Shown: positions 1-64,000 of the stretch, one piece after another | How the letters are laid out: the number at the start of each line of letters is the position of its first letter | How positions within the stretch are numbered: the stretch's first letter is position 1 | NCBI GenBank assembly: GCA_021324355.1 | Contig: JAJPJD010000007.1 | Location: 1 to 64,000, forward strand | DNA length: 64,000 bases | Source of the DNA: Actinomycetota bacterium | GTDB lineage: Bacteria; Actinomycetota; Acidimicrobiia; Acidimicrobiales; RAAP-2 | Direction: 5' to 3' | The notes under the pieces: model-generated | What the model was told of the DNA's origin: nothing | The model's database searches: none | Seen by the model: only the letters and a program-made list of their open reading frames with translations | Translations under genes and position numbers: made by a program

Positions 1-1
1 C

Positions 2-301
2 AACCGCTGGATCCGATCTGCAGTGCCGACGGGTCTGGGGGAACTGCGCAACGGCCTGGTGGTTCGATCCAGCGACGTCGTGCTCGCGATCGGTGGTGAG
101 TACGGCACGCTTTCGGAGATCGCACTCGCGCTCAAAGCCGACATTCCGGTCGTTGGGGTGGCCACATGGTCGCTGACACGTCCCGACGGCGGTGCTGATA
201 CTGGAGTGACCGTGGCCGACCCCGAGGATGCCGTTCGCACGGCCCTCGCCCTCGCGCTGCCAGACAGTGGATGGCGTCCTCGGCAGGACGATCCAGGATA
301 A
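2..301 (+). CDS. SLOG-fold (TIGR00725/LOG-like) nucleotide-binding protein, 3' part only
   Basis: The gene enters the window already open, so only about the last 99 residues are visible. They form the second half of a Rossmann-type fold. A strand ends in VVLAIGG, followed by GGEYGTLSEIA, the GG-x-GT-x-x-E signature of LOG/lysine-decarboxylase-like and TIGR00725 proteins, and then a strand VVGVATW. Family members bind nucleotides or nucleotide-derived ligands, and some release cytokinin bases. The substrate here cannot be told. The TAA stop is at 299-301. Fold assignment is fairly sure; function is not. Confidence 0.7.
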   Translation, partial: NRWIRSAVPTGLGELRNGLVVRSSDVVLAIGGEYGTLSEIALALKADIPVVGVATWSLTRPDGGADTGVTVADPEDAVRTALALALPDSGWRPRQDDPG

Positions 302-576
302 GGGGAACGTACGCAGGCGAGTGGCGCCGTGATGGAGCGTCCCGGGTGGCTGGAGAGGACAGCGCGTGCTGAACGCATGCGTCGAAGGCCTTGCCGGCCA
401 CCGAGGCTTCGACATTGGCTGGGTTCGTGTTTGGTCGCGCCGTGGCCAGTCACTGCGCGGCGATGGGCCCCATCTAGGGCCAGATCCTGGGGCCCCTGAC
501 TCTAACAATGGCCGTCGGTTCAGAATTTCCTATAGGCCGCGGCCACGTTCATCGACGGGTATCGCTCGTTGTCTCG
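302..576. other. gene-free stretch, no function seen
   Basis: This is 275 bases between the end of the SLOG gene and the end of the minus-strand SRPBCC gene. Short open frames exist but none has recognisable sequence or a ribosome-binding site. I see no clear terminator hairpin or repeat. Confidence 0.4.
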
Positions 577-1071
577 CTAACGCAAAGGGTCTGCGCCGAC
601 GCGTGCGCCGGGTGTCGTCGCGTCGAATGGTCTGCCGGTGCCGGTTTCGCAGAGCCCGCGCAGGCTGTTGAGGTAATAGCCCCAGGTGAAGTTGGCGGTC
701 GCGACCGACTCCTTGTCGAGTTCGTCGCCCAGTTGGTGCCAAAGCGCCAGCCGGGTCGTATCAGAGTCGCCGTCGAGAGCGAAGCGAATGGTCGTACGCT
801 GCCCCCAGGCGTCGTGACTGCTGACACCCCGCCAGGCGACGAGGGATGGCTCGCGCAGCTCGGTCACCGTCAGCCGCGGCTTGAACGGCCCGAACGTGAG
901 CTGTAGGTGGGCTCCGACGGCCGGCGTGCCTCCCTGCACTGTCGTGGTCCACCATTGCGCCAACCGATGCGGGTCGGTCACAGCGGCGAAGACGGCATTG
1001 CGGTCGGCAGCGATCTCCAGGACGTGGTGCACGACCGTGCCTGGGCCGCCAGGGCGGGATCGGAATGACAT
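577..1071 (-). CDS. SRPBCC (START/AHSA1-like) domain protein
   Basis: The protein is about 164 residues with one SRPBCC/Bet v1-like domain, a helix-grip fold that binds hydrophobic ligands or acts as a small-molecule sensor. The opening strand HHVLEIAADRNAVFAAVTD followed by PHRLAQWW is the usual domain start. I chose the ATG at 1071 because AAGGAG lies about 9 nt upstream; the frame is open further 5' but that extension looks non-coding. It is divergent from an ECF sigma factor across an intergenic palindrome at 1133-1165. AHSA1-type genes often sit beside ECF sigma factors in actinobacteria, so co-regulation is plausible. No catalytic residues can be assigned. Confidence 0.75.
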   Translation of the reverse strand: MSFRSRPGGPGTVVHHVLEIAADRNAVFAAVTDPHRLAQWWTTTVQGGTPAVGAHLQLTFGPFKPRLTVTELREPSLVAWRGVSSHDAWGQRTTIRFALDGDSDTTRLALWHQLGDELDKESVATANFTWGYYLNSLRGLCETGTGRPFDATTPGARVGADPLR

Positions 1072-1132
1072 ACGGGATCGCTCCTTGCCTCGGAATGAAT
1101 GGAGTCCTTCGGCAGGTAGGACACGCGCCGGC

Positions 1133-1165
1133 GACGAAACTGGGCGCTGAGCGCCCAGTTTCGTC
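1133..1165. promoter_or_regulatory. 33-nt perfect palindrome between divergent genes, candidate operator
   Basis: Two 16-nt arms (GACGAAACTGGGCGCT and its exact reverse complement) flank a single G. The palindrome lies 62 nt from the SRPBCC start and 52 nt from the preferred sigma-factor start. Because both genes point away from it, it cannot terminate either one. An operator or a 5'-UTR hairpin is more likely. Confidence 0.6.
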
Positions 1166-1216
1166 AGGCTTTGGTGTCTCATCGTTGGAGAGGTGTCAGC
1201 GGGAGGGGTCGCTGCG

Positions 1217-2218
1217 GTGGTTCAGACATTGTTGGACAGAGCGCGGGCCGGGGACGCGGCCGCGTTCGCCGAGCTCGTCGGTGGCCACCAGGCCGAGCTG
1301 CGTGTGCACTGCTATCGGATGCTCGGATCGGCGCAAGACGCCGAGGACGCGGTGCAGGAGACGTTGCTGGCGGCGTGGCGAGGCTTGGGCGGCTATGAGC
1401 AGCGGGCGTCGCTGCGGACCTGGTTGTACACGGTGGCCACGAACTGCTGCTTGAACATGCGCCGAGCCCGCTCGTCGCGGCCGGTCGCGCGCCCGGCGTG
1501 GGAGCCGCCACCGCCGTCGCGGCTGGGCGAAGTGCTGTGGCTCGAGCCGTACCCCGACCTTCTCCTGGACGAGGTGCCCGACCGCACCCCGGACCCCGAG
1601 GTGTGCGTCGAATCCCATGAAGCGATCTCTCTGGCGTTTGTCACCGCTGTGCAGTTGCTGCCGGCGCGCCAACGAGCGGTCCTGCTGCTGCGCGACGTGC
1701 TGGGATTCCGTGCCGCCGAGGTCGCAGACATGCTCGACACCACGCAGGAGGCGGTGACCAGCGCGCTGAAACGCGCCCGGGCTGCGGTACGCGACCGCCC
1801 CCATCCGGGCGCGACAGGCGGACCACGACCCGCCTCGTTGGCAGAGCAGGAACTCGTCGATGCGCTGGCGGGCGCGTTGCAAGCCGCCGACGTCGATACG
1901 CTCATCGGCCTGCTCACGGACGACGTGATCGTCAGCATGCCGCCGCTACCGTTCGAATACCACGGTCGCGAGCCGGCCGGCCGCTTCTTCCGCGAGGTGG
2001 CGTTCCGGCCCGGTATGCGCTACCGCTTCCTGCCGACCGGTGCCAACCGCCAACCGGCCTTCGCGGTCTACCTCATGGACCCGGCCGGTGGGGTTTGGCA
2101 GGCCAACGGACTACTAGTCGCCACGCTCTCCCGGGCCGGTGTCAGCGCCATCACTCGCTTTGACCCCAGCGTGCTGTCGCGGTTCGGCCTGCCCCGCACG
2201 CTTCCTACATCTTCCTAG
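1217..2218 (+). CDS. ECF-type RNA polymerase sigma factor with C-terminal SnoaL/NTF2 domain (SigG/SigJ-like)
   Basis: This is a 333-residue ECF sigma factor. Region 2 is seen in YRMLGSAQDAEDAVQETLLAAW and LRTWLYTVATNCCLNMRR. Region 4 is seen in LPARQRAVLLLRDVLGFRAAEVADML, with recognition-helix region VTSALKRARAAV. A C-terminal SnoaL-like domain of about 120 residues follows (EQELVDALAGALQAADVDTLIGLLTDDV). Such domains replace an anti-sigma factor and tune activity in the long ECF groups. GTG 1217 is preferred over GTG 1193 because GGGAGGGG at 1201-1208 gives proper spacing, whereas the purine run before 1193 touches the start codon. It is divergent from the SRPBCC gene and may control it through the shared intergenic region. 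Confidence 0.88.
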   Translation: MVQTLLDRARAGDAAAFAELVGGHQAELRVHCYRMLGSAQDAEDAVQETLLAAWRGLGGYEQRASLRTWLYTVATNCCLNMRRARSSRPVARPAWEPPPPSRLGEVLWLEPYPDLLLDEVPDRTPDPEVCVESHEAISLAFVTAVQLLPARQRAVLLLRDVLGFRAAEVADMLDTTQEAVTSALKRARAAVRDRPHPGATGGPRPASLAEQELVDALAGALQAADVDTLIGLLTDDVIVSMPPLPFEYHGREPAGRFFREVAFRPGMRYRFLPTGANRQPAFAVYLMDPAGGVWQANGLLVATLSRAGVSAITRFDPSVLSRFGLPRTLPTSS

Positions 2219-2358
2219 GATGATCGAGCTTCGGCGCCGGGCGGTTGAGGCCGTTCGCTGTCTACTGCTCGCTGGCCGAGAAGACCATCAACGGAGGCGG
2301 CGGGCCCTAGTCCTTCCAGACCGAGAGTCGAGGTGACAGTGGACCCTGTAGACCCTGG

Positions 2359-2682
2359 TCATGCTGCCTTGGTTCTGCAGTGGTTGTCGAGGATCTGATA
2401 TTGGGTGCGGCCCCGCCTGGAGTCGCTGTGGTTCCGCCGGCGGTGGTGGTCGGTGATGAGCCAGGCGTCAACTTCGCGCTGGAGCTGGCGGATCGAGCTG
2501 AAGTGCCGGCGGTGGAAGGCTGGACGCCAGCACTCCTGGAGGATGGTGCCGTGGAAGCGCTCGACGACGGCGTTGCGGTTGTCCGAGCACGCCGGGATCC
2601 GGCAGTGACAGAGCCCCTTGGCCGCCAGGGCGGCGCTGAAGGCCGGTGCGTGGTACTCGGGGCCGTTGTCGGTCAGGACTGT
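2359..2682 (-). pseudogene. IS481-type transposase remnant, C-terminal end of the DDE domain
   Basis: About 107 residues at the end of a long minus-strand frame match the tail of an IS481-family transposase. TDNGPEY carries the second catalytic Asp. NAVVERFHGTILQECW carries the catalytic Glu, about 36 residues later. REVDAWL and HHRRRNHSD complete the tail. The N-terminal HTH and first catalytic Asp are missing: upstream the same frame runs into an unrelated ISL3 fragment and an integrase remnant. No terminal inverted repeats were found. It is a dead fragment. Confidence 0.8.
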
Positions 2683-2710
2683 TCTGAGTTGTGGCGTGGT
2701 GGCGACGGGC

Positions 2711-2892
2711 CATGGACGCTCGGTGATCCAGGTGCGGGATCTGCCCATCTCGGGGAAGCCAGTACGCCTCGTGTGGCGCCGGCGGCTGTGGCGCTGCCTC
2801 GATGCCGACTGTCCGATCAAGACGTTCACCGAGGACTCGCCGGCGATCGAGGGGTGCTCAGCACTCGGGCGGCGGCCGACATCTGCCGGTAG
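2711..2892 (+). pseudogene. ISL3-family transposase fragment, N-terminal zinc-binding region, frameshifted
   Basis: On the plus strand, opposite to its two neighbours, HGRSVIQVRDLPISGKPVRL, VWRRRLWRCLDADCP and KTFTEDSPAI match the N-terminal region of ISL3 transposases, where a Cys-rich ribbon precedes the HTH. After about 2854 the similarity continues in another frame as VLSTRAAADICR and stops at 2892. The piece is about 60 residues of a protein normally near 400-450, so it is a decayed fragment. It lies between the IS481 remnant and the integrase remnant. Confidence 0.65.
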
Positions 2893-2903
2893 CCAACCTT
2901 TGC

Positions 2904-3627
2904 CTAGGCTCGGATGACCCCGAAGAGGTGACTGGCCCAGTCTGGGTGGGGCGGCCTCTCCCCGCGCGGTTCGGCGGAGAATACGAAACTCGCTGCTCGG
3001 AGGCGACGTCCGCAAACCGCGGCCAGTCGGCCTGAACGCCTCGCAGACGATCCACGAGGGCCAGGGTGCCAGCGTCGAGGGCGATCCGGCGCACACTGCC
3101 CGAGCCTTGGGTGCCTTCACGGCTGCCCCACGGCTCGTGGCCACGATGCTTTCATTGATCTCCAATGTCTGGGCCTCGAAGTCGACATCGGACCAGCGGA
3201 TCGCACAGGCCTCACCTCGGCGGATCCCGGTTGCTGCCACGACCCGCACGAAGGCACCGAAGCGCAGGTCCTCGTCATAGGGGCTGGGCGCCGCGCTGCG
3301 TCGTTCGCCGATCGTCCGGGCGATGTGAGCGTCCCAGATGCTCTGGTACCGGCGAGTGTCGAGGGTGACAGGGCCTCCCAGCCGTTGGCGCACCAGCCGG
3401 CCAGGGCGTCGTTGATGGTGGTGGTCTCACCCCAGCGGGTGGTCGGTGCCGGAACTCGACGCCCACTGTCGGGCCAGCACCCGTTCGGCTTCGCGAGGGG
3501 TGCCACGAACGGTGGCGTGGTGATGACGGACGCGACCGGTGGTGTCTCGGCCCGCGAAGGTGCGGAGCTCCCAGACGTCTCGACCTCGAACCAGCCGACG
3601 GCTGCCGGCCGCCCCATCTCCAAGCAT
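2904..3627 (-). pseudogene. phage-type tyrosine recombinase (integrase), multiply frameshifted remnant
   Basis: Reading leftward from 3627, integrase segments appear in successive frames. The arm-binding N-terminus is DVWELRTFAGRDTTGRV and GTPREAERVLA. The core-binding segment is GETTTINDALAGWCANGWEA and SPSTL. The catalytic domain start is ATGIRRGEACAIRWSDVDF, with the first catalytic Arg in GIRRGE. RRIALDAGTLALVDRLR and VFSAEPRGERPPHPDWASHL follow and end at a stop at 2904-2906. At least four frame changes are needed and the His-x-x-Arg/Tyr half of the active site is absent. It is inactive. A tRNA-Lys gene lies 0.7 kb away, and tRNA genes are common integration targets. Confidence 0.82.
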
Positions 3628-3848
3628 CTGGTGGGTTTCGTGTTGGTCTGACCGCGGCCGGCGGATGTGACGAATGCCGATTTGCCCCGTTACCTAGCCA
3701 TATAGGGCTCTTCGGATTCTGACGGGGGGTCATCGCGTTCGAGGGGCGGACGGGACCTCGACGAGTCGGCGAAGTACTGGGTCACACTCGCGACAAGGGA
3801 CTCGTTCGATTCGAGTGCGGGCATCACGAGCGAAGTAACGTCGTCGCC

Positions 3849-4265
3849 GTGACGGACGTTGACGATCAGCTCACGGCCATCGACGCTGCACTGCAAGCCT
3901 CCGCGGACGCGATTGATCAGGAGGATCAAGCGGCTGCCCTTGCCGGACTCTTCGGTGCGGTCGCTGGCATCAACGCTCTGGCAGCCCCTATTGTCCCAAC
4001 GCAAGTCGTCATCCCAGCGGGCGCTGAATATCGGGGCGGGGGTCCGCAAGGTGCCCTCTCAAGCACGAGAGGCATCCTTGGTCGAGACCGTGGAGACGTC
4101 GATCCCGCCAAGCTTCAGGAACGCCTCGGAAAGGTCCTCGCGTCCGTCCAGAAGATCGTTGAAAAGTTCGGTCCGGACTCGTACACGATCTCGGCCGGCT
4201 TTCCGCTTGGCGTGAACATCTCTCTCACCTGGAACTCGACCAAGAAGGCTGACTCCAGCTCGTAG
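3849..4265 (+). CDS. unrecognised small protein, possible trypsin-co-occurring-like C-terminus
   Basis: This is a 138-residue protein I do not recognise with confidence. The N-terminal half is Ala-rich and helical (DDQLTAIDAALQASADAI), followed by a Gly-rich linker, a helix around KLQERLGKVLASVQKIVEKF, and a short strand pair ISAGFPLGVNISLTW. That ending resembles the GVNVxLTW-type end of trypsin-co-occurring domain 1 (CU044_2847-like) proteins, which occur in bacterial conflict systems; this is a weak visual match only. The start is GTG with no clear Shine-Dalgarno. It sits between mobile-element remnants and tRNA-Lys. A 119-residue antisense frame at 3690-4049 is the main competitor but looks less protein-like. 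Confidence 0.5.
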   Translation: MTDVDDQLTAIDAALQASADAIDQEDQAAALAGLFGAVAGINALAAPIVPTQVVIPAGAEYRGGGPQGALSSTRGILGRDRGDVDPAKLQERLGKVLASVQKIVEKFGPDSYTISAGFPLGVNISLTWNSTKKADSSS

Positions 4266-4329
4266 ACGCTCCGCCAAGAGCCCAATGAGCGGCCAGACCC
4301 CTCCAGAATCCGATGAGCCCCAAATAGGG

Positions 4330-4402
4330 TGGGCCGCCCGGGGCTCGAACCCGGCACCTTGGGATTAAAAGTCCCCTGCTCTACCCGATGAGCTAGCGGC
4401 CC
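4330..4402 (-). tRNA. tRNA-Lys (anticodon UUU)
   Basis: The reverse complement folds as a 73-nt cloverleaf. The acceptor stem is GGGCCGC paired with GCGGCCC, followed by discriminator A. The D arm is GCTCATCGGGTAGAGC. The anticodon loop is CTTTTAA with anticodon TTT. The T arm is CCGGG-TTCGAGC-CCCGG. The CCA end is not fully encoded (CC follows the discriminator). The gene is intact although the left flank contains integrase debris, as expected when a tRNA 3' end serves as an attachment site. Confidence 0.95.
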
Positions 4403-4502
4403 GTCTCAAAGTACCGCTTCAGGGTGGACACTTGACCACCGTAGAAGTCACCACAAGCCTGAGCCTGAATCTGAACCGGTTCGCCCGGTTGATGCAGCTT
4501 AG

Positions 4503-6662
4503 GTGAACGGGGGGAACGTGGCGGGCGGCACAAGCTTCATGGATACTTGCGGGTCAGTGAGTGCTCGGCGGGCCCTGCTCTTTGTCATCGTCGCACCGAT
4601 CATTGCGGGTTGCTGGGCCTTGGCTGCGCACCTCCTGCCGAAGGGCCTGCCAGTCGGCATTGTTGTCCAAGGGCTCATCTATGGCTCCTTCTACTCCCTC
4701 TCGGCGGTTGGCGTTGTCCTGATCTACAGGTCTAGCCGTGTGGTCAACTTCGCTCAGGCTCAGCTCGGTCTTCTGGGTGGAGTCATCACGATCCTGATGG
4801 CCGCCGGCCACGGCTGGAACTTCTACTTCTCAGTCGCTCTGGGCCTGCTGATTGCAGGTCTCACCGGTGTCCTGACCCATTTGCTCGTGATCCACCGCCT
4901 GCGTCGCAGCTCACGTCTCCTTGTCGCAGTGGCGACAATCGGCTTGGCTCAAGCTCTAAGCGGTGCTGAAGGATTCCTGCCTTCGATCCTTTGCAGCAGT
5001 CCTTTTGGGACTTGCTCGATCAGTCGTGGCTTCAACTTTCCGCTCGCGGTCAGGTTCAGCATCCCTCCTGTGATTTTCAACGGGGTCGACGTCATGGCAC
5101 TCCTGACGGCAGCCGGTGTGCTGCTGATCATGTGGGCGACGCTTCGGTTCACGTACTGGGGACAAGCCATGCGGGGGACGTCTGAAAATCGGGACCGCGC
5201 AATCCTGCTTGGAATTCGAGTCCTCTGGATCGACGTAACGGTCTGGGTCGTTGCTGCGTTGCTCTCCGCCGTTACCCTGATTCTCTACAGCGGGGTTTAC
5301 GGCTATGCGCCCCTCGCTGGGGCGCCGTTTTCCGGCGACGACATCTTGCTGCGGGTCCTGGCTGCCGCAGTGATCGGAGGGATGGAGAGTCTTCCCCGTA
5401 CGGTTCTGGCCGCACTCGTCTTGGGCGTCTACGACGCCGGGGCCACGTGGACCTCAGCAAACGTTCCCTTTGTTGACGCAACCCTGGTCGTCATTATCGT
5501 GGTCGCGCTCCTCCTTCAGCACCGCCGGTTCACCCGATCCGGAGGTGATCTCGGCATCAACTGGCTGACGGTCCGTCAGTTCAAGCCGGTCCCGGTAACG
5601 ATTCGATGCCTGCCAGAGGTCCGCTGGCTTCGACGTCTTGCTTTTGTGGCGCTGACGGCCCTCCTCCTTGCGGCCCCACACCTGCTCCCGGTTGGCCAGG
5701 TCTTCCTTCTCGCCCCCCTCTTGATCTACGGGATCGTCGGCCTCTCGCTGGTGGTCCTGTCAGGTTGGTCCGGACAGATCTCTCTCGGGCAGTTCGCGCT
5801 GGCTGGTCTTGGCGGCGCCGTGACCGGCTACCTCTATGCCTTTCACTCTTGGAACTGGCTCGCGGCAACGGTGATAGGGGTTGGGGCCGCTGCAGGAGCA
5901 GCCTTCCTCATTGGTCTACCTGCCTTGCGCATTCGCGGGCCGTTCCTCGCCGTCACGACCCTGGCTTTCGCGGTAACCATGTACGAGTACGTTCTGCCGC
6001 CCCAGTGGTTCCCATCATTCGTGGCGCAGTCGTTCAATCGCCCGACGGTATTCGGTCACCATCTGTTCGGCTCCGATGCCGGCATGTACTACCTCTGCCT
6101 GGCGGTGTTCGTTCTCGTCGCCGCGTCACTGTGGTCCCTCCGGCGCAGCGCGGCCGGCCGCTCCCTGATCGCAACCCGTGACAACGAAGTCGCAGCCGAG
6201 GCGATGGCTCTGCCGACGACTCGCATTCGGTTGTCCGCCTTTGTGCTCTCAGGTGCCATCGCCGGCCTGGCCGGATCGCTGTTCGTTATGGACCAGGGTG
6301 GGGTCTTCTACGGGTCATTCAGCGCCGATACCAGCGTGCTGCTCTTCACCATGGCCGTAGTTGGCGGACTCGGATCGTTGTTTGGTGTCTGTCTCGGGGT
6401 GGCGTACATCTGGGGGGTCCAGTACCTGCTCCCACCGACGTGGGGTGTGCTGGTGAGCGGGTTGGGGATCGTCGTGCTGCTCTTGTTCCTCCCCGAGGGC
6501 CTTGCCGGCCTGGCCAACATGGCCCGTGATGGCCTGCTCCGCCGGCTTGCGGCCCACCGGGGTCTCGACGTTCCCGAACTCGCGCCAGCTGCACCGAGGC
6601 CGGAGCGGCCGGAGGACGTTGCGGTGTTGGCACCGGCTTCCGTGGAGCGGTTGATCGGATGA
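4503..6662 (+). CDS. fused branched-chain amino acid-type ABC permease (LivH-LivM)
   Basis: This 719-residue membrane protein joins both permease subunits of a Liv-type (HAAT family) importer. Residues about 50-345 are LivH-like, with VLIYRSSRVVNFAQAQLGLL near the start. Residues about 375-680 are LivM-like, with GWSGQISLGQFALAGLGGAV and the EAA-type loop AAEAMALPTTRIRLSAFVLS. Many hydrophobic helices are visible in both halves. The start is uncertain: GTG 4503, GTG 4518 and ATG 4539 are all in frame and none has an ideal ribosome-binding site. It overlaps the next gene by 4 nt (ATGA), so the two fused proteins are translationally coupled. No periplasmic binding protein lies nearby. The substrate could be amino acids, urea or amides; the sequence does not say. 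Confidence 0.85.
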   Translation: MNGGNVAGGTSFMDTCGSVSARRALLFVIVAPIIAGCWALAAHLLPKGLPVGIVVQGLIYGSFYSLSAVGVVLIYRSSRVVNFAQAQLGLLGGVITILMAAGHGWNFYFSVALGLLIAGLTGVLTHLLVIHRLRRSSRLLVAVATIGLAQALSGAEGFLPSILCSSPFGTCSISRGFNFPLAVRFSIPPVIFNGVDVMALLTAAGVLLIMWATLRFTYWGQAMRGTSENRDRAILLGIRVLWIDVTVWVVAALLSAVTLILYSGVYGYAPLAGAPFSGDDILLRVLAAAVIGGMESLPRTVLAALVLGVYDAGATWTSANVPFVDATLVVIIVVALLLQHRRFTRSGGDLGINWLTVRQFKPVPVTIRCLPEVRWLRRLAFVALTALLLAAPHLLPVGQVFLLAPLLIYGIVGLSLVVLSGWSGQISLGQFALAGLGGAVTGYLYAFHSWNWLAATVIGVGAAAGAAFLIGLPALRIRGPFLAVTTLAFAVTMYEYVLPPQWFPSFVAQSFNRPTVFGHHLFGSDAGMYYLCLAVFVLVAASLWSLRRSAAGRSLIATRDNEVAAEAMALPTTRIRLSAFVLSGAIAGLAGSLFVMDQGGVFYGSFSADTSVLLFTMAVVGGLGSLFGVCLGVAYIWGVQYLLPPTWGVLVSGLGIVVLLLFLPEGLAGLANMARDGLLRRLAAHRGLDVPELAPAAPRPERPEDVAVLAPASVERLIG

Positions 6663-9600
6663 GCGAGCCATCGATGCCCGCAACGGCTTCTGTCCCAGAG
6701 CGAGACACGGTTGGCTCTGGTGACGGTACCCGTGTGGTCGAGGAGGCGTCGGGCCGAGCCCCACTGAGCTGGCTGGATCCTCGACGAATTACCTGGCCGG
6801 CCTCGGTGGTGCCCCTGCTCGTTCTGGCCGGCCTCGGTGCCATGACGCAGTTCGAGGGATCGGCGTTCAACGTGTTGATACCCGACATTCGCCAGACGTT
6901 CCATCTCAGCTTGGCCGGACTGACCACCATCACCGCTGTTACCGCGCCCATCGGGCTGCTATTGGACGTCCCCATCGCCTACGCCGGCGATCGCGTTCGC
7001 CGGATGCGGATGACGTCGTTGGGGTTCCTCGTCTTCATGGCATTCTCGGCCTTGACCGGATTGGGCGGTGTGCTGGTCAGCCTCACTGTGCTGTACGTCG
7101 CCCGGCTTGGCGTGTCGGTAGGTAGCGCGTTCCAGTCGACTGGGTCCAGCCTCATGGCCGACTTCTTTCCAGTCGACGTCCGGGCCAAGGCATACTTTGC
7201 GCGAGCGACGGTCGCTGCCATCTTCGCATCGGTCGCGCCAGCCACCGTTGGTCTGCTCGAACTCCGCCTCAGCTGGGAGGCGCCCTTCTTCATTTTTGCG
7301 ATTCCAACCGTGTTCTTTGTCGCGCTCGGATTGACGATCAAAGAGCCGGTACGTGGGCGCTACGAGCGGGAGATGATGGGCGCCGACCCGGCCACCGCGG
7401 TCGTTGCTGACGAGCCGGCCAGCGTCGCGGAGACCTTCCGGACGCTCTTCGCAAACCCGTCCATGCGTCGGCTCTACTACTCGCTGCCTTTCCTCACGGT
7501 CGCGGCAATCGGGATCGGGCAGTTCACCAGCCTTTTCTATCAAGAGATCCTTCACCTCGATGCCGCTGCCCGGGGGTTCGTGATCGCCCTCACCGAACCC
7601 GGCGCTGTGGTCGGCCTCGTGTTCGGAGGCACCGTCTTGCGTCCGTTGGTCGAGCGCCGCCCCGGCACAGTGGTCAGGCTCATCGCGGTCAACGCCACGC
7701 TGGCTGGAGGCCTGTTGGTGGGCTTCGCCCTGTCTCCGAACGTGGTGGTTGCCGCGATCTTCCAGTTCCTGCTGGCGGCCGTGCTCGCCACGATCGTCCC
7801 TGGGGTGACCACGGTGCTGTCGCTGGTGATCCCGCCCCGCATGCGCACGCTGGGCTTTGCCACCGCGTCGATCTGGTTCCTGGTCGGGATCCCCGTGCTT
7901 CCGGTGGTAGGGGTCATCGGTGACGACTTCGGCCTACGAACGGGGATCGTGGTGTTCGTCCCGGTGTTCGTGCTGGGCAGCTACATCCTTGCCTCTGGGG
8001 GCGCCTACATCGCGAGAGACATCGACAAGGTCCGGGTGTCCACCCTTGCCCGGGCCGAGATTCGCCAAGCCCGCCTCGAGGGCCGGAGCGATCTGCTCAT
8101 GGTTCGGCGATTGCGCGCCGGCTACGGCCAGCTCGATGTCCTGTTCGACGTCGACCTCGACGTTGAGGACGGCGAGATGCTGGCTCTGTTGGGCAGCAAC
8201 GGTGCTGGCAAGTCGACGCTCCTGCGCACGATCTCGGCATTGCTGGTCCCCACGGCCGGCACCGTCATGTTCGACGGGATCGACATCACGAGCGCGGACC
8301 CCCGCCGAGTGGTGGAGATGGGGGTCGTGCATGTTCCAGGTGGGCGGGGGATCTTCCCTGGCTTGACGGTGGCCGAGAACCTCCACCTGGCTTTGGGTCC
8401 AAGCCGCCGCCGGCGCTCCGAGGGCGCGAGCCCCGCCGGCGTCTCCTCGGTCGACGAGGCGCTCGAGCTCTTCCCGCCGCTGCGTCAGCGCCTGCGCACC
8501 GCGGCCGGTGAGCTCTCGGGAGGTGAGCAACAGATGCTCAGCCTCGCCCAGGCCTTCCTGTTCGAACCCCGCCTTTTGTTGATCGACGAGCTCTCCTTGG
8601 GCCTGGCCCCGTCGGTGGTTTCCCAGCTCATCGAGCGGGTGCGAGCAGTCCATCGAGCCGGCGCGGCGGTGGTGCTGGTCGACCAGTCGCTCTCGACCGC
8701 GATGGCCGTGGCCGAGCGGTGCGCGTTTATGGAGCGCGGGCAAGTCCTGTTCTGTGGACCGACGTCCGAGCTCGTCGAGCGCGGCGATCTGGCCCGGGCC
8801 GTCTTCCTCTCCGGCTTCGCCGATCGGCCCCGGTCGGCGGTCCTCGACGACGGGGCCGCACCGCCCGAGACCCGGCCCCGGTCAGAGCCGGTGCTGCGGG
8901 CCTCGGGGCTGACCAAGACCTACGGCGGCGTGCGGGTGCTGAGCGGGGTGGACGTCGATTTGGCAGACGGTGAGGTCGTGGGGGTCATCGGACCGAATGG
9001 CGACGGGAAGACCACCCTGCTCGACCTGCTCACCGGCGCCCAGCAAGCCGACTCGGGCCAGGTGCTGCTGGACGGCCACGACGTGACCGATTGGTCGATG
9101 CACCGCCGGGCGGCGGCCGGAATCGCTCGCAGCTTCCAGGAACCGCGCTTGTGGCCGGGGTTGACGGTCGACGAGATCCTGGCCCTCGGGGTCGCTCGTC
9201 GCCACGGCGGGTTCAAGGTGGCCGGCGCGCTCCTGGGCCTGCCGGCCACGCGCAGACGGGAACGAGCCATCCGTGCCGAGGTGGACGAGATCGTCGAGCT
9301 CCTCCACCTCGAACCGTTCCGGCTCAAATTCCCGACCGAGCTCTCGACGGGAACCCGGCGGATCGTCGAACTGGCCACCGTGGTTGCCCAGCGGCCGCGG
9401 CTGCTGTTGCTGGACGAGCCGACCGTCGGGATCGCCCAGCGGGAGACCGAGCCCCTGGCTGCGTTGCTCCGCGAGGTGAGAGCCGTGCTCGGCTGCGCCA
9501 TGCTCGTGATCGAGCACGACATGGCCTTCCTGAGCGGGCTGGCCGACCGGCTCGTGGCGATGGATGCCGGCGAGGTGATCGCACAAGGTTCACCGCAGCA

Positions 9601-9673
9601 GGTCCTCGGGTCGGACCAGGTGATGCGTTCCTACCTGGGCCTGGATCCGCCTATTGTGCGCGCCGGCCAGTGA
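6659..9673 (+). CDS. triple fusion: MFS transporter - LivF ATPase - LivG ATPase
   Basis: This is a 1004-residue single frame. Residues about 35-450 are a 12-helix MFS domain (FNVLIPDIRQTF; VPIAYAGDRVRRMRM, the MFS loop 2-3 motif). Residues about 477-715 are a LivF-like ABC ATPase with Walker A GSNGAGKST, signature LSGGEQQ and Walker B LLLIDELSLGLAP. Residues about 744-995 are a LivG-like ATPase with Walker A GPNGDGKTT, a degenerate signature LSTGTRR, Walker B LLLLDEPTVG and H-loop VIEHDM. The two ATPases would power the upstream LivH-LivM permease; the role of the MFS domain is unknown. The frame is continuous with no sign of error at the joins. Its stop is only 3 nt from the stop of the convergent citrate synthase gene. 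Confidence 0.85.
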   Translation: MSEPSMPATASVPERDTVGSGDGTRVVEEASGRAPLSWLDPRRITWPASVVPLLVLAGLGAMTQFEGSAFNVLIPDIRQTFHLSLAGLTTITAVTAPIGLLLDVPIAYAGDRVRRMRMTSLGFLVFMAFSALTGLGGVLVSLTVLYVARLGVSVGSAFQSTGSSLMADFFPVDVRAKAYFARATVAAIFASVAPATVGLLELRLSWEAPFFIFAIPTVFFVALGLTIKEPVRGRYEREMMGADPATAVVADEPASVAETFRTLFANPSMRRLYYSLPFLTVAAIGIGQFTSLFYQEILHLDAAARGFVIALTEPGAVVGLVFGGTVLRPLVERRPGTVVRLIAVNATLAGGLLVGFALSPNVVVAAIFQFLLAAVLATIVPGVTTVLSLVIPPRMRTLGFATASIWFLVGIPVLPVVGVIGDDFGLRTGIVVFVPVFVLGSYILASGGAYIARDIDKVRVSTLARAEIRQARLEGRSDLLMVRRLRAGYGQLDVLFDVDLDVEDGEMLALLGSNGAGKSTLLRTISALLVPTAGTVMFDGIDITSADPRRVVEMGVVHVPGGRGIFPGLTVAENLHLALGPSRRRRSEGASPAGVSSVDEALELFPPLRQRLRTAAGELSGGEQQMLSLAQAFLFEPRLLLIDELSLGLAPSVVSQLIERVRAVHRAGAAVVLVDQSLSTAMAVAERCAFMERGQVLFCGPTSELVERGDLARAVFLSGFADRPRSAVLDDGAAPPETRPRSEPVLRASGLTKTYGGVRVLSGVDVDLADGEVVGVIGPNGDGKTTLLDLLTGAQQADSGQVLLDGHDVTDWSMHRRAAAGIARSFQEPRLWPGLTVDEILALGVARRHGGFKVAGALLGLPATRRRERAIRAEVDEIVELLHLEPFRLKFPTELSTGTRRIVELATVVAQRPRLLLLDEPTVGIAQRETEPLAALLREVRAVLGCAMLVIEHDMAFLSGLADRLVAMDAGEVIAQGSPQQVLGSDQVMRSYLGLDPPIVRAGQ

Positions 9674-9676
9674 TGC

Positions 9677-11209
9677 TCAGAGGTCGGGCACCGGCTGGGG
9701 AGGGGGCGGGCCCACGTAGCGAGCCGAGGGCCGAAACAGCCGGTTGTCGGCCATCTGCTCGAGGACGTGGACAGTCCAGCCCACCGTGCGGGCCACGGCG
9801 AAGGTGGGGGTGAACAGGTCGCGCGGGATGCCGCAGCGGTCCATCACGACCCCGGCGTAGAACTCCAGGTTCGTGTGCAGCTCGCGCCCTGGCTTCAGCT
9901 CGTCGAGGACCCGCAGTGCGACTTGCTCGACTTCGACCGCCAGGTCGACCAGCGGACCGCCCAGGCGTTGGGCGACCGTTCTGAGGAAGGCTGCGCGCGG
10001 ATCCTCGGTCCGGTAGATGCGGTGGCCGAAGCCCATGAGGCGCTGGTCGCTGGCGACGGCCGAGCGGAGCCAGGCTTCGGCGTTTTCGACCCGGCCGATC
10101 GCGTCGAGCATGTCGAGGGCTCGGCTTGGTGCGCCTCCATGGAGCGGGCCCGAGAGCGCCCCGATCGCTCCGCAGATCGCGGAGGCCAGATCAGCCTGGG
10201 TCGAGCTGATCACCCGAGCGGTGAAGGTCGAGGCGTTGAAGCCATGGTCGGTCGCGATGATCAGGTACTGATCGAGGGCTCGAGCCTGCTCGGGGTCAGG
10301 TTCGGTGCCGCTCAGCATCCATAGGTAGTTCGCGGCCAGCGGCAGGTCCGACCGCGGCTCGACCACCTGGAGCCCTCGGGCCAGGCGGTAGGTGGATGCC
10401 AGAAGGACCGGCACTGCGGCGCCCAACCCGATCGCGTCGGCCCGCGCCGTGGCCTGGTCGATGTCCGACAGCGGCTGCAAGGCGCGGTGTGCTCCGAGCA
10501 GCGAGATCCCGGTCCGCAGGACTTCGAGAGGGCTTCCGGCCGACGCGACGGTCGCCAAGACGTGGCGGAAGCTCTCGGGGAGCGTCGCGTGCGCGTGGAG
10601 CTCGTCGAGGAACTCCCGTCTGCGGGCGAGGTCGGGGAGCTCGCCGAAGAGGAGGAGGTGCCAGACGTCCTCGAACTGGCGCGACGCGGCGAGATCGACC
10701 GCCGAGTACTGGCGGTAGTGGTAGAAGCCTTCGTGTCCCCGGACGTCTCCGACGGCAGTGGTCGCCACGATCACCCCCTCGAGGCCCCGGGGCGCCTCCA
10801 GGGAGGCGTCGCCAGCCGTCAGGCTGGCCGCGCCCATGAGGTTCCGCATCGACACCACGCCGACCAAGTTCCCATCCTCGACCACCGGCAAGTGCCGGTA
10901 GCGGTGGTGGCGCAAGCTGGCCCAGGCAGTACCGGCTGGTTCCTCGGGGCCGAGGACATCGGGGTTGGCAGTCATCCAGGCCCGCACCGGTTCGGTGTTC
11001 GGGTCGGAGCCGCCGGCCGCGGCCCGCAGCAGATCCCGTTCGGTCAGGATCCCCGCGACCTTGCCCTCCTCCACCACGACCACCGACCCGATGTCGTGAT
11101 GCTGCATCAGCCCGGCCGCCTCGCCCAGGCTCGTGTTTTCGGCGCAGGTGACGGCCGGTGACGACATCAGGTCACCGACGGTGAGGGCGCTGACCGGGTG
11201 CTGAACCAT
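9677..11209 (-). CDS. citrate/2-methylcitrate synthase-like protein with N-terminal CBS domain pair
   Basis: The protein is 510 residues. An N-terminal pair of CBS domains (about 5-125; VGDLMSSPAVTC, VAGILTERDLL, VRAWMTANPDV) probably binds adenine nucleotides. A citrate synthase domain follows. Catalytic motifs are GPLHGGAPSRAL (His), MGFGHRIY (His) and HTNLEFYAGVVMD, where Glu stands in the place of the usual catalytic Asp. The reaction would be condensation of acetyl- or propionyl-CoA with oxaloacetate, gated by nucleotide binding. ATG 11209 is chosen because the frame further upstream loses similarity and overlaps the divergent promoter. A possible weak -10 (GACAAT) lies 6 nt upstream of the start. 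Substrate choice cannot be read from sequence. Confidence 0.85.
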   Translation of the reverse strand: MVQHPVSALTVGDLMSSPAVTCAENTSLGEAAGLMQHHDIGSVVVVEEGKVAGILTERDLLRAAAGGSDPNTEPVRAWMTANPDVLGPEEPAGTAWASLRHHRYRHLPVVEDGNLVGVVSMRNLMGAASLTAGDASLEAPRGLEGVIVATTAVGDVRGHEGFYHYRQYSAVDLAASRQFEDVWHLLLFGELPDLARRREFLDELHAHATLPESFRHVLATVASAGSPLEVLRTGISLLGAHRALQPLSDIDQATARADAIGLGAAVPVLLASTYRLARGLQVVEPRSDLPLAANYLWMLSGTEPDPEQARALDQYLIIATDHGFNASTFTARVISSTQADLASAICGAIGALSGPLHGGAPSRALDMLDAIGRVENAEAWLRSAVASDQRLMGFGHRIYRTEDPRAAFLRTVAQRLGGPLVDLAVEVEQVALRVLDELKPGRELHTNLEFYAGVVMDRCGIPRDLFTPTFAVARTVGWTVHVLEQMADNRLFRPSARYVGPPPPQPVPDL

Positions 11210-11237
11210 GACCCCATTGTCCCTGGCCAGCAGGGAG

Positions 11238-11267
11238 TTGTAAACATTGATCAAGTCAATGTAAGGT
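11238..11267 (+). promoter_or_regulatory. MerR-like promoter/operator for the HTH-citrate synthase
   Basis: A TTGTAA -35-like element (11238-11243) and a TAAGGT -10-like element (11262-11267) are separated by 18 nt. The spacer is occupied by an inverted repeat, ACATTGA-tcaag-TCAATGT (11244-11262). A dyad filling an elongated spacer is the classical MerR-family arrangement. The GTG start follows the -10 by 5 nt. This is an AT-rich island in otherwise GC-rich DNA. Confidence 0.6.
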
Positions 11268-11272
11268 CCGGT

Positions 11273-12436
11273 GTGGTCGGGTTGGTCACCAGTGAGGAGG
11301 CGGCGCGCCGGTTGGGGATCAAGCTCACGACCCTTTACGCCTACGTCAGCCGCGGTCTGCTGGTCCCCCATCGCGGCCCGGACCGTCGCAGCCTCTTCGA
11401 GGTCGAGGACATCGAGGCCCTGGCGAGCCGGCGGGGGTCGACCGCACCGCGGGAGGCCCGGTTGGCCACCGTCACCACCGCCATCACCGAGATCCGGCCG
11501 GAGGGGCCCCGCTACCGGGGAGTGCCGGTCGCCCAGCTGGCCCGCACCGAATCGTTCGAACGGGTCGCCGAGCTGCTGTGGCAGCAGGCCCCGGGGGTTT
11601 GGGAGCCAGTCTCGATCGGTCCGGCGCCGATGGCTCGCGCCGGGGACCGACTCCGTTGGGCGGTGGTCATGTGCGGGTGCGCCGACCCGCTTCGAGCGGA
11701 CCGACGCCCGGTCGCGGTCGTGCGTGCCGCCCGGACGGTCATCGCCACCATGGTCGAGGTCCTGGACCGCGGGCCGGGAGAAGGATCGATCGCCGAGCGC
11801 CTCGCCGTCGCGCTCGCCCCGGAACCCCGACCGGCGGTGACCGAGGCGATCCGGGCGGCTCTGGTGCTGCTGGCCGACCACGAGCTGGCCACCTCGACCC
11901 TGGCGGTGCGGACGGCGGCGTCAACCAGGTCCGACCTCTATGGAGCGCTGCTCGCCGGCCTGGGGGCCTCGGGAGGGCCCCTCCATGCCGGGGCGAGCCG
12001 GGCTGCGCACCTGGTGCTCGAGGACGCCGAGCGCCGCGGCGCGCCACCCGCGCTCGACAGAGCCCTGGGGTGGCGCCCGCCGCTCGCCGGCTTCGGGCAC
12101 GGGGTCTACGCCGCCGATCCGCGCTTCGAGGAGCTGTGGTCCTTCGTCCAACGCGTCAGCACCGGGCGGGTTGAAGTCGTGAGCGCCCTGCTCGCGCTGG
12201 CGACCGAGCGAGGGCTGCCCCCGCCAAACGTGGATCTCGGCCTCGCTGCGTTGAGCTTCGTGTCGGGCATGGACGCCGAGAGTGGCTCGGTGCTGTTCGA
12301 GGTGGCACGGACGGCCGGGTGGGTTGCCCACTACCTCGAGGAGCTTGCCGAGGCTCCGCTGCGCTACCGGGCCCGGGCGATCTATGCGACCCCCCGCCGG
12401 CTCGGATCATCCCCGGCCCCATCGCCCCAGGGCTAG
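11273..12436 (+). CDS. citrate synthase family protein with N-terminal MerR-type HTH domain
   Basis: The protein is 387 residues. Residues 1-55 form a MerR-like winged HTH (TSEEAARRLGIKLTTLYAYV followed by SRGLLVPHRGPDRRSLFEVE). The rest is a shortened citrate synthase fold. Catalytic positions remain: His in GPLHAGASRA, His in GFGHGVY and Asp in PPNVDLGLAAL. The second motif lacks the usual Arg/Lys after His, and the first has AGA for GGA. GTG 11273 is preferred because the frame upstream runs through the promoter and dyad. It is divergent from the CBS-citrate synthase, so it may sense an acyl-CoA or oxaloacetate and regulate one or both promoters. It could instead be an ordinary enzyme with an oligomerising HTH. 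Confidence 0.8.
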   Translation: MVGLVTSEEAARRLGIKLTTLYAYVSRGLLVPHRGPDRRSLFEVEDIEALASRRGSTAPREARLATVTTAITEIRPEGPRYRGVPVAQLARTESFERVAELLWQQAPGVWEPVSIGPAPMARAGDRLRWAVVMCGCADPLRADRRPVAVVRAARTVIATMVEVLDRGPGEGSIAERLAVALAPEPRPAVTEAIRAALVLLADHELATSTLAVRTAASTRSDLYGALLAGLGASGGPLHAGASRAAHLVLEDAERRGAPPALDRALGWRPPLAGFGHGVYAADPRFEELWSFVQRVSTGRVEVVSALLALATERGLPPPNVDLGLAALSFVSGMDAESGSVLFEVARTAGWVAHYLEELAEAPLRYRARAIYATPRRLGSSPAPSPQG

Positions 12437-12439
12437 CGT
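12434..12439 (+). promoter_or_regulatory. TAGCGT -10 element, leaderless type
   Basis: TAGCGT fits TANNNT and lies 7 nt before the GTG of the small zinc-ribbon gene, overlapping the end of the preceding gene. No ribosome-binding site is present, so a leaderless mRNA is inferred. Confidence 0.4.
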
Positions 12440-12446
12440 GAGGGTC

Positions 12447-12626
12447 GTGACCGACCACGCGAGCTTGCTGGCGAGCTGCGAGGCGATCCTCGACGAGGTC
12501 GAAGCGACGCTGGCCCGTATCGCCGATGGCACCTACGGGACGTGCCAGGTCTGCGGGGCGGAGATCCCCGACGAGCGGCTGGCCGCTGCGCCGACCACGA
12601 CGTCGTGTGGCCGGCACGACGGCTAG
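12447..12626 (+). CDS. small DksA/TraR-type zinc-ribbon protein
   Basis: This 59-residue protein starts VTDHASLLASCEAILDEVEA, a short helix like the coiled-coil end of DksA/TraR proteins. It is followed by the ribbon GTYGTCQVCGAEIPDERLAA and then TSCGRHD. DksA-type ribbons use four Cys; here the ligands visible are C-x-x-C and, 18 residues on, C-x-x-H, so His may replace the fourth Cys. It is much shorter than DksA (about 150) and lacks the long coiled coil that enters the RNA polymerase secondary channel. It ends 7 nt from the stop of sodN (convergent). Confidence 0.7.
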   Translation: MTDHASLLASCEAILDEVEATLARIADGTYGTCQVCGAEIPDERLAAAPTTTSCGRHDG

Positions 12627-12633
12627 CGCCGAG

Positions 12634-13050
12634 CTACTTCTTCGTCGCCCAGAAGATCTCGGCGATCTGGTCGATCTCGTCGATGAGCCGCTGGCCGACC
12701 GCCTCGTCGTTGGTCTTCTTGGCCTCGCCGGCGGTCTTAGTGGCCTTCCAGAAGAGCTCGTGGAGCTGGGGATGGGCTTCGAGGTGCTCGGGCTTGAAAT
12801 AGTCGGTCCACAGGACCCAGAGGTGGTGCTTCACCAGCTCGGCCCGCTCTTCTTTGATGGTGATCGCCCGCTGCTTGAAGTCGTGGTCGTCGGAGGCGTT
12901 GTGCTTCTCCTGGCAGGCCTTGACGGACTGAGCTTCGATCCGGGCCTGGGCCGGGTCGTAGACGCCGCAGGGCAGGTCGCAGTGCGCCGATGCGGCCGGC
13001 GGCGGGGCGATCCGGTCCAGCGTCGTGAGGATGCGGTCGATCAAGGACAT
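12634..13050 (-). CDS. sodN: nickel superoxide dismutase
   Basis: The 138-residue precursor of Ni-SOD converts superoxide to oxygen and hydrogen peroxide. The mature N-terminus HCDLPCGVYDPAQARIEAQS is the nickel hook: after cleavage behind Ala22, His1, Cys2 and Cys6 ligate the metal. The 22-residue leader (MSLIDRILTTLDRIAPPPAA plus SA) must be removed, matching the divergent SodX-type protease next door. The mature part is about 116 residues, as in the family. ATG 13050 is chosen because GGGAG lies 8 nt upstream; the longer frame has no family match. It is cytoplasmic and hexameric in known members. Confidence 0.97.
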   Translation of the reverse strand: MSLIDRILTTLDRIAPPPAASAHCDLPCGVYDPAQARIEAQSVKACQEKHNASDDHDFKQRAITIKEERAELVKHHLWVLWTDYFKPEHLEAHPQLHELFWKATKTAGEAKKTNDEAVGQRLIDEIDQIAEIFWATKK

Positions 13051-13145
13051 CTTCGGCTCCCTTCGCGCCATGGGGTGTTCGAGCGCGGGCCCACGCACGG
13101 GCGTAGGCCTGCGGTCGTCGATCCCACCTTACCCAGCCTCGACCC

Positions 13146-13601
13146 GTGAACGGACTGGCGATGCTTTGGGCCGGCCGGGGGCGGTCGTTCCTCTGGTTGG
13201 CTGCGGTGGGTCTCGGGCTCGCCACCGCCTCCCTGGCCTTCGGCCGGGTCGAGGTGGTGGGCGAGAGCATGGTGCCGACGTTGCGGCCAGGCGACCGGCT
13301 CGTGGTCCTGCGGTTCGGCCACCGATGGCTGCTCCGCCCTGGTGACCTGGTGACCGTGGCGCCGCCGCCCGGTCCGGGCCGGCCCCAGCGCCTGGTGAAG
13401 CGGTTGGTCGAGCGCGACGGGGCCACCGTGGCGGTGATCGGGGACAACGCGAGCGCCAGCACGGACAGCCGGAGCTTCGGCCGGCTCCCGCTGTCGGCCG
13501 TCACCGGCAAGGTGGTGTACCGCTACTGGCCTGCCAGCCGCGCCGGTGCGATCCGGCGAGGCCATCGAGCCAGGTCGGCCCAGGTAGGCTGGCCGCGGTG
13601 A
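13146..13601 (+). CDS. sodX: nickel-type SOD maturation protease, S26 signal-peptidase-like
   Basis: This 151-residue S26-family protease has a hydrophobic N-terminal helix (about 14-32, FLWLAAVGLGLATASLAF). The catalytic Ser sits in VVGESMVPTLRPGD and the Lys base in QRLVKRLVERDG, with a GDNASASTDSR box typical of signal-peptidase-like enzymes. Adjacency and divergence with sodN identify it as the processing enzyme that exposes the Ni-binding His. The start is GTG 13146; ATG 13161 is an in-frame alternative. The 95-nt gap to sodN must hold both promoters; I saw no clear Nur-type operator. Confidence 0.92.
   Translation: MNGLAMLWAGRGRSFLWLAAVGLGLATASLAFGRVEVVGESMVPTLRPGDRLVVLRFGHRWLLRPGDLVTVAPPPGPGRPQRLVKRLVERDGATVAVIGDNASASTDSRSFGRLPLSAVTGKVVYRYWPASRAGAIRRGHRARSAQVGWPR
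13585..13590 (+). promoter_or_regulatory. TAGGCT -10 element, leaderless type
   Basis: TAGGCT lies 7 nt before the GTG of the XRE regulator and inside the end of sodX. No Shine-Dalgarno is present at that start. Confidence 0.45.
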
Positions 13602-13990
13602 CCGGCGACCCTCCCCGCTGGCGCCAACTGGGCGAATTCATTCGCGACCAGCGGGCGGTGGCCCGGCTGTCGCTGCGCCGCCTCTCGGAGCTGGCCGGGA
13701 TCTCCAATCCGTACCTGAGCCAGATCGAGCGGGGGCTCCGGAAGCCCTCTGCCGAGATCCTCCAGCAGATCGCTCGGGCCCTGCAGATCTCGGCCGAGAC
13801 CCTCTACGTCCAGGCCGGGATCCTCGAGCCCGGCCCTGAGCACGACGACCTCAGCCGTCGCATCCTGGCCGATCCGCACCTGTCGGTGGAGCAGAAGCAA
13901 GCCCTGGTCCAGATCTACTGGTCGTTCCGGCGGGAGCGGGAGGCCCCGGCACCTGCCCAGCCCGACCAGGGCCGGGTCGCCGCTGGTTGA
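13598..13990 (+). CDS. XRE-family transcriptional regulator
   Basis: The protein is 130 residues with a Cro/C1-type HTH at about 14-70 (LGEFIRDQRAVARLSLRRLS, ISNPYLSQIERGLRKPS, LQISAETLYVQAGI). A C-terminal tail of about 50 residues has one helix and ends Pro/Ala-rich. The start overlaps the sodX stop by 4 nt (GTGA), so it can be coupled to sodX, and it also has its own putative leaderless promoter. The target is unknown; the SOD locus or mshA are candidates by position only. Confidence 0.88.
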   Translation: MTGDPPRWRQLGEFIRDQRAVARLSLRRLSELAGISNPYLSQIERGLRKPSAEILQQIARALQISAETLYVQAGILEPGPEHDDLSRRILADPHLSVEQKQALVQIYWSFRREREAPAPAQPDQGRVAAG

Positions 13991-14019
13991 GGCACGGACC
14001 AGGGCGGACGGTTCGCCAC

Positions 14020-14025
14020 TAGGCT
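14020..14025 (+). promoter_or_regulatory. TAGGCT -10 element upstream of mshA
   Basis: TAGGCT lies 9 nt before the mshA GTG start with no ribosome-binding site between, consistent with leaderless or near-leaderless transcription. Confidence 0.4.
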
Positions 14026-14034
14026 CAGGTCGCC

Positions 14035-15306
14035 GTGCGGCGCCTCGCCATCTTGTCCTTGCACACCTCCCCGCTGGCCCAGCCGGGATCGGGCGACAGC
14101 GGCGGGATGAACGTGTACGTGCGCGAGCTGGCCTCGGCCGTCGCCCGGTCGGGCGCCGACTGCGACGTGTTCACCCGGGCCAGCGCGCCCGACCAGGACC
14201 CGCTGGTGGCCCTCGAGCCGGGGCTGCGGATCCACCATGTCCGGGCTGGTCCGCTTGCCCCGGTGCCGAAGGAGTCCCTGGTCGAGGTGGTGCCCGAGTT
14301 CACCGACCGGGTGCTCGGGCTCATGACCTCGCCGTCAGGCTTGCGCTTGAGTGACGACGAGGGTGGCCCGTTCGAGGCGGTGCACGCCAACTACTGGCTC
14401 TCGGGGCTCGCCGGCCACATCATCAAGCACGAGCTCGACCTGCCGCTTCTGTGCACGTTCCACACCCTGGATCGGGTCAAGGCCGAAGCCGGCCCCGAGG
14501 AGGTCCAGGCCGACATGCCCCACCGGCGGGCCGAGGCCGAGGCGGAGATCATTCGGTGCTCCGATGCGGTCCTCGCCTCCTGCAGCGTCGAGGCTGACCA
14601 GATCGTCGAGCTCTACGGCGCGGATCCCGAACGGGTGCGGATCGTGCCACTGGGGGTCGACCACGCCTACTTCGCGCCCGGCGACCGCGCCCAGGCCCGC
14701 CGTGCCCTGGGCTTGCCGACCGCGGTGCCGCTTTTGCTCTTCGTGGGCCGTATCCAGCCGCTCAAGGGGGCCGACGTGGCCGTCCGGGTGCTGGCCGAGC
14801 TGGGGCAGCCCCCCGCCGGCCCCGCGCCGGTCCTGGTGGTGGTAGGGGGGCCGAGCGGTCCTCGGGGCGAGGAGACCTACCGCACCCTGCAGGCGCTCGG
14901 CCGCCAGCTCGGTGCGGCCGACCGTCTCCGGCTGGTCCCGCCCCAACCCCACGAGGTGATCTCCACCTACTACCGGGCGGCCGACGTCTGCCTGGTGCCG
15001 AGCCGTTCGGAGTCCTTTGGGTTGGTCGCCCTGGAGGCAGCAGCCTGTGGGACGCCGGTGGTCGCCTCGGCGGTGGGCGGCCTCACGACCCTGGTCGAGC
15101 ACGGGGAGACCGGCTTCTTGGTGGAGAACCGCGAGCCGGGGTCCTTCGCCCACTACGTCCGCCTGGTCCTCACCCAGCCTGGCCTGGCCGCCCGGCTGTC
15201 GGCCAACGCAGCTGGCCGGGCTCGCCGGTACAGCTGGCGGGAGGCCGCCGAACGGCTGGCCGCGCTCCACGACGAGCTGGCCGCCGGTCACCTGGTCCAG
15301 TGCTGA
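14035..15306 (+). CDS. mshA: D-inositol-3-phosphate glycosyltransferase, mycothiol synthesis
   Basis: This 423-residue GT4 glycosyltransferase is predicted to transfer GlcNAc from UDP-GlcNAc to inositol-3-phosphate, the first step of mycothiol. Diagnostic N-terminal residues are LSLHTSPLAQPGSGDSGGMN followed by VYVREL. Further MshA-like blocks are CTFHTLDRVKAE, LFVGRIQPLKGADV and the donor-site E-x7-E motif ESFGLVALEA with CGTPVVA. Length matches the family. The next gene is a YbjN-like protein, the same order as in mycobacteria. Other msh genes are not in the window. Confidence 0.92.
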   Translation: MRRLAILSLHTSPLAQPGSGDSGGMNVYVRELASAVARSGADCDVFTRASAPDQDPLVALEPGLRIHHVRAGPLAPVPKESLVEVVPEFTDRVLGLMTSPSGLRLSDDEGGPFEAVHANYWLSGLAGHIIKHELDLPLLCTFHTLDRVKAEAGPEEVQADMPHRRAEAEAEIIRCSDAVLASCSVEADQIVELYGADPERVRIVPLGVDHAYFAPGDRAQARRALGLPTAVPLLLFVGRIQPLKGADVAVRVLAELGQPPAGPAPVLVVVGGPSGPRGEETYRTLQALGRQLGAADRLRLVPPQPHEVISTYYRAADVCLVPSRSESFGLVALEAAACGTPVVASAVGGLTTLVEHGETGFLVENREPGSFAHYVRLVLTQPGLAARLSANAAGRARRYSWREAAERLAALHDELAAGHLVQC

Positions 15307-15341
15307 GCGGCCCAGTCCGGCGCGTCCAGGGGTGCTGAGCG

Positions 15342-15833
15342 GTGCCGGTCGCCGAGCTCCCCGAAGAAGAGGAGCGGGCCCGGGCGGTCGAGGTGATCGA
15401 CCAGTGGTCGGCCCGAGAGCTGGCGCGCGACTCGGCCCTGGTGGCGGCCGAGCGCCAGGAGGTGCACGACCGCACCGCCAGCCACCGCTGGTACCTGCGG
15501 TTCCGGGGCGAGGAGAAGGACTACGTCACGGTGTGGCTGACCCTCGGCCAGCGGACGCTCCATCACGAGGCCCAGTTCATGCCGGCGCCGGAGGAGAACG
15601 CCGAAGCCGTCTACCGCTACCTGCTCCGGCGCAATCGGGACCTCTACCAGATGGCCTTCTGCCTGGGACCGGAGGACGCGATCTACCTCATGGGACGGGT
15701 CCCGGCGGCCTTGGTGGACGAGGACGAGCTCGATCGGATCGCCGGGTCCTCGCTCCACTACGTCGACGAGCACTTCCCGACCGCCATGACCCTCGGGTAC
15801 CCCAAGCTGTATCGCCGACGCCCTCGGCGGTAG
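15342..15833 (+). CDS. YbjN-domain protein
   Basis: The 163-residue protein resembles the YbjN/type III secretion chaperone-like family (WYLRFRGEEKDYVTVWLTLG, LHHEAQFMPAPEENAEAVYR, and a C-terminal YVDEHFP). Molecular function is undefined. The homologue next to mshA in mycobacteria (Rv0487 position) supports the assignment and suggests a conserved, unknown link to the mycothiol locus. The start is GTG 15342, 35 nt after mshA, so the genes are probably cotranscribed. No signal peptide or membrane segment is seen. Confidence 0.82.
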   Translation: MPVAELPEEEERARAVEVIDQWSARELARDSALVAAERQEVHDRTASHRWYLRFRGEEKDYVTVWLTLGQRTLHHEAQFMPAPEENAEAVYRYLLRRNRDLYQMAFCLGPEDAIYLMGRVPAALVDEDELDRIAGSSLHYVDEHFPTAMTLGYPKLYRRRPRR

Positions 15834-15850
15834 CGGCCGCCGCCATTCGT

Positions 15851-15856
15851 TAGCCT
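15851..15856 (+). promoter_or_regulatory. TAGCCT -10 element, leaderless type
   Basis: TAGCCT lies 6 nt before the ATG of proC, placing the expected transcription start on the start codon. Confidence 0.45.
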
Positions 15857-15862
15857 CGGGCG

Positions 15863-16666
15863 ATGGCGGTGAAGCTCCTCGTGGTCGGCGGCGGCCGCAT
15901 GGGCGGTGCCCTGGTCGCTGGCCTGCTGGCGGCCGGGTGGGCACCGGAGACCATCGCAGTGGTCGAGCCGTCGGCCGACCGCCGTCGAGCGCTCGCTGCC
16001 GCCTGCCCCAAGGTCGCGCTGCACGAGCGCCCGCCGGCCCGCTCGGTTGCGGCCGACGGCGGCGCAGTGCTGGCAGTGAAGCCCGAGGTCGCCGAATCGG
16101 CCTGCGCCGCCATCGGTGCGACCGGGGCACAGCGGGTGCTCTCGGTCGTGGCCGGCATGCCGACCGAGCGGCTGGAGGCCACCCTGCCCGAAGAGGTGGT
16201 GGTGGTGCGGGCGATGCCCAATGCGGCGGTGCTGGCTCGGGCCGGGGCCTCGGCGCTCTCGGGCGGGGTCAGGGCCCGGGCCGCCGACTTGGACTGGGCC
16301 GAAGGGATCCTCTCGGCGGTCGGCGTCGTGGTTCGCCTTCCCGAGCGGCTGCTGCATGCCGTGACCGGCCTGTCGGGCTCCGGGCCGGCGTATTTCTTCC
16401 TAGTCGCCGAGGCGCTGATCGAAGCCGGGGTGGCGGCCGGCCTCGATCGTGAGACCAGCCGCCAGCTCGTGATCGCGACCCTGGCCGGCTCGGGCGCCCT
16501 GCTGGTCGAGACCTCCCGCCCGCCCGAAGAGCTGCGGGCCGAGGTCACCTCTCCCGGCGGCACCACCGCGGCCGGCCTGCGCACTCTCGAGGCCCGGGCG
16601 GTGCGCTCGGCATTCCTGGAGGCGGTGGCGGCCGCCACGGAGCGCTCCCGCCAGCTCGGGCGCTGA
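15863..16666 (+). CDS. proC: pyrroline-5-carboxylate reductase
   Basis: The 267-residue enzyme catalyses the last step of proline synthesis, reducing 1-pyrroline-5-carboxylate with NAD(P)H. The N-terminal Rossmann fingerprint is VVGGGRMGGALVAGLL. The conserved C-terminal block is TGLSGSGPAYFFLVAEALIE, followed by SPGGTTAAGLRTLE. Length is normal. It has its own leaderless-type promoter rather than depending on the YbjN gene. Confidence is high. Confidence 0.95.
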   Translation: MAVKLLVVGGGRMGGALVAGLLAAGWAPETIAVVEPSADRRRALAAACPKVALHERPPARSVAADGGAVLAVKPEVAESACAAIGATGAQRVLSVVAGMPTERLEATLPEEVVVVRAMPNAAVLARAGASALSGGVRARAADLDWAEGILSAVGVVVRLPERLLHAVTGLSGSGPAYFFLVAEALIEAGVAAGLDRETSRQLVIATLAGSGALLVETSRPPEELRAEVTSPGGTTAAGLRTLEARAVRSAFLEAVAAATERSRQLGR

Positions 16667-16689
16667 GGGCGAAGGCTCGCGCCGCGGCG

Positions 16690-16695
16690 TAGTCT
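16690..16695 (+). promoter_or_regulatory. TAGTCT -10 element
   Basis: TAGTCT lies 24 nt before the ATG of the small HTH gene. The interval includes the ribosome-binding site GGGAGGGGGAG, so this transcript would have a short leader. Confidence 0.35.
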
Positions 16696-16719
16696 TCGCG
16701 TGCTTCGGGAGGGGGAGCC

Positions 16720-16920
16720 ATGGACGAGGAGCAGGTCCCGACGGCGTCGCGCTATCTCACCGTGAGCGAGGTGGCGGCGCTCCTTCGGGTGTCGAACATG
16801 ACCGTGTACCGCCTGGTGTCATCGGGTGCGCTCCCCGCGGTGCGGGTCGGTCGGTCGGTCAGGCTGCGGGCCGAGGACGTGGACGACTACCTGCGGGGCC
16901 GGCTGACCACTGCCAGTTGA
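16720..16920 (+). CDS. small excisionase-type HTH DNA-binding protein
   Basis: The protein is 66 residues, almost all one winged HTH of the MerR/excisionase (HTH_17) type: LTVSEVAALLRVSNMTVYRL, VSSGALPAVRVGRSVRLRAE, DVDDYLRG. Such small proteins (Rv0500A, BldC relatives) are chromosomal regulators in actinobacteria, not phage excisionases. Its position after proC equals that of Rv0500A. A strong ribosome-binding site precedes the ATG by about 6 nt. The regulon is unknown. Confidence 0.88.
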   Translation: MDEEQVPTASRYLTVSEVAALLRVSNMTVYRLVSSGALPAVRVGRSVRLRAEDVDDYLRGRLTTAS

Positions 16921-16947
16921 CCGAGGGACCGGCTGATCGAGGCAACG

Positions 16948-17790
16948 GTGCCCGCCGGACCCGACACCGTGTTCTTCCTGTCCGACTTCGGCTCCCGCGA
17001 CGAGTTCGCGGGGGTGGTTCGGGCCGTCCTGCGCCGGCTGGCCCCGTCGGTGGTGGTGATCGACCTGACCCATGAGATCCCGCCGTTCGACGTGGCGGCG
17101 GGGGCCCGGACGCTGGTGCGGGCCGTCCCCCATCTCGGTCCCGGCGTGGTGCTGGGCGTGGTCGACCCCGGGGTCGGTTCGGCTCGCCGAGGGGTCGCCC
17201 TGCGAGCCGGGAGCGGGCGGTTGTTCGTGGGTCCGGACAACGGGCTCTTGCTGCCGGCAGCCGAGCTGGACGGGATGCCGGTGGTCGAGGCGGTCCAGCT
17301 CCTCCGGCCGCCTGCGGCCTCCGGGGCAGCCACGTTCGACGGTCGGGACCTGTTCGCGCCGGCAGTCGCCGCCCTGTGCAACGGGGCCGCGCTGGGCGAC
17401 CTGGGCCCGGCGATCGACCCCGACAGCCTGGTCCGGCTCCTGCTTCCGCATCCCCGCCACTCCCGGCTCCCCGATGGGCGGCCGGTCCGCTGGTGCCAGG
17501 TGGACTGGGTCGACCGCTTCGGCAACCTCCAGCTCAGTGCGGTCCCAAGTGGCGAGGATCCCGAGACCCTTGCCCTGGCGTGGCCAGAGGACGAGGAAGC
17601 ACCCCGCCGGCAGAGCGCAGCTCGGATGGTCCGCCGGGTCCGAGCCTTCGCTGATCTGCGCGACGGCGAGCTGGGGCTGATCGTCGACGCCAACGGCCAT
17701 CTCGCCCTGGTGGTGCGGGAGGGCTCGGCGGCTGACCTGCTGGGCGTCGGTGTCGGGCAAGTGCTCGGCCTGGCCGAGCCCCCGACCTGA
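16948..17790 (+). CDS. S-adenosyl-L-methionine hydrolase (adenosine-forming), DUF62 family
   Basis: The 280-residue protein belongs to the SAM hydroxide adenosyltransferase family, which hydrolyses SAM to adenosine and methionine and is related to fluorinase and chlorinase. Visible motifs are FFLSDFGSRDEFAGV (with the Asp of the active site), DLTHEIPPFDV, GVVDPGVGS, FVGPDNGLLLPA and, near the C-terminus, VDWVDRFGNLQLS. Length is typical. The start is GTG 16948, 27 nt after the HTH gene. Hydrolysis rather than halogenation is inferred because the halogenase-specific insert is not apparent. Confidence 0.9.
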   Translation: MPAGPDTVFFLSDFGSRDEFAGVVRAVLRRLAPSVVVIDLTHEIPPFDVAAGARTLVRAVPHLGPGVVLGVVDPGVGSARRGVALRAGSGRLFVGPDNGLLLPAAELDGMPVVEAVQLLRPPAASGAATFDGRDLFAPAVAALCNGAALGDLGPAIDPDSLVRLLLPHPRHSRLPDGRPVRWCQVDWVDRFGNLQLSAVPSGEDPETLALAWPEDEEAPRRQSAARMVRRVRAFADLRDGELGLIVDANGHLALVVREGSAADLLGVGVGQVLGLAEPPT

Positions 17791-17815
17791 GCGGTCCCGA
17801 GCGAGGGATCGCCGG

Positions 17816-19132
17816 ATGGGGCAGGCTGGTGGCGTGGGGGGACCGGGGGAGCACCGACCTGAGACGCTGGTCTCGGAGGCCGAGCGGGACCAGGTCGCCG
17901 CGCTCATGGCCAAGCACTGCAGCGAGGGCCGGCTGACCCTCGAGGAGTTCTCCCAGCGGGTGGAGGTGGCGTTGGCGGCGCGGACCTGGGGCGAGTTGGA
18001 CCAGGTGCTGGCCGGCCTGCCCCCCGAGTCCGCCCCGCCCAGCACTGCCCCGACCTCGAGCCATGTCGTCGCGGTCTTCGGCGGGGCCTCGAGGCGGGGA
18101 CGGTGGCGGCCGGGGTCCCGGCTCCGGGCGACCGCAGTGTTCGGCGGCGTCGACCTGGACCTGCGCAACGCCGAGCTGCGCGGTTCGGAGATCGAGATCC
18201 GGGCGGTGGCGGTCTTCGGCGGCGTGGACATCGTGGTGCCCGAAGGGGTGGTGGTCGAGCTGTCGGGCTTCTCGTTGTTCGGCGGCAAGGACGCCCGGGT
18301 GGCCGACGTGCCGGTGATCCCGGGGAGCCCGGTGGTGAAGGTCCGCGGCTTTCCGGTCTTCGGCGGGGTCTCGGTCCGCTCGAAGCGGTCCGGGTGGCGG
18401 CTGATCGACCAGGTCCGCTCGGCCGTCGAGCCGGCGGCCGCCGACGCCCTGGCGTCGGCATCCGCCCGGCCCCCCGAACAGGCACCGCGGCGCCGAGATC
18501 CGCGGCTGGACGTGCGCGAGGCCCTGGCCCTGGCCGACGAGGTCCTGGACCTGCTGGACGGGGTGTTCACCAAGCGGCGCGGGCCCCGGACGGGTCAGTC
18601 CCGGAGCCGTCCTCGGTTAGCGCCTGATGGCACCGTCACCATCTTCTTCTCCGACGTGTCCGGCTTCACCGAACTCACCGAGCGGGTGGGGGACCACCCG
18701 GCCCAGCAGCTCCTGGCCACGTACTTCCAGATCGTCCGTGGCCACATCGCCACCCATGGCGGCTACGAGGTGAAGTGCCACGGCGACGAGGTGATGGTGG
18801 CGTTCGCCGACCCCGGCCAGGCGGTCCGCTGCGCGGTGGACATCCAGCGCTCGCTCCGCCGCTACAACCAGCGGGACGAGGGCGAGCCGCTGCGAGTCCA
18901 CATCGGCATGCACGCCGGCGAGGTGATCGAAGAGCGCGGCGACTTCTTGGGTCGCACGGTCATCCTGGCCAGCCGGATCACCGACGAGGCCCAGGCGGAC
19001 GAGATCCTGGTGTCAGCCGCGCTGCACGATGCCGTCGCCGGCCTGGCCGAGGTCGCCTTCGGACCGCCTCGTGCCGTGGCACTGCAGGGGGTGAGCGGCA
19101 GCCAGCTGGTCTACCCCGTGACTTGGGAGTGA
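17816..19132 (+). CDS. DUF1707 - FGG-repeat (LiaF-like) - class III adenylyl cyclase fusion
   Basis: The protein is 438 residues. Residues about 18-70 are DUF1707 (VSEAERDQVAALMAKHCSEG followed by RLTLEEFSQRVE). Residues about 80-190 contain five FGG turns (VFGGASR, VFGGVDLDL, VFGGVDIVV, LFGGKDAR, VFGGVSVR), a beta-solenoid like the LiaF C-terminus. From about 272 it is a class III cyclase: metal ligands Asp280 in FFSDVSGF and Asp324 in HGDEV, with Lys320 in the adenine-specifying position. The usual transition-state Asn is Ile383 (TVILASRI) although Arg387 is kept. No membrane helix is seen. ATG 17816 has GAGGG 8 nt upstream. Its stop overlaps the rex start (GTGA), tying it to the heme operon. 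Confidence 0.82.
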   Translation: MGQAGGVGGPGEHRPETLVSEAERDQVAALMAKHCSEGRLTLEEFSQRVEVALAARTWGELDQVLAGLPPESAPPSTAPTSSHVVAVFGGASRRGRWRPGSRLRATAVFGGVDLDLRNAELRGSEIEIRAVAVFGGVDIVVPEGVVVELSGFSLFGGKDARVADVPVIPGSPVVKVRGFPVFGGVSVRSKRSGWRLIDQVRSAVEPAAADALASASARPPEQAPRRRDPRLDVREALALADEVLDLLDGVFTKRRGPRTGQSRSRPRLAPDGTVTIFFSDVSGFTELTERVGDHPAQQLLATYFQIVRGHIATHGGYEVKCHGDEVMVAFADPGQAVRCAVDIQRSLRRYNQRDEGEPLRVHIGMHAGEVIEERGDFLGRTVILASRITDEAQADEILVSAALHDAVAGLAEVAFGPPRAVALQGVSGSQLVYPVTWE

Positions 19133-19827
19133 CCGAGGTGCGCGACCGGGCGGCTCCGTCCCGGCGGATCCCGGAGGCCACCGTCGTCCGGCTCCCCATC
19201 TACCGTCGGGTCCTCTCCGAGCTGCTCGCCGCCGAGCAGGCGACCGTGCACTCCGAACAGTTGGCCGAGCTGGCCGGAGTTGGCGCGGCCAAGGTGCGCA
19301 AGGACCTCTCGCTCCTGGGCAGCTTCGGGACTCGAGGCACCGGCTACGACGTGGGGTTCCTCCTCTCCCAGATCGACCGGGCGCTCGGGGCCGGCCACGA
19401 CTGGCCGTTGGTGGTGGTGGGGATCGGGCACCTGGGGACTGCGCTGGTCAACTCGGAGGGCTTCTCCACCCGGGGGTTCCGGGTGCTGGCCCTGTTCGAC
19501 GCCGACCCGTCGGTGGTCGGCACCGAGGTGCGGGGCCTGCGGGTGCAGCCGGTCGAGCAGCTGGGAGCGATGGCGCCGGTCGACCCGTCGACCATCGGCG
19601 TGGTGGCGACGCCGGCCCAGGCCGCCCAGGCGGTCACCGACGCCCTGGTTGGGGTGGGGGTGACCGCCATCTTGAACTTCGCCCCCCAGGTGCTGCGGGT
19701 CCCGCCCGAGGTGATGCTCCGCCACGTCGATCTCTCCACCGAGCTGCAGGTCCTGAGCTTCTTCCAGCTCCGTCGGGAGCGCGGTCGTGCCCTCGAGGGT
19801 GCTCTCGAGCGGGCTCGGCCACAATGA
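19129..19827 (+). CDS. rex: redox-sensing transcriptional repressor Rex
   Basis: The 232-residue NADH-responsive repressor has an N-terminal winged helix (VVRLPIYRRVLSEL, VHSEQLAELAGVGAAKVRKD, SLLGSFGTRGTGYDV) and a Rossmann domain with VVGIGHLGTALV. A C-terminal domain-swap helix follows (LQVLSFFQLRRER). Rex binds DNA at low NADH/NAD+ and releases it when NADH rises, controlling respiratory and heme genes. The GTG start overlaps the cyclase stop by 4 nt. It heads the hem cluster as in Streptomyces rex-hemACD. I looked for a Rex operator (TTGTGN6-8CACAA type) near rex and nuoA and saw none. Confidence 0.93.
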   Translation: MTEVRDRAAPSRRIPEATVVRLPIYRRVLSELLAAEQATVHSEQLAELAGVGAAKVRKDLSLLGSFGTRGTGYDVGFLLSQIDRALGAGHDWPLVVVGIGHLGTALVNSEGFSTRGFRVLALFDADPSVVGTEVRGLRVQPVEQLGAMAPVDPSTIGVVATPAQAAQAVTDALVGVGVTAILNFAPQVLRVPPEVMLRHVDLSTELQVLSFFQLRRERGRALEGALERARPQ

Positions 19828-19942
19828 CTGGCGCGTCGTCCCCGGGGGCCGGCACACTGGACGCTGGCCGGCACAACCGGCCAGCGGGGTCGCGCCCGGT
19901 TGGCAGTCCATGCCGGCCGCGACCACAGGAGGCGTGCCCGCG

Positions 19943-21223
19943 GTGTCCCTCGTCGTCGTCGGTCTCGAGCACCACAGCGCCCCGCTCGAGACGCTCGAGC
20001 GGGTAGCCCTGCGCGGCAGCGAGCTCGACGAGGTGCTGGCCAGTCTGCAGGGCCGGGAGAACCTCGCCGAGGTGGTCGTGCTGTCCACCTGCCTTCGCAC
20101 CGAGATCTACGCGGTGGTGGAGCGGTTCCACGAGGCAGTGTTCGAGCTCCAGGAGCTCTTGGCCAAGCGGGCCGAGATGGCGCTCGAGGACCTGGAGTCG
20201 TGCTGTGTGGTCCGCTTCGACGACGACGTGGCCGCGCACCTGTTCGCAGTGGCGGCCGGGCTGGAGTCGGCGGTGGTCGGCGAGTCCGAGGTCCTGGGGC
20301 AGGTCCGCCGGGCCTGGGAAGCCTCGGTGGCCCGCCAGGCCTCGGGACCGGTCCTCGCCGGGTTGTTCCGGCAGGCCGTCCGGGTGGGCCGGCGCGCCCG
20401 GCATGAGACCGCCATCGGACGGGGCACCACCTCGTTCGCGCACGCCGCGACGGCCCTGGCGGCGAGCCGGTTCGAGGGCGGGCTGGCCGGGCGGGCGGTG
20501 GCAGTGGTGGGCGCCGGCGAGATCGGCACCAGCCTGCTCGACGCGCTGACCGGGGCCCCGTCAGCGCTGCGGCCGGCCCGGGTGGTGGTGGCCAGCCGGT
20601 CCCGGGCTCGAGCTCGGGCCCTCGCCCGTCGCCCGGCGGCCGCCGGCACGGTCGAAGCGGTCGGACTCGACCAGCTCCCGGCGGTGGCCGAGGCCAGCGA
20701 GGCGGTGTTCTGCGCCCTCGACGTCTCGGGGCCGGTGCTCGGCGCGGCGCACCTCGCGCCGTCAGGGGATCGGTCGGCGAACCCCCTGGTGGTCGTCGAC
20801 CTCGGGGTCCCCCGCAACGTCCAGCCGGCGCTGGCCGAGGTGCCCGGGGTGCGCGTGCTGGGCATGGAGGCGCTGAAGGAGGCGGTCACCCGGTCCACCC
20901 AGGATCGCCAGGCCGAGGTCGAGGCGGTGGCCGCGATCTGCGAGGAGGAGCTGGACCGCTACCGGGCCGAGGTCCGGGGGCGGAGCGCGGCGCCGGTGAT
21001 CGCCGCGCTGCGGGCCAGGCTGGAGGAGCTGCGAGCGACCGAGCTGGAGCGCCACCGGGCGGCCATGGGGCTGGGCGAGGAGGACTGGGCCCGAGTCGAC
21101 GAAGCCAGCCGGGCCGCGTTGGCGAAGATCCTCCACCGTCCCACCGTGCTCCTGAAGGAGACCGCCGGGACCCCGCGCGGCGAGCGCCTGGTCGAGGCGC
21201 TGCGCCTGCTGTTCGACCTCTGA
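19943..21223 (+). CDS. hemA: glutamyl-tRNA reductase
   Basis: The 426-residue enzyme makes glutamate-1-semialdehyde from Glu-tRNA with NADPH, the entry to tetrapyrroles by the C5 route. The N-terminal GLEHHSAPLETLE and the nucleophile Cys in LSTCLRTEIYAVVE are clear (Leu replaces the common Asn in STCNRTE). ESAVVGESEVLGQVR and the NADPH fold AVVGAGEIGTSL follow. GTG 19943 is chosen because AGGAGG at 19927-19932 is well spaced; the frame extends upstream without similarity. It is 115 nt downstream of rex. Confidence 0.95.
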   Translation: MSLVVVGLEHHSAPLETLERVALRGSELDEVLASLQGRENLAEVVVLSTCLRTEIYAVVERFHEAVFELQELLAKRAEMALEDLESCCVVRFDDDVAAHLFAVAAGLESAVVGESEVLGQVRRAWEASVARQASGPVLAGLFRQAVRVGRRARHETAIGRGTTSFAHAATALAASRFEGGLAGRAVAVVGAGEIGTSLLDALTGAPSALRPARVVVASRSRARARALARRPAAAGTVEAVGLDQLPAVAEASEAVFCALDVSGPVLGAAHLAPSGDRSANPLVVVDLGVPRNVQPALAEVPGVRVLGMEALKEAVTRSTQDRQAEVEAVAAICEEELDRYRAEVRGRSAAPVIAALRARLEELRATELERHRAAMGLGEEDWARVDEASRAALAKILHRPTVLLKETAGTPRGERLVEALRLLFDL

Positions 21224-21229
21224 GCCACG

Positions 21230-22192
21230 GTGTCGGGAACCCAGACCGCAGCCGGCCCGCCGGTCCTGTGGCCGGTCGATCGACCGGTTCGGCTCGCCAC
21301 CCGCGGCTCGCCGTTGGCCCGGCGGCAGACCGACATGGTGGCCCACCTGCTGGCCCAGGCGGTCTCCGGCCTGGTAGTGGAGGCGGTCGTGGTCCGCACC
21401 GAGGGGGATCGCCGCCCCGACGAGCCCCTCGAGGCCATCGGCGGCCAGGGGGTCTTCGCCAAGGAGGTCCAGCAGGCAGTCCTTGACGGCCGGGCCGACG
21501 TGGCGGTGCACTCGGCCAAGGACCTCCCGCCGACCACCCCCGAAGGGCTGGTGCTGGCTGCGGTGCCGACTCGTGGCGACGTCCGCGACGCCCTGGTGGG
21601 CGCCACCCTGGCTGGGTTGGCTCCGGGGGCCAGGGTCGCCACCGGGTCGGCTCGCCGCCGGGCCCAGCTGGCCAACCTCCGGCCGGACCTCGCCTTCGTG
21701 CCGGTGCGGGGCAACATCGAGACTCGGATCGCCCGGGCCGGCCATGGTGCCGACGCAGTCGTGGTGGCGGCGGTGGCGCTCGAGCGGCTGGCCATCGCGC
21801 CCCCGGTGCTCGAGGTGCTCTCGCCGCTGACCATGCTCCCCCAGGTCGGTCAGGGTGCCCTGGCGCTCGAGTGCGCACGGGAGGACCTCGCAGCGCAGGC
21901 GCTGCTGGCGGCGGTGGACTCTGTGCCGGCGCACCGGGCCCTCGATGCCGAACGGGCGATGCTGGCCGCGCTGGGCGCGTCCTGCGTGCTCCCGGTGGCC
22001 GGGTGGGCCGACTCGGGCCCCCAAGAGCTCGTCCTGCGTGGCATGGTGGCCAGCGCGGACGGGCGCGTCCTGGTGCATGCCGAGCGGTCCGGCACCGATC
22101 CCCATGAGCTCGGCAGGACGGTGGCCCAGGCGCTGTGGCACGACCTCGGCGGGGCCGAGCTCCTCGGCGCCGGCCCGCCACCGACCCGGTGA
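21230..22192 (+). CDS. hemC: porphobilinogen deaminase (hydroxymethylbilane synthase)
   Basis: The 320-residue enzyme polymerises four porphobilinogens into hydroxymethylbilane. Visible motifs are LATRGSPLARRQTDMV, DVAVHSAKDLP, ARVATGSARRRAQL and LPQVGQGALALECARED. The dipyrromethane-cofactor Cys is in LGASCVLPVAGW. GTG start, 6 nt after hemA. Length is normal. Nothing unusual. Confidence 0.95.
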   Translation: MSGTQTAAGPPVLWPVDRPVRLATRGSPLARRQTDMVAHLLAQAVSGLVVEAVVVRTEGDRRPDEPLEAIGGQGVFAKEVQQAVLDGRADVAVHSAKDLPPTTPEGLVLAAVPTRGDVRDALVGATLAGLAPGARVATGSARRRAQLANLRPDLAFVPVRGNIETRIARAGHGADAVVVAAVALERLAIAPPVLEVLSPLTMLPQVGQGALALECAREDLAAQALLAAVDSVPAHRALDAERAMLAALGASCVLPVAGWADSGPQELVLRGMVASADGRVLVHAERSGTDPHELGRTVAQALWHDLGGAELLGAGPPPTR

Positions 22193-22199
22193 CCGAGCG

Positions 22200-23711
22200 G
22201 TGACCGTGTACCTGGTCGGCGCCGGGCCGGGGGATCCCGGGTTGTTGACCCGGCGGGGAGCCGAGCTGCTGGCGCAGGCCGAGGTGGTTGTCTACGACCG
22301 CCTGATCGATCACTCGCTGCTGGCGCTCGCGCCCCGGCACGCGCTCTTGGTGGACGTAGGCAAGCGACCGGCCGGGGATACCGACGCCGGCTCGGCCGGC
22401 GAGGCGGCCCGCCAGGAGGACATCAACGCGCTGCTGATCGCCCACGGCCAGGCCGGCCGGAGGGTGGTCCGCCTCAAGGGGGGGGACCCGTTCCTCTTCG
22501 GCCGGGGGGGCGAGGAGGCGGCCGCCCTCTCCCGGGCCGGCGTGCCGTGGGAGGTGGTCCCGGGCGTGTCGTCGGCCCTCGCGGTCCCGGCCGCGGCCGG
22601 CATCCCGGTCACCCAGCGAGGCCTGGCGACCTCGGTCACGGTGGTGACCGGCCAGGTCGGCGACCAGGCCCGGTCCGGGGTGGACTGGGAGTCCCTGGCC
22701 CGGGCCAACGGAACCCTGGTCATCCTCATGGGGATGGCCACCAGGGCGGAGATCGCCCGCCGGCTGATGGCCGGGGGCCGCCCAGCCGACGAGCCGGTGG
22801 CGGTGGTCGAGTGGGGCACGACCCCCCGCCAGCGGGTGGTGCGCACGACCCTGGCCGAGCTGGGTTCGGTGTCCTTGGGCTCGCCGGCCACCATCGTCGT
22901 CGGCCCGGTCGCCCGGCTGGACCTCGGCCCTGCTGACCGGGGCCCGCTCGGTGGCCGCACGGTGGTGGTCACCCGTGCCCCCTCGCAGGCCGGGACCCTG
23001 GCACGCGGGCTCCGACTGGCGGGGGCCCGGGTGATCGAGTTGGCGGTGATCGAGATCGGGGAGGTGCCCGACGAGCGCGACGCGCTGACGGCGGCCGCCG
23101 AGCAGGCCGAGCGGTACCAGTGGCTGGTCTTCACCTCGGCCAACGCAGTCGGGCGGTTCGTGCCGCTGGTCCCGGACCTGCGGCGCCTCGGTGGCTGCCG
23201 GCTGGCCGCGGTGGGCCGGGCGACCGCGGCCGCCCTGGCCGAGCACCATCTCCAGGCCGACCTGGTCCCCGAGCAGCCCAGTGCCGAGGGCCTGGTCCGG
23301 GCCATGCCCGACGGCGACGGCCGGGTCCTGTTCGTGAAAGCGGCCGGGGCCGCCGAGACGATCGCCGCCGGCCTGGCCGCCAAGGGCTGGCAGGTCGACG
23401 AGGTGGTTGCGTACCGCACGGTCGAGGCCCCGCCGCCCCCGGCCGAGGTGGCGGCCGGCCTCAGGGAGGCCGACGCGGTGACCTTCGCGTCGCCGAGCGC
23501 GGTGCGGGCCTACCTCCACCTGCGCGACACCGACGGGGGGTCCCTGCCGGTCCCGCCGGTGGTGGCCTGCATCGGTCCGACCACCGCGGCGGCGGCTCGT
23601 GGCGCCGGCCTGGCGGTGGCGGTCGAGCCGGCCGGGGCGTCGGTCGAGGGCCTGGTGGCCGCGCTGGCGGCGCACCTGGGGACGATGCCGGCCGGTGCCG
23701 GCGGGTCGTAG
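22200..23711 (+). CDS. uroporphyrinogen-III C-methyltransferase / uroporphyrinogen-III synthase fusion
   Basis: The 503-residue bifunctional protein starts with a SUMT (CobA/CysG-A) domain, residues about 1-240 (VYLVGAGPGDPGLLTRRGAE, RLKGGDPFLFGRGGEE, VVPGVSSALAVPAAAGIPVT). A uroporphyrinogen-III synthase (HemD) domain follows at about 258-500 (VVVTRAPSQAGTLARGLRLA, LVFTSANAV, VTFASPSAVRAY). It closes hydroxymethylbilane to uro'gen III and can methylate it toward precorrin-2, the branch to siroheme or B12. The fusion is common in actinobacteria. The GTG is 7 nt after the hemC stop. Upstream open frame is a shadow of hemC. Confidence 0.93.
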   Translation: MTVYLVGAGPGDPGLLTRRGAELLAQAEVVVYDRLIDHSLLALAPRHALLVDVGKRPAGDTDAGSAGEAARQEDINALLIAHGQAGRRVVRLKGGDPFLFGRGGEEAAALSRAGVPWEVVPGVSSALAVPAAAGIPVTQRGLATSVTVVTGQVGDQARSGVDWESLARANGTLVILMGMATRAEIARRLMAGGRPADEPVAVVEWGTTPRQRVVRTTLAELGSVSLGSPATIVVGPVARLDLGPADRGPLGGRTVVVTRAPSQAGTLARGLRLAGARVIELAVIEIGEVPDERDALTAAAEQAERYQWLVFTSANAVGRFVPLVPDLRRLGGCRLAAVGRATAAALAEHHLQADLVPEQPSAEGLVRAMPDGDGRVLFVKAAGAAETIAAGLAAKGWQVDEVVAYRTVEAPPPPAEVAAGLREADAVTFASPSAVRAYLHLRDTDGGSLPVPPVVACIGPTTAAAARGAGLAVAVEPAGASVEGLVAALAAHLGTMPAGAGGS

Positions 23712-23714
23712 GCT
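23709..23714 (+). promoter_or_regulatory. TAGGCT -10 element, leaderless type, inside the hem cluster
   Basis: TAGGCT lies 6 nt before the GTG of hemB and overlaps the stop of the preceding gene. It would give hemB-hemL a promoter separate from rex-hemA. Confidence 0.45.
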
Positions 23715-23720
23715 GAGACG

Positions 23721-24704
23721 GTGCCGTTCCCGCACCAGCGGCTGCGCCGGCTGCGGCGTACGCCGGCGTTGCGCCGGTTGGTGGCCGAGACCCGCCTCGG
23801 GGTGGAGGACCTGGTCGCGCCGGTGTTCGTCCGAGAGGGGATCGACGAGCCGGTCCCCATCGCCTCGATGCCGGGCCACGCCCAGCACACCGTGGCATCG
23901 CTGGTGGCCGAGGCCAAGCGGCTCGGGGCGCTGGGGGTCCTCGGGCTGGTGGTGTTCGGGGTGCCGAGCACCAAGGACCCCCTCGGCCGGGGGGCCAGCG
24001 ACCCCGACGGGATCGTCCAGGTCGCCCTGGCCGAGCTGGCCAGCGCCCTGGGCGACGAGATGGTCCTCATCGCCGATTTGTGCCTGGACGAGTACACCGA
24101 CCACGGCCACTGCGGCGTCCTGCGGCCGGACGGCTCGGTCGACAACGACGCCACCCTCGATCGCTACCGCGAGGTGGCGGTCGCCCAGGCCCGGGCCGGC
24201 GCGGCGGTGGTCGCGCCGAGCGGGATGATGGACGGCCAGGTCGGCGCGATCCGCGACGCGCTCGACAGCGCCGGGTTCACCGAGACCGCCGTGCTGGCGT
24301 ACGCGGCGAAGTACGCCTCGGCCCTCTACGGGCCGTTCCGCGACGCGGTCGACGTGACCATCGCCGGCGGCGGGGACCGTCGGACCTACCAGCAGGACCC
24401 GGCGAACCGCCGGGAGGCGCTGGCCGAGGTGGCCCTCGACGTCGCCGAGGGTGCCGACATGGTGATGGTCAAGCCGGCCCTGCCCAACCTCGACGTCATT
24501 GCGGCCGTCCGCCGACGGTTCACCCAGCCGCTGTTCGCCTACCAGGTGAGCGGCGAGTTCGCGATGGTGAAGGCGGCCGCCGAGCGGGGGTGGGTGGACG
24601 GGGCGGCGGTCGCGGCCGAGCAGGTGCTCTCCATCCGCCGGGCCGGGGCGGACGTGGTGGTCACCTACTTCGCCGGCGAGCTGGCCGAGGCGCTGGCCGG
24701 CTGA
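23721..24704 (+). CDS. hemB: delta-aminolevulinic acid dehydratase (porphobilinogen synthase)
   Basis: The 327-residue enzyme condenses two 5-aminolevulinates to porphobilinogen. The two active-site Lys are seen in LAYAAKYASALYGPFRDA and MVMVKPALPNLD. The metal region reads LCLDEYTDHGHCG, with Asp where zinc-type enzymes have Cys, so a magnesium-dependent form is inferred. YVxPVFVREG near the N-terminus is replaced by APVFVREG. The GTG start is 9 nt after the cobA-hemD stop. Confidence 0.95.
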   Translation: MPFPHQRLRRLRRTPALRRLVAETRLGVEDLVAPVFVREGIDEPVPIASMPGHAQHTVASLVAEAKRLGALGVLGLVVFGVPSTKDPLGRGASDPDGIVQVALAELASALGDEMVLIADLCLDEYTDHGHCGVLRPDGSVDNDATLDRYREVAVAQARAGAAVVAPSGMMDGQVGAIRDALDSAGFTETAVLAYAAKYASALYGPFRDAVDVTIAGGGDRRTYQQDPANRREALAEVALDVAEGADMVMVKPALPNLDVIAAVRRRFTQPLFAYQVSGEFAMVKAAAERGWVDGAAVAAEQVLSIRRAGADVVVTYFAGELAEALAG

Positions 24705-24715
24705 GCGGCCCGGCC

Positions 24716-26008
24716 ATGTGCCCCGAGGACAACGCCGCCTGGTTCGCGCGGGCACTCGAGGTGATCCCGGGCGGGGTCGACTCCCCGGTCCGGTCGTTCG
24801 CCTCGGTCGGCGGCACCCCGTTCACCGTGGCCCGGGGCGAGGGCCCCTACGTGGTCGACGTCGAGGGCCGCCGCTACGTCGACCTGGTCCAGTCCTACGG
24901 CGCGGTCCTGCTCGGCCACGCGCACCCCGAGGTGGTCCGGGCGGTGGCCGACGCCGCCGCATCGGGGAGCAGTTTCGGGATGCCGACCCGGGGCGAGGTG
25001 GTGCTGGCCGAGGACATCTGCGCCCGGGTACCGGGCTGCGAGCGGGTGCGGCTCACCTCGTCGGGGACCGAGGCCGCGATGAGCGTGCTCCGGCTGGCCC
25101 GTGGCGTCACCGGCCGGCCCCGGGTGGTGAAGTTCGACGGCTGCTACCACGGCCATGCCGACGCCCTCTTGGCCGGCGGTGGGAGTGGCGTGGCCACCTT
25201 GGGGCTGCCGGGGTCGGCCGGGGTGCCGCCCGGCGCGGTGGCCGACACCCTGGTCGTGCCGTACAACCAGGTCCCCGAGCTGGACGACTCGGTGGCCTGC
25301 GTGATCGTCGAGCCGGTGGCGGCCAACATGAGCCTGGTCCCCCCGGCCCCGGGGTTCCTGGCCGGACTGCGCGCCGCCTGCGACCGGGCGGGCGCCCTCC
25401 TCGTCTTCGACGAGGTCATCACCGGGTTCCGGCTGGGGCCGGGGGGGGCGACCGAGTGGTCGGGGGTCACCCCGGACCTGTGGTGCTTCGGCAAGGTCAT
25501 CGGCGGGGGCCTGCCGGTCGGGGCGTTCGGCGGCCGGGCCGAGCTGACCGCCGCGCTGGCCCCGAACGGCCCGGTGTACCAGGCAGGGACCCTGTCGGGG
25601 AACCCGTTGGCCACCGCGGCCGGCCACGCGGTGCTCACCAGGGTCGATCGGGAGGCCTACGGGCAGCTGACCGCTCGGGCCGCTCGATTCGCCGCCGGCC
25701 TCGGCCAGGCCCTCAACGGCGCCGGCCTGGGGGCGACGGTGGCCACCGTGGGGCCGCTGGTCGGGCTGCTGGTCGGGGGGCCGGGCGAACCGCCCGGGCC
25801 GGCCACCAACCTCGAGGAGGTACGAGCCGCCGTCGCCTCGGGTGGCTACCGGGCGCTGTTCCACGCCATGCTCCGGCGGGGGGTCGTCCTGCCTCCGGGC
25901 CCCTACGAGGTGCTGTTCCCCGGGCTCGCCCACGACGACCGCCTGCTCGACCAGGTGGTCGAGGTCGCGGCCGCCGCCGCCGCCGAGGTGGTCGCCGGCT
26001 GGCCCTGA
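24716..26008 (+). CDS. hemL: glutamate-1-semialdehyde 2,1-aminomutase
   Basis: The 430-residue PLP enzyme converts glutamate-1-semialdehyde to 5-aminolevulinate, completing the C5 route opened by HemA. Motifs include VIPGGVDSPVRSF, VDLVQSYGAVLLGHAHP, LLVFDEVITGFRLG and the PLP Lys in WCFGKVIGGGLPVGAFGG (about residue 259). ATG 24716 is 11 nt after hemB. The gene ends 6 nt from the stop of the convergent reductase gene. Confidence 0.95.
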   Translation: MCPEDNAAWFARALEVIPGGVDSPVRSFASVGGTPFTVARGEGPYVVDVEGRRYVDLVQSYGAVLLGHAHPEVVRAVADAAASGSSFGMPTRGEVVLAEDICARVPGCERVRLTSSGTEAAMSVLRLARGVTGRPRVVKFDGCYHGHADALLAGGGSGVATLGLPGSAGVPPGAVADTLVVPYNQVPELDDSVACVIVEPVAANMSLVPPAPGFLAGLRAACDRAGALLVFDEVITGFRLGPGGATEWSGVTPDLWCFGKVIGGGLPVGAFGGRAELTAALAPNGPVYQAGTLSGNPLATAAGHAVLTRVDREAYGQLTARAARFAAGLGQALNGAGLGATVATVGPLVGLLVGGPGEPPGPATNLEEVRAAVASGGYRALFHAMLRRGVVLPPGPYEVLFPGLAHDDRLLDQVVEVAAAAAAEVVAGWP

Positions 26009-26014
26009 GGCGCC

Positions 26015-27295
26015 TCAACCGCCTCGGACCCGCTCGAGCAGGCGAGCAGTCCGGACCATGGCGCGATAGGAAAGCTCGGCCGGGCCGGGTCCCGGACGCA
26101 GCAGGTTGGCCATGATCCGCAGCAGCTGGTGCATGAAGGCGTGCGAGCGCATGCCGGTCGACACGCACACCCGCATGCGCCGAGGGTCGCTGATCAGCCG
26201 CACGAACGCCCGGCCGACCCGGTAGTAGTCGCCGTAGGTGCCTTGAAGCTGGTCCTCGTAGGCGGCCAGCGCCGACCGCCCGCCTCCGGCCAGCGCGGCC
26301 TGCAGGTGGGTGGCGGCCAGGCGGCCGGTCTCGTAGCCGTAGGCGATCCCCTCCCCGTTGAACGGGTTGATGAGGCCCCCGGCATCGCCCACCACCACCG
26401 TGTTGGGTCCGCTCCGGGGCCCGACCGCCATCCCCATGGGGAGCCGTCCCCCGGTGGGCGGCCCGCAGGCGGTGGCCGGCGAGAATCCCCAGGCGGGGCC
26501 GGCCCGGGCGACGAAGGCGTCGAGGAGGCGGGAGGTGTTGAGGCCCTTCCAGCGCCGGTCGGTCGAGAGGACCCCGACCCCGACGTTCACCCGTCCGTCG
26601 CCCAGCGGGAAGACCCACCCGTAGCCGGGGACCACGCTGCCGGCCGGGTCGGTCACGTCGAGGTGGCCCTCGATCATGTCGTCGCCGCTGCGCTCCGAGC
26701 GGTAGTAGCCCCGCAGCGCCATGCCCTGGGGGTACTGGCGGTCCCGGCTGGTGCCCAGGGCCCGGCCGAAGCGGGAGTTGGCCCCGTCGGCCACCACCAC
26801 GTAGCGGGCCCGCAGCTCGACCTGGCCGGTCGCGGTGGCCGCCACGACGCCCGCACAGCCGGCCAGGTCCCCCGGGCCGCCCGCCACCGGGTCGAGCGGG
26901 GCCAGGGCCTCGGTCCCCTGCAGCACGGTCGCCCCGGCCTTCTCTGCCCGCTCGACCACCAGGGCGTCGAGGTCGTGGCGGGTGATGGTGTAGCCGTGGG
27001 TGGGCAGGCCGGGCACCTCCGGCCAGTCGAGCTCGAGGCTGCGCCCGAAGGCCACCGAGCGCAGGCCCCGGTAGCGGTGGGCCCCGGCGAGGGCCTCGGC
27101 GAGCCCCATGTCGGCAAGTTGCCGGACGGCGCGCGGGGTCAGACCGTCGCCGCAGGTCTTCTCCCGGGGGAACTGTTTCTTGTCGACCACCGCCACGTCG
27201 ACGCCGGCGTCGGCCAGCCAGTAGGCACAGGCGCTGCCGGCCGGGCCGGCCCCGACCACCAGGACGTCGAAGCGGCGGTCGGCGAGGGAGGCCAT
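26015..27295 (-). CDS. geranylgeranyl reductase-family flavoprotein (menaquinone reductase MenJ-like)
   Basis: The 426-residue FAD oxidoreductase has the N-terminal dinucleotide fold VLVVGAGPAGSACAYWLADA, then FPREKTCGDGLTPRAV, the signature of the family. DG-type FAD contact is in VVGDAGGLINPFNGEGIAYG. Members saturate isoprenoid double bonds; the mycobacterial MenJ acts on menaquinone. Divergent placement beside nuoA makes a quinone role likely, but archaeal-lipid-type or chlorophyll-type substrates cannot be excluded by motif. ATG 27295 is preceded by a leaderless-type -10. The C-terminal region after residue 330 is less conserved. Confidence 0.85.
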   Translation of the reverse strand: MASLADRRFDVLVVGAGPAGSACAYWLADAGVDVAVVDKKQFPREKTCGDGLTPRAVRQLADMGLAEALAGAHRYRGLRSVAFGRSLELDWPEVPGLPTHGYTITRHDLDALVVERAEKAGATVLQGTEALAPLDPVAGGPGDLAGCAGVVAATATGQVELRARYVVVADGANSRFGRALGTSRDRQYPQGMALRGYYRSERSGDDMIEGHLDVTDPAGSVVPGYGWVFPLGDGRVNVGVGVLSTDRRWKGLNTSRLLDAFVARAGPAWGFSPATACGPPTGGRLPMGMAVGPRSGPNTVVVGDAGGLINPFNGEGIAYGYETGRLAATHLQAALAGGGRSALAAYEDQLQGTYGDYYRVGRAFVRLISDPRRMRVCVSTGMRSHAFMHQLLRIMANLLRPGPGPAELSYRAMVRTARLLERVRGG

Positions 27296-27302
27296 CGGCT
27301 GA

Positions 27303-27308
27303 TGCTAC
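27303..27308 (-). promoter_or_regulatory. TAGCAT -10 element, leaderless type (minus strand)
   Basis: On the minus strand TAGCAT lies 7 nt before the ATG of the reductase. The rest of the 83-nt gap must serve nuoA; there an inverted CCCCTC/GAGGGG pair (27332-27337 and 27353-27358) is the only other structure seen. Confidence 0.42.
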
Positions 27309-27378
27309 GCCCCTCGTCCGAGCAGTGGGACCCCTCGATGTGCCCTGGCCAGAGGGGCCGTGGTAGACCGAGAAGAGC

Positions 27379-27828
27379 GTGGCTCAGTACCTCCCGATCT
27401 TCGCTCTGCTGGTCCTGGGCGTGCTGTTCGGCGCGCTCAGCTTCCTCGCGTCAGGGCTGCTCGCGCCCCGCAAGAAGCCGACCGCGGCCAAGCTGGCCCC
27501 CTACGAGTGTGGGATCGTCCCCGACCGAGAGCCGCCAGCTCGGTTCCCGGTCCGCTTCTACCTGGTCGCGATGATCTTCATCATCTTCGACATCGAGATC
27601 GTGTTCCTCTACCCGTTCGCGGTGGTGTTCCGGCAGCTCCACACCTTCGCCCTGGTCGAGGTGCTGGTGTTCGCAGCGGTGGTGCTGGTCTCGTTCCTCT
27701 ACCTGGTGAGCAACGGCGCGCTCAGCTGGGGCCCGGGCAAGTGGCTGCGGGTCGGGCTGCCGGCGCGCACCTCGGAGTCGACCATCGCCCGGGTGTCGGT
27801 GCCGCCACCACCCGGGCGAGCCGCCTAG
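27379..27828 (+). CDS. nuoA: NADH-quinone oxidoreductase subunit A
   Basis: The 149-residue membrane subunit of complex I has three hydrophobic helices (near 5-27, 68-90, 96-118). The conserved loop is [11 protein letters not shown], with the Cys of the TMH1-2 loop, and [20 protein letters not shown] follows. The C-terminal tail of about 30 residues is longer than usual and Pro-rich. The GTG start has GAGAAGAG just upstream. It is the first gene of a complete nuoA-N operon. Confidence 0.95.
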
Positions 27829-27836
27829 GAGTCGCC

Positions 27837-28409
27837 ATGGGTCTCGAAGACCTCCAGCACAACTTCCTCACCGGCCGGCTCGAGGACCTGGTGAAGTGGG
27901 CCCGGCGCAACAGCGTGTGGCCAGCCACCTTCGGCCTGGCCTGCTGCGCGATCGAGATGATGTCCCTCGGCGCCGCCGACTTCGACATCAGCCGGCTGGG
28001 CATGGAGGTGTTCCGGGCCTCGCCCCGCCAGGCCGACCTCATGATCGTGGCCGGGCGGGTGTCCCAGAAGATGGCCCCGGTCCTGCGCCAGGTCTACGAC
28101 CAGATGATGGAGCCCAAGTGGGTCATCTCCATGGGCGTCTGCGCCTCGACCGGCGGCATGTTCAACAACTACGCAATCGTCCAGGGAGTCGACCAGATCG
28201 TCCCGGTGGACGTCTACGCGCCAGGGTGCCCACCGTCTCCCGAGACGCTCCTGCACGCGATCCTCACCCTCCACGAGAAGATCCGCAGCGGCGAGATCAC
28301 CCGGCGGCCCCGGGCCGAGCAGTCGGGGAGCGAGCCGGCCCGACCCGAACGGCCGGCCGGGTGGCTGCTCGAGGACCCCGATGCGCTGCGGGTCGGCACG
28401 CCGAGATGA
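27837..28409 (+). CDS. nuoB: NADH-quinone oxidoreductase subunit B
   Basis: The 190-residue subunit holds the terminal cluster N2. Ligands are in [11 protein letters not shown] (tandem Cys), [15 protein letters not shown] and [17 protein letters not shown] 27837 has AGGAG 6 nt upstream. A C-terminal extension of about 35 polar residues follows the core. It overlaps nuoC by 4 nt (ATGA). Confidence 0.97.
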
Positions 28410-28897
28410 CCCAGGGCCCGAGCGGGCAGCCGAGCGAGGTCGCCGTCGAGCCGGCAACCCAGCCGGCGGTGGTGTTCGTCCACCGCGACGAGTACCACGA
28501 CCGGATCGCGCAGCTGAAGGCGGAGGGCTACGAGATGTGCGCCGATTTGTGCGCGGTGGACTACCTGAGCCATCCCGGCCGCCGCTTGCCCGAGGGGGTG
28601 GTCGGCGAGCGGTTCGAGGTCGTGGTGAACCTGCTGTCGCTGTCGATGCGGCGTCGGGTGCGGGTCCGGGTCCAGGTCCCAGAGGACGACCCGCGACTGC
28701 CGACCATCTTCGACCTGTACCCGGGGTCCGAGGCCATGGAGCGCGAGGCCTACGACATGGTCGGCATCGTGTTCACCGGGCACCCGGACCTCACCCGGAT
28801 CCTCATGCCCGAGGACTGGGAGGGCCACCCGCTGCGCAAGGACTACGGGGTCGGCCGGGTTCCGGTCCAGTTCAAGGAGGCTCCGGGGCCGAGATGA
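28406..28897 (+). CDS. nuoC: NADH-quinone oxidoreductase subunit C
   Basis: The 163-residue 30 kDa-type subunit of the peripheral arm is short compared with many (about 200-240). ADLCAVDYL, the block [30 protein letters not shown] and the C-terminal [11 protein letters not shown] are diagnostic. It starts within the nuoB stop and ends within the nuoD start, both 4-nt overlaps. Confidence 0.95.
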
Positions 28898-30222
28898 GCG
28901 CCGAGCGTCCCGTCCCGCGCCCGTGGTCCCCGGCCGAGACCTCCGAGGGCCGCCAGGAACTGACCCCGGCGCCCTCGGCGCTCGACCGCTCGCTGGCGTC
29001 GGTGCTGCGGATCCCCGAGGGCGCGGTGGAGGCTGGGCTCATCGATGTCGAGCGCGAAGACGAGACCATGATCATCAACATGGGTCCGCAGCACCCGTCG
29101 ACCCACGGGGTGCTCCGGCTCATGCTCCAACTGGAAGGCGAGACGGTGCTGCGGACCAAGCCGGTGGTCGGCTACCTCCACACCGGCATGGAGAAGACCG
29201 CCGAGGAGCTCACCTACGTCCAGGGCCCGACCAACGTGACTCGGATGGACTACCTGTCGCCGCTCCACAACGAGCTGGTCTTCTCCCTGGCCACCGAGGC
29301 CCTGCTGGGGGTCGAGGTCCCGCCCCGAGCGGTGTGGATCCGAATGCTCATGTGCGAGCTCAACCGGGTGTCCTCCCACCTCATGTGGTTGGCCACCAAC
29401 GGCATGGACCTCGGGTCGACCTCGATGATGATCTACGGGTTCCGTGAGCGTGAGTTGGTGCTCGGATTCTTCGAGAAGACCACCGGGCTGCGGATGAACC
29501 ACAACTACATCCGGCCTGGCGGGGTCGCGGCTGACCTCCCCGACGGCTGGGAGGACGACGTCGACGTCATCTGCAACACGGTGCTCGAGCGGACCTACGA
29601 GTACGACGAGCTGCTCACCGGCCAGCCCATCTTCCGGGAGCGCACCGAGGGGGTCGGCAGCCTGAGTGCCGAGGTGGCGGTGGCCCTCTCGGCCACCGGC
29701 CCCATCCTGCGCTCCACCGGGGTCCCCTGGGACCTGCGCCGCGCCATGCCCTACCTCGCCTACGACCAGGTCGACTTCGACGTCATCGTCGGCACCTACG
29801 GCGACAACTTCGACCGCTACTCGATCCGGCTCAACGAGATCAGGGAGTCGATTCGCATCATCCGCCAGGTGGTCGAGAAGATGCCTCCCGGTGACTACCG
29901 AGTGCAGGACGCCAAGGTGACGCCGCCGCCGCGGCGCCGGATCGACGAGTCCATGGAGGCGCTGATCCACCACTTCAAGGTGTTCACCGAGGGCTTCCGG
30001 GTCCCCGAGGGCGAGGTGTACGTCGCAGTCGAGTCGCCGCGCGGCGAGCTCGGTTGCTACCTGGTGTCCGACGGCACCTCCAAGCCCTACCGCTGCCACA
30101 TCAGGGGGCCGAGCTTCGTCAACCTCCAGACGCTGCCGGCGATGTTGCGGGGTGGGCTGATCGCCGACGCGGTCGCGGTGATCTCCTCGGTCGACCCGGT
30201 GATGGGGGAGGTCGACCGGTGA
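28894..30222 (+). CDS. nuoD: NADH-quinone oxidoreductase subunit D
   Basis: The 442-residue 49 kDa-type subunit forms the quinone site with NuoB. INMGPQHPSTHGVLRLML carries the quinone-binding His, and GYLHTGMEKTAEELTYVQ, RGEL-type GELGCYLVSDG and KPYRCHIRGPSFVNLQ are clear. An N-terminal extension of about 55 residues precedes the core (SALDRSLASVLRIPEGAVEA); start ATG 28894 is fixed by the ATGA overlap with nuoC. Its stop overlaps the nuoE GTG. Confidence 0.96.
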   Translation: MSAERPVPRPWSPAETSEGRQELTPAPSALDRSLASVLRIPEGAVEAGLIDVEREDETMIINMGPQHPSTHGVLRLMLQLEGETVLRTKPVVGYLHTGMEKTAEELTYVQGPTNVTRMDYLSPLHNELVFSLATEALLGVEVPPRAVWIRMLMCELNRVSSHLMWLATNGMDLGSTSMMIYGFRERELVLGFFEKTTGLRMNHNYIRPGGVAADLPDGWEDDVDVICNTVLERTYEYDELLTGQPIFRERTEGVGSLSAEVAVALSATGPILRSTGVPWDLRRAMPYLAYDQVDFDVIVGTYGDNFDRYSIRLNEIRESIRIIRQVVEKMPPGDYRVQDAKVTPPPRRRIDESMEALIHHFKVFTEGFRVPEGEVYVAVESPRGELGCYLVSDGTSKPYRCHIRGPSFVNLQTLPAMLRGGLIADAVAVISSVDPVMGEVDR

Positions 30223-30815
30223 GCTACTTCAACGCGGCCATGGCCGCCCGGGCCCGCCAGCTGGTCTCGCTGTACCCCAAGGCCCGCTCGGCGCTGGTCC
30301 CGCTGTGCCACCTGGCCCAGGAGCAGGACGGCTGGCTCCGGCCCGAGGCGATGGAGGAGATCGCCGAGCTGGTCGGGGTCACCCCGGCCGAGGTCCGGGG
30401 CACCGCCTCGTTCTACGACATGCTCCACACCGAGCCGGTCGGCCGCTACGTGGTGTCGATCTGCACCAACATCGCCTGCCTGCTCGACGGGGCGGCTGAG
30501 CTGTTGGACCACGCCTCCGAGCGCCTCGGGGTGCCGGTCGGGGGGACCACCGCCGACGGCGTGTTCACCCTGGAAGAGGCCGAGTGCCTGGCTGACTGCG
30601 ACCACCCGCCGTGCGTGCAGGTCAACCATCGCTTCGTCCGGACCACCACCGCCGATGCCTTCGATCGGCTCATCGACGAGCTGGCGGCCGGGGGCCGGAC
30701 CGAGGAGATCCCCCCGCACGGGACCCTGGTCCGGATCCGCCGCAGCGGTGGGCTCCGGGTCCCTCCCGACGAGATCGCCCGCGAGCGGGCCCAGCGGGCC
30801 CAGGGGGACGGCTGA
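30219..30815 (+). CDS. nuoE: NADH-quinone oxidoreductase subunit E
   Basis: The 198-residue thioredoxin-like subunit holds the 2Fe-2S cluster N1a. Ligands are in ICTNIACLL (C-x4-C) and EAECLADCDHPPCVQVN (C-x3-C). HLAQEQDGWL and VTPAEVRGTASFYDML mark the helical N-terminus. The C-terminal 35 residues are an extra polar tail. It ends in TGATG shared with nuoF. Confidence 0.95.
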   Translation: MSYFNAAMAARARQLVSLYPKARSALVPLCHLAQEQDGWLRPEAMEEIAELVGVTPAEVRGTASFYDMLHTEPVGRYVVSICTNIACLLDGAAELLDHASERLGVPVGGTTADGVFTLEEAECLADCDHPPCVQVNHRFVRTTTADAFDRLIDELAAGGRTEEIPPHGTLVRIRRSGGLRVPPDEIARERAQRAQGDG

Positions 30816-32119
30816 TGCCGCTGACCGACGCGCCCCGGATCGTCACCGCTCGCCTCAGCTACCCCGACTCCTACACCATCGAGCGCTTCTTGGAGACCGG
30901 TGGCTACCAGGCGCTGCGCAAGGCCCTGACCATGACGCCGGCCGAGGTGGCGGCCGAGGTGGACGCCGCCAGCCTGCTCGGCCGGGGCGGCGCCGGCTTC
31001 CCGGCCGGCCGCAAGTGGTCGATGCTCAAGCCCGACCCGGTCACCTACCTGGTGGTGAACGGGGACGAGAGCGAGCCGGCCACGTTCAAGGACCACTTGC
31101 TCATCGAACGGGACCCCAACCAGATCCTGGAGGGGGTCATCATCTCGGCCTATGCCCTCCAGGTGACCCAGGCCTTCATCTACGTGCGGGGCGAGTTCGC
31201 CCTGGGGCTCGAACGCATGGAGCAGGCGGTCAACGACGCCTACCACCACGGCGCCCTGGGTCGGAACATCTTCTCCTCGGGGTTCTCGCTCGACGTCGTC
31301 GTCCACCCTGGCGCCGGCGCGTACATCTGCGGCGACGAGACCGCCCTGCTCGAGTCGCTGGAGGGCAAGCGGGGGTTCCCTCGCATCAAGCCGCCCTACT
31401 ACCCGGCCGTGATCGGCCTCTACGGCCAGCCCACTGTGGTCAACAACGTGGAGACCATGGCCAACATCCCCTGGATCGTGGCCAACGGCGGCAAGGCCTT
31501 CGCCGCCCTGGGCGGCGGCCGGTCCTGTGGGACCCGGATGTTCGCGCTGTCCGGCCACGTCAACCGGCCTGGTGCCTACGAGGTGGAGATGGTGAAGGTC
31601 ACCTTCCGGGACCTCATCTACGACCCCCAGCTCGGGGCCGGGGTGCGGGGGGGCCGGGATCTGCTGGCGTTCATCCCCGGCGGCGCCTCGTCGCCGTGGT
31701 TCGGCCCCGAGCACCTCGATCTCCCGCTCGGCCAGGACGAGGTGGGTCAGGCCGGCTCGATGCTCGGGTCGGGCTCGGTGGTGGTCATGGACTCGACCAC
31801 CTGCCCGGTGCGGGCGGCCTGGCGGATCACCCGGTTCTTTGCCCGGGAGTCGTGCGGCCAGTGCACGCCGTGCCGGGAAGGATCGGGCTGGCTCGAGCGG
31901 ATCCTGTACCGGATCGAGAACGGCGGCGGCCGGGAGCAGGACCTCGACCTGCTCCTCGATGTCTGCGACAACATCAGCCCGGGGGTGCACTGGCCGCCCG
32001 AGCAGACCACGATCTGCCCGCTCGGGCCCTCGATCCCGCCCTCGATCGCATCGTCGCTGGGTCGGTTCCGGGACGACTTCTTGGTCCACATCAAAGACGG
32101 TGGGTGCCCCCATGGCTGA
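30815..32119 (+). CDS. nuoF: NADH-quinone oxidoreductase subunit F
   Basis: The 434-residue NADH dehydrogenase subunit contains FMN, the NADH site and cluster N3. GRGGAGFPAGRKWSM is the NADH-binding glycine loop. VNGDESEPATFKDHLL and GAGAYICGDETALLESLEG bind FMN/NADH, and ESCGQCTPCREGSGW supplies three cluster Cys, with the fourth in TTICPLGPS. It overlaps nuoG by 8 nt. Confidence 0.97.
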   Translation: MPLTDAPRIVTARLSYPDSYTIERFLETGGYQALRKALTMTPAEVAAEVDAASLLGRGGAGFPAGRKWSMLKPDPVTYLVVNGDESEPATFKDHLLIERDPNQILEGVIISAYALQVTQAFIYVRGEFALGLERMEQAVNDAYHHGALGRNIFSSGFSLDVVVHPGAGAYICGDETALLESLEGKRGFPRIKPPYYPAVIGLYGQPTVVNNVETMANIPWIVANGGKAFAALGGGRSCGTRMFALSGHVNRPGAYEVEMVKVTFRDLIYDPQLGAGVRGGRDLLAFIPGGASSPWFGPEHLDLPLGQDEVGQAGSMLGSGSVVVMDSTTCPVRAAWRITRFFARESCGQCTPCREGSGWLERILYRIENGGGREQDLDLLLDVCDNISPGVHWPPEQTTICPLGPSIPPSIASSLGRFRDDFLVHIKDGGCPHG

Positions 32120-34925
32120 GCCGCAGGCAGGCCCGCCGGGCACGGTCACCTTCACCCTCGACGGCCGGAGGGTCACCGGCCGGGAGGGCGAGCTCGTGAT
32201 CTCGGCGGCCGAGCGAGCCGGGGTCTACATCCCCCGCTTCTGCTACCACCCGCGCCTGGCCCCGGTCGGGATGTGCCGGATGTGCCTGGTCGAGGTAGTG
32301 GGGCCCCGCGGCGCCACCCTGCAGCCGGCCTGCATCGCGACCGTCGAGGAGGGGGGCGAGATCGTCACCGACTCGCCCAAGGTGAAGAAGGCCCAGGACG
32401 GCATTCTCGAGTTCCTGCTCATCAACCATCCCCTGGACTGCCCGGTGTGCGACAAGGGGGGCGAGTGCCCCCTCCAGGACCAGACACTCGCCTACGGTCC
32501 GGGCGAGAGCCGCTTCGTCGAGGAGAAGCGCCACTTCGCCAAGCCCATTGCCCTGTCCGAGCTGGTGCTGCTCGACCGGGAGCGCTGCATCCAGTGCGGC
32601 CGTTGCACCCGGTTCGCCGAGGAGGTGGCGGGCGAGGCGCAGATCGACTTCGCCGGCCGGGGCGAGCGGCTCGAAGTGGCCATGTTCCCGACCCGCCCGT
32701 TCACCTCGTACTTCAGCGGCAACACGGTCCAGATCTGCCCGGTCGGCGCCCTGACCGCCACCCCCTACCGGTTCACCGCCCGCCCCTGGGACCTCGACCA
32801 GGTCGAGTCGACCTGCACCACCTGCGCAGTGGGCTGCCGGGTGGCGGTGCAGTCCTCGGCCAACCGCCTGACCCGGCTGCTCGGGCTGGACTCCGAGCCG
32901 GTCAACCACAGCTGGCTGTGCGACAAGGGCCGGTTCGCGTACGAGGCGGTGAACGGCGACGAGGTCCGCGCCGGGCCGGCGGCCGCGGACGGCCGGCCGG
33001 TGACCCTGGGCTCGTCCCACCCCCGGGGCGCGTTCGCCGGGGAGGTCATCGAGACCGCGAGCAAGGTGGGCCGGGTCACCGAGCCGATGGTGCGCGCCGG
33101 CGACCGCCACGTCCGGGCCGGCTGGTCGCGGGCGCTGGCCGAGGCTGCTCGGCGGCTGGGCGAGGTGCGGGCGGCCCACGGGCCCGAGGCGATCGCGGTC
33201 TTGGGCGGGGGCCGGCTGACCAACGAGGGCGCCTACGCCTGGACCAAGCTGGCCAAGGCGGTCCTCGGGACCGACTCGGTCGACGCCCAGCTCGGGGACG
33301 GCCTCCCGGCCGAGCTGGTCCTGGCCCTCCCTCGGGCCACCATCGACGAGACCTGCTCGGCGCCGGTGGTGGTGTTGATCGGCGGCGACGTCCGAGAGGA
33401 GCTGCCGGTGTTGTTCCTCCGGCTCCGCCGGGCCGTCCTCGACGGCCGGACCCGAATCGTGGAGGTCTCGCCCCGCAGCACCGCCCTCACCCAGTACGCC
33501 GCGGTCTCGCTGCGGGTGCGACCGGGGGACGTCCCGGCGGTGGCCCGGATCCTGGCCGGCCAGCCTGGGCCGCTGCCCTCGCACCCGGCCGGCCCGGCCT
33601 GCTCGCCCGAGCAGCTCGCGCAGGCCCGGGCATTGGTCGAGGCGGCCGGGGGCGAGGCCGGGTCCAGCGTGGTGGTCGCCTACGGCCGGTCGTCGCTGGC
33701 CGAGGACCCCTCGTTCGACGCCGCCGCGGTGTCGACCCTGGCCGTGGCCTGGCCCGGAGCCCGGTTCCTGCCGCTGCTGCGGCGGGGCAACGTGCATGGG
33801 GCGCTCGACATGGGCATGGCGCCGGGGATCCTGCCCGGCCGGACCTCCTTGGAGGGCGGCCGGGCCTGGTTCGTCGAGCACTGGGGGTCGGTACCCCGGG
33901 CGCGGGGCAAAGCGGCCACCGAGGTGCTGCAGTCGGCGGCCGAGGGTGGGCCCGGGTCGGTCCGGGCGCTGGTGCTGGTGGGCTGCGACCCGCTGCAGGA
34001 CTTCCCCGACGCCGCGCTGGCCGCACGGGCCCTCGCCGGGGCCGAGGTGGTGGTGGCGGTGGCCGGCCACCCAAGCCCGGCGCTCGACCACGCCGACGTG
34101 GTGCTCCCGGTCGCAGTCGCCCACGAGCGGCCCGGCACCACCACCAACATCGAAGGCCGGGTCACCCGGCTGGGCCAGAAACTGGTCCCGCCCGGCCTGG
34201 CGTGGCCCGACTGGACGATCGCCACCGCGCTCGCCGACGAGCTCGGCTACGACCTGGCCATCGGCTCGGTCACCGAGATCGCCGAGGAGATCGAGCGGGT
34301 GGCCCCGGCATACCGGGGCTTCTCCCCCGGGTACCTGGACCAGGTCTCCGGGCACGACGGGCTGGTCGTCCCCCTGGGCACCGCCGATGCGCCCCCGGTG
34401 GCCCCGATCGACCCCATGGCCACCCCCGGGATCGGCCAGGTCGAGCAGCAAGGTGCCCCTCCCCGGGCCGGTCTGACCGAGACGGTCGAGCGGGAGCTGT
34501 TGGCCGCGCTCCACCCCGAGCCGGCCGGCGAGGGTGCCCCCGCCCCTATGCGGCGCCCGGCGGTCGAACCGGTCGCACTGCCCCCGCCCGACCACTACTC
34601 GCTGCGGCTGGTGTCGACCCGGCGGCTCTACGACCGAAGCAGCGCGGTGGTCGGGTCGCCCTCCTTGGAGCCCCTCGTCCCGCCGGCCCGAGCACTGGCC
34701 AACCCCTCCGAGCTGGCCCGGCTGGGGGTGCAAGACGGGGAGCGGGTCCGGGTCACCTCGCCGCGGGGCCAGGTGGTCCTGGAAGCCGGTGCCGACGCTG
34801 GCGTGCCCAAGGGCGTGCTGGTGGTCGAGTTCAACCTGGCCGAGCCGGCCGGCGCCCCCAACGCCGCGAGCGCGCTGATCGACGCCACCGTCCCGGTGAA
34901 CGACGTCCGGCTGGAGACGCTGTGA
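32112..34925 (+). CDS. nuoG: NADH-quinone oxidoreductase subunit G
   Basis: The 937-residue iron-sulfur subunit begins with a 2Fe-2S ferredoxin domain (RFCYHPRLAPVGMCRMCLVE). A His-Cys cluster follows (HPLDCPVCDKGGECPLQD), then a 4Fe-4S cluster (RCIQCGRCTRF, QICPVGAL). CTTCAVGCRV plus WLCDKGRF form an additional N7-type site. A long molybdopterin-oxidoreductase-like C-terminal half follows, with a degenerate region and a DHYSLRLVSTRRLYDRSS segment. Length is above many actinobacterial NuoG. Start ATG is inside the nuoF end; GTG of nuoH overlaps its stop. Confidence 0.95.
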   Translation: MAEPQAGPPGTVTFTLDGRRVTGREGELVISAAERAGVYIPRFCYHPRLAPVGMCRMCLVEVVGPRGATLQPACIATVEEGGEIVTDSPKVKKAQDGILEFLLINHPLDCPVCDKGGECPLQDQTLAYGPGESRFVEEKRHFAKPIALSELVLLDRERCIQCGRCTRFAEEVAGEAQIDFAGRGERLEVAMFPTRPFTSYFSGNTVQICPVGALTATPYRFTARPWDLDQVESTCTTCAVGCRVAVQSSANRLTRLLGLDSEPVNHSWLCDKGRFAYEAVNGDEVRAGPAAADGRPVTLGSSHPRGAFAGEVIETASKVGRVTEPMVRAGDRHVRAGWSRALAEAARRLGEVRAAHGPEAIAVLGGGRLTNEGAYAWTKLAKAVLGTDSVDAQLGDGLPAELVLALPRATIDETCSAPVVVLIGGDVREELPVLFLRLRRAVLDGRTRIVEVSPRSTALTQYAAVSLRVRPGDVPAVARILAGQPGPLPSHPAGPACSPEQLAQARALVEAAGGEAGSSVVVAYGRSSLAEDPSFDAAAVSTLAVAWPGARFLPLLRRGNVHGALDMGMAPGILPGRTSLEGGRAWFVEHWGSVPRARGKAATEVLQSAAEGGPGSVRALVLVGCDPLQDFPDAALAARALAGAEVVVAVAGHPSPALDHADVVLPVAVAHERPGTTTNIEGRVTRLGQKLVPPGLAWPDWTIATALADELGYDLAIGSVTEIAEEIERVAPAYRGFSPGYLDQVSGHDGLVVPLGTADAPPVAPIDPMATPGIGQVEQQGAPPRAGLTETVERELLAALHPEPAGEGAPAPMRRPAVEPVALPPPDHYSLRLVSTRRLYDRSSAVVGSPSLEPLVPPARALANPSELARLGVQDGERVRVTSPRGQVVLEAGADAGVPKGVLVVEFNLAEPAGAPNAASALIDATVPVNDVRLETL

Positions 34926-36094
34926 GCCCCGGCGCCTGGCTGGCCGCCGACCCGCTGTTCGCTCACGGGGTCCACTGGCCCGAGCTGCTGATCGTCCTCG
35001 TGAAGGTGGTGGTGGCGTTCGGGGTGCTGCTGGTCTCGGTCATGCTCATGATCTGGTTCGAGCGCAAGGTCATCAGTGACATGCAGAGCCGGATCGGGCC
35101 CAACCGAGCCGGCCCCTTCGGGATCCTCCAGACCCTGGCCGACGGGATCAAGCTGGTCTTCAAAGAGGACCTGGTGCCCGAGCGGGCAGACCGGTTCGTC
35201 TTCAAGCTCGCTCCGTACCTCGCCCTGGTCCCGGCGCTGCTCATCTTCACCGTGGTCCCGGTGGGCGGGGTGGTGACCGTGGCCGGCCACCGCTTCGAGC
35301 TCCAGGTGGCCGACCCGCCGTTTGGAATCCTGCTGGTGCTGGCTCTGTCGTCGATCTCGGTGTACGGGGTGATGCTGGCCGGCTGGTCCTCGGGCTCCAA
35401 GTACCCGCTCCTCGGGTCGGTTCGGGCCTCGGCCCAGATGATCTCCTACGAGGCGGCCCTCGGCCTCAACGTGGTCGCGGTGGTGCTCACCGCCGGGTCG
35501 CTGTCCACCCGGGCCATCGTGGCCAGCCAGGCCTCGGCCTTCTGGGACTGGAACGTCATCCGCCTGGGCTTCGTCCCGTTCTTCTTGTACCTCGCCTCGA
35601 TCACCGCGGAGCTCAACCGGCCCCCCTTCGACCTGGTGGAGGCCGACAGCGAGCTGGTGGGGGGGTTCAACACCGAGTACTCCTCGATCCGTTTCGCGAT
35701 GTTCTTCCTGGCCGAGTTCATGAACGTGATCACCATGTCGGCCGTCGTGGTCACCTTGTACTTCGGCGGACCCGACGGGCCGGTGCCGCGGTTCATCCCG
35801 ACCTCGGACATCTGGATGCCGGTGGTGTGGTTCGTGGCCAAGACCCTGGTCTTTTTGTTCGTGTACGTCTGGCTGCGGGCGGCGCTGCCCCGGCTCCGCT
35901 ACGACCAGCTCATGGACCTGGGCTGGAAGGTCCTGATCCCGGTGTCGTTGGGCTGGTTGCTCATCGTGGCCGCGGTGCTGGTCTGGGGGTGGTGGGGCCT
36001 GCTGGTCGCGGTGGCCGAGCTGGTGCTGGCCCTGGCCCTGTGGCGTTCCTTCTCGGTGGGGGCGGCCCGGACCCGGGCCAAAGAGGTCTTCTGA
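34922..36094 (+). CDS. nuoH: NADH-quinone oxidoreductase subunit H
   Basis: The 390-residue membrane subunit joins the arms at the quinone channel. RIGPNRAGPFGILQTLADGI and KLVFKED, EAALGLNVVAVV and LNRPPFDLVEADSELVGGFN are the family blocks. About eight hydrophobic helices are visible. It starts with a 4-nt overlap (GTGA) on nuoG and ends in TGATG with nuoI. Confidence 0.96.
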   Translation: MSPGAWLAADPLFAHGVHWPELLIVLVKVVVAFGVLLVSVMLMIWFERKVISDMQSRIGPNRAGPFGILQTLADGIKLVFKEDLVPERADRFVFKLAPYLALVPALLIFTVVPVGGVVTVAGHRFELQVADPPFGILLVLALSSISVYGVMLAGWSSGSKYPLLGSVRASAQMISYEAALGLNVVAVVLTAGSLSTRAIVASQASAFWDWNVIRLGFVPFFLYLASITAELNRPPFDLVEADSELVGGFNTEYSSIRFAMFFLAEFMNVITMSAVVVTLYFGGPDGPVPRFIPTSDIWMPVVWFVAKTLVFLFVYVWLRAALPRLRYDQLMDLGWKVLIPVSLGWLLIVAAVLVWGWWGLLVAVAELVLALALWRSFSVGAARTRAKEVF

Positions 36095-36879
36095 TGGCGC
36101 TCGGCTTCCTCGGCGGCTTCAAGCTGACCTTCGAGCACCTCGGCCGGCGGCGGGTCACCCGGCAGTACCCCGACGAGAAGCGGCCCAAGCAGCCCCGCCA
36201 GCACGGGCGGCACGTCCTCAACCGCTACGAGGACGGGATGGAGAAGTGCATCGGCTGCGAGCTGTGCGCCGGGGTCTGCCCGGCCGACTGCATCTACGTG
36301 CGTGGTCTCGACAACCCGCCGGACCATCCAGTCTCCCCAGGCGAGCGCTACGGCTACATCTACGAGATCAACTACCTGCGTTGCATCCACTGCGACCTGT
36401 GCGTCGAAGCCTGCCCGACCGAGGCGATCACCGAGTCGAAGCTGTTCGAGTTCTCCTTCACCAACCGAGCCGACGCGATCTACACCCGCGACGAGCTGCT
36501 GGTTGGCGACGACGGCCGGCCCCAACGCCTCCCGTGGGAGGACTGGCGCCCTGGTGACGACCTGCTCACGTCGGGGTGGATGCGGGCCACGTCGCCCTCG
36601 GGCGCGGCGGCCTACGAGGGAGAAGTCCAGTGGTCGGGCGAGCTGGGCTATGGGGTCCGGGCCCCCGAAGGGGGCCAGAGCGGTCGTCGGGACGACGTGG
36701 CGACCGGGACCAAGTCGCTGCGCGAGGTGATGGAGGCCCACCTGGTGCCCGAGGACATCCCGATCGAGCACCTGGGGCTGCGGGGACGGCTGGCGCGGGC
36801 CAAGGAGTCGGCGCGCAAGAAGCGCGACAAGCTGGTCTCGTCCCGGCGGCGCCGGACCGAGGCAAGGGTCGGCCGCTGA
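36094..36879 (+). CDS. nuoI: NADH-quinone oxidoreductase subunit I
   Basis: The 261-residue subunit has two 4Fe-4S clusters (N6a/b): [15 protein letters not shown] and [28 protein letters not shown] and [15 protein letters not shown] precede them. The C-terminal 110 residues form a long charged tail (ending [15 protein letters not shown] and Arg/Lys-rich sequence) not found in short homologues. It overlaps nuoJ by one base (TGATG). Confidence 0.95.
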
Positions 36880-37568
36880 TGCCCATCGTCGCCTCGGCCA
36901 CCATCCCCGACGCGCTCACCTTCGCCATCAGCGCGGCCGCGATCCTGGGTGGCGCAGTCGGGGTCATCGCGTCGCGCAACGCCGTCCACGCCGCGCTGTC
37001 CCTCGTGCTCACCCTGTTCGGGATCGCGGTGCTCTTCATCGAGCAGGATGCCAGTTTCCTGGCCGCAGTCCAGGTCATCGTGTACGCCGGGGCCATCGTG
37101 GTCCTGTTCTTGTTCGTGATCATGTTCCTCGGGGTCGACCGCCGCGAGGACGTGGCTGCCGAGCCGTTGCGAGGCCAGCGGCCCCTCGCCCTGCTCTTGG
37201 TGGCGGTGGCACTCGGGGGCGTGATCGCGTTGGGGGTGAACGCGCACTGGGCGACCGGCGTCCACGCGGTGGCCGGCTCCACCACGGCCGGCCACCGGCC
37301 CAACGTCGCGGTGCTCGGCCGGGCCGTCTTCACCACCTACCTGTACGCCTTCGAGGCGACCTCGGCGTTGCTCGTGATCGCGGTGGTGGGGGCGGTGGTG
37401 CTCGCCAAGCGGCCCCGGGTGGACCAGCCCGCCCGGCCCGAACCGCTGGTCGTCCCCGACGGACGGCAGCCGTCGATCGACGGTGGGGAGGAGACCCCCG
37501 TCGAGGCGGCCGTCGAGGCGCAGGTGGGGACCGAGACGCCGGTCGCCGAGCACGGGGGGGCCAGGTGA
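36879..37568 (+). CDS. nuoJ: NADH-quinone oxidoreductase subunit J
   Basis: The 229-residue membrane subunit has five hydrophobic helices. The conserved stretches are [20 protein letters not shown] and [20 protein letters not shown] followed by LGVD. The C-terminal 60 residues are a hydrophilic tail rich in Glu, Pro and Val. It overlaps nuoK by 4 nt (GTGA). Confidence 0.94.
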
Positions 37569-37870
37569 GCATCCCCGGCGAGTGGTACCTGGTCCTGGCG
37601 GCGGCGCTCTTCATCGTCGGCGCCCTTGGCCTGTTGGTCCGGCGCAACGTGCTGATCATGTTCATGTGCATCGAGCTGATGCTCAACGCCGCCAATCTCA
37701 CCTTCGTCACGTTCTCCCGGATGCTCGGAGACATCGGCGGTCAGGTGATCGTGTTCTTCGTCCTGGTGGTTGCCGCGGCCGAGGTGGTGGTGGGGCTGGG
37801 CATCGTGGTCGCGATCTTCCGGCGACGAGCCAGCACGTCGGCTGACGATCTCAACGCGCTGAAGGGCTGA
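37565..37870 (+). CDS. nuoK: NADH-quinone oxidoreductase subunit K
   Basis: The 101-residue three-helix antiporter-like subunit shows [20 protein letters not shown] and MLNAANL, with the conserved membrane Glu in CIELMLNA. A second conserved Glu lies in [13 protein letters not shown]. Length is exactly typical. It is followed 3 nt later by nuoL. Confidence 0.96.
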
Positions 37871-37873
37871 CCA

Positions 37874-39763
37874 GTGCTCCACGCCGCGTACCTCATGGCA
37901 CTGTTCCCCCTGGCCGGGTTCGTCGTCCTGGTCCTCGCCGGTCGTCGCCTGGGCGACCCGTGGGCCGGCTGGGTGGGCACGGCGGCGGTGAGCGCGTCTT
38001 TCGTGGTCGCGTGCCTCTCGCTCGGGAGCCTGTGGGGCGAGCCTGCCACAGCCCGCCACTTCGTCGAGAACTACTACACCTGGATCGCGGTCGGGCACCT
38101 CCAGGTGCACGTTGGCGTGCTGGTCGACCCGCTGTCGATGACCATGTGCATGTTCGTCACTGGCGTGAGCGCGCTGATCCACCTGTACTCGATCGGCTAC
38201 ATGCGGCGCGACTCGGAGTTCTCGAAGTTCTTCATCTACATGAACCTCTTCGTCTTCTCCATGGTCGTGCTGGTCCTCTCGGACAACCTCCTTGTCACCT
38301 TCGTCGGGTGGGAGGGGGTGGGCGTGTGCTCGTACTTCCTCATCGCGTACTGGCACGAGCGGCCCACCGCGGCGTCGGCAGGGAAGAAGGCCTTCGTCTA
38401 CAACCGCATCGGCGACGCCGGGTTCCTCATCGCGATGTTCCTCATCTTCTCCAAGCTGAAGACGCTGGATATGGTCACGATCTTCGCCCACCGGGCGTCG
38501 CTCGGCCCTGATGCCACCACCGCCGCGGTCCTGCTCCTTTTGCTGGCGGCGACCGGCAAGTCGGCGCAGATTCCCCTGTTCAACTGGCTCCCCGACGCCA
38601 TGGAGGGCCCAACCCCAGTGTCGGCCCTCATCCACGCCGCGACCATGGTGACCGCCGGGGTCTACCTGCTGTGTCGGATGAACCCGCTCTTGGCCAACTC
38701 GCCCGACGCCATGTGGGTCATCGCGGTGATCGGCGGGGTGACGGCCTTCGTGGCCGCGACCATCGCCACCTCTCAGCAGGACATCAAGAAGGTCCTGGCC
38801 TTCTCGACCGTGTCCCAGATCGGGTACATGACGTTGGCCGCCGGGACCGGCGCCTATGTCGCCGCGATCTTCCTCATGGTCGCCCACGCCTTCTACAAGG
38901 CCCTGCTGTTCCTGGGGGCCGGCTCGGTCATCCACGGCCTCCACGACGAGCAGGACATCAAGCGGATGGGTGGTCTGGCCCGGGTGCTCCCGTGGACCTA
39001 CGCCACCTTCCTGGTTGCCTGGCTGGCCATCGCGGGCATCCCGCCGCTGTCGGGGTTCTGGGCCAAGGGGGACGTCCTGGACAACGCGTTCCGCAAGAGC
39101 CCGGCGTTGTGGGCGCTCGGGGTGCTCACCGCGGTGCTCACCGCGTACTACATGACCCGGCTGTTCGTGGTGACCTTCCGGGGCGAGGCTCGGTGGGCGA
39201 CCCAGCGCGGCGGCTCCCACGAGCCGCCGCACGAGTGCCCCTGGGTGATGCGGCTCCCCCTGGTCGTGCTGGCCGTGCTGGCCTTCGCCGGCGGCATCCT
39301 CGGGCTGCCATGGGTGCACCGGGCCGGATTGGGGTCGTGGCTCGGGCCGGTGTTCGGGCCTGCGCTCTACGACGCCAGGGAGGGTGCCGGCCTTCAGGTG
39401 GTCCTGGCGGTGGTCGACGCGCTGGCGGCGGTGATCGGCCTGGGCGTGGCGGCGTGGGCCTGGCGGGCCGAGGTGGACCGGCCGACGCTCGAACCGCAGT
39501 TCCTCCAGCGGGTGTGGTACTGGGACGACGCCTATGACGCCCTTGTCGGCCGGCCCGGCCAGGCGCTCGCCCGAGTGGCATCGGTGGTGGTGGAGAGTCG
39601 GATCATCGACGGCGCGGTCAATGGGGTGGCCGAGGCGGTGCGGGCCAGTGCCGCCGGGGTTCGGAGGCTGCAGACCGGCTACGTCCGCAACTACGCCCTC
39701 GGCATCACCCTGGGGCTGGCCGCAGTGGTGGCCTTCGTGGTGTCTCGAGTGTGGTGGTCGTGA
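37874..39763 (+). CDS. nuoL: NADH-quinone oxidoreductase subunit L
   Basis: The 629-residue antiporter-like proton-pumping subunit includes FVGWEGVGVCSYFLIAYW, FVYNRIGDAGFLIAMFLI, GKSAQIPLFNWLPDAMEGPT, PVSALIHAATMVTAGVYLL and the HAFYKALLFLGAGSVIHG block. The lateral-helix region and final membrane helix are present (YALGITLGLAAVVAFVV). GTG start 37874. Its stop overlaps the nuoM GTG. Confidence 0.96.
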   Translation: MLHAAYLMALFPLAGFVVLVLAGRRLGDPWAGWVGTAAVSASFVVACLSLGSLWGEPATARHFVENYYTWIAVGHLQVHVGVLVDPLSMTMCMFVTGVSALIHLYSIGYMRRDSEFSKFFIYMNLFVFSMVVLVLSDNLLVTFVGWEGVGVCSYFLIAYWHERPTAASAGKKAFVYNRIGDAGFLIAMFLIFSKLKTLDMVTIFAHRASLGPDATTAAVLLLLLAATGKSAQIPLFNWLPDAMEGPTPVSALIHAATMVTAGVYLLCRMNPLLANSPDAMWVIAVIGGVTAFVAATIATSQQDIKKVLAFSTVSQIGYMTLAAGTGAYVAAIFLMVAHAFYKALLFLGAGSVIHGLHDEQDIKRMGGLARVLPWTYATFLVAWLAIAGIPPLSGFWAKGDVLDNAFRKSPALWALGVLTAVLTAYYMTRLFVVTFRGEARWATQRGGSHEPPHECPWVMRLPLVVLAVLAFAGGILGLPWVHRAGLGSWLGPVFGPALYDAREGAGLQVVLAVVDALAAVIGLGVAAWAWRAEVDRPTLEPQFLQRVWYWDDAYDALVGRPGQALARVASVVVESRIIDGAVNGVAEAVRASAAGVRRLQTGYVRNYALGITLGLAAVVAFVVSRVWWS

Positions 39764-41283
39764 GCTTCCCCTACCTGACCGTGCTGGTCCTTTTGCCGGC
39801 GGCCGGAGCGGTGGCGGTGGCCGCGCTGCCCCGGGTCCGGCGCCAGGTCCACGAGACGCTCGGTCTGGTGGTGGCGCTCGCGACCCTTGGCTTCACGATC
39901 GCGATGGCGGTCCAGATGCGCCCGCAGGACCCCGGGTACCAGTTCGTGTCCCACCACGTCTGGGCGTCCTCGATCGGGGTGTCGTGGTACGTGGGGGTCG
40001 ACGGCATCTCGGTGTTCCTGGTGCTGCTGGCCGGGGTCTTGTTCCCCCTGGCGCTTGCCGGCGCACGGTCGCGAACTGATGCCCGGAGCTTCGTCGCCTG
40101 GATGTTGTTGCTGGAATCGGCCTGCATCGGAAGCTTCGTCTCGCTCGACCTGGTGCTGTTCTTCTTGTTCTTCGAGCTGACGTTGGTGCCGGCGTACTTC
40201 ATCATCAGCGGTTGGGGCTTCGAACGTCGGGCGTACGCGGCGGTGAAGTTCTTCGTCTACACCTTCTTGGGCTCGGCCTTCTTGCTGGTCGGCATCGTGG
40301 TGGTGGCCTTCTTGCACCAGAGCCAGACCGGGGTGCTCACCTTCGCCCTGCCGGCCCTCGAGCACACCCGATTCTCCTCGACGACCGGGATCCTGTTGTT
40401 CTTGGCCTTCACCGCTGCCTTCGCGGTGAAGGCCCCCCTCTTCCCGTTGCACACCTGGTCGCCCGACGCCTACGCCGAGGCCCCGGCAGCCGGCTCGGTG
40501 ATCATCGCCGCGGTGCTGGCCAAGCTGGGCACCTACGGGTTGATCCGCTTCGACCTGAACCTCTTCCCCCATGCCTCTCGGACCCTCGCCCCGCTCCTGC
40601 TCACCTTGGCAGTGATCGGGGTCCTCTACGGCGCCCTGGTGGCCTGCGCCCAGAGTGACCTCAAGCGCCTGGTCGCGTACTCCTCACTGGCCCAGGTGGG
40701 CTTCATCGCCCTGGGCACCTTCGCCCTCAGCACCGAAGGGTTGGTCGGGGGCGTCCTGCTCATGGTCAACCACGGTCTGGTCACCGCCGGGTTCTTCCTC
40801 CTCATCGGGTGGATCTACGAGCGGCGCAAGAGCTGGCAACTGAGCGAGCTGGGGGGCCTGCAGTCCCCGGCCCCCCTGATGGCGGCGGCCTTCACCGTGA
40901 TCATGCTGGCCTCGATCGGGCTGCCCGGGCTGAACGGCTTCGTGAGCGAGTTCCTGGTCCTGGCCGGGACGTTCCTCACCCACCGGTGGTGGGCGGTGGT
41001 CGCCACCGCTGGCGTGGTCGGGGCCGCGCTCTACCTGCTGTGGGCGTACCAGCAGGCCTTCCACGGGCCGCCCCGGCCGTCGGTCGCGACCACGGCCGAC
41101 CTCTCCTGGGCCGAGCGGGTGGTGATCGCCCCGCTCATCGTCTTGGTGGTGCTGCTCGGGGTCTACCCGCAGCCGGTCATCAACCGGATCACCCCGGCGG
41201 TCGACCGGCTGGTGGCCCACGTCGAGCAGCCCGCCCCGGCCGCCCAACCGGCGGTGGCCACCACCCAGGGGACGGGCCGGTGA
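39760..41283 (+). CDS. nuoM: NADH-quinone oxidoreductase subunit M
   Basis: The 507-residue antiporter-like subunit has the key Glu in FFFELTLVPAYFIISGWG. The Lys-containing helices are AFAVKAPLFPLHTWSPDAYA and DLKRLVAYSSLAQVGFI. GTG 39760 is chosen because it forms a GTGA overlap with nuoL; GTG 39751 would lengthen the overlap without need. The C-terminus is Ala/Pro-rich. Confidence 0.95.
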   Translation: MSFPYLTVLVLLPAAGAVAVAALPRVRRQVHETLGLVVALATLGFTIAMAVQMRPQDPGYQFVSHHVWASSIGVSWYVGVDGISVFLVLLAGVLFPLALAGARSRTDARSFVAWMLLLESACIGSFVSLDLVLFFLFFELTLVPAYFIISGWGFERRAYAAVKFFVYTFLGSAFLLVGIVVVAFLHQSQTGVLTFALPALEHTRFSSTTGILLFLAFTAAFAVKAPLFPLHTWSPDAYAEAPAAGSVIIAAVLAKLGTYGLIRFDLNLFPHASRTLAPLLLTLAVIGVLYGALVACAQSDLKRLVAYSSLAQVGFIALGTFALSTEGLVGGVLLMVNHGLVTAGFFLLIGWIYERRKSWQLSELGGLQSPAPLMAAAFTVIMLASIGLPGLNGFVSEFLVLAGTFLTHRWWAVVATAGVVGAALYLLWAYQQAFHGPPRPSVATTADLSWAERVVIAPLIVLVVLLGVYPQPVINRITPAVDRLVAHVEQPAPAAQPAVATTQGTGR

Positions 41284-42899
41284 GGGCGATGCTGGCGGCG
41301 GCCGCCATCCACGTGCCGGCCATCCGGTATCTGGCCATCATGCCGGTCATCGTCCTGCTCGGCGGGGCGATCCTGCTGCTCGCCTTCCAGTCGTTGCTGC
41401 GGGGCCCGATGCGGTTGCGGATGGCCACCGTGGCCACGGTGGCCATCTCCCTCGCGGCGTTCGGCCTGGCGTGGTGGCAGTGGGCCGACGTCGAGGCGCA
41501 CGGCCCGTACACCACGATCGCCCACGCGGTGGTGACCGACGGGTTCAGCGTCCTGGTGACCGTGCTGGTCAGCGCGGTCATGGCGCTGTCGGCCATGGTG
41601 GCCGAGGGGTACCTGGCCCGGGAGGGCATCGAGGGCGGCGAACTGCACGTCCTGGCACTGGTGTCGGCCTCCGGCGCCGTGCTCATGGCCCAGGCCAACG
41701 ACCTGGTGATCGTGTTCTTGGGCTTGGAGATCCTCTCGATCGCGCTGTACGTGCTCAGCGCGTACAACCACCGGCGGGCCGAGTCGGGCGAGGCCGGCCT
41801 CAAATACTTCGTGCTGGGCGGGTTCTCCACCGCCATCTTCGTCTACGGCATCGCCCTCACCTACGGCGCGACCGGCACCACCAACCTGACCCAGCTGGCC
41901 GACTTCCTGTCACGAAACGTGCTGATCCACGACGGGCTCCTTCTGGCCGGGATGGCACTGCTGTTGGTGGGGTTCGCGTTCAAGGTGGCTGCGGTCCCGT
42001 TCCACATGTGGACTCCCGACGTCTACCAGGGCGCGCCCTCGCCGATCACCGGGTTCATGGCGGCGGTGGCCAAGGCGGGCGGTTTTGCCGCCTTCCTGCG
42101 GGTGTTCGTCTCGTCCTTCGGGGTGCTGCGGGCCGACTGGCGACCGATCATCTACGTGCTGGCCATCGTGACCTTGGTGGTGGGGGCCGCGTTGGCGGTC
42201 GTGCAGCGGGACATCAAGCGCATGCTCGCCTACTCCTCGGTCAACCACGCCGGGTTCGTGCTCCTCGGGCTGCAGGCGGCCAGTGCCGTCGGGGTGTCCT
42301 CGGCGCTCTACTACCTGTTCGCCTACGGGTTCATGGTGGTCGGGAGCTCCGCAGTGGTGACCGTGATCGGCCGGCACGGGGACCGGGACCACGACATCGC
42401 CGCCTATCGCGGGCTGGCTCGCCGCCAGCCGCTGCTCGCTTTGTGCTTCGCCGTCCTGCTGCTGGCCCAGGCCGGCGTCCCCTTCACCACCGGCTTCTTG
42501 GCCAAGCTGCAGGTGGTGGTGGCCTCGGTGGACGGCCGCTCGGTTCCCTTGGCGGTGGTGGCCATGGCCTCGGCCGCTCTGGCCGCTTTCTTCTACTTGC
42601 GGGTGACCGTCCTCATGTACGGCCCAGGGCCGGACGCCGCGCCGGCGCCGGTCGGCCCGGGGGACCCGCCGCTGGCGGTGGCGCGGCGGACCCGGCTCAA
42701 CGCCGCCCTGCTGTTGGAGCTGGCCCCGGTGGCGGTGGCCGACCAGCCACAGCGCGCGGCGCTGGCCGAGCGAGTCCCGGTCCCCGCCCTGGCGGCGGTG
42801 GCGGTCGGGATCTGCGTGCTGGTGACGGTGGTCCTGGGAGTCTTCCCGGCGCCACTCGTCGACTTCGCCCACCGGGCCACCCTGCTGTTCGTGCCGTGA
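41280..42899 (+). CDS. nuoN: NADH-quinone oxidoreductase subunit N
   Basis: The 539-residue antiporter-like subunit closes the complex I operon. Its conserved blocks are VIVFLGLEILSIALYVLSAY (with membrane Glu), GFAFKVAAVPFHMWTPDVYQ, GAPSPITGFMAAVAKAGGFA and DIKRMLAYSSVNHAGFVLLG. GTG 41280 overlaps the nuoM stop; ATG 41289 is an alternative. A longer polar loop near residues 445-500 is Ala/Pro-rich. Confidence 0.95.
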   Translation: MRAMLAAAAIHVPAIRYLAIMPVIVLLGGAILLLAFQSLLRGPMRLRMATVATVAISLAAFGLAWWQWADVEAHGPYTTIAHAVVTDGFSVLVTVLVSAVMALSAMVAEGYLAREGIEGGELHVLALVSASGAVLMAQANDLVIVFLGLEILSIALYVLSAYNHRRAESGEAGLKYFVLGGFSTAIFVYGIALTYGATGTTNLTQLADFLSRNVLIHDGLLLAGMALLLVGFAFKVAAVPFHMWTPDVYQGAPSPITGFMAAVAKAGGFAAFLRVFVSSFGVLRADWRPIIYVLAIVTLVVGAALAVVQRDIKRMLAYSSVNHAGFVLLGLQAASAVGVSSALYYLFAYGFMVVGSSAVVTVIGRHGDRDHDIAAYRGLARRQPLLALCFAVLLLAQAGVPFTTGFLAKLQVVVASVDGRSVPLAVVAMASAALAAFFYLRVTVLMYGPGPDAAPAPVGPGDPPLAVARRTRLNAALLLELAPVAVADQPQRAALAERVPVPALAAVAVGICVLVTVVLGVFPAPLVDFAHRATLLFVP

Positions 42900-42903
42900 C
42901 CCG

Positions 42904-43401
42904 ATGAGCCCGCCGGGCACGTTCCCGCCCAACTGGGCCTGGCGAGCGGGCCCGGTGGAACCCGGTCCGGCGGTGGTGTTCGACATCGACGGGGTGCTGG
43001 CCGACGCCGCCGGCCGCCAGCGCTTCCTGGCCCACGGTCGGCCCGACTGGGACGCGTTCTTCGAGGCCTGCGGCGAGGACCCGCTGATCGAGGAGGTGGC
43101 CCGGCTCCTCGAGCTCTTGGACCGGGACCTGCAGATCGTGCTGTTGACCGGGCGCCCCCTGCGGGTCCGGCCACAGACCTTGTCCTGGCTCCGCCGGTTC
43201 GACGTCCGCTTCGACCTGCTCGTGATGCGGGACCGGGGCGACTACGCGCACGTCTCGGCGTTCAAGCGCCGCAGCGTGCAGGCCCTGCGGTCCTGCGGCT
43301 TCGAGCTGCGGCTGGCCTTCGAGGACGACCCGCGCAACCGGGCCATGTTCGAGCACGAGCAGGTGCCCTGCATCTACATCCACTCCGGCTACTACGAGTG
43401 A
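42904..43401 (+). CDS. HAD-like hydrolase
   Basis: The 165-residue protein has the HAD nucleophile motif VVFDIDGVLADAAGR (first Asp nucleophile, second Asp acid/base), motif II Thr in IVLLTGRPL, motif III Lys in SAFKRRS and motif IV acidic pair in LAFEDDPRN. It has no obvious cap domain, so a protein or polynucleotide phosphatase-type substrate is possible. It starts 5 nt after nuoN, so it may ride on the nuo transcript. GTGA overlap with the next gene. Confidence 0.8.
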   Translation: MSPPGTFPPNWAWRAGPVEPGPAVVFDIDGVLADAAGRQRFLAHGRPDWDAFFEACGEDPLIEEVARLLELLDRDLQIVLLTGRPLRVRPQTLSWLRRFDVRFDLLVMRDRGDYAHVSAFKRRSVQALRSCGFELRLAFEDDPRNRAMFEHEQVPCIYIHSGYYE

Positions 43402-43994
43402 CGGCTGGATCCGAGGCGACCGGCGACCTTCCGCCACAGGCGGCGCCGGTCCTGCTCACGGTGGGCCACGGGACCATGGCCGGCGAGGCGTTCGCCCAGC
43501 TGGTGGTGGAGGCCGGCGTCGCCACCCTGGTCGACGTGCGCAGCATCCCGGGGTCGCGGCGCCACCCCCAGTTCGGGCGGGACCAGCTGGCGGACCGGCT
43601 CCGCTCGGTCGGGGTCGCCTACCGATGGGAGCCCCGGTTGGGCGGCTTCCGGCGCCCTGCGGCCGGCTCGCCCAACGTCGCGCTGCGCCACCGCTCGTTC
43701 CGGGCCTACGCCGACCACATGGCCAGTGCCGAGTTCCATGCCGCGCTGGCCGAACTGCTGGCCGAGGCGGCTCGGTCGCCGACCGCGGTGCTGTGCGCCG
43801 AGACCCTGTGGTGGCGCTGCCACCGCCGGCTGCTCGCGGACGCGGCCACCCTGCTCGGCGGGGCCCGGGTCCGGCACCTGGGCCACGACGGCCGGCTGGA
43901 CGAGCACCGGCTGACCCCGGGGGTGCGGGTGGACGACTCGGGCGGCCTCCGCTACGACGGCGGACCCGGCTCGGCGCCGGGACCGTCGGCCTGA
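43398..43994 (+). CDS. DUF488 family protein
   Basis: The 198-residue protein has the DUF488 hallmarks LLTVGHGTMAGEAFAQLV, LVDVRSIPGSRRHPQFGRDQ, the Trp/Pro region YRWEPRLGGFRRP and the Cys-Glu motif AVLCAETLWWRCHRRLLA. Function is unknown; the conserved Cys and the fold suggest a nucleotide- or nucleic-acid-related enzyme. Its 3' end runs 43 nt into the 3' end of the convergent lnt gene. Confidence 0.85.
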   Translation: MTAGSEATGDLPPQAAPVLLTVGHGTMAGEAFAQLVVEAGVATLVDVRSIPGSRRHPQFGRDQLADRLRSVGVAYRWEPRLGGFRRPAAGSPNVALRHRSFRAYADHMASAEFHAALAELLAEAARSPTAVLCAETLWWRCHRRLLADAATLLGGARVRHLGHDGRLDEHRLTPGVRVDDSGGLRYDGGPGSAPGPSA

Positions 43995-45508
43995 GGGGGC
44001 TCGGCCGCCGCCCGCCCAGGCTCCGGGCCGGCGGCGCCGGCTCGGCGCCGGTGGCGCGCCAGGCCGGCAGCCAGGCTCAGGCCGGCCAGGGCCAGCACCG
44101 GCGGGTCGCCCCAGGCCTCGTAGGCGGTCGAGCCCCGCCGCAGGGGCACGGTGCCCATGAGCACCGTACGGGCCGAGAGCGCGCTGGTCCGCACCACCGC
44201 TCCCCGGTTGGTGACGAAGGTCGAGTACCCGGTGGCCGACGCCTGCACCAGGTCCCGGCCCTCGGCGACCGCCTGGACCCGGTCCGCGGCCACCTCCTGG
44301 CTGGGCATCTGATCGCTCGAGTACGACGAGGTGTTGGTCGGCACCAGCAGCACCCGGGCGCCGGCCGAGACGGCCGAGCGGCCCCGATCGGCGAAGAAGA
44401 CCTCGAAGGAGACGAGGAGCCCGACCGGTCCGGCCGGGGTGCGCAGCATCCCCGAGCCGTGACCGGCGATGGCGTCCCGGGGCACGGCGGCCAGGTTGGC
44501 CAGGTGGGAGAAGAAGCCGCGGTCGGGGACGTACTCCCCGAAGGGGACCCGGTGGACCTTCTCGAAGCGGCCGACGATCCGCCCGTCCGGCCCCCACGCC
44601 ACCACCTCGTTGCGGAACCGGGTCGCCCCGACGGTGACCGTCACCCCGGCCACGACGGTGGCGTGGAGTCGGCGGGCCAGCGCCGCGACCAGGCGGCCCG
44701 GCTCGCTCTGTTCCAGCGGGACCGAGATCGCGATGACGTCCTCGGGCCACAGCACCGGCGCTGGCCGGCTGGGCCCCTCGGCCAGCGGCTCGGTGGCGGC
44801 CAGCTCGGCCTCGAAGTCGCCCGCCCGTCCGGTCTCCAGCTCGGTCAGCCCGCGGGTCCCGCCGCCTTGGACCGCGGCGACCCGGACCGAGGACACCGGT
44901 CGGCCGCCGTCGGGGGCGAGGGTGCCGGCCACCCCCACGGCCACCACCACGGCCAGGGCGGCCACCGCAGTGGGGAGGACCCTCGGCTGGCGTCGTCGCC
45001 GAGCCCAGCGAGCCAGCTCGGCCAGCGCCACCCCGCCGCACCACACGAGCCCGGTGAGCAGCAGCGGGCCGCCCAGCCGGGCCGCGCCCAGGAGCGGCCC
45101 GTTGGCCTGGCCCAGGAACACCCCGCCCACCGGCAGCCCGCCGAACGGCCAGGACTGCCGGGCCGCCTCGGCCAGGATGGCGGCGCCCACCAGTGCCGGT
45201 GCCCGGCCGCGCCATGGCGGGGTGACCGCGGCCGCCACCGCCCAGAAGGCCGCTTCCACCAGCACCAGGACCACCGCCCCGTACCAGCTGAAGGCCACGG
45301 CCCACAGAAGGCCGACGGCGAAGCAGCCGATGCCGGCCACCCACCCGGCCAGGAGCCGGGTCCGCAGCCGCAGGCCCCGGAGCCGCCAGAACAGCAGGCC
45401 TGCGCCGACGAACCCGACCGGCCAGGCCCCGAACGGCGGCAGCGAGAGGGCCAGGAGGACCCCGGCAGCCAAGGAGGGGACGGCCACCCCGCCTCGGCGG
45501 GGCGTCAT
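43952..45508 (-). CDS. lnt: apolipoprotein N-acyltransferase homologue with Cys-to-Ser nucleophile change
   Basis: The 518-residue protein has an N-terminal set of about six membrane helices (SLAAGVLLALSLPPFGAWPV near the start), a nitrilase-like domain at about 225-460 and a polar tail. Lnt transfers an acyl chain to the N-terminal Cys of lipoproteins. Glu256 (LWPEDV) and Lys317 (EKVHRVPFGEYVP) are kept, but the nucleophile is Ser367 (GLLVSFEVFFAD; codon complement at 44408-44410) instead of Cys. Spacing matches the known Glu-Lys-Cys triad. The gene overlaps hemY by 4 nt and is last in a heme operon. It may be inactive, use Ser, or have another substrate. Confidence 0.85.
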   Translation of the reverse strand: MTPRRGGVAVPSLAAGVLLALSLPPFGAWPVGFVGAGLLFWRLRGLRLRTRLLAGWVAGIGCFAVGLLWAVAFSWYGAVVLVLVEAAFWAVAAAVTPPWRGRAPALVGAAILAEAARQSWPFGGLPVGGVFLGQANGPLLGAARLGGPLLLTGLVWCGGVALAELARWARRRRQPRVLPTAVAALAVVVAVGVAGTLAPDGGRPVSSVRVAAVQGGGTRGLTELETGRAGDFEAELAATEPLAEGPSRPAPVLWPEDVIAISVPLEQSEPGRLVAALARRLHATVVAGVTVTVGATRFRNEVVAWGPDGRIVGRFEKVHRVPFGEYVPDRGFFSHLANLAAVPRDAIAGHGSGMLRTPAGPVGLLVSFEVFFADRGRSAVSAGARVLLVPTNTSSYSSDQMPSQEVAADRVQAVAEGRDLVQASATGYSTFVTNRGAVVRTSALSARTVLMGTVPLRRGSTAYEAWGDPPVLALAGLSLAAGLARHRRRAGAAGPEPGRAAAEPPQADGPGAEPGPPS

Positions 45509-46962
45509 GGTCGGGCCGGTGGCCCCACGCCGAGCGACTCGAGGATCGCCCGCCCGGCCGCCCGGCCGCTCGCCACGCAGGCCGGGATGCCCACCCCGCG
45601 GTAGGCGGCGCCGGCCACCGCCAGCGCCGGCAGCCGGCGCACCGCCGCCTCGATCCCGCTCACCCGCAGCAGGTGGCCCACCCGGTACTGGGGGAAGGCC
45701 CGGGGCCACCGGGTGACCAGGGAGGCCACCGGCGGTCCGTCCAGCCCCACGATCGCCTCCAGCTCGGCCGCCAGGCGGCCGGCCAGCTGGTCGTCGTCGA
45801 GCTGCTCGGGCCGCCGGTCGCCGAACCGGCCGGCGGATGCCCGCACGAGCACCGTGTCGTCTCGACGCAGGTGCGGCCACTTGGCGTCGAGGAAGGTGGC
45901 CGCGCTGAGGAGGATCTCTTCGCCCCCGGCGTCGGGAAGGGGCGAGGGCGTCCCACGGGGCACGAGGAAGCCGGTGCCGGCGGGCAGGGTGACCGGGCGT
46001 CGGTACGCGAGGGTTGCCACCGCCACCGAGGCGTACTCGACCGTGCGGGCCAGACCGGCGCCGTCCGGCTCGTGCGGCTGCAGCAGGGCCGCGACCACCG
46101 GTGCCGGCGCAGCCAGGACCACCCCGTCGGCCTCGACCGGTCCGGCCGAGGTCTCCACCACCCACGCCCGGCCGGCACCCCGGGCGAGACCCTCGGCCCC
46201 CACCCGGGTCCGCAGCTCGACCCCCCGTTCCTCGAGCCGTCGCGCCAGCTCCTCGACCAGCACCGACATCCCGCCGTCCAGCGCCCAGAAGGCCGGCTCG
46301 CCGCTGGGCGGTGCGGCCATCCGGGCGGCCCGGCGGAGCGACCGCATCAGGCTGCCCCGGCGCGGGACCGCCAGGAGCTGGGGGAGGACCGCGGCGGTGC
46401 TCATGTCGGCCACTGTGCCGGCGTGGATCCCGCCCACCAACGGGTCGACCAGTGCCCCCACCACCGCGGCCCCGAGCCGCCGTTCGACCAACGGACCGAG
46501 CGCCCGGTCGCCCAGGGGCCCCCGGCGGTCCGGCCGGGGAACGAGGAGGTCCCGCAGGAGCCGGAGCGCGCCGAGGGGCCCCAGCACCCCAGAGCGGGCC
46601 ACCGGCCACCAGCGGGTCGGCACCCCGAGGAGCAGGTCGGCGGGGAGGGGGCGGAGGCGGCCCCGGGTGTACACCGAGGCTCCCGAGGCCCCGATGGGCC
46701 GGAGGCGGTCGCCCACGCCGACCTCCCGGCACAGCTCGACCGCTTCAGGGCGCCGGCCGAGGAAGCCGTCCGGGCCGACGTCGACTGGGCGGCCGGCGAA
46801 CGGGACCGAGCGCAGCGGTCCCCCCAAGGTCCGGGCCGGCTCGAGCACCGTGACCTGCGGACGACCCGGGTCGGGCTCGGCGCCCCCGGTCAGCTCCCAG
46901 GCCGCGGCCAGCCCGGCGATGCCGCCGCCGACCACCACCACGGAGCGGCCGTCTGCGCTCAT
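45505..46962 (-). CDS. hemY: protoporphyrinogen/coproporphyrinogen III oxidase, HemY type
   Basis: The 485-residue FAD enzyme has N-terminal VVVVGGGIAGLAAAWEL, EPARTLGGPLRSV and GPDGFLGRRPEAVELCREVG. The C-terminal FAD block is VAGAAYRGVGIPACVASGRA. In actinobacteria this type oxidises coproporphyrinogen III to coproporphyrin III. It lies between hemH and lnt with 4-nt ATGA overlaps on both sides. Start ATG 46962 is set by the overlap. Length is normal. Confidence 0.93.
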   Translation of the reverse strand: MSADGRSVVVVGGGIAGLAAAWELTGGAEPDPGRPQVTVLEPARTLGGPLRSVPFAGRPVDVGPDGFLGRRPEAVELCREVGVGDRLRPIGASGASVYTRGRLRPLPADLLLGVPTRWWPVARSGVLGPLGALRLLRDLLVPRPDRRGPLGDRALGPLVERRLGAAVVGALVDPLVGGIHAGTVADMSTAAVLPQLLAVPRRGSLMRSLRRAARMAAPPSGEPAFWALDGGMSVLVEELARRLEERGVELRTRVGAEGLARGAGRAWVVETSAGPVEADGVVLAAPAPVVAALLQPHEPDGAGLARTVEYASVAVATLAYRRPVTLPAGTGFLVPRGTPSPLPDAGGEEILLSAATFLDAKWPHLRRDDTVLVRASAGRFGDRRPEQLDDDQLAGRLAAELEAIVGLDGPPVASLVTRWPRAFPQYRVGHLLRVSGIEAAVRRLPALAVAGAAYRGVGIPACVASGRAAGRAILESLGVGPPARP

Positions 46963-47879
46963 CCGGCCGCTCCGGCGGCTGCCTCGACCACCTGGGCCAG
47001 GATCGCTGCGAACTCGGGGTCGTCGTTGAGCGACTCGGTGCGGGCGTAGCCGAGACCGGCGGCCGCAGCCCGGGCGGCCGCCTCGACGTCCAGGTCGTAG
47101 AGGACCTCGAGGTGGTCCGAGACGAACCCGATGGGGCAGCACAGCACCGAGCGGGCGCCGTCGTGGGCAGCCTGGTCGATCGCCGCCAGCAGGTCGGGTC
47201 CGAGCCAGCGCTGGTCGGTCCGGCCGGCGCTCTGGAACACCACCGTCCAGGGGATCGAGCGCTGGTCCAACCGGGCCGCGCCGGCGGCGTCGGCGGCCGA
47301 CGCTACCACCTGGCTGCGGTAGGGCTCGGCCACCGGCTCAGGGACAGAGTGGGCGCTGAACAGGACGATCGGCGCCTCGAGTCCCCGCAGACCGGCGTCG
47401 ACGCGCCGGCCCAAAAGCGCGGCGAACCCCGGCGCGCCGTGCCACTCCTCCACCCGGACGAACCTGGGGGCCGGCGTGCACGAAGCGAGCGCAGCCGCCG
47501 CCCGGTCCAGGTACTCCTCGGAGCCTCGGGAGGACCGGTGGGGGGTGAGCACCAGCCCGACCACGGTCGCGACCCCACGGGCGGCCAGCGCGACCGCGGC
47601 GTCCTCGATGAACGGGGTGGTGTGCTTGGCGCCGTAACCGACCAGGTAGCGGCCCGGCGCCCGTGCCTCCAGCGCCGCCGCCAGCGCCTCCACCTGGGCC
47701 TGGGTCCGCTCGGCCAGCGGCGAGGTTCCGCCGATCGCCTCGTACCGGCGGACCAGGTCGGCCAACAGCTCGGGCGGAGGGGGGCTGCCCCGCCGGATCC
47801 GGGTGTAGAAGGGCTCGATCTCTTGGGGCGAGGCCGGGGTGCCGTGGGCCATCACCAGGACCCCGATGGGACCGCTCAT
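46959..47879 (-). CDS. hemH: ferrochelatase (probably coproporphyrin ferrochelatase, CpfC type)
   Basis: The 306-residue enzyme inserts Fe2+ into porphyrin. Catalytic His is in VLFSAHSVPEPV and catalytic Glu in GFVSDHLEVLYDLD. VMAHGTPASPQEIEPFYTRI and EAIGGTSPLAERT are family blocks. Unlike mycobacterial ferrochelatase the C-terminus (LNDDPEFAAILAQVVEAAAG) has no Cys, so the 2Fe-2S cluster site seen there is absent. It overlaps hemE and hemY by 4 nt. Confidence 0.94.
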   Translation of the reverse strand: MSGPIGVLVMAHGTPASPQEIEPFYTRIRRGSPPPPELLADLVRRYEAIGGTSPLAERTQAQVEALAAALEARAPGRYLVGYGAKHTTPFIEDAAVALAARGVATVVGLVLTPHRSSRGSEEYLDRAAAALASCTPAPRFVRVEEWHGAPGFAALLGRRVDAGLRGLEAPIVLFSAHSVPEPVAEPYRSQVVASAADAAGAARLDQRSIPWTVVFQSAGRTDQRWLGPDLLAAIDQAAHDGARSVLCCPIGFVSDHLEVLYDLDVEAAARAAAAGLGYARTESLNDDPEFAAILAQVVEAAAGAAG

Positions 47880-48925
47880 TGGACTCGCCCCGCCCGCCCC
47901 TCGGCGTGGACCAGGTCGACCAGGGCCCCGAGCACCCCGGGATCGGTCTCGGGGAGCACGCCGTGGCCGAGGTTGAAGACGTGGCCGGGCTCGGTCCCAG
48001 CCCGCCGGAGGACGTCGCGGGCTTCGTTGGCCACTGCCTCGAACGGGCCCAGGCAGGCCCCCGGGTCCAGGTTGCCCTGGACCGCCAGACCGCCGACCCG
48101 CGCCCGGGCGGCGTCCAGGGGTACCCGCCAGTCCACGCCGACCACGCTCGGGCCGGCCGACGCCATCAGGCCGAGCAGCTCGCCGGTGCCCACGCCGAAC
48201 AGGATGGTCGGGACCCGCAGCGCCCCGATGGCCTCCAGGACTCGACGGGTCGCCGGGAGGGCGAAGCGCTCGTAGTCCCGGGGCGAGAGGGCACCGACCC
48301 AGCTGTCGAACAGCTGGACGGCGTCGGCTCCGGCAGCCACCTGGGCGGCCAGCGAGTCGATGGCCAGCTCGGCCAACCGGTCGACCAGGGCCTCCCAGGT
48401 GGCAGGGTCGCGGTGCATGAGCCCCTTCACCCGGGCGAAGTCGCGCGACGGCCCACCCTCGACCAGGTAGCTGGCGACGGTGAACGGAGCACCGGCGAAG
48501 CCGATCAGTGGTACCTCGGCCGGCAGCTCGCGGGCCAGGATCCGGACCGTGTCGAGGACGTAGCCGGTGTCGGTCTCGGGGTCCAGCCGCCCGAGTCGGC
48601 TCAGGTCTGCCGGACCGCTGAAGCGGTGCTCGACCACCGGGCCCCGGCCGGCGACGATCTCGACCCCGAAGCCGGTCGCCCAGACCGGCACGATGATGTC
48701 GGAGAACAGGATCGCGGCGTCGACCCGGTAGCGGCGGACCGGCTGCAGGGTGATCTCGGCCGCCAGCTCCGGCTCGGTCAGGACCTCGAGGATCGAGCGG
48801 TCCCCCTTGAGCGCCCGGTACTCGGGGAGCGACCGGCCGGCCTGGCGCATGAACCAGACCGGCGTGTGCGCCACCGGCTCGCACCGGCAGGCGGCGAGGA
48901 ACGGGGCGCTCGGGGCGGCGGTCAT
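47876..48925 (-). CDS. hemE: uroporphyrinogen decarboxylase
   Basis: The 349-residue enzyme decarboxylates the four acetates of uroporphyrinogen III to give coproporphyrinogen III. TPVWFMRQAGRSLPEYRALK carries the substrate Arg residues. ILFSDIIVPV contains the essential Asp, and GFAGAPFTVASYLVEGG and LGHGVLPETDP follow. It is first in the minus-strand operon hemE-hemH-hemY-lnt. The start ATG has no obvious Shine-Dalgarno. Confidence 0.95.
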   Translation of the reverse strand: MTAAPSAPFLAACRCEPVAHTPVWFMRQAGRSLPEYRALKGDRSILEVLTEPELAAEITLQPVRRYRVDAAILFSDIIVPVWATGFGVEIVAGRGPVVEHRFSGPADLSRLGRLDPETDTGYVLDTVRILARELPAEVPLIGFAGAPFTVASYLVEGGPSRDFARVKGLMHRDPATWEALVDRLAELAIDSLAAQVAAGADAVQLFDSWVGALSPRDYERFALPATRRVLEAIGALRVPTILFGVGTGELLGLMASAGPSVVGVDWRVPLDAARARVGGLAVQGNLDPGACLGPFEAVANEARDVLRRAGTEPGHVFNLGHGVLPETDPGVLGALVDLVHAEGRAGRVQ

Positions 48926-48950
48926 CGAGGCCCGATCGCCAGGATGCTCC

Positions 48951-49271
48951 TCACGCCGGCTCGACCACGACGGCCGTCCCGTAGGCGCAGATCTCGGTCC
49001 AGTTGCCGCCCATCTCGGAGGTGTCGAAACGCATGGCCAGGACGGCGTTGGCCCCCCTGGCCTCAGCCGCCTGGACCAGCCGCTCGAGGACCTCCCGCCG
49101 GCTGTTCTCCAGGTTCTTGGTCATGCCAACCAGCTCGCCACCGACCAGCGACTTGAGGCCGGCCCCGATCTGGGAGAAGGCGTTGCGGGAGCGCACGGTG
49201 AGGCCGAAGCACTCGCCGAGCACCCTGGTCACCCGGTAGCCAGGCACGTCGTTCATGGTCGAGATGAGCAC
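48951..49271 (-). CDS. UPF0145/YbjQ family protein
   Basis: The 106-residue conserved protein has no known activity. Visible signature elements are VRSRNAFSQIGAGLKSLVGG, ELVGMTKNLENSRREVLERL and GANAVLAMRFDTSEMG. The family forms small oligomers. GTG 49271 is preceded by a strong AAAGGAGG about 7 nt upstream. It is 25 nt upstream of hemE on the same strand, so cotranscription is possible. Confidence 0.88.
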   Translation of the reverse strand: MLISTMNDVPGYRVTRVLGECFGLTVRSRNAFSQIGAGLKSLVGGELVGMTKNLENSRREVLERLVQAAEARGANAVLAMRFDTSEMGGNWTEICAYGTAVVVEPA

Positions 49272-49383
49272 GGGGACCCTCCTTTGTGCCTCCTGGCCGT
49301 TCCCGGCCAGGGCCGGGGCCAGTGGGCCCGATCATCGCAGGCCGGCCGGCTCGAGGACCAGCACGGGCGGCCGTGGCGGCCCG

Positions 49384-49389
49384 TAGAAT
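49384..49389 (+). promoter_or_regulatory. TAGAAT -10 element upstream of helD
   Basis: TAGAAT matches five of six bases of TATAAT. It leaves about 37 nt of leader containing AGGAGG before the TTG start. No good -35 is visible. Confidence 0.4.
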
Positions 49390-49432
49390 CGAGCGTTTCT
49401 CCGGCGGCGGCCGGCGAGCAGGAGGGGACGGG

Positions 49433-51730
49433 TTGGCCATCGATCTCGAGCTCGAAGAGGAGCAGCGGTTCTTGGACCGGGCCCACGAGAGCCTCGAGGC
49501 CATGCGGGCCCAGTCCCGCCGGATGCTCGAGTCGGTGCTCGACGTGGGCCGCGGTGGGACCCCCCAGTCTCGCACCGAGCGGGACATCGTGGTGCGGACC
49601 AGCCTGGCTCGGCTGGCCCAGCTGGACATCGGCGACCAGGCCTTGTGCTTCGGCCGGATCGACCGGGTGCCCGACCCCGGCCATGAGGCCGGCGAGACCT
49701 TCCACATCGGCCGGCTCGCGGTCTCCGGGCCCGACCGCGAGCCCTTGGTGGTGGACTGGCGGGCCCCGGTCGCAGCCCCCTTCTACCGGGCCACCGGCTT
49801 GGACGCCCAGGGACTGGCCCGCCGGCGCCACTTGGCGGTCAGGGGCCGCCGGGTCACCGGCTACGAGGACGAGTACTTCTCCGACGAGCACGCTCCGGCC
49901 CCGCCCGCCCCGGCCGAGAGCCCGATCGTCCTTGGCGGGCCAGGGGCCCTGTTGGCCGCCCTGGGCGCGGCTCGCACCGGCCGGATGGCCGACATCGTCG
50001 CCACCATCCAGCGGGAGCAGGACGAGATCATCCGCTCGCCGATGGCCGGCCTGCTGTTGGTGCAGGGAGGGCCGGGGACCGGCAAGACCGCCGTCGCCCT
50101 GCACCGAGCGGCGTACCTGCTCTACACCCACCGGTTCCCCCTGGAGCGCCAGGGGGTCCTGGTGGTGGGGCCCAACCCGCTGTTCCTCCGCTACATCGAG
50201 CAGGTCCTGCCCTCGCTGGGCGAGACCGGCGTCGCCCTGTCGACGGTCTCCGGGCTGGTGCCCGAGGTGAGGGTGCAGGCCACCGAGCCGCCTGAGGTGG
50301 CCCGGTTGAAGGGCGAGGCCCGGATGGCCGAGGTGGTGGCCCGGGCGGTCGCCGGCCGGGAGCGTCGGCTCCGCCGGCCGGTGGAGATCCCCTTCGGGGC
50401 CGTCGTCCTGCGCCTCGAGGTCGAGGACAGCGCCCGGATCGTCCGTCGGGCCCGACGCCGGCCAGGCACCCACAACGCCAAGCGCCGCTACGTCGAGCGT
50501 CAGGTCGCCTCGGTCCTGGCCGACCGGTACCTGCGGACGGTGCGCGCCCGCCTGGCTGCCGACCCGGGTCCGGCCGGCAGCCAGGAGGAAGGAGACGACC
50601 GAGCGGAGCTCATGGCCCGAATCCGCCGGCTCCCCGAGGTCCGTGACGCGCTGGCCCGGATGTGGCCCCGGCTGGCCCCCCACGAACTGATCCATGACCT
50701 GTTCGGCGCGCCCCCTCTCCTGGCCGCCGCGGCCCGGGGCATCCTGACCCCGGCCGAACAGGCCCTGTTGGTCCGGCCCCGCAGCGCCTCGCTGGACGCG
50801 GTGGGCTGGACCGCAGCCGACGCCGCCTTGGTGGACGAGGCTCGTGCCCTCCTCGGCCCCCGCCGGTCCCCAGTGCGGGTCCCGGCCGAGGGGCGGGCCC
50901 GGGCGGAGCGGCCGAGCGAGGCTCCGTTCTGGCCGGCCGGGCTCGACCCCTCGCCGGAGCCGCCACCGCCCGGGTCGTCGGCGTCCGAGGAGGTCCGTTC
51001 GTTCGGTCACATCGTGGTCGACGAGGTCCAGGACCTCTCGCCGATGCAGCTGCGCATGCTGGCACGGCGCTCGCTGTCCGGATCGATGACCGTAGTGGGC
51101 GACATCGCCCAGGCCACCGGGGCCGCCACCCCCACCAGCTGGGAGGAGGTGGCCCACCACCTCTCGCCCAAGAACCCGCCGCGGCTGGTGGAGCTCACGG
51201 TCAGCTACCGGACCCCGGCCGAGGTGGTGGCGGTGGCGGCCCGGGCACTGCGAGCCGCCGTGCCCGACCTCGCTCCGCCGACCCCGGTCCGTCGCTCGGG
51301 CCACACCCCCCGCATCGAGCACGTCCCGGGCGACGCGCTGGCCGACCGGGCGGCCGAACTGGCCGCCGAGCAGCTGGTCGCAGTCGACCCGGGGAAGGTC
51401 GCGGTCCTGGCACCCGAGGCCCTGGTGGCCGAGCTGGACCGGGCGCTGCGAGCCCACGGGCTCGACCCGATCGACCCCCGCGACCCGGCTGGCAGGGGGC
51501 TGGGCGCCCCGCTGGTCGTGCTGCCGGCGACCGAGGCGCACGGGCTCGAGTTCGACGGGGTGGTCGTGGTCGAGCCGGCTGCGCTGGTCAGCGAGGGAGC
51601 GGGGGGCGAGGGGCCGGCCGAGGCGCGCCGACGCGGCCTGCGGGCCCTCTACGTGGCGCTCACCCGTTCCACCCAGCGGCTGGCGGTCGTCCATTCCCGA
51701 CCGCTCCCGGTGGATTTGGCCGCCGACTGA
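49433..51730 (+). CDS. helD: HelD-like RNA polymerase recycling ATPase (UvrD/Rep superfamily 1)
   Basis: The 765-residue superfamily 1 ATPase has an N-terminal helical arm (about 1-80, LELEEEQRFLDRAHESLEAM). Walker A is VQGGPGTGKTAVALHR at about residue 205, Walker B/Q is HIVVDEVQDLSPMQL, motif IV/V is LTVSYRTPAEVV and motif VI is LYVALTRSTQRLAVVHS. HelD removes stalled RNA polymerase from nucleic acids. The start is a TTG with AGGAGG 7 nt upstream; no ATG or GTG fits better. The central region around residues 400-510 is less conserved, as expected for HelD clamp/bumper insertions. Confidence 0.88.
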   Translation: MAIDLELEEEQRFLDRAHESLEAMRAQSRRMLESVLDVGRGGTPQSRTERDIVVRTSLARLAQLDIGDQALCFGRIDRVPDPGHEAGETFHIGRLAVSGPDREPLVVDWRAPVAAPFYRATGLDAQGLARRRHLAVRGRRVTGYEDEYFSDEHAPAPPAPAESPIVLGGPGALLAALGAARTGRMADIVATIQREQDEIIRSPMAGLLLVQGGPGTGKTAVALHRAAYLLYTHRFPLERQGVLVVGPNPLFLRYIEQVLPSLGETGVALSTVSGLVPEVRVQATEPPEVARLKGEARMAEVVARAVAGRERRLRRPVEIPFGAVVLRLEVEDSARIVRRARRRPGTHNAKRRYVERQVASVLADRYLRTVRARLAADPGPAGSQEEGDDRAELMARIRRLPEVRDALARMWPRLAPHELIHDLFGAPPLLAAAARGILTPAEQALLVRPRSASLDAVGWTAADAALVDEARALLGPRRSPVRVPAEGRARAERPSEAPFWPAGLDPSPEPPPPGSSASEEVRSFGHIVVDEVQDLSPMQLRMLARRSLSGSMTVVGDIAQATGAATPTSWEEVAHHLSPKNPPRLVELTVSYRTPAEVVAVAARALRAAVPDLAPPTPVRRSGHTPRIEHVPGDALADRAAELAAEQLVAVDPGKVAVLAPEALVAELDRALRAHGLDPIDPRDPAGRGLGAPLVVLPATEAHGLEFDGVVVVEPAALVSEGAGGEGPAEARRRGLRALYVALTRSTQRLAVVHSRPLPVDLAAD

Positions 51731-51816
51731 CCGTCTCTGCGACCACGAGTGCCCTGGTCGGCGGCTCGCCCGCCTTCACCAGGGTGTTGGCGCCTCGCCG
51801 GCCGGGTCGAGTAGGA

Positions 51817-52425
51817 ATGGTCCCCGTGAGCCAGGCGATCTCGGTGGGCAAGCCTGCCAAGACCCCGCGCATCACCCACAACCGCCCGCCCATGCTGGCC
51901 ATCGGGGTCATGATCTGGCTGGGCTCGGAGCTCATGTTCTTCAGCGGCCTGTTCGCCGCGTTCTTCACCATCCGCTCCGAGCACACGGTCTGGCCGCCGG
52001 CCGGGACACAGCTGGACACGGTCCGGGCCGCCATCTTCACCGCGGTGCTGGTCTCCTCCAGCTTCACCATGCAGAAGGCCGTGTTCGACGAGGAGCGGCG
52101 CGACCGGCGCTCGGCCAAGATCTGGGTGGGCTGGACGATCTTCCTCGGGGCCGCCTTCTTGGGCAACCAGTTCTCCGAGTGGTTGTTCCTGCCCACCCGG
52201 CCCAGCACCAACGCCTACGGGTCGCTCTTCTTCATCATGACCGGCCTGCACGGCCTGCACGTCTTCATCGGCCTGGTCGCCATGACCTTCCTCTTGTTGC
52301 GTATGCGGGGCAAGTCGGGCGACCCCGGCGAGCTGTCGGTGTTCCAAGGCGTGAGCTACTACTGGCACTTCGTCGACATCGTCTGGATCGGGCTGTTCAG
52401 CTGCCTGTTCTTGTTGAAGGGATGA
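51817..52425 (+). CDS. ctaE: cytochrome c oxidase subunit III (aa3 type)
   Basis: The 202-residue subunit has five hydrophobic helices, the short form found in actinobacteria. NRPPMLAIGVMIWLGSELMF, FFSGLFAAFF, TGLHGLHVFIGL and SYYWHFVDIVWIGLF are diagnostic. ATG 51817 is likely; GTG 51826 is an alternative. It overlaps qcrC by 4 nt, as in the mycobacterial ctaE-qcrCAB operon. Subunits I and II are not in the window. Confidence 0.94.
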   Translation: MVPVSQAISVGKPAKTPRITHNRPPMLAIGVMIWLGSELMFFSGLFAAFFTIRSEHTVWPPAGTQLDTVRAAIFTAVLVSSSFTMQKAVFDEERRDRRSAKIWVGWTIFLGAAFLGNQFSEWLFLPTRPSTNAYGSLFFIMTGLHGLHVFIGLVAMTFLLLRMRGKSGDPGELSVFQGVSYYWHFVDIVWIGLFSCLFLLKG

Positions 52426-53237
52426 AGCTCCTCCACCGGGTTCGCTCCAGTCGGCTCCTGCTCCCGGGCGCGGTCGTCTTCGGCGTGGCGCTCGGGGGTG
52501 TGCTCGCGTTCGGTGTCGGCGGTGCCCAGGGGCTCAACCAGAGCGAGCGCTCCTACGGCGACTCGGCGATCACCTACTACTACCCACCGAAGTCCTACAT
52601 CCCGGCCGGGCAGGCGCTCTTCGACACCTTCTGCTCCAGTTGCCACGGCACCAACGCCGAAGGAACCTCTCGGGCCCCCAACCTGCTCGGCCTGGGGCCG
52701 GCCACCATCGACTTCTGGGTGACCACGGGCCGCATGCCGGCCGAGAACCCCAACGCCATTCAGGCGCCCCGAAAGCCGGCCAAACTCTCCGACCAAGAAG
52801 CGTTGGAGGTGGCGGCCTACGTGAACTCCCTGGACCCGTCCCGGCCCGGCATACCTCGGGTCAACCTGAAGGACGCCAACGTGGCCATCGGAGCCGACCT
52901 GTTTTCCCTCAACTGCGCCGCCTGCCACACCATCACCGGGGCCGGCGACGAGCTGGCGTTCGGCACCTACGCTCCGTCGCTGCGGGCCGCCACCCCGACC
53001 CAGGTGGCCGAGGCCATTCGCACCGGCCCGGGCAACATGCCGGTCTTCAGCGGCAACCTCACCGACGCCCAAGTTGCTGACATCGACGCCTACGTCACCC
53101 GGTACATCCAGCACCCGACCAACCCGGGCGGGTTCGCTCTGGGGGGGGTGGGGCCGGTGGCCGAGGGGTTCGTGGCGCTGCTCTTCGGCGTCGGGTTGTT
53201 GGCCCTGATCGGCTACTGGATCGGGGAGCGGGCATGA
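52422..53237 (+). CDS. qcrC: cytochrome bc complex diheme cytochrome c subunit
   Basis: The 271-residue protein has an N-terminal membrane anchor or signal helix (about 13-36), two c-type heme sites (CSSCHG and CAACHT) and a C-terminal membrane helix (AEGFVALLFGVGLLALIGYW). The diheme form supplies electrons directly to the aa3 oxidase in actinobacterial supercomplexes, replacing a soluble cytochrome c. Possible axial Met ligands lie in GRMPAEN and GNMPVFSG. It overlaps both neighbours by 4 nt. Confidence 0.95.
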   Translation: MKLLHRVRSSRLLLPGAVVFGVALGGVLAFGVGGAQGLNQSERSYGDSAITYYYPPKSYIPAGQALFDTFCSSCHGTNAEGTSRAPNLLGLGPATIDFWVTTGRMPAENPNAIQAPRKPAKLSDQEALEVAAYVNSLDPSRPGIPRVNLKDANVAIGADLFSLNCAACHTITGAGDELAFGTYAPSLRAATPTQVAEAIRTGPGNMPVFSGNLTDAQVADIDAYVTRYIQHPTNPGGFALGGVGPVAEGFVALLFGVGLLALIGYWIGERA

Positions 53238-54190
53238 GTCCTGACACCGACCTCGAGCACCCCACCCCGGCCGACGCCGGGATGCCAGTGGCGCGGGCTG
53301 ACGACCCGCACCTGCAGGAAGCGGTGCGCGACCCCAAGGGTGCCGAGCGGTCGATCGCGGTGATGCTTGCCCTGGGCGTGGTCGGGGTGGCGGTCTTCGG
53401 TGCCGCCTACGTGCAGAACTGGCGGCCCTGGAGCCTGGGCCTCTCGCTCGGCCTGGGCCTGTTCTTCCTTGGCTTCGGCCTCACCGCCTGGGGCAAGTAC
53501 CTCATGCCCCAGGGTCCGTTCACCGAGGCCCGTCACGCGCTGCGGTCGTCTCGGGCCGAGCGGGAGGCCATTGCCGCCGCCCTGGTGGAGCGGACCGGCG
53601 TCGTGGTGAAACGCCGTCGGGTCCTCGCCGGGCTGCTCGGCTCGGGACTGGGGATCTTCGGCATCGTGGCCTTGTTCCCCCTGTTGCGTTCGCTCGGCCC
53701 GCTGCCCGGCCTCACCCTGACCAAGACCAACTGGCGTCGGGGCTCGTTGTTGGTGGACGCCAACGGGCGGGCCATCCACCGTGACACCCTGGAGCCGGGC
53801 GGCATCATCACCGTCTTCCCGGCCGGGTTCGAGAACAACGACCAGGCGGTGGCGGTCGACCAGACGGTGCTGATCCGGGCTGGGACGACCGATCTTGTGA
53901 CCGAGAAGGGTCGAGCCACCTGGGCGCCGGCCGGGTACGTGGCCTACTCCAAGCTCTGTACGCACGCCGGCTGCCCAGTGGGCCTCTACGAGAAGCAGCT
54001 GCGGCTGTTGGTCTGCCCCTGTCACCAGTCGATGTTCAACATCGACGACGGGGCGGTCCCCGAGTTCGGGCCGGCGCCGCGCCCGCTGCCCCAGCTCCCC
54101 CTGTACATCGACAGCCAGGGCTTCCTGCGGGCCCAGGCCGGCTACGACCAGCCGGTCGGCCCCGGGTACTACGAGCGGACGACGACGTGA
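53234..54190 (+). CDS. qcrA: Rieske iron-sulfur subunit of the cytochrome bc complex
   Basis: The 318-residue protein has three N-terminal membrane helices, the actinobacterial arrangement (RSIAVMLALGVVGVAVFGAA, LGLSLGLGLFFLGFGLTAWG, GLLGSGLGIFGIVALF). The Rieske domain has cluster ligands CTHAGCPVG and CPCHQSMFNID. KRRRV precedes the third helix, like a Tat-type context. It overlaps qcrC and qcrB by 4 nt. Confidence 0.95.
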   Translation: MSPDTDLEHPTPADAGMPVARADDPHLQEAVRDPKGAERSIAVMLALGVVGVAVFGAAYVQNWRPWSLGLSLGLGLFFLGFGLTAWGKYLMPQGPFTEARHALRSSRAEREAIAAALVERTGVVVKRRRVLAGLLGSGLGIFGIVALFPLLRSLGPLPGLTLTKTNWRRGSLLVDANGRAIHRDTLEPGGIITVFPAGFENNDQAVAVDQTVLIRAGTTDLVTEKGRATWAPAGYVAYSKLCTHAGCPVGLYEKQLRLLVCPCHQSMFNIDDGAVPEFGPAPRPLPQLPLYIDSQGFLRAQAGYDQPVGPGYYERTTT

Positions 54191-55740
54191 GCACCACCCC
54201 GGTTCGGACCAAGCGCCAGCTCCGGGCGGCCCGTGGCCCCTACGGCCGGGTCGGTCAGATCATCGACGAGCTCGACGACCGCTTCGGGTTGGCTCGCGGC
54301 GGTCGAATCTTCTTGGACAAGATCTTCCCGGACCACTGGTCGTTCATGCTGGGCGAGATCGCCCTGTACTCCTTCGTCGTGCTGGTGGCGACCGGGATCT
54401 TCCTCACCCTTTACTACGTCCCGTCCCAGAGCGTCTCCATCTACCACGGCACCTACGCGCCCCTGCGGGGCCAGAAAGTGACGGCCGCCTACGCCTCGAC
54501 CGTCAACCTGTCGCTCTCGGTCCGGGCCGGGCTGCTCATGCGTCAGATGCACCACTGGGCGGCCGACATCTTCGTGGGGGCGATCGTCATCCACATGGCC
54601 CGGATCTTCTTCACCGGCGCCTTCCGCAAGCCCCGGGAGCTCAACTGGACGATCGGGATCACCCTGCTCATGCTGTCGCTGGCCAACGGCTTCATCGGGT
54701 ACTCGCTTCCCGACGACCTGATCTCGGGCACCGGGCTGCGGATCATGTACTCGATCGTGCTCTCGATCCCCTTCGTCGGCACCTACCTGGCCTTCTGGCT
54801 GTTCGGCGGGAACTACCCGGGGACAGTGATCATCCCCCGGCTGTTCGTCATCCACGTCCTCATCCTCCCGGCGATCATCGCCGCCCTGATCGGCGCCCAC
54901 CTGGCCCTGCTGGTGCGCCAGAAGCACACCCAGTTCCCCGGCAAGGGCCGGACCGAAGACAACGTGGTCGGCTCGCCCATGTACCCCACGTTCATGGCCA
55001 AGACCACCGGGTACCTGTTCATGATCACCGCGGTCATCACGGTGCTCGGGGGGATCGCGCAGATCAACCCGATCTGGCAGTTCGGCCAGTACCAGGCAGA
55101 CAAGATCTCCTACGCGGTCCAGCCCGACTGGTACATGGGATGGCTCGACGGGGCGCTGCGCATCATGCCCAGCTGGGAGTTCGCCGGGTGGGGTCACACC
55201 ATCCCCTTCGTAGTGTTCCTGCCGGCAGTGGTCTTCCCGGGCATGATCTTCACCCTCTGCTATGCCTGGCCCGCCATCGAGCGGAAGTTCACCGGCGACA
55301 ACGTCATCCACCACCTGTTGGACCGCCCCCGGGACCGGCCGAAGCGGACTGCGGCCGGGGCGGCGATGATCGCCCTCATGTTCACCCTGCTCGGCGCGAG
55401 CGCGACCGACGTGTTGGCCAACTTCTTCCAGGTCTCCCTCAACGAGGTGCTGTGGACTTTCAGGGTCCTGGTGTTCGTGGTGCCGATCGTGGTCGGGTTC
55501 TTCACCTGGCGGATCTGCCTCGAGATGCAGGGCGGCGGCGCCTCGATCGGGAAGCGCAAGCGGGCGGTGCTCATGATCCGGACCGAGACCGGCGAGTACC
55601 GGACGGTCGAGACCGAGCCGCAGCCAGACGACGAGAAGGAGGAGCTGCCACCGATCCCGGTGCCGGTGCGGATCGAAGTCGGCGCCGAGCGCGGCGACGG
55701 CGACGGGCACCAGCCCGGGGTCCGGGTGGTCCCTCGCTAG
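54187..55740 (+). CDS. qcrB: cytochrome b subunit of the cytochrome bc complex
   Basis: The 517-residue membrane protein oxidises menaquinol and carries hemes bL and bH. Heme His pairs are in QMHHWAADIFVGAIVIHMAR and in the fourth-helix region FVIHVLILPAIIAALIGAHL. The Qo-site PDWY motif is in VQPDWYMGWLDGALRIMPSW. A hydrophilic C-terminal extension of about 80 residues ends the protein, as in actinobacteria. It receives quinol made by the nuo complex. Confidence 0.95.
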   Translation: MSTTPVRTKRQLRAARGPYGRVGQIIDELDDRFGLARGGRIFLDKIFPDHWSFMLGEIALYSFVVLVATGIFLTLYYVPSQSVSIYHGTYAPLRGQKVTAAYASTVNLSLSVRAGLLMRQMHHWAADIFVGAIVIHMARIFFTGAFRKPRELNWTIGITLLMLSLANGFIGYSLPDDLISGTGLRIMYSIVLSIPFVGTYLAFWLFGGNYPGTVIIPRLFVIHVLILPAIIAALIGAHLALLVRQKHTQFPGKGRTEDNVVGSPMYPTFMAKTTGYLFMITAVITVLGGIAQINPIWQFGQYQADKISYAVQPDWYMGWLDGALRIMPSWEFAGWGHTIPFVVFLPAVVFPGMIFTLCYAWPAIERKFTGDNVIHHLLDRPRDRPKRTAAGAAMIALMFTLLGASATDVLANFFQVSLNEVLWTFRVLVFVVPIVVGFFTWRICLEMQGGGASIGKRKRAVLMIRTETGEYRTVETEPQPDDEKEELPPIPVPVRIEVGAERGDGDGHQPGVRVVPR

Positions 55741-56330
55741 GTCCGCCGTCGCCGCTGGCCGGGCCGAGTCTCTACTCGAACGGCCTCTGGCTACCGTGCT
55801 CGCCCGGCTGGGTGGTCCTGCAGGGCGTTGGTCGGGACCGACGGGCGCCAGGTGCTCGGCGTCTCCCCGCTGGGCAGCACTCACGACACGATTACGCAGC
55901 CACCCGGGTGTGCGCAGCTGGTCCAGGTGGTGGGGGACTACACCGGCCACCTGGCCGGCGACGTGAGGTTGTGCGGCCGGTTTCCCGCTTCGGCGGCAGA
56001 GACCGAGGTGCGCCCGAGCGGTCTGTCGGCTCGGACCTGCCAGGTCCCAGGGAGCCAGCCGTCGATCGCTCTCACCCTTGAGGTGGTCACCTTTGTCGAT
56101 CCCCCTGCTGTCACCGGGTCGGCGGCAGGATCTGGTCCTGTTCCCCTCGTTCGGCGTCGCAGGCCTACCCGCAGCTCGCCTCGGGTTCCGACGCCGACGT
56201 CGACGTCTGGCTCCTGTCGTGCGCGCTGTCCAGGGCTCGGTCCTCGGGGTGCGGGTCGATCGAGCGCGACTTCGTGGTCCGCCAGCCGCCGTCATACATC
56301 CCGTCGAACTGATGGTGAGCTGGGGGCCGC
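55741..56330. other. 590-base stretch with no confident gene, possible decayed gene
   Basis: This lies between the end of qcrB and the end of the convergent MFS gene. A plus-strand open frame from 55828 reads protein-like for about 90 residues (GTDGRQVLGVSPLGSTHDTI, LVQVVGDYTGHLAGDVRLCG), then turns into Arg/Ser-rich sequence typical of out-of-frame GC-rich DNA. I recognise no family, ribosome-binding site, terminator or repeat. A truncated gene is possible. Confidence 0.35.
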
Positions 56331-57608
56331 TCAGCGGTCCAGCGTCTCTGGGGCAAGTTCGGCCTGGGAGCGGTCTGCGAGCTGCGGCTTGCTGACCGCC
56401 CTATCGACCCCTGCTCCGGCCCGCGGCAGGGGGACCGGGCGGAGGTGGTCGAGCAGGGCCGATCCGACCAGCAGGGCCCCGAAGGCCGCGCCGAGGCCGC
56501 ACACTCCGTACCACCCGAAGGCGGCCAGGACCGCCCCGGCGCTCAGCGAGCCGACTGCGCCACCGGCGAAGTACGAGACCATGTAGCCACTGTTGACCCG
56601 AGAGCGCGCCTCGGGGCGGACTCGGTAGATCAAGGCCTGGTTGGTGATCTGGATTCCCTGAGTCCCGATGTCGAGAACCAGAATGCCGGCGAGCAGTGGG
56701 GCGAGCGACGTGCGGCCCAGGGCCAGTAACCCGAACGAGCCCGTTAGCAGGAGCGCCGAGACCGTCGTCACCGTTCGCGTCCGTTCGGCATCGGCCAGGC
56801 GTCCGGCGACGTTGGCCATCGTCACCCCTGCCACTCCGGCCAGGCCGAAGAGGCCGATGACCGCTCGGGAGTAATGGAAGGGAGGACCCGAGAGCAAGAA
56901 GGCGAGCGACGTCCACAGGACGCTGAATGCCGCGAACTCGGTGGCGCCGTCGAAGGACCGCCGGCGCAGCACTGGCTCGCTGATCAGCAGGCTGAGCGAG
57001 GTGACGACCAGACGGCCGTAAGGGAGGCGGGGCCGAGGGCCCTCAGTGGGGAGGGCCCGGCGGAGCACCGCCGCGAACGCCACCATCAGGCCAGCCGAGA
57101 CCCAGTAAATGGTCCGCCAGCCGGCAACCTGGGCGACCAAGCCGGCAGCCGTCCGGGCCAGCAGGATCCCGAGGAGCAGGCCGGTCATGATCCGGGCGAC
57201 GACCCGGCCCTGGCGGTTCGGGTCGGCCAGGTCGGCGGCGAAGGGGATCATCACCTGGCCGGCGACCGACGTGCATCCCACCGCGAGCGCAGCAGCCTCG
57301 AAGAGCCACAAGGTGGGGGCTGCGGCCGCCGTGGCCAGGGAGACCGCGGCCGCCAGGTAGATGGCGACCGTGAGGGAGCGGCGGGGGCGCAGGTCCCCGA
57401 GCGGGACCACCAACAGGAGCCCGAGGGCGTAGCCGACCTGGGTGCTGGTGACCACCAGGGAGGTGGTGGCACTGCCAGCCGAGAACTCGGTCGCGATCTG
57501 GTGGAGCAGGGGCTGGGCGTAGTAGAGGTTGGCGACGATCGCCCCGGTGGCCACCGCCATGAGCAGGACCAGCCGGTTGGACAGCCGCGGACGAGCGGAG
57601 GAGTTCAC
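56331..57608 (-). CDS. MFS transporter, drug:H+ antiporter-like
   Basis: The 425-residue protein has 12 predicted membrane helices in two halves. Conserved stretches are VANLYYAQPLLHQIATEF, QVGYALGLLLVVPLGDLRPR (loop 2-3 motif GDLRPRR) and VAGQVMIPFAADLADPNRQG. This resembles the YgaY/NepI-like group of exporters. GTG 57608 has TAGGGT 7 nt upstream, which fits leaderless transcription and excludes the longer frame. Substrate unknown. The last 30 residues are polar. Confidence 0.85.
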   Translation of the reverse strand: MNSSARPRLSNRLVLLMAVATGAIVANLYYAQPLLHQIATEFSAGSATTSLVVTSTQVGYALGLLLVVPLGDLRPRRSLTVAIYLAAAVSLATAAAAPTLWLFEAAALAVGCTSVAGQVMIPFAADLADPNRQGRVVARIMTGLLLGILLARTAAGLVAQVAGWRTIYWVSAGLMVAFAAVLRRALPTEGPRPRLPYGRLVVTSLSLLISEPVLRRRSFDGATEFAAFSVLWTSLAFLLSGPPFHYSRAVIGLFGLAGVAGVTMANVAGRLADAERTRTVTTVSALLLTGSFGLLALGRTSLAPLLAGILVLDIGTQGIQITNQALIYRVRPEARSRVNSGYMVSYFAGGAVGSLSAGAVLAAFGWYGVCGLGAAFGALLVGSALLDHLRPVPLPRAGAGVDRAVSKPQLADRSQAELAPETLDR

Positions 57609-57615
57609 CGGCCCG

Positions 57616-57621
57616 ACCCTA
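57616..57621 (-). promoter_or_regulatory. TAGGGT -10 element, leaderless type (minus strand)
   Basis: TAGGGT lies 7 nt before the MFS GTG on the minus strand, with no ribosome-binding site. About 95 nt separate it from the divergent thioesterase start. Confidence 0.42.
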
Positions 57622-57716
57622 CCGGCAGGCCTTCGGTGCGGGACCGGAGCCACCGCGACCATCCAGGTCGGTGCGGGTTGGCGGGCCACCCCACCTCGTG
57701 GGCCAGACTGGGTTCC

Positions 57717-58556
57717 ATGAGCGATCCCCCCCGCCGGACTCTGGCCGGCATCCTCGACCTTCGTCCCTCGGGCCAGGACCGCTGGGAGGCCCCGACTCCC
57801 GGGGAGGGCCCTCCCCGGCTGTTCGGCGGCCAGGTGGCGGCCCAGGCGCTGGCGGCTGCCTGCCGGACGGTCCCAGCCGACCGGCCACCCCACTCGTTGC
57901 ACGGCTACTTCATCCGGCCGGGTCGTCCCGACACCACCTTGGAGCTGGTGGTCGAACGGACCCGCGATGGACGATCCTTCACCACCAGGCACGTCACCGC
58001 TCTCCAGGAGGGCAAGGCGATCTTCAACCTCACGGCGTCGTTCCACGTTGGCGAACCCGGGGTCGACTGGCAGCTTCCGGCGCCCGACGTTCCCCCACCG
58101 GACGCGGTTGCCGGCTCAGCGCGTCCGTCCCGCCGAATGTGGGGACCGGCCAGCTTCTTCGAACAGCGGCCGATCCGGGCCAACCCGGACGGCGATCCCT
58201 GGCCGCATCACCCGTGCTGGGTCCGGCTCGTCGACGAGGTGCCGGCCGACCCGGCCGAGCAGGCGTGCGCGCTCACCTTCATCTCCGACATGGGGGTGGT
58301 TGGCTCGGCTCGGGCCCCCGGGGACCGGACGCGCCCGTCCTCCCTCGCCAGCCTGGACCACGCGGTCTGGTTCCACCGGCCCTTCGATGTGACCCAGTGG
58401 CACCTGTTCTCAGTCGACCCGGTCTCCAACTACGGCGCCCGCGGGCTGGCCCTAGGGACCTTCCACGACCTGGACGGCAGACTGGTGGCCTCGATCGCTC
58501 AGGAGGGGCTCATCCGGCCGGGGCCGCCCGACTGGCTTCCGCCTGGCGCTGGCTGA
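57717..58556 (+). CDS. acyl-CoA thioesterase II (TesB-like, double hotdog)
   Basis: The 279-residue double-hotdog protein hydrolyses acyl-CoA to free acid and CoA. FGGQVAAQALAAACRTVPAD, SLHGYFIRPGRPDTTLELVV, RDGRSFTTRHVTALQEGKAI and the second hotdog SLDHAVWFHRPFDVTQWHLF are family blocks. The catalytic Asp/Thr/Gln set is consistent with FISDMG and VSNYGARG regions. ATG 57717 starts the family match; upstream frame is a shadow of the MFS gene. A GC-rich hairpin follows its stop. Confidence 0.92.
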   Translation: MSDPPRRTLAGILDLRPSGQDRWEAPTPGEGPPRLFGGQVAAQALAAACRTVPADRPPHSLHGYFIRPGRPDTTLELVVERTRDGRSFTTRHVTALQEGKAIFNLTASFHVGEPGVDWQLPAPDVPPPDAVAGSARPSRRMWGPASFFEQRPIRANPDGDPWPHHPCWVRLVDEVPADPAEQACALTFISDMGVVGSARAPGDRTRPSSLASLDHAVWFHRPFDVTQWHLFSVDPVSNYGARGLALGTFHDLDGRLVASIAQEGLIRPGPPDWLPPGAG

Positions 58557-58562
58557 TCCCCA

Positions 58563-58600
58563 GTCCGGGCCCGCGGTACCGCGTACCGGGGGGCCCGGAC
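58563..58600. terminator. GC-rich hairpin between convergent genes, probable bidirectional terminator
   Basis: GTCCGGGCCC (58563-58572) pairs perfectly with GGGCCCGGAC (58591-58600), and the inside contains a second small palindrome, GCGGTACCGC. It lies in the 58-nt gap between the thioesterase and an enoyl-CoA hydratase gene, which both end here. No T-tract follows, as is common in actinobacteria. Confidence 0.6.
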
Positions 58601-58614
58601 ACCGTGAGCCGGAA

Positions 58615-59466
58615 TCAGCGGTGGAAGTCGAGCTCCGCGGGGAGATCCGTGTTCTTGGAGAGCTTCCAGCGGGCGGGACGCTTCTCCAGGAACGCCTCGA
58701 CCCCCTCCCGGGCGTCTGGCTGCTGGCCGGCCCAGCGGAACAGCACCCGCTCGCGTTCGAGCGCCCGGCGACGGTCGGTCTCGACCAGATACTGGCGGCC
58801 CAGCTGCTTGGTGATGGCGGCCGACACCGGGGCGACGTTGTCGGCGATGTCCCGCGCCATCGACCGCGCGACCTCGAGCACCTGGTCTCGCGGGACCGCC
58901 CTCGACACCAGGCCGATCTCTGCTGCTTCCTCCCCAGTGATGATGCGGCCGGTGAGGAGCAGATCCATGGCCCGTGCGTAGCCGATCATGCGAGGCAGCG
59001 ACCACAGGAGGTCAGCGTCGGGGATGACCCCCCGACGATTGAAGACGAAGCCGATCTTGGCGTCGCTGGCTGCGATCCTGATGTCGCAAGACACCGTCAT
59101 CGTCGCGCCAGCGCCCACGGCGGCGCCGTTGATGGCCGCGATGACCGGCGTCAGTAGCTCGGGTGCGTCGTAGACGGGGGCCGGGTACTTCGCATCCCAC
59201 GCTGACGGGTCCCGAGAGCCGTCAAAGGTCTCTCCTTTGGGTGCGAGGGCGGCTCCGGCACAGAACGCCCGTCCCGCTCCTGTGAGCACGATGGCTCTGA
59301 TCTCGTCGTCGGCGTCCAGCCGGGCGTACGCGTGGCGTAGCTCACGGTGCATACGCCAATCCCAAGCATTCATCTGCTCCGGCCGGTTCAACGTAACGAT
59401 GGCGATCGGCCCGTCACGGTCCACGGCAATCGATTCGTACTCAGTTCCATGAACTGTCGTCGTCAT
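58615..59466 (-). CDS. enoyl-CoA hydratase/isomerase (crotonase family)
   Basis: This is a 283-residue crotonase-fold protein. The oxyanion-hole segments are GAGRAFCAGAALAPKG and INGAAVGAGATMTVSCDIRI. IGFVFNRRGVIPDADLLWSL follows; Asp in the place of the usual second catalytic Glu suggests a subgroup other than classical hydratase. It overlaps the upstream CoA-transferase gene by 4 nt on the same strand, so both act in one CoA-ester pathway. Exact substrate unknown. Confidence 0.9.
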   Translation of the reverse strand: MTTTVHGTEYESIAVDRDGPIAIVTLNRPEQMNAWDWRMHRELRHAYARLDADDEIRAIVLTGAGRAFCAGAALAPKGETFDGSRDPSAWDAKYPAPVYDAPELLTPVIAAINGAAVGAGATMTVSCDIRIAASDAKIGFVFNRRGVIPDADLLWSLPRMIGYARAMDLLLTGRIITGEEAAEIGLVSRAVPRDQVLEVARSMARDIADNVAPVSAAITKQLGRQYLVETDRRRALERERVLFRWAGQQPDAREGVEAFLEKRPARWKLSKNTDLPAELDFHR

Positions 59467-62042
59467 GATCGTTCCTTTCCTTCCCTGCTTGCTGAGCTGT
59501 GAGGTTCTCCAGGGTTGAGGACCTTCGCGTCGACGTACCCACTCTCTGCAGCCCGTCCGGCAGCCACTGGCCGGTCGGCGAGGACCCCGGAGCGAGCAAG
59601 CTCGCCTACTCGCTTCGAGGTCATGCCCAAGAGCGTGGTCAGCAGCGATGCGTTGTGCTCACCGAAGCACGGCGCCGGCCGGATCACGGCACCCTTGGTC
59701 CGCGCCAGGTGATAGGAGAGGGTTGGGTAGAGGTGGCGACCGGCTTCGGGATGCACCAGCTCTTGGCTGAACCCCGTCGAACGGAGCACCGGGTCGGCCC
59801 ACAGGTCGGCACCGTTCGCCACCGGTGCGGCAGGCACCCCGGCGGCCTGCAGGCGGGAAGCCGCTTCCAGCTTGGAGAGGCCCCGCGTCCATGCGGAGAT
59901 GATCGCGTCCAGCTCCGATCGATGCAGCTGGCGTGAGGCCAGATCGGCGAACCGCGCCGATTGCCTCAGGTCGGGGCGCCCGATGACCTGGCAGAGGGCT
60001 GCCCACTCGTCGTCGGTCCTGACGGCCACCACCACCCACTCGTCGTCACCCTGTGCCGGGTAGGCCTCGTGGGGGGCCGCGTCGTCGAGTGCGTTGCCAT
60101 TGGGGGGTCGCACGATGCCGCCCTCGGCCTGCTGGAGCACGAGTTCGCCAATCCAGTGGATTCCAGCCTCGGTTTGGGGGACCACGACCCGGCATCCCTC
60201 GCCCCGGCGCCGCCGGAGGTTGAGGGCGATCAAAGTCGCGGCGACCGCGTTGAGCCCGCCGATCGGGTCGAGGTACGCAGGCCCGGTCAGCACGGGCACG
60301 CCATCGCCGTAACCCATGCAGGCAGCCATTCCGCAGGCAGCCTCCATCGTCTTGCCCATCCCCTGGTGCCCGCTGTCCGGGCCACCTGGACCGAACGCGG
60401 GCATCTCGACCACGACGATCCGCGGGTTCAAGGCCCGCAGAGCCGGGTAATCGATGCCGAGCCGGGGCAGCACTCCGGGGGCGAAGTTCGTGATCACCAC
60501 GTCAGAGACCCGGACCAGTTCACCGAAGACGTCGAGGGCCCCTTCGACCTTTAGGTCGAGGCCCACGGAAAGCTTGCCCTGGCCTTGGGTGTTGAAGAGG
60601 ACGCAGCGGTTCCATGGGTGCTCACCGGGATCCCCATCTGGGTACCACTCGCGTCGAGAGCCATCGGGCGCGCCTCGCCATGAGTCCATGTGGCTGGGGG
60701 CGTCGATCTTGATCACCTCGGCACCGAGGTAGGCGAGGCTCCGGGCAGCGAACGGCCCGGCCCAGGCGGTCGTCATGTCCAAGACGCGGAGCCCAGCCAG
60801 GGGGCCGGGGTGATCCGGGCGGGTCTGTCGGTGGTGGGACAAGGTGTCCTCGGGCGCGCTCGATGGGATCGGCCACCGCTCCGACTCCCAGGTTTCCGAA
60901 GAGCCGAGCCCGGACTGGAGTCTTGGGGTGGGTGCGACTCCTACGTACGGAGACTCTCCGATCGAGAAGGGCGGGCCGAGGGCAGCCTCCGAACTGCCGT
61001 CGCCCGTATCACAGCGGCGTACAAGACGACGCGCCTCCCATTGTGGGGAAGAAACGAGGACCTCGAGAGGAGCGACGACCTCAGCACTGATCCGCTCTCG
61101 TTGAAGCGCGTCGACCAGGTCACTAGCCCTCCAGGTCCTGGCTCGATCCTGCAGCCGTTGGACGGCGAGTTCCCAGTGCTGGTGACGGCCGGCCTGGGTG
61201 GCAAATCGGTCGTCTTGGAGGAGTTCTTCCAAATTGAAGACCGAGCACAGCCCTTCCCAGTTGCGAACGGCGAAGAGAACCATCCAAAGATCAGAGCACT
61301 TGAGCAGGGCCAAGAATCCGGGATATCGCTGCCGGCTCTCGAAGGTCTTGCTGTAGCTGTACTGGCTGATGAAGTTCTGGCCGATCGCGGCGAGCGACTC
61401 GAACACCGTTGCCTCGACACGTTGCCCAAGGCCGGAATCCCAGCGCTCCTCGAGCGCGGCAAGTACCGAGATGCAGGCGGTGGTGCCACAGGCGTAGTAG
61501 GCACGGTGCCCCAGTCCATAGAGCGGTTGGCGGTCGGGGCGACCCGTCATGTACATCGTGCCCGAGAGGGCCTGATGGATCATCTCGCTTCCGCGCCAGC
61601 CACGGTAGCGGCCTTCGTCGGGGAACTCGGCCACGACGCACTCGATGACCGTCGGGTTCAGCGCAAAGGGCAAGTGTGTCTCTCGATCGTGAACGACGAC
61701 GTCAGCGGCAGCAGCCAGGGCTGAAAGGGATCGTTCAGCCTTCGGATCATCGAGGTCCAAGGTCAGTGACCGCTTTCCCTGATTCAGGTGTCGGAAGAGC
61801 AACGACCCCACATGGTCAGATCCATCGTCGAGGCGGGGGCCCAACCAACGGGTCGGCGACCCACCTGGGGGCTCGATCAGAATGCACTCGGCACCGAAGG
61901 CGCTGAGCAGCTTGGCGCAGTACTGCCCTGCGATCCCCCTGCTGAGATCGAGCACCCGCAACCCTTCGAGGGCTGGAGTCGGGTCGGTGGTCGCGTCGCG
62001 TCCACTGTTCGCGGCTGCCGGACCGTCCACTCGCGCCCCCAA
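59463..62042 (-). CDS. tandem class III CoA-transferase (CaiB/BaiF), two fused domains
   Basis: The 859-residue protein has two CaiB/BaiF domains. The first covers residues about 25-390 (LEGLRVLDLSRGIAGQYCAK). The second covers about 415-830 (LAGLRVLDMTTAWAGPFAAR, LGAEVIKIDAPSHMDSW). Single-domain members are about 400 residues. The usual catalytic Asp (GYDxxxQA) appears as Glu in the first half (GSEMIHQALSG) and as Gly in the second (GMGKTMEAACGM), although both patterns recur in subfamilies. The start is a TTG at 62042; GTG 62030 is an alternative and neither has a convincing ribosome-binding site. It is followed on the same strand by an enoyl-CoA hydratase gene. Confidence 0.88.
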   Translation of the reverse strand: MGARVDGPAAANSGRDATTDPTPALEGLRVLDLSRGIAGQYCAKLLSAFGAECILIEPPGGSPTRWLGPRLDDGSDHVGSLLFRHLNQGKRSLTLDLDDPKAERSLSALAAAADVVVHDRETHLPFALNPTVIECVVAEFPDEGRYRGWRGSEMIHQALSGTMYMTGRPDRQPLYGLGHRAYYACGTTACISVLAALEERWDSGLGQRVEATVFESLAAIGQNFISQYSYSKTFESRQRYPGFLALLKCSDLWMVLFAVRNWEGLCSVFNLEELLQDDRFATQAGRHQHWELAVQRLQDRARTWRASDLVDALQRERISAEVVAPLEVLVSSPQWEARRLVRRCDTGDGSSEAALGPPFSIGESPYVGVAPTPRLQSGLGSSETWESERWPIPSSAPEDTLSHHRQTRPDHPGPLAGLRVLDMTTAWAGPFAARSLAYLGAEVIKIDAPSHMDSWRGAPDGSRREWYPDGDPGEHPWNRCVLFNTQGQGKLSVGLDLKVEGALDVFGELVRVSDVVITNFAPGVLPRLGIDYPALRALNPRIVVVEMPAFGPGGPDSGHQGMGKTMEAACGMAACMGYGDGVPVLTGPAYLDPIGGLNAVAATLIALNLRRRRGEGCRVVVPQTEAGIHWIGELVLQQAEGGIVRPPNGNALDDAAPHEAYPAQGDDEWVVVAVRTDDEWAALCQVIGRPDLRQSARFADLASRQLHRSELDAIISAWTRGLSKLEAASRLQAAGVPAAPVANGADLWADPVLRSTGFSQELVHPEAGRHLYPTLSYHLARTKGAVIRPAPCFGEHNASLLTTLLGMTSKRVGELARSGVLADRPVAAGRAAESGYVDAKVLNPGEPHSSASREGKERS

Positions 62043-62201
62043 GAAGATCCCCGAAGGAAGATATCGTCGACTGAGGTAACGGTATAGCCTGGGTTGTGAG
62101 AGTGGTCAACTAGCGGGTCGCCCTGCTCAGATTCCCGATTCGATCTCAACGATCCAGAAGGAAGCTGGTAAACTCGGCGGTTTGCGAGACCCCGGTCCTA
62201 C

Positions 62202-62230
62202 TTGACCGTTTCTCGCTGGGCCCGCATACT
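62202..62230 (+). promoter_or_regulatory. promoter-like pair TTGACC-17-CATACT
   Basis: TTGACC (62202-62207) and CATACT (62225-62230) are 17 nt apart. They would start a transcript about 45 nt ahead of the AGGAGG that precedes the plus-strand hydratase gene. Confidence 0.45.
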
Positions 62231-62239
62231 CGTGCGATA

Positions 62240-62249
62240 TAGGTACCTA
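62240..62249. promoter_or_regulatory. TAGGTACCTA palindrome downstream of the promoter
   Basis: A perfect 10-nt palindrome lies just past the predicted transcription start, where a repressor would block elongation or initiation. Its short length makes chance occurrence possible. Confidence 0.25.
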
Positions 62250-62326
62250 AGAAGCCTGAAGCACTCCCACGTTGAGGAGGAACCACGCCACCGTTTCGTA
62301 CGATCCGGGTAGAGACTGAAGGGCCG

Positions 62327-63127
62327 TTGTGCTGGCTCACGCTCGACCGGCCCGACAAGGGCAATGCGCTGAACCCCGATGTCCTGGACGAGATTGACGG
62401 CGCGCTCACCGCGCTCGCCGGCGATCCCGTCGTCAAGGTCTTGGTCCTGCGAGGTCAAGGGCGAGGCTTTTGCTCCGGCCACGAACTCGGTCGAGACCGC
62501 GGCCCCGATGACGTGCTGTCGGTCATGGCTCGGCTCCACCGGCCCTTCGCCACGTTCCGGCGTCTTTGGGACTTTCCCAAACCGGTCATTGCCAGCGTCC
62601 ACGGCTACTGCTTTGGGGCCGCCACTCAGCTCTGCTCTTCCTGCGACCTCGTGGTCGTGGCCGACGATGCGACGATCGGCCTTCCCCGTCTCCCGATGGG
62701 CGCTGGTCTCACTCCACCGATGCTGGCGCTGACCATCGGCCTGCGCCGCGCCAAGGAGCTGGCGTTTGACATCGGGTCGACGATGGACGGACGGACCGCT
62801 GCGCAATGGGGTTGGGCCAACCGGAGCGTCCCAGCCGACCGGCTCCAGGCAGAGGTGGAAGGGTTAGCACGCCGAATTGCCCGTGCCCCCGCGGCAGTCT
62901 TGGCCGGGCAGAAGGCCACGCTCAACCGGGTTGCCGAGCAACAGGGCTTCTGGGAAGCGGCCACGATCGGCATCGAGATGGACGCCCTTCACCACTACGC
63001 GCGAACTGGGGCTCCGACTTCGGAAGCGATTCGCAAGTTAGGGGTCAAGGGTGCTCTCGAGCTCTTTGAACGTGGAGGACTTGGCGTGGCAAACGCTGGT
63101 GACGTTTCTGGTTCAACTGAAATCTGA
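62327..63127 (+). CDS. enoyl-CoA hydratase/isomerase (crotonase family), 5' end uncertain
   Basis: The crotonase-fold protein shows 266 residues from TTG 62327. Oxyanion-hole segments are GQGRGFCSGHELGRDRG and VHGYCFGAATQLCSSCDLVV, followed by IGLPRLPMGAGLTPPML. The family N-terminal strand actually begins earlier in this frame (PPFRTIRVETEGPLCWLTLD), just after a strong AGGAGG at 62275-62280. No ATG, GTG or TTG lies between, only ACG at 62285. Either a non-standard ACG start is used, the start codon has mutated, or the short TTG form is made. It is divergent from the CoA-transferase and overlaps the ABC gene (TGATG). Confidence 0.85.
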   Translation: MCWLTLDRPDKGNALNPDVLDEIDGALTALAGDPVVKVLVLRGQGRGFCSGHELGRDRGPDDVLSVMARLHRPFATFRRLWDFPKPVIASVHGYCFGAATQLCSSCDLVVVADDATIGLPRLPMGAGLTPPMLALTIGLRRAKELAFDIGSTMDGRTAAQWGWANRSVPADRLQAEVEGLARRIARAPAAVLAGQKATLNRVAEQQGFWEAATIGIEMDALHHYARTGAPTSEAIRKLGVKGALELFERGGLGVANAGDVSGSTEI

Positions 63128-64000
63128 TGCCCAGCAGCGCTGCGACCTTTGATCGTTTTGGCTCGATCGCCGGTGATCAACAGCTTGCGACGGTGCTCTC
63201 GCTTCAGGGGTTCGGTCTTGAGCTCGCGGGAACAAACTTGCTCGACGATGTCACGTTCTCGCTGAGACGTGGAGAAGTCCTCGGCCTAGTAGGCGAAAGC
63301 GGAAGCGGAAAGACCTTGACCGGTCTGAGCATTCTGGGCCTTGCGCCGCCAGGATCCAAGCTGCGGGGGAGCATCCGGTTCAAGGGTCGCGAACTAGTCG
63401 GGGCTTCCTCAGACACCGTTCGATCCTTGCGGGGAAGTCAGCTGGCCATGATCTTTCAGGAGCCTCGATCATCTCTCAATCCTGCGATCTCCATCGGGCG
63501 CCAGATCGTGGACGTCATCCGAGTGCACGACCGAGGCATGAGCCGTCAAGACGCCCGTTCCCGAGCGGTCGAGTTGCTCGGCCAGGTCGGAATTCCCAAC
63601 CCACGGGCTCTCTTCGGTGCATATCCACATGAACTGTCCGGAGGAATGTGCCAACGGGCCATGATCGCCATGGCGTTGTCCGGCGAGCCAGAGGTTCTGG
63701 TCGCCGACGAACCGACCACTGCGCTGGACGTCACCGTTCAGGCACAGATCGTCAAGCTTCTCCGATCGATCGCTGACGAGCGTGCGTTGGCCGTTCTGCT
63801 CATCTCTCACAACCTCGCGGTCGTCGGAACGGTGTGCGACCGGGTAGCCACGATGTACTGCGGACAGGTAGTGAACGTCGATTCAGTCACCGACGCTCTC
63901 ACCTCCCCAAGCCATCCCTACACGATGGCGCTGGTTCTCGCGGCCCTCCGGGCGTCCTTGTCAAGCTCCGGTGCTGGTCATGAAGCCAGCAACGAGTTGA
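63127..64000 (+). CDS. ABC transporter ATP-binding protein, oligopeptide/nickel (DppD/OppD) type, 3' end outside window
   Basis: 291 codons are visible before the window edge. Walker A is GLVGESGSGKTLTGLSI, the Q-loop is AMIFQEPRSSLNP, the signature is LSGGMCQRAMIAMAL, Walker B is EVLVADEPTTALDVT and the H-loop is LLISHNLAVVG. SPSHPYTMAL is the OppD/DppD C-terminal motif that precedes the family-specific Cys/oligopeptide tail. It starts at ATG 63127, sharing one base with the hydratase stop. Membrane and binding subunits are presumably downstream. Pairing with CoA-ester enzymes suggests uptake of a catabolised organic substrate. Confidence 0.88.
   Translation, partial: MPSSAATFDRFGSIAGDQQLATVLSLQGFGLELAGTNLLDDVTFSLRRGEVLGLVGESGSGKTLTGLSILGLAPPGSKLRGSIRFKGRELVGASSDTVRSLRGSQLAMIFQEPRSSLNPAISIGRQIVDVIRVHDRGMSRQDARSRAVELLGQVGIPNPRALFGAYPHELSGGMCQRAMIAMALSGEPEVLVADEPTTALDVTVQAQIVKLLRSIADERALAVLLISHNLAVVGTVCDRVATMYCGQVVNVDSVTDALTSPSHPYTMALVLAALRASLSSSGAGHEASNEL

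Follow-up and report, generated by a model that had tools for sequence, protein, structure and literature searches.

A citrate synthase fold joined to a winged helix as a predicted regulator of its own divergent promoter

MocR/GabR regulators are built from a helix-turn-helix (HTH) domain fused to an aminotransferase fold, and PutA is a trigger enzyme. Among proteins related to citrate synthase (CS), SCO5831 of Streptomyces coelicolor is more abundant in phosphate proficiency (PMC8981147, PMC9739823), and Caulobacter CitC (CCNA_03758), a paralogue adjacent to CitB, fails to complement Escherichia coli gltA (PMC7083601). We found no description of an HTH-citrate synthase (HTH-CS) in the open-access literature; earlier work may exist. 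Here we analyze one such gene in a window of actinomycetotal DNA (the window is the whole stretch analyzed, 64,000 nucleotides). Based on comparison of sequences, we think it very likely that the product is a dedicated one-component regulator, in which a winged helix joined to a CS-fold sensor would bind one operator, probably repress both promoters there, and be released by a ligand.

The HTH-CS gene occupies positions 11273..12436 of the forward strand, starts with GTG, and encodes 387 amino acids. It had been predicted to specify a citrate synthase with an N-terminal MerR-type winged helix, and Pfam models for HTH_17, MerR_1, and Citrate_synt all match. The HTH_17/MerR-like winged-helix domain covers residues 5-54 (11285..11434, forward strand; HTH_17 E value, 1.1e-8); MerR_1 reaches 23.3 bits against a cut-off of 21.6, and HTH_17 scores higher. 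The citrate synthase domain covers residues 125-360 (11645..12352, forward strand; PF00285 E value, 1.1e-48). The predicted fold (pLDDT 78, from 9 sequences) matches methylcitrate synthase 3hwk with a TM score of 0.66-0.71, the HTH and linker being low-confidence parts of the model. A gene start at 11238, as first proposed, is rejected: there is no start codon at that position, which falls inside the operator described below, and GTG 11273 is the aligned start position in every close orthologue.

The HTH match (HTH_17) covers a short stretch, is of a general kind, and falls below the Pfam cut-off for some members of the family (e.g., L097); the HTH signature TLYAYVSRG is nearly invariant across the family. 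When compared with a sample of plain citrate synthases, the HTH-CS proteins group as a single clade (SH-aLRT, 100) that spans Actinomycetota, Pseudomonadota, and Deinococcota. Three proteins inside this clade that had been labeled CS (L030, L098, and L099) do carry the HTH, with a variant signature, and fail only the signature test. Fusion of the HTH to the enzyme fold has a single origin. The closest named relatives are metagenome-assembled Acidimicrobiaceae and Acidimicrobiales genomes. A short open reading frame after the HTH-CS gene (12446-12625, forward strand) resembles DksA/TraR zinc fingers in its CxxC...CxxH-like motif (TCQVCGAEI...SCGRH) and has no Pfam match. At 12634-13601, a nickel superoxide dismutase (NiSOD) gene on the minus strand (PF09055) has as its divergent neighbor a gene (13146-13601) for an S26 signal-peptidase-like protein, and the two may be paired for the maturation of NiSOD.

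As the original prediction stated, the HTH-CS gene faces a divergent CBS-CBS-citrate synthase gene (CBS-CS; 9677..11209, minus strand; 510 amino acids, with two CBS domains and a Citrate_synt match of 1.3e-115). This is the presumed second target, and the pair is conserved among relatives. Glu replaces the catalytic Asp375 in the window's CBS-CS (TNLEFYAG), as it does in Bacillus subtilis CitA (PDB 2c6x). Also in this part of the window is a 1,004-amino-acid open reading frame (6659-9673, forward strand) in which an MFS transporter domain is fused with two ABC ATPase domains. The second of these shows a C-terminal motif of branched-chain amino acid transporters, at a score below the cut-off. 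The gene preceding this reading frame (4503-6662) has two BPD_transp_2 permease stretches.

The dyad previously noted upstream of HTH-CS, ACATTGA-N5-TCAATGT, is real. It lies at 11244-11262 (ACATTGA-TCAAG-TCAATGT), inside the 63-bp gap shared with the CBS-CS gene, and is part of a larger, tripartite operator, TCAAY-VTTGAT-N-TCAAY. The conserved operator block, TTGTAAACATTGATCAAGTCAATGT, spans 11238..11262 and contains the elements TAAAC, ATTGAT, and TCAAT, the first element having drifted to TAAAC in the window group. The 25-nt family block TTGTAAACRTTGATCAAGTCAATRT matches here and nowhere else in the window at up to 3 mismatches (0 matches in 100 shuffles). The form found in the genus, TGTAAACRTTGATCAAGTCAATRT, is nearly unchanged while the intergenic flanks have diverged (orthologues are 54-68% identical in protein).

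Whether orthologues have the dyad upstream had been set beforehand as the refuting test, which the prediction clearly withstood. The tripartite operator (relaxed pattern) is present at 62 of the 68 distinct HTH-CS loci from Actinomycetota, Pseudomonadota, and Deinococcota, where each distinct protein contributes a single locus (the 69 rows contain the window twice) and the total includes three loci (L007, L057, and L097) at which the operator is 1.1-2.9 kb upstream and not beside the gene. By the same pattern, the operator is off by one letter at three loci (L024, L025, and L085), and no recognizable operator occurs at another three (L046, L053, and L056). A stricter dyad is found in 43 of 61 upstream regions, versus 0.17 in shuffles (maximum, 3). 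Close orthologues within these operator counts are not independent samples, and the loci that yielded the consensus are also those at which it was counted; an independent test comes from the genome-wide scans.

In more distant relatives, the loci share a 10-bp palindrome that is fixed and, at a clade-typical distance from it, a third element. Spacing within the TCAAY-VTTGA core is constant, and the distance from the second to the third element is 5, 7, 8, or 9 nt by clade: mostly 5 nt in Acidimicrobiia and in Streptomycetaceae-like genomes (family f52, so labeled partly from a named Embleya copy), 8 nt in the actinomycetotal family f45, and 9 nt in most Pseudomonadota. Loci L079, L083, and L105 have a second, overlapping operator on the other strand, and L097 and L098 have a second dyad about 165 bp away.

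Each of the seven genomes of the window genus (7/7) has the operator once at 0-1 mismatches, always at this promoter; the four other matches in these genomes each have 2-3 mismatches. The cross-clade pattern TCAAYRTTGATN{3,8}TCAAY, which in its exact form is not matched by the window's own operator, occurs in 19 of 24 Actinomycetota genomes with HTH-CS, once each and 18-110 bp before HTH-CS. It occurs in none of 53 control genomes, of which 51 are without HTH-CS and two have HTH-CS but no divergent CS. The operator is missing from two Streptomycetaceae-like genomes in which HTH-CS has no divergent CS. Among plasmids of Pseudomonadota and Deinococcus, 16 of 18 carry the operator, always at HTH-CS units, and in the two plasmids where the site occurs twice, the whole unit is duplicated. 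No wider regulon was seen, as nearly all exact sites in the scanned genomes and plasmids fall at HTH-CS units. We conclude that the element is, as far as comparison of genomes can indicate, a dedicated operator at the HTH-CS promoter and the divergent one. That it could be a promoter element of CS genes in general is rejected, since the operator is absent from CS genomes without HTH-CS and is kept where the partner is not a CS. The earlier proposal that an enzyme fold regulates its own divergent promoter is thus strongly supported by an operator that tracks HTH-CS across phyla and is almost absent elsewhere, whereas the MerR promoter architecture that came with it is not.

The partner gene varies, with the operator present in each case. 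It encodes a (methyl)citrate synthase in Agrobacterium, Ensifer, Chelatococcus, and Pararhizobium; a 2-hydroxyacid dehydrogenase, GudP, or an MFS transporter in Betaproteobacteria and Thioclava; a CoA transferase in Azospirillum and Ewingella; and a pyruvate carboxyltransferase in Deinococcus. DUF2332 is also among the non-CS partners. The suggested role at the citrate/methylcitrate node therefore fits most Actinomycetota and Rhizobiales copies, whose partner is a (methyl)citrate synthase, but it is too narrow for the family, because other copies face 2-hydroxyacid/D-glycerate dehydrogenases, transporters, or CoA transferases. Betaproteobacterial relatives (L079, L083, L105, L097, and L098) adjoin 2-hydroxyacid/D-glycerate dehydrogenase, SDR, FAH, or transporter genes.

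Where HTH-CS is late in an operon, the operator is at the operon start, beside the divergent gene (L097, L098, L007, and L057). HTH-CS comes fourth in the operon of Paraburkholderia sprentiae and Burkholderia cepacia, and the operator, about 2.9 kb away at the operon start, faces a D-glycerate dehydrogenase gene. At L007, acyl-CoA ligase-like and amidohydrolase genes lie between the operator and HTH-CS. By its position, then, the operator follows the operon and not the neighboring gene, which is the behavior of a regulator and its operator and not that of an enzyme gene.

The window protein retains the catalytic His, His, and Asp, as had been claimed (H238, H276, and D321), along with H203, R284, R346, and R366; A206 replaces the equivalent of Asn242 (pig numbering), a position next to the substrate. 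We take the roles of these active-site residues from general knowledge of pig citrate synthase. Across 62 HTH-CS members, the equivalents of H274, H320, D375, and Arg 329, 401, and 421 are nearly invariant, and that of Asn242 is Ala in 39 and Asn in only 10. With its catalytic residues kept, the family gives no support to decay into a dead enzyme. Because the site retains the catalytic triad and the three substrate arginines, it probably continues to bind the classic CS ligands.

Such near invariance is in favor of a working (methyl)citrate synthase that also regulates itself via its HTH, a bifunctional or trigger enzyme like PutA in which turnover or occupancy would set binding. We consider this somewhat unlikely. 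The residue at the Asn242 position is seldom that of the enzyme, and the best NCBIfam citrate synthase score is 119 bits versus a cut-off of 332, below every NCBIfam CS cut-off. The 2.45-Mb host genome encodes an ordinary, full citrate synthase elsewhere (C49) in addition to the partner CS, and several HTH-CS copies face genes unrelated to CS. The inability of Caulobacter CitC to replace gltA (PMC7083601) points the same way, CitC being compared here as the neighbor of CitB and not as an established member of HTH-CS. It is more doubtful still that HTH-CS is a widespread family that senses by catalysis, with a CS site that would condense or bind acyl-CoA and a 2-oxoacid and turnover or open/closed motion that would set operator binding; if it were, flux itself would be read out at the promoter.

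The likely -10 element of the HTH-CS promoter is TAAGGT (11262..11267, forward strand), 5 nt before the GTG, as judged from the TANNNT of orthologues. In 11 of 13 orthologous promoters this element falls between -11 and -13 relative to the start, and because it lies 5-7 nt before the start codon, a leaderless HTH-CS mRNA is suggested. Immediately upstream of it, the DNA is covered by the operator. For the divergent CBS-CS gene, the likely promoter, and the only sigma-70-like one found there by scanning, is TTTACA-N17-GACAAT (11216..11244, minus strand; TTTACA-N17-GANAAT in the window group), the -35 of which overlaps the operator block.

In the original prediction, the dyad filled an 18-nt spacer between -35 and -10 elements. 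HTH-CS would then be a classic MerR regulator that occupies an over-long spacer in its promoter and switches on transcription through untwisting of the DNA. The dyad does lie within TTGTAA-N18-TAAGGT in the window, and in 11 of 13 orthologues the dyad center falls between -20 and -25 relative to the start. However, the 18-nt spacing occurs in only 2 of 13 promoters, recurring solely in L021, and most have 22 nt, so the over-long-spacer mechanism is unsupported. The operator is also placed differently relative to the promoter in other clades: it is 65-97 bp before the HTH-CS start in Streptomycetaceae-like copies, and several Betaproteobacteria have a TATAAA-like -10 inside it. No MerR-type long coiled-coil helix and effector-binding domain was found in the protein, as the C-terminal part is the CS domain and the model is without such a helix. 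The TTGTAA is better read as the -35 of the divergent gene. With the MerR spacer not conserved, the classic mechanism is very unlikely, and repression by promoter overlap is likelier. We give hardly any credence to the idea that some other regulator binds the operator and that the HTH of HTH-CS is vestigial or serves something else: MtrA does bind a site between sco5831 and sco5832 in S. coelicolor (PMC12323332), but the MtrA-type site (TTGACTTAACTGTCCA) differs in sequence from the operator, which is near single-copy per genome, stays with HTH-CS when partners change, across phyla, and in duplications, and is missing from genomes that have no HTH-CS.

In the dedicated one-component regulator that we favor, the N-terminal winged helix would bind DNA and the CS fold would be the sensor. 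Since proteins of the citrate synthase fold normally form dimers, a pair of HTH heads could face the inverted repeat. HTH-CS would bind TCAAY-VTTGAT-N-TCAAY, which lies between the HTH-CS promoter and the promoter of the divergent gene (here CBS-CS), and, when bound, would most likely repress both by occlusion. Repression of both is the simplest model because binding would cover both promoters; for the divergent gene, activation by HTH-CS is an alternative. The sensor may bind acyl-CoA and/or an oxaloacetate-like 2-oxoacid, whereupon HTH-CS would be released or switched to activation. We infer three particulars of this model, namely binding of the operator by HTH-CS itself, whether control is negative or positive, and the identity of the ligand. 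The variable spacing of the elements (5/7/8/9 nt) counts against this model, as it is not simply explained by one rigid dimer.

Proteins annotated or modeled as citrate synthases in Streptomyces, Burkholderia, rhizobia, and other groups are probably regulators, and the CS fold would join the few enzyme folds known as sensors of transcription factors. The operator and its single target are closely defined and could yield a biosensor for acyl-CoA or 2-oxoacids.

HTH-CS has the fold, the catalytic His/His/Asp, and the oxaloacetate-binding Arg of citrate synthase and 2-methylcitrate synthase (PF00285; PDB 3hwk and 1a59), but it differs from them in its N-terminal HTH, in the loss of Asn242 in most members, in its sub-cut-off NCBIfam scores, and in a genetic context that is that of a divergent regulator. 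With the MerR family it shares an N-terminal winged helix of the MerR_1/HTH_17 type and a dyad operator near its own divergent promoter, whereas it lacks the coiled coil and effector domain as a dimer module and the conserved over-long spacer. The sco5831/sco5832 (citA3/citA4) locus of S. coelicolor is likewise a divergent pair of CS-like genes, but in the papers that we found the two are treated as citrate synthases and not as a regulator; judged from the site positions given in PMC12323332, -92 for sco5831 and -16 for sco5832, the former is probably the HTH-CS and the latter its partner. MocR/GabR and PutA-type proteins also place a DNA-binding head on an enzyme fold that acts as the sensor and regulate both themselves and a divergent metabolic gene; HTH-CS differs from these in using the citrate synthase fold and an HTH of another family.
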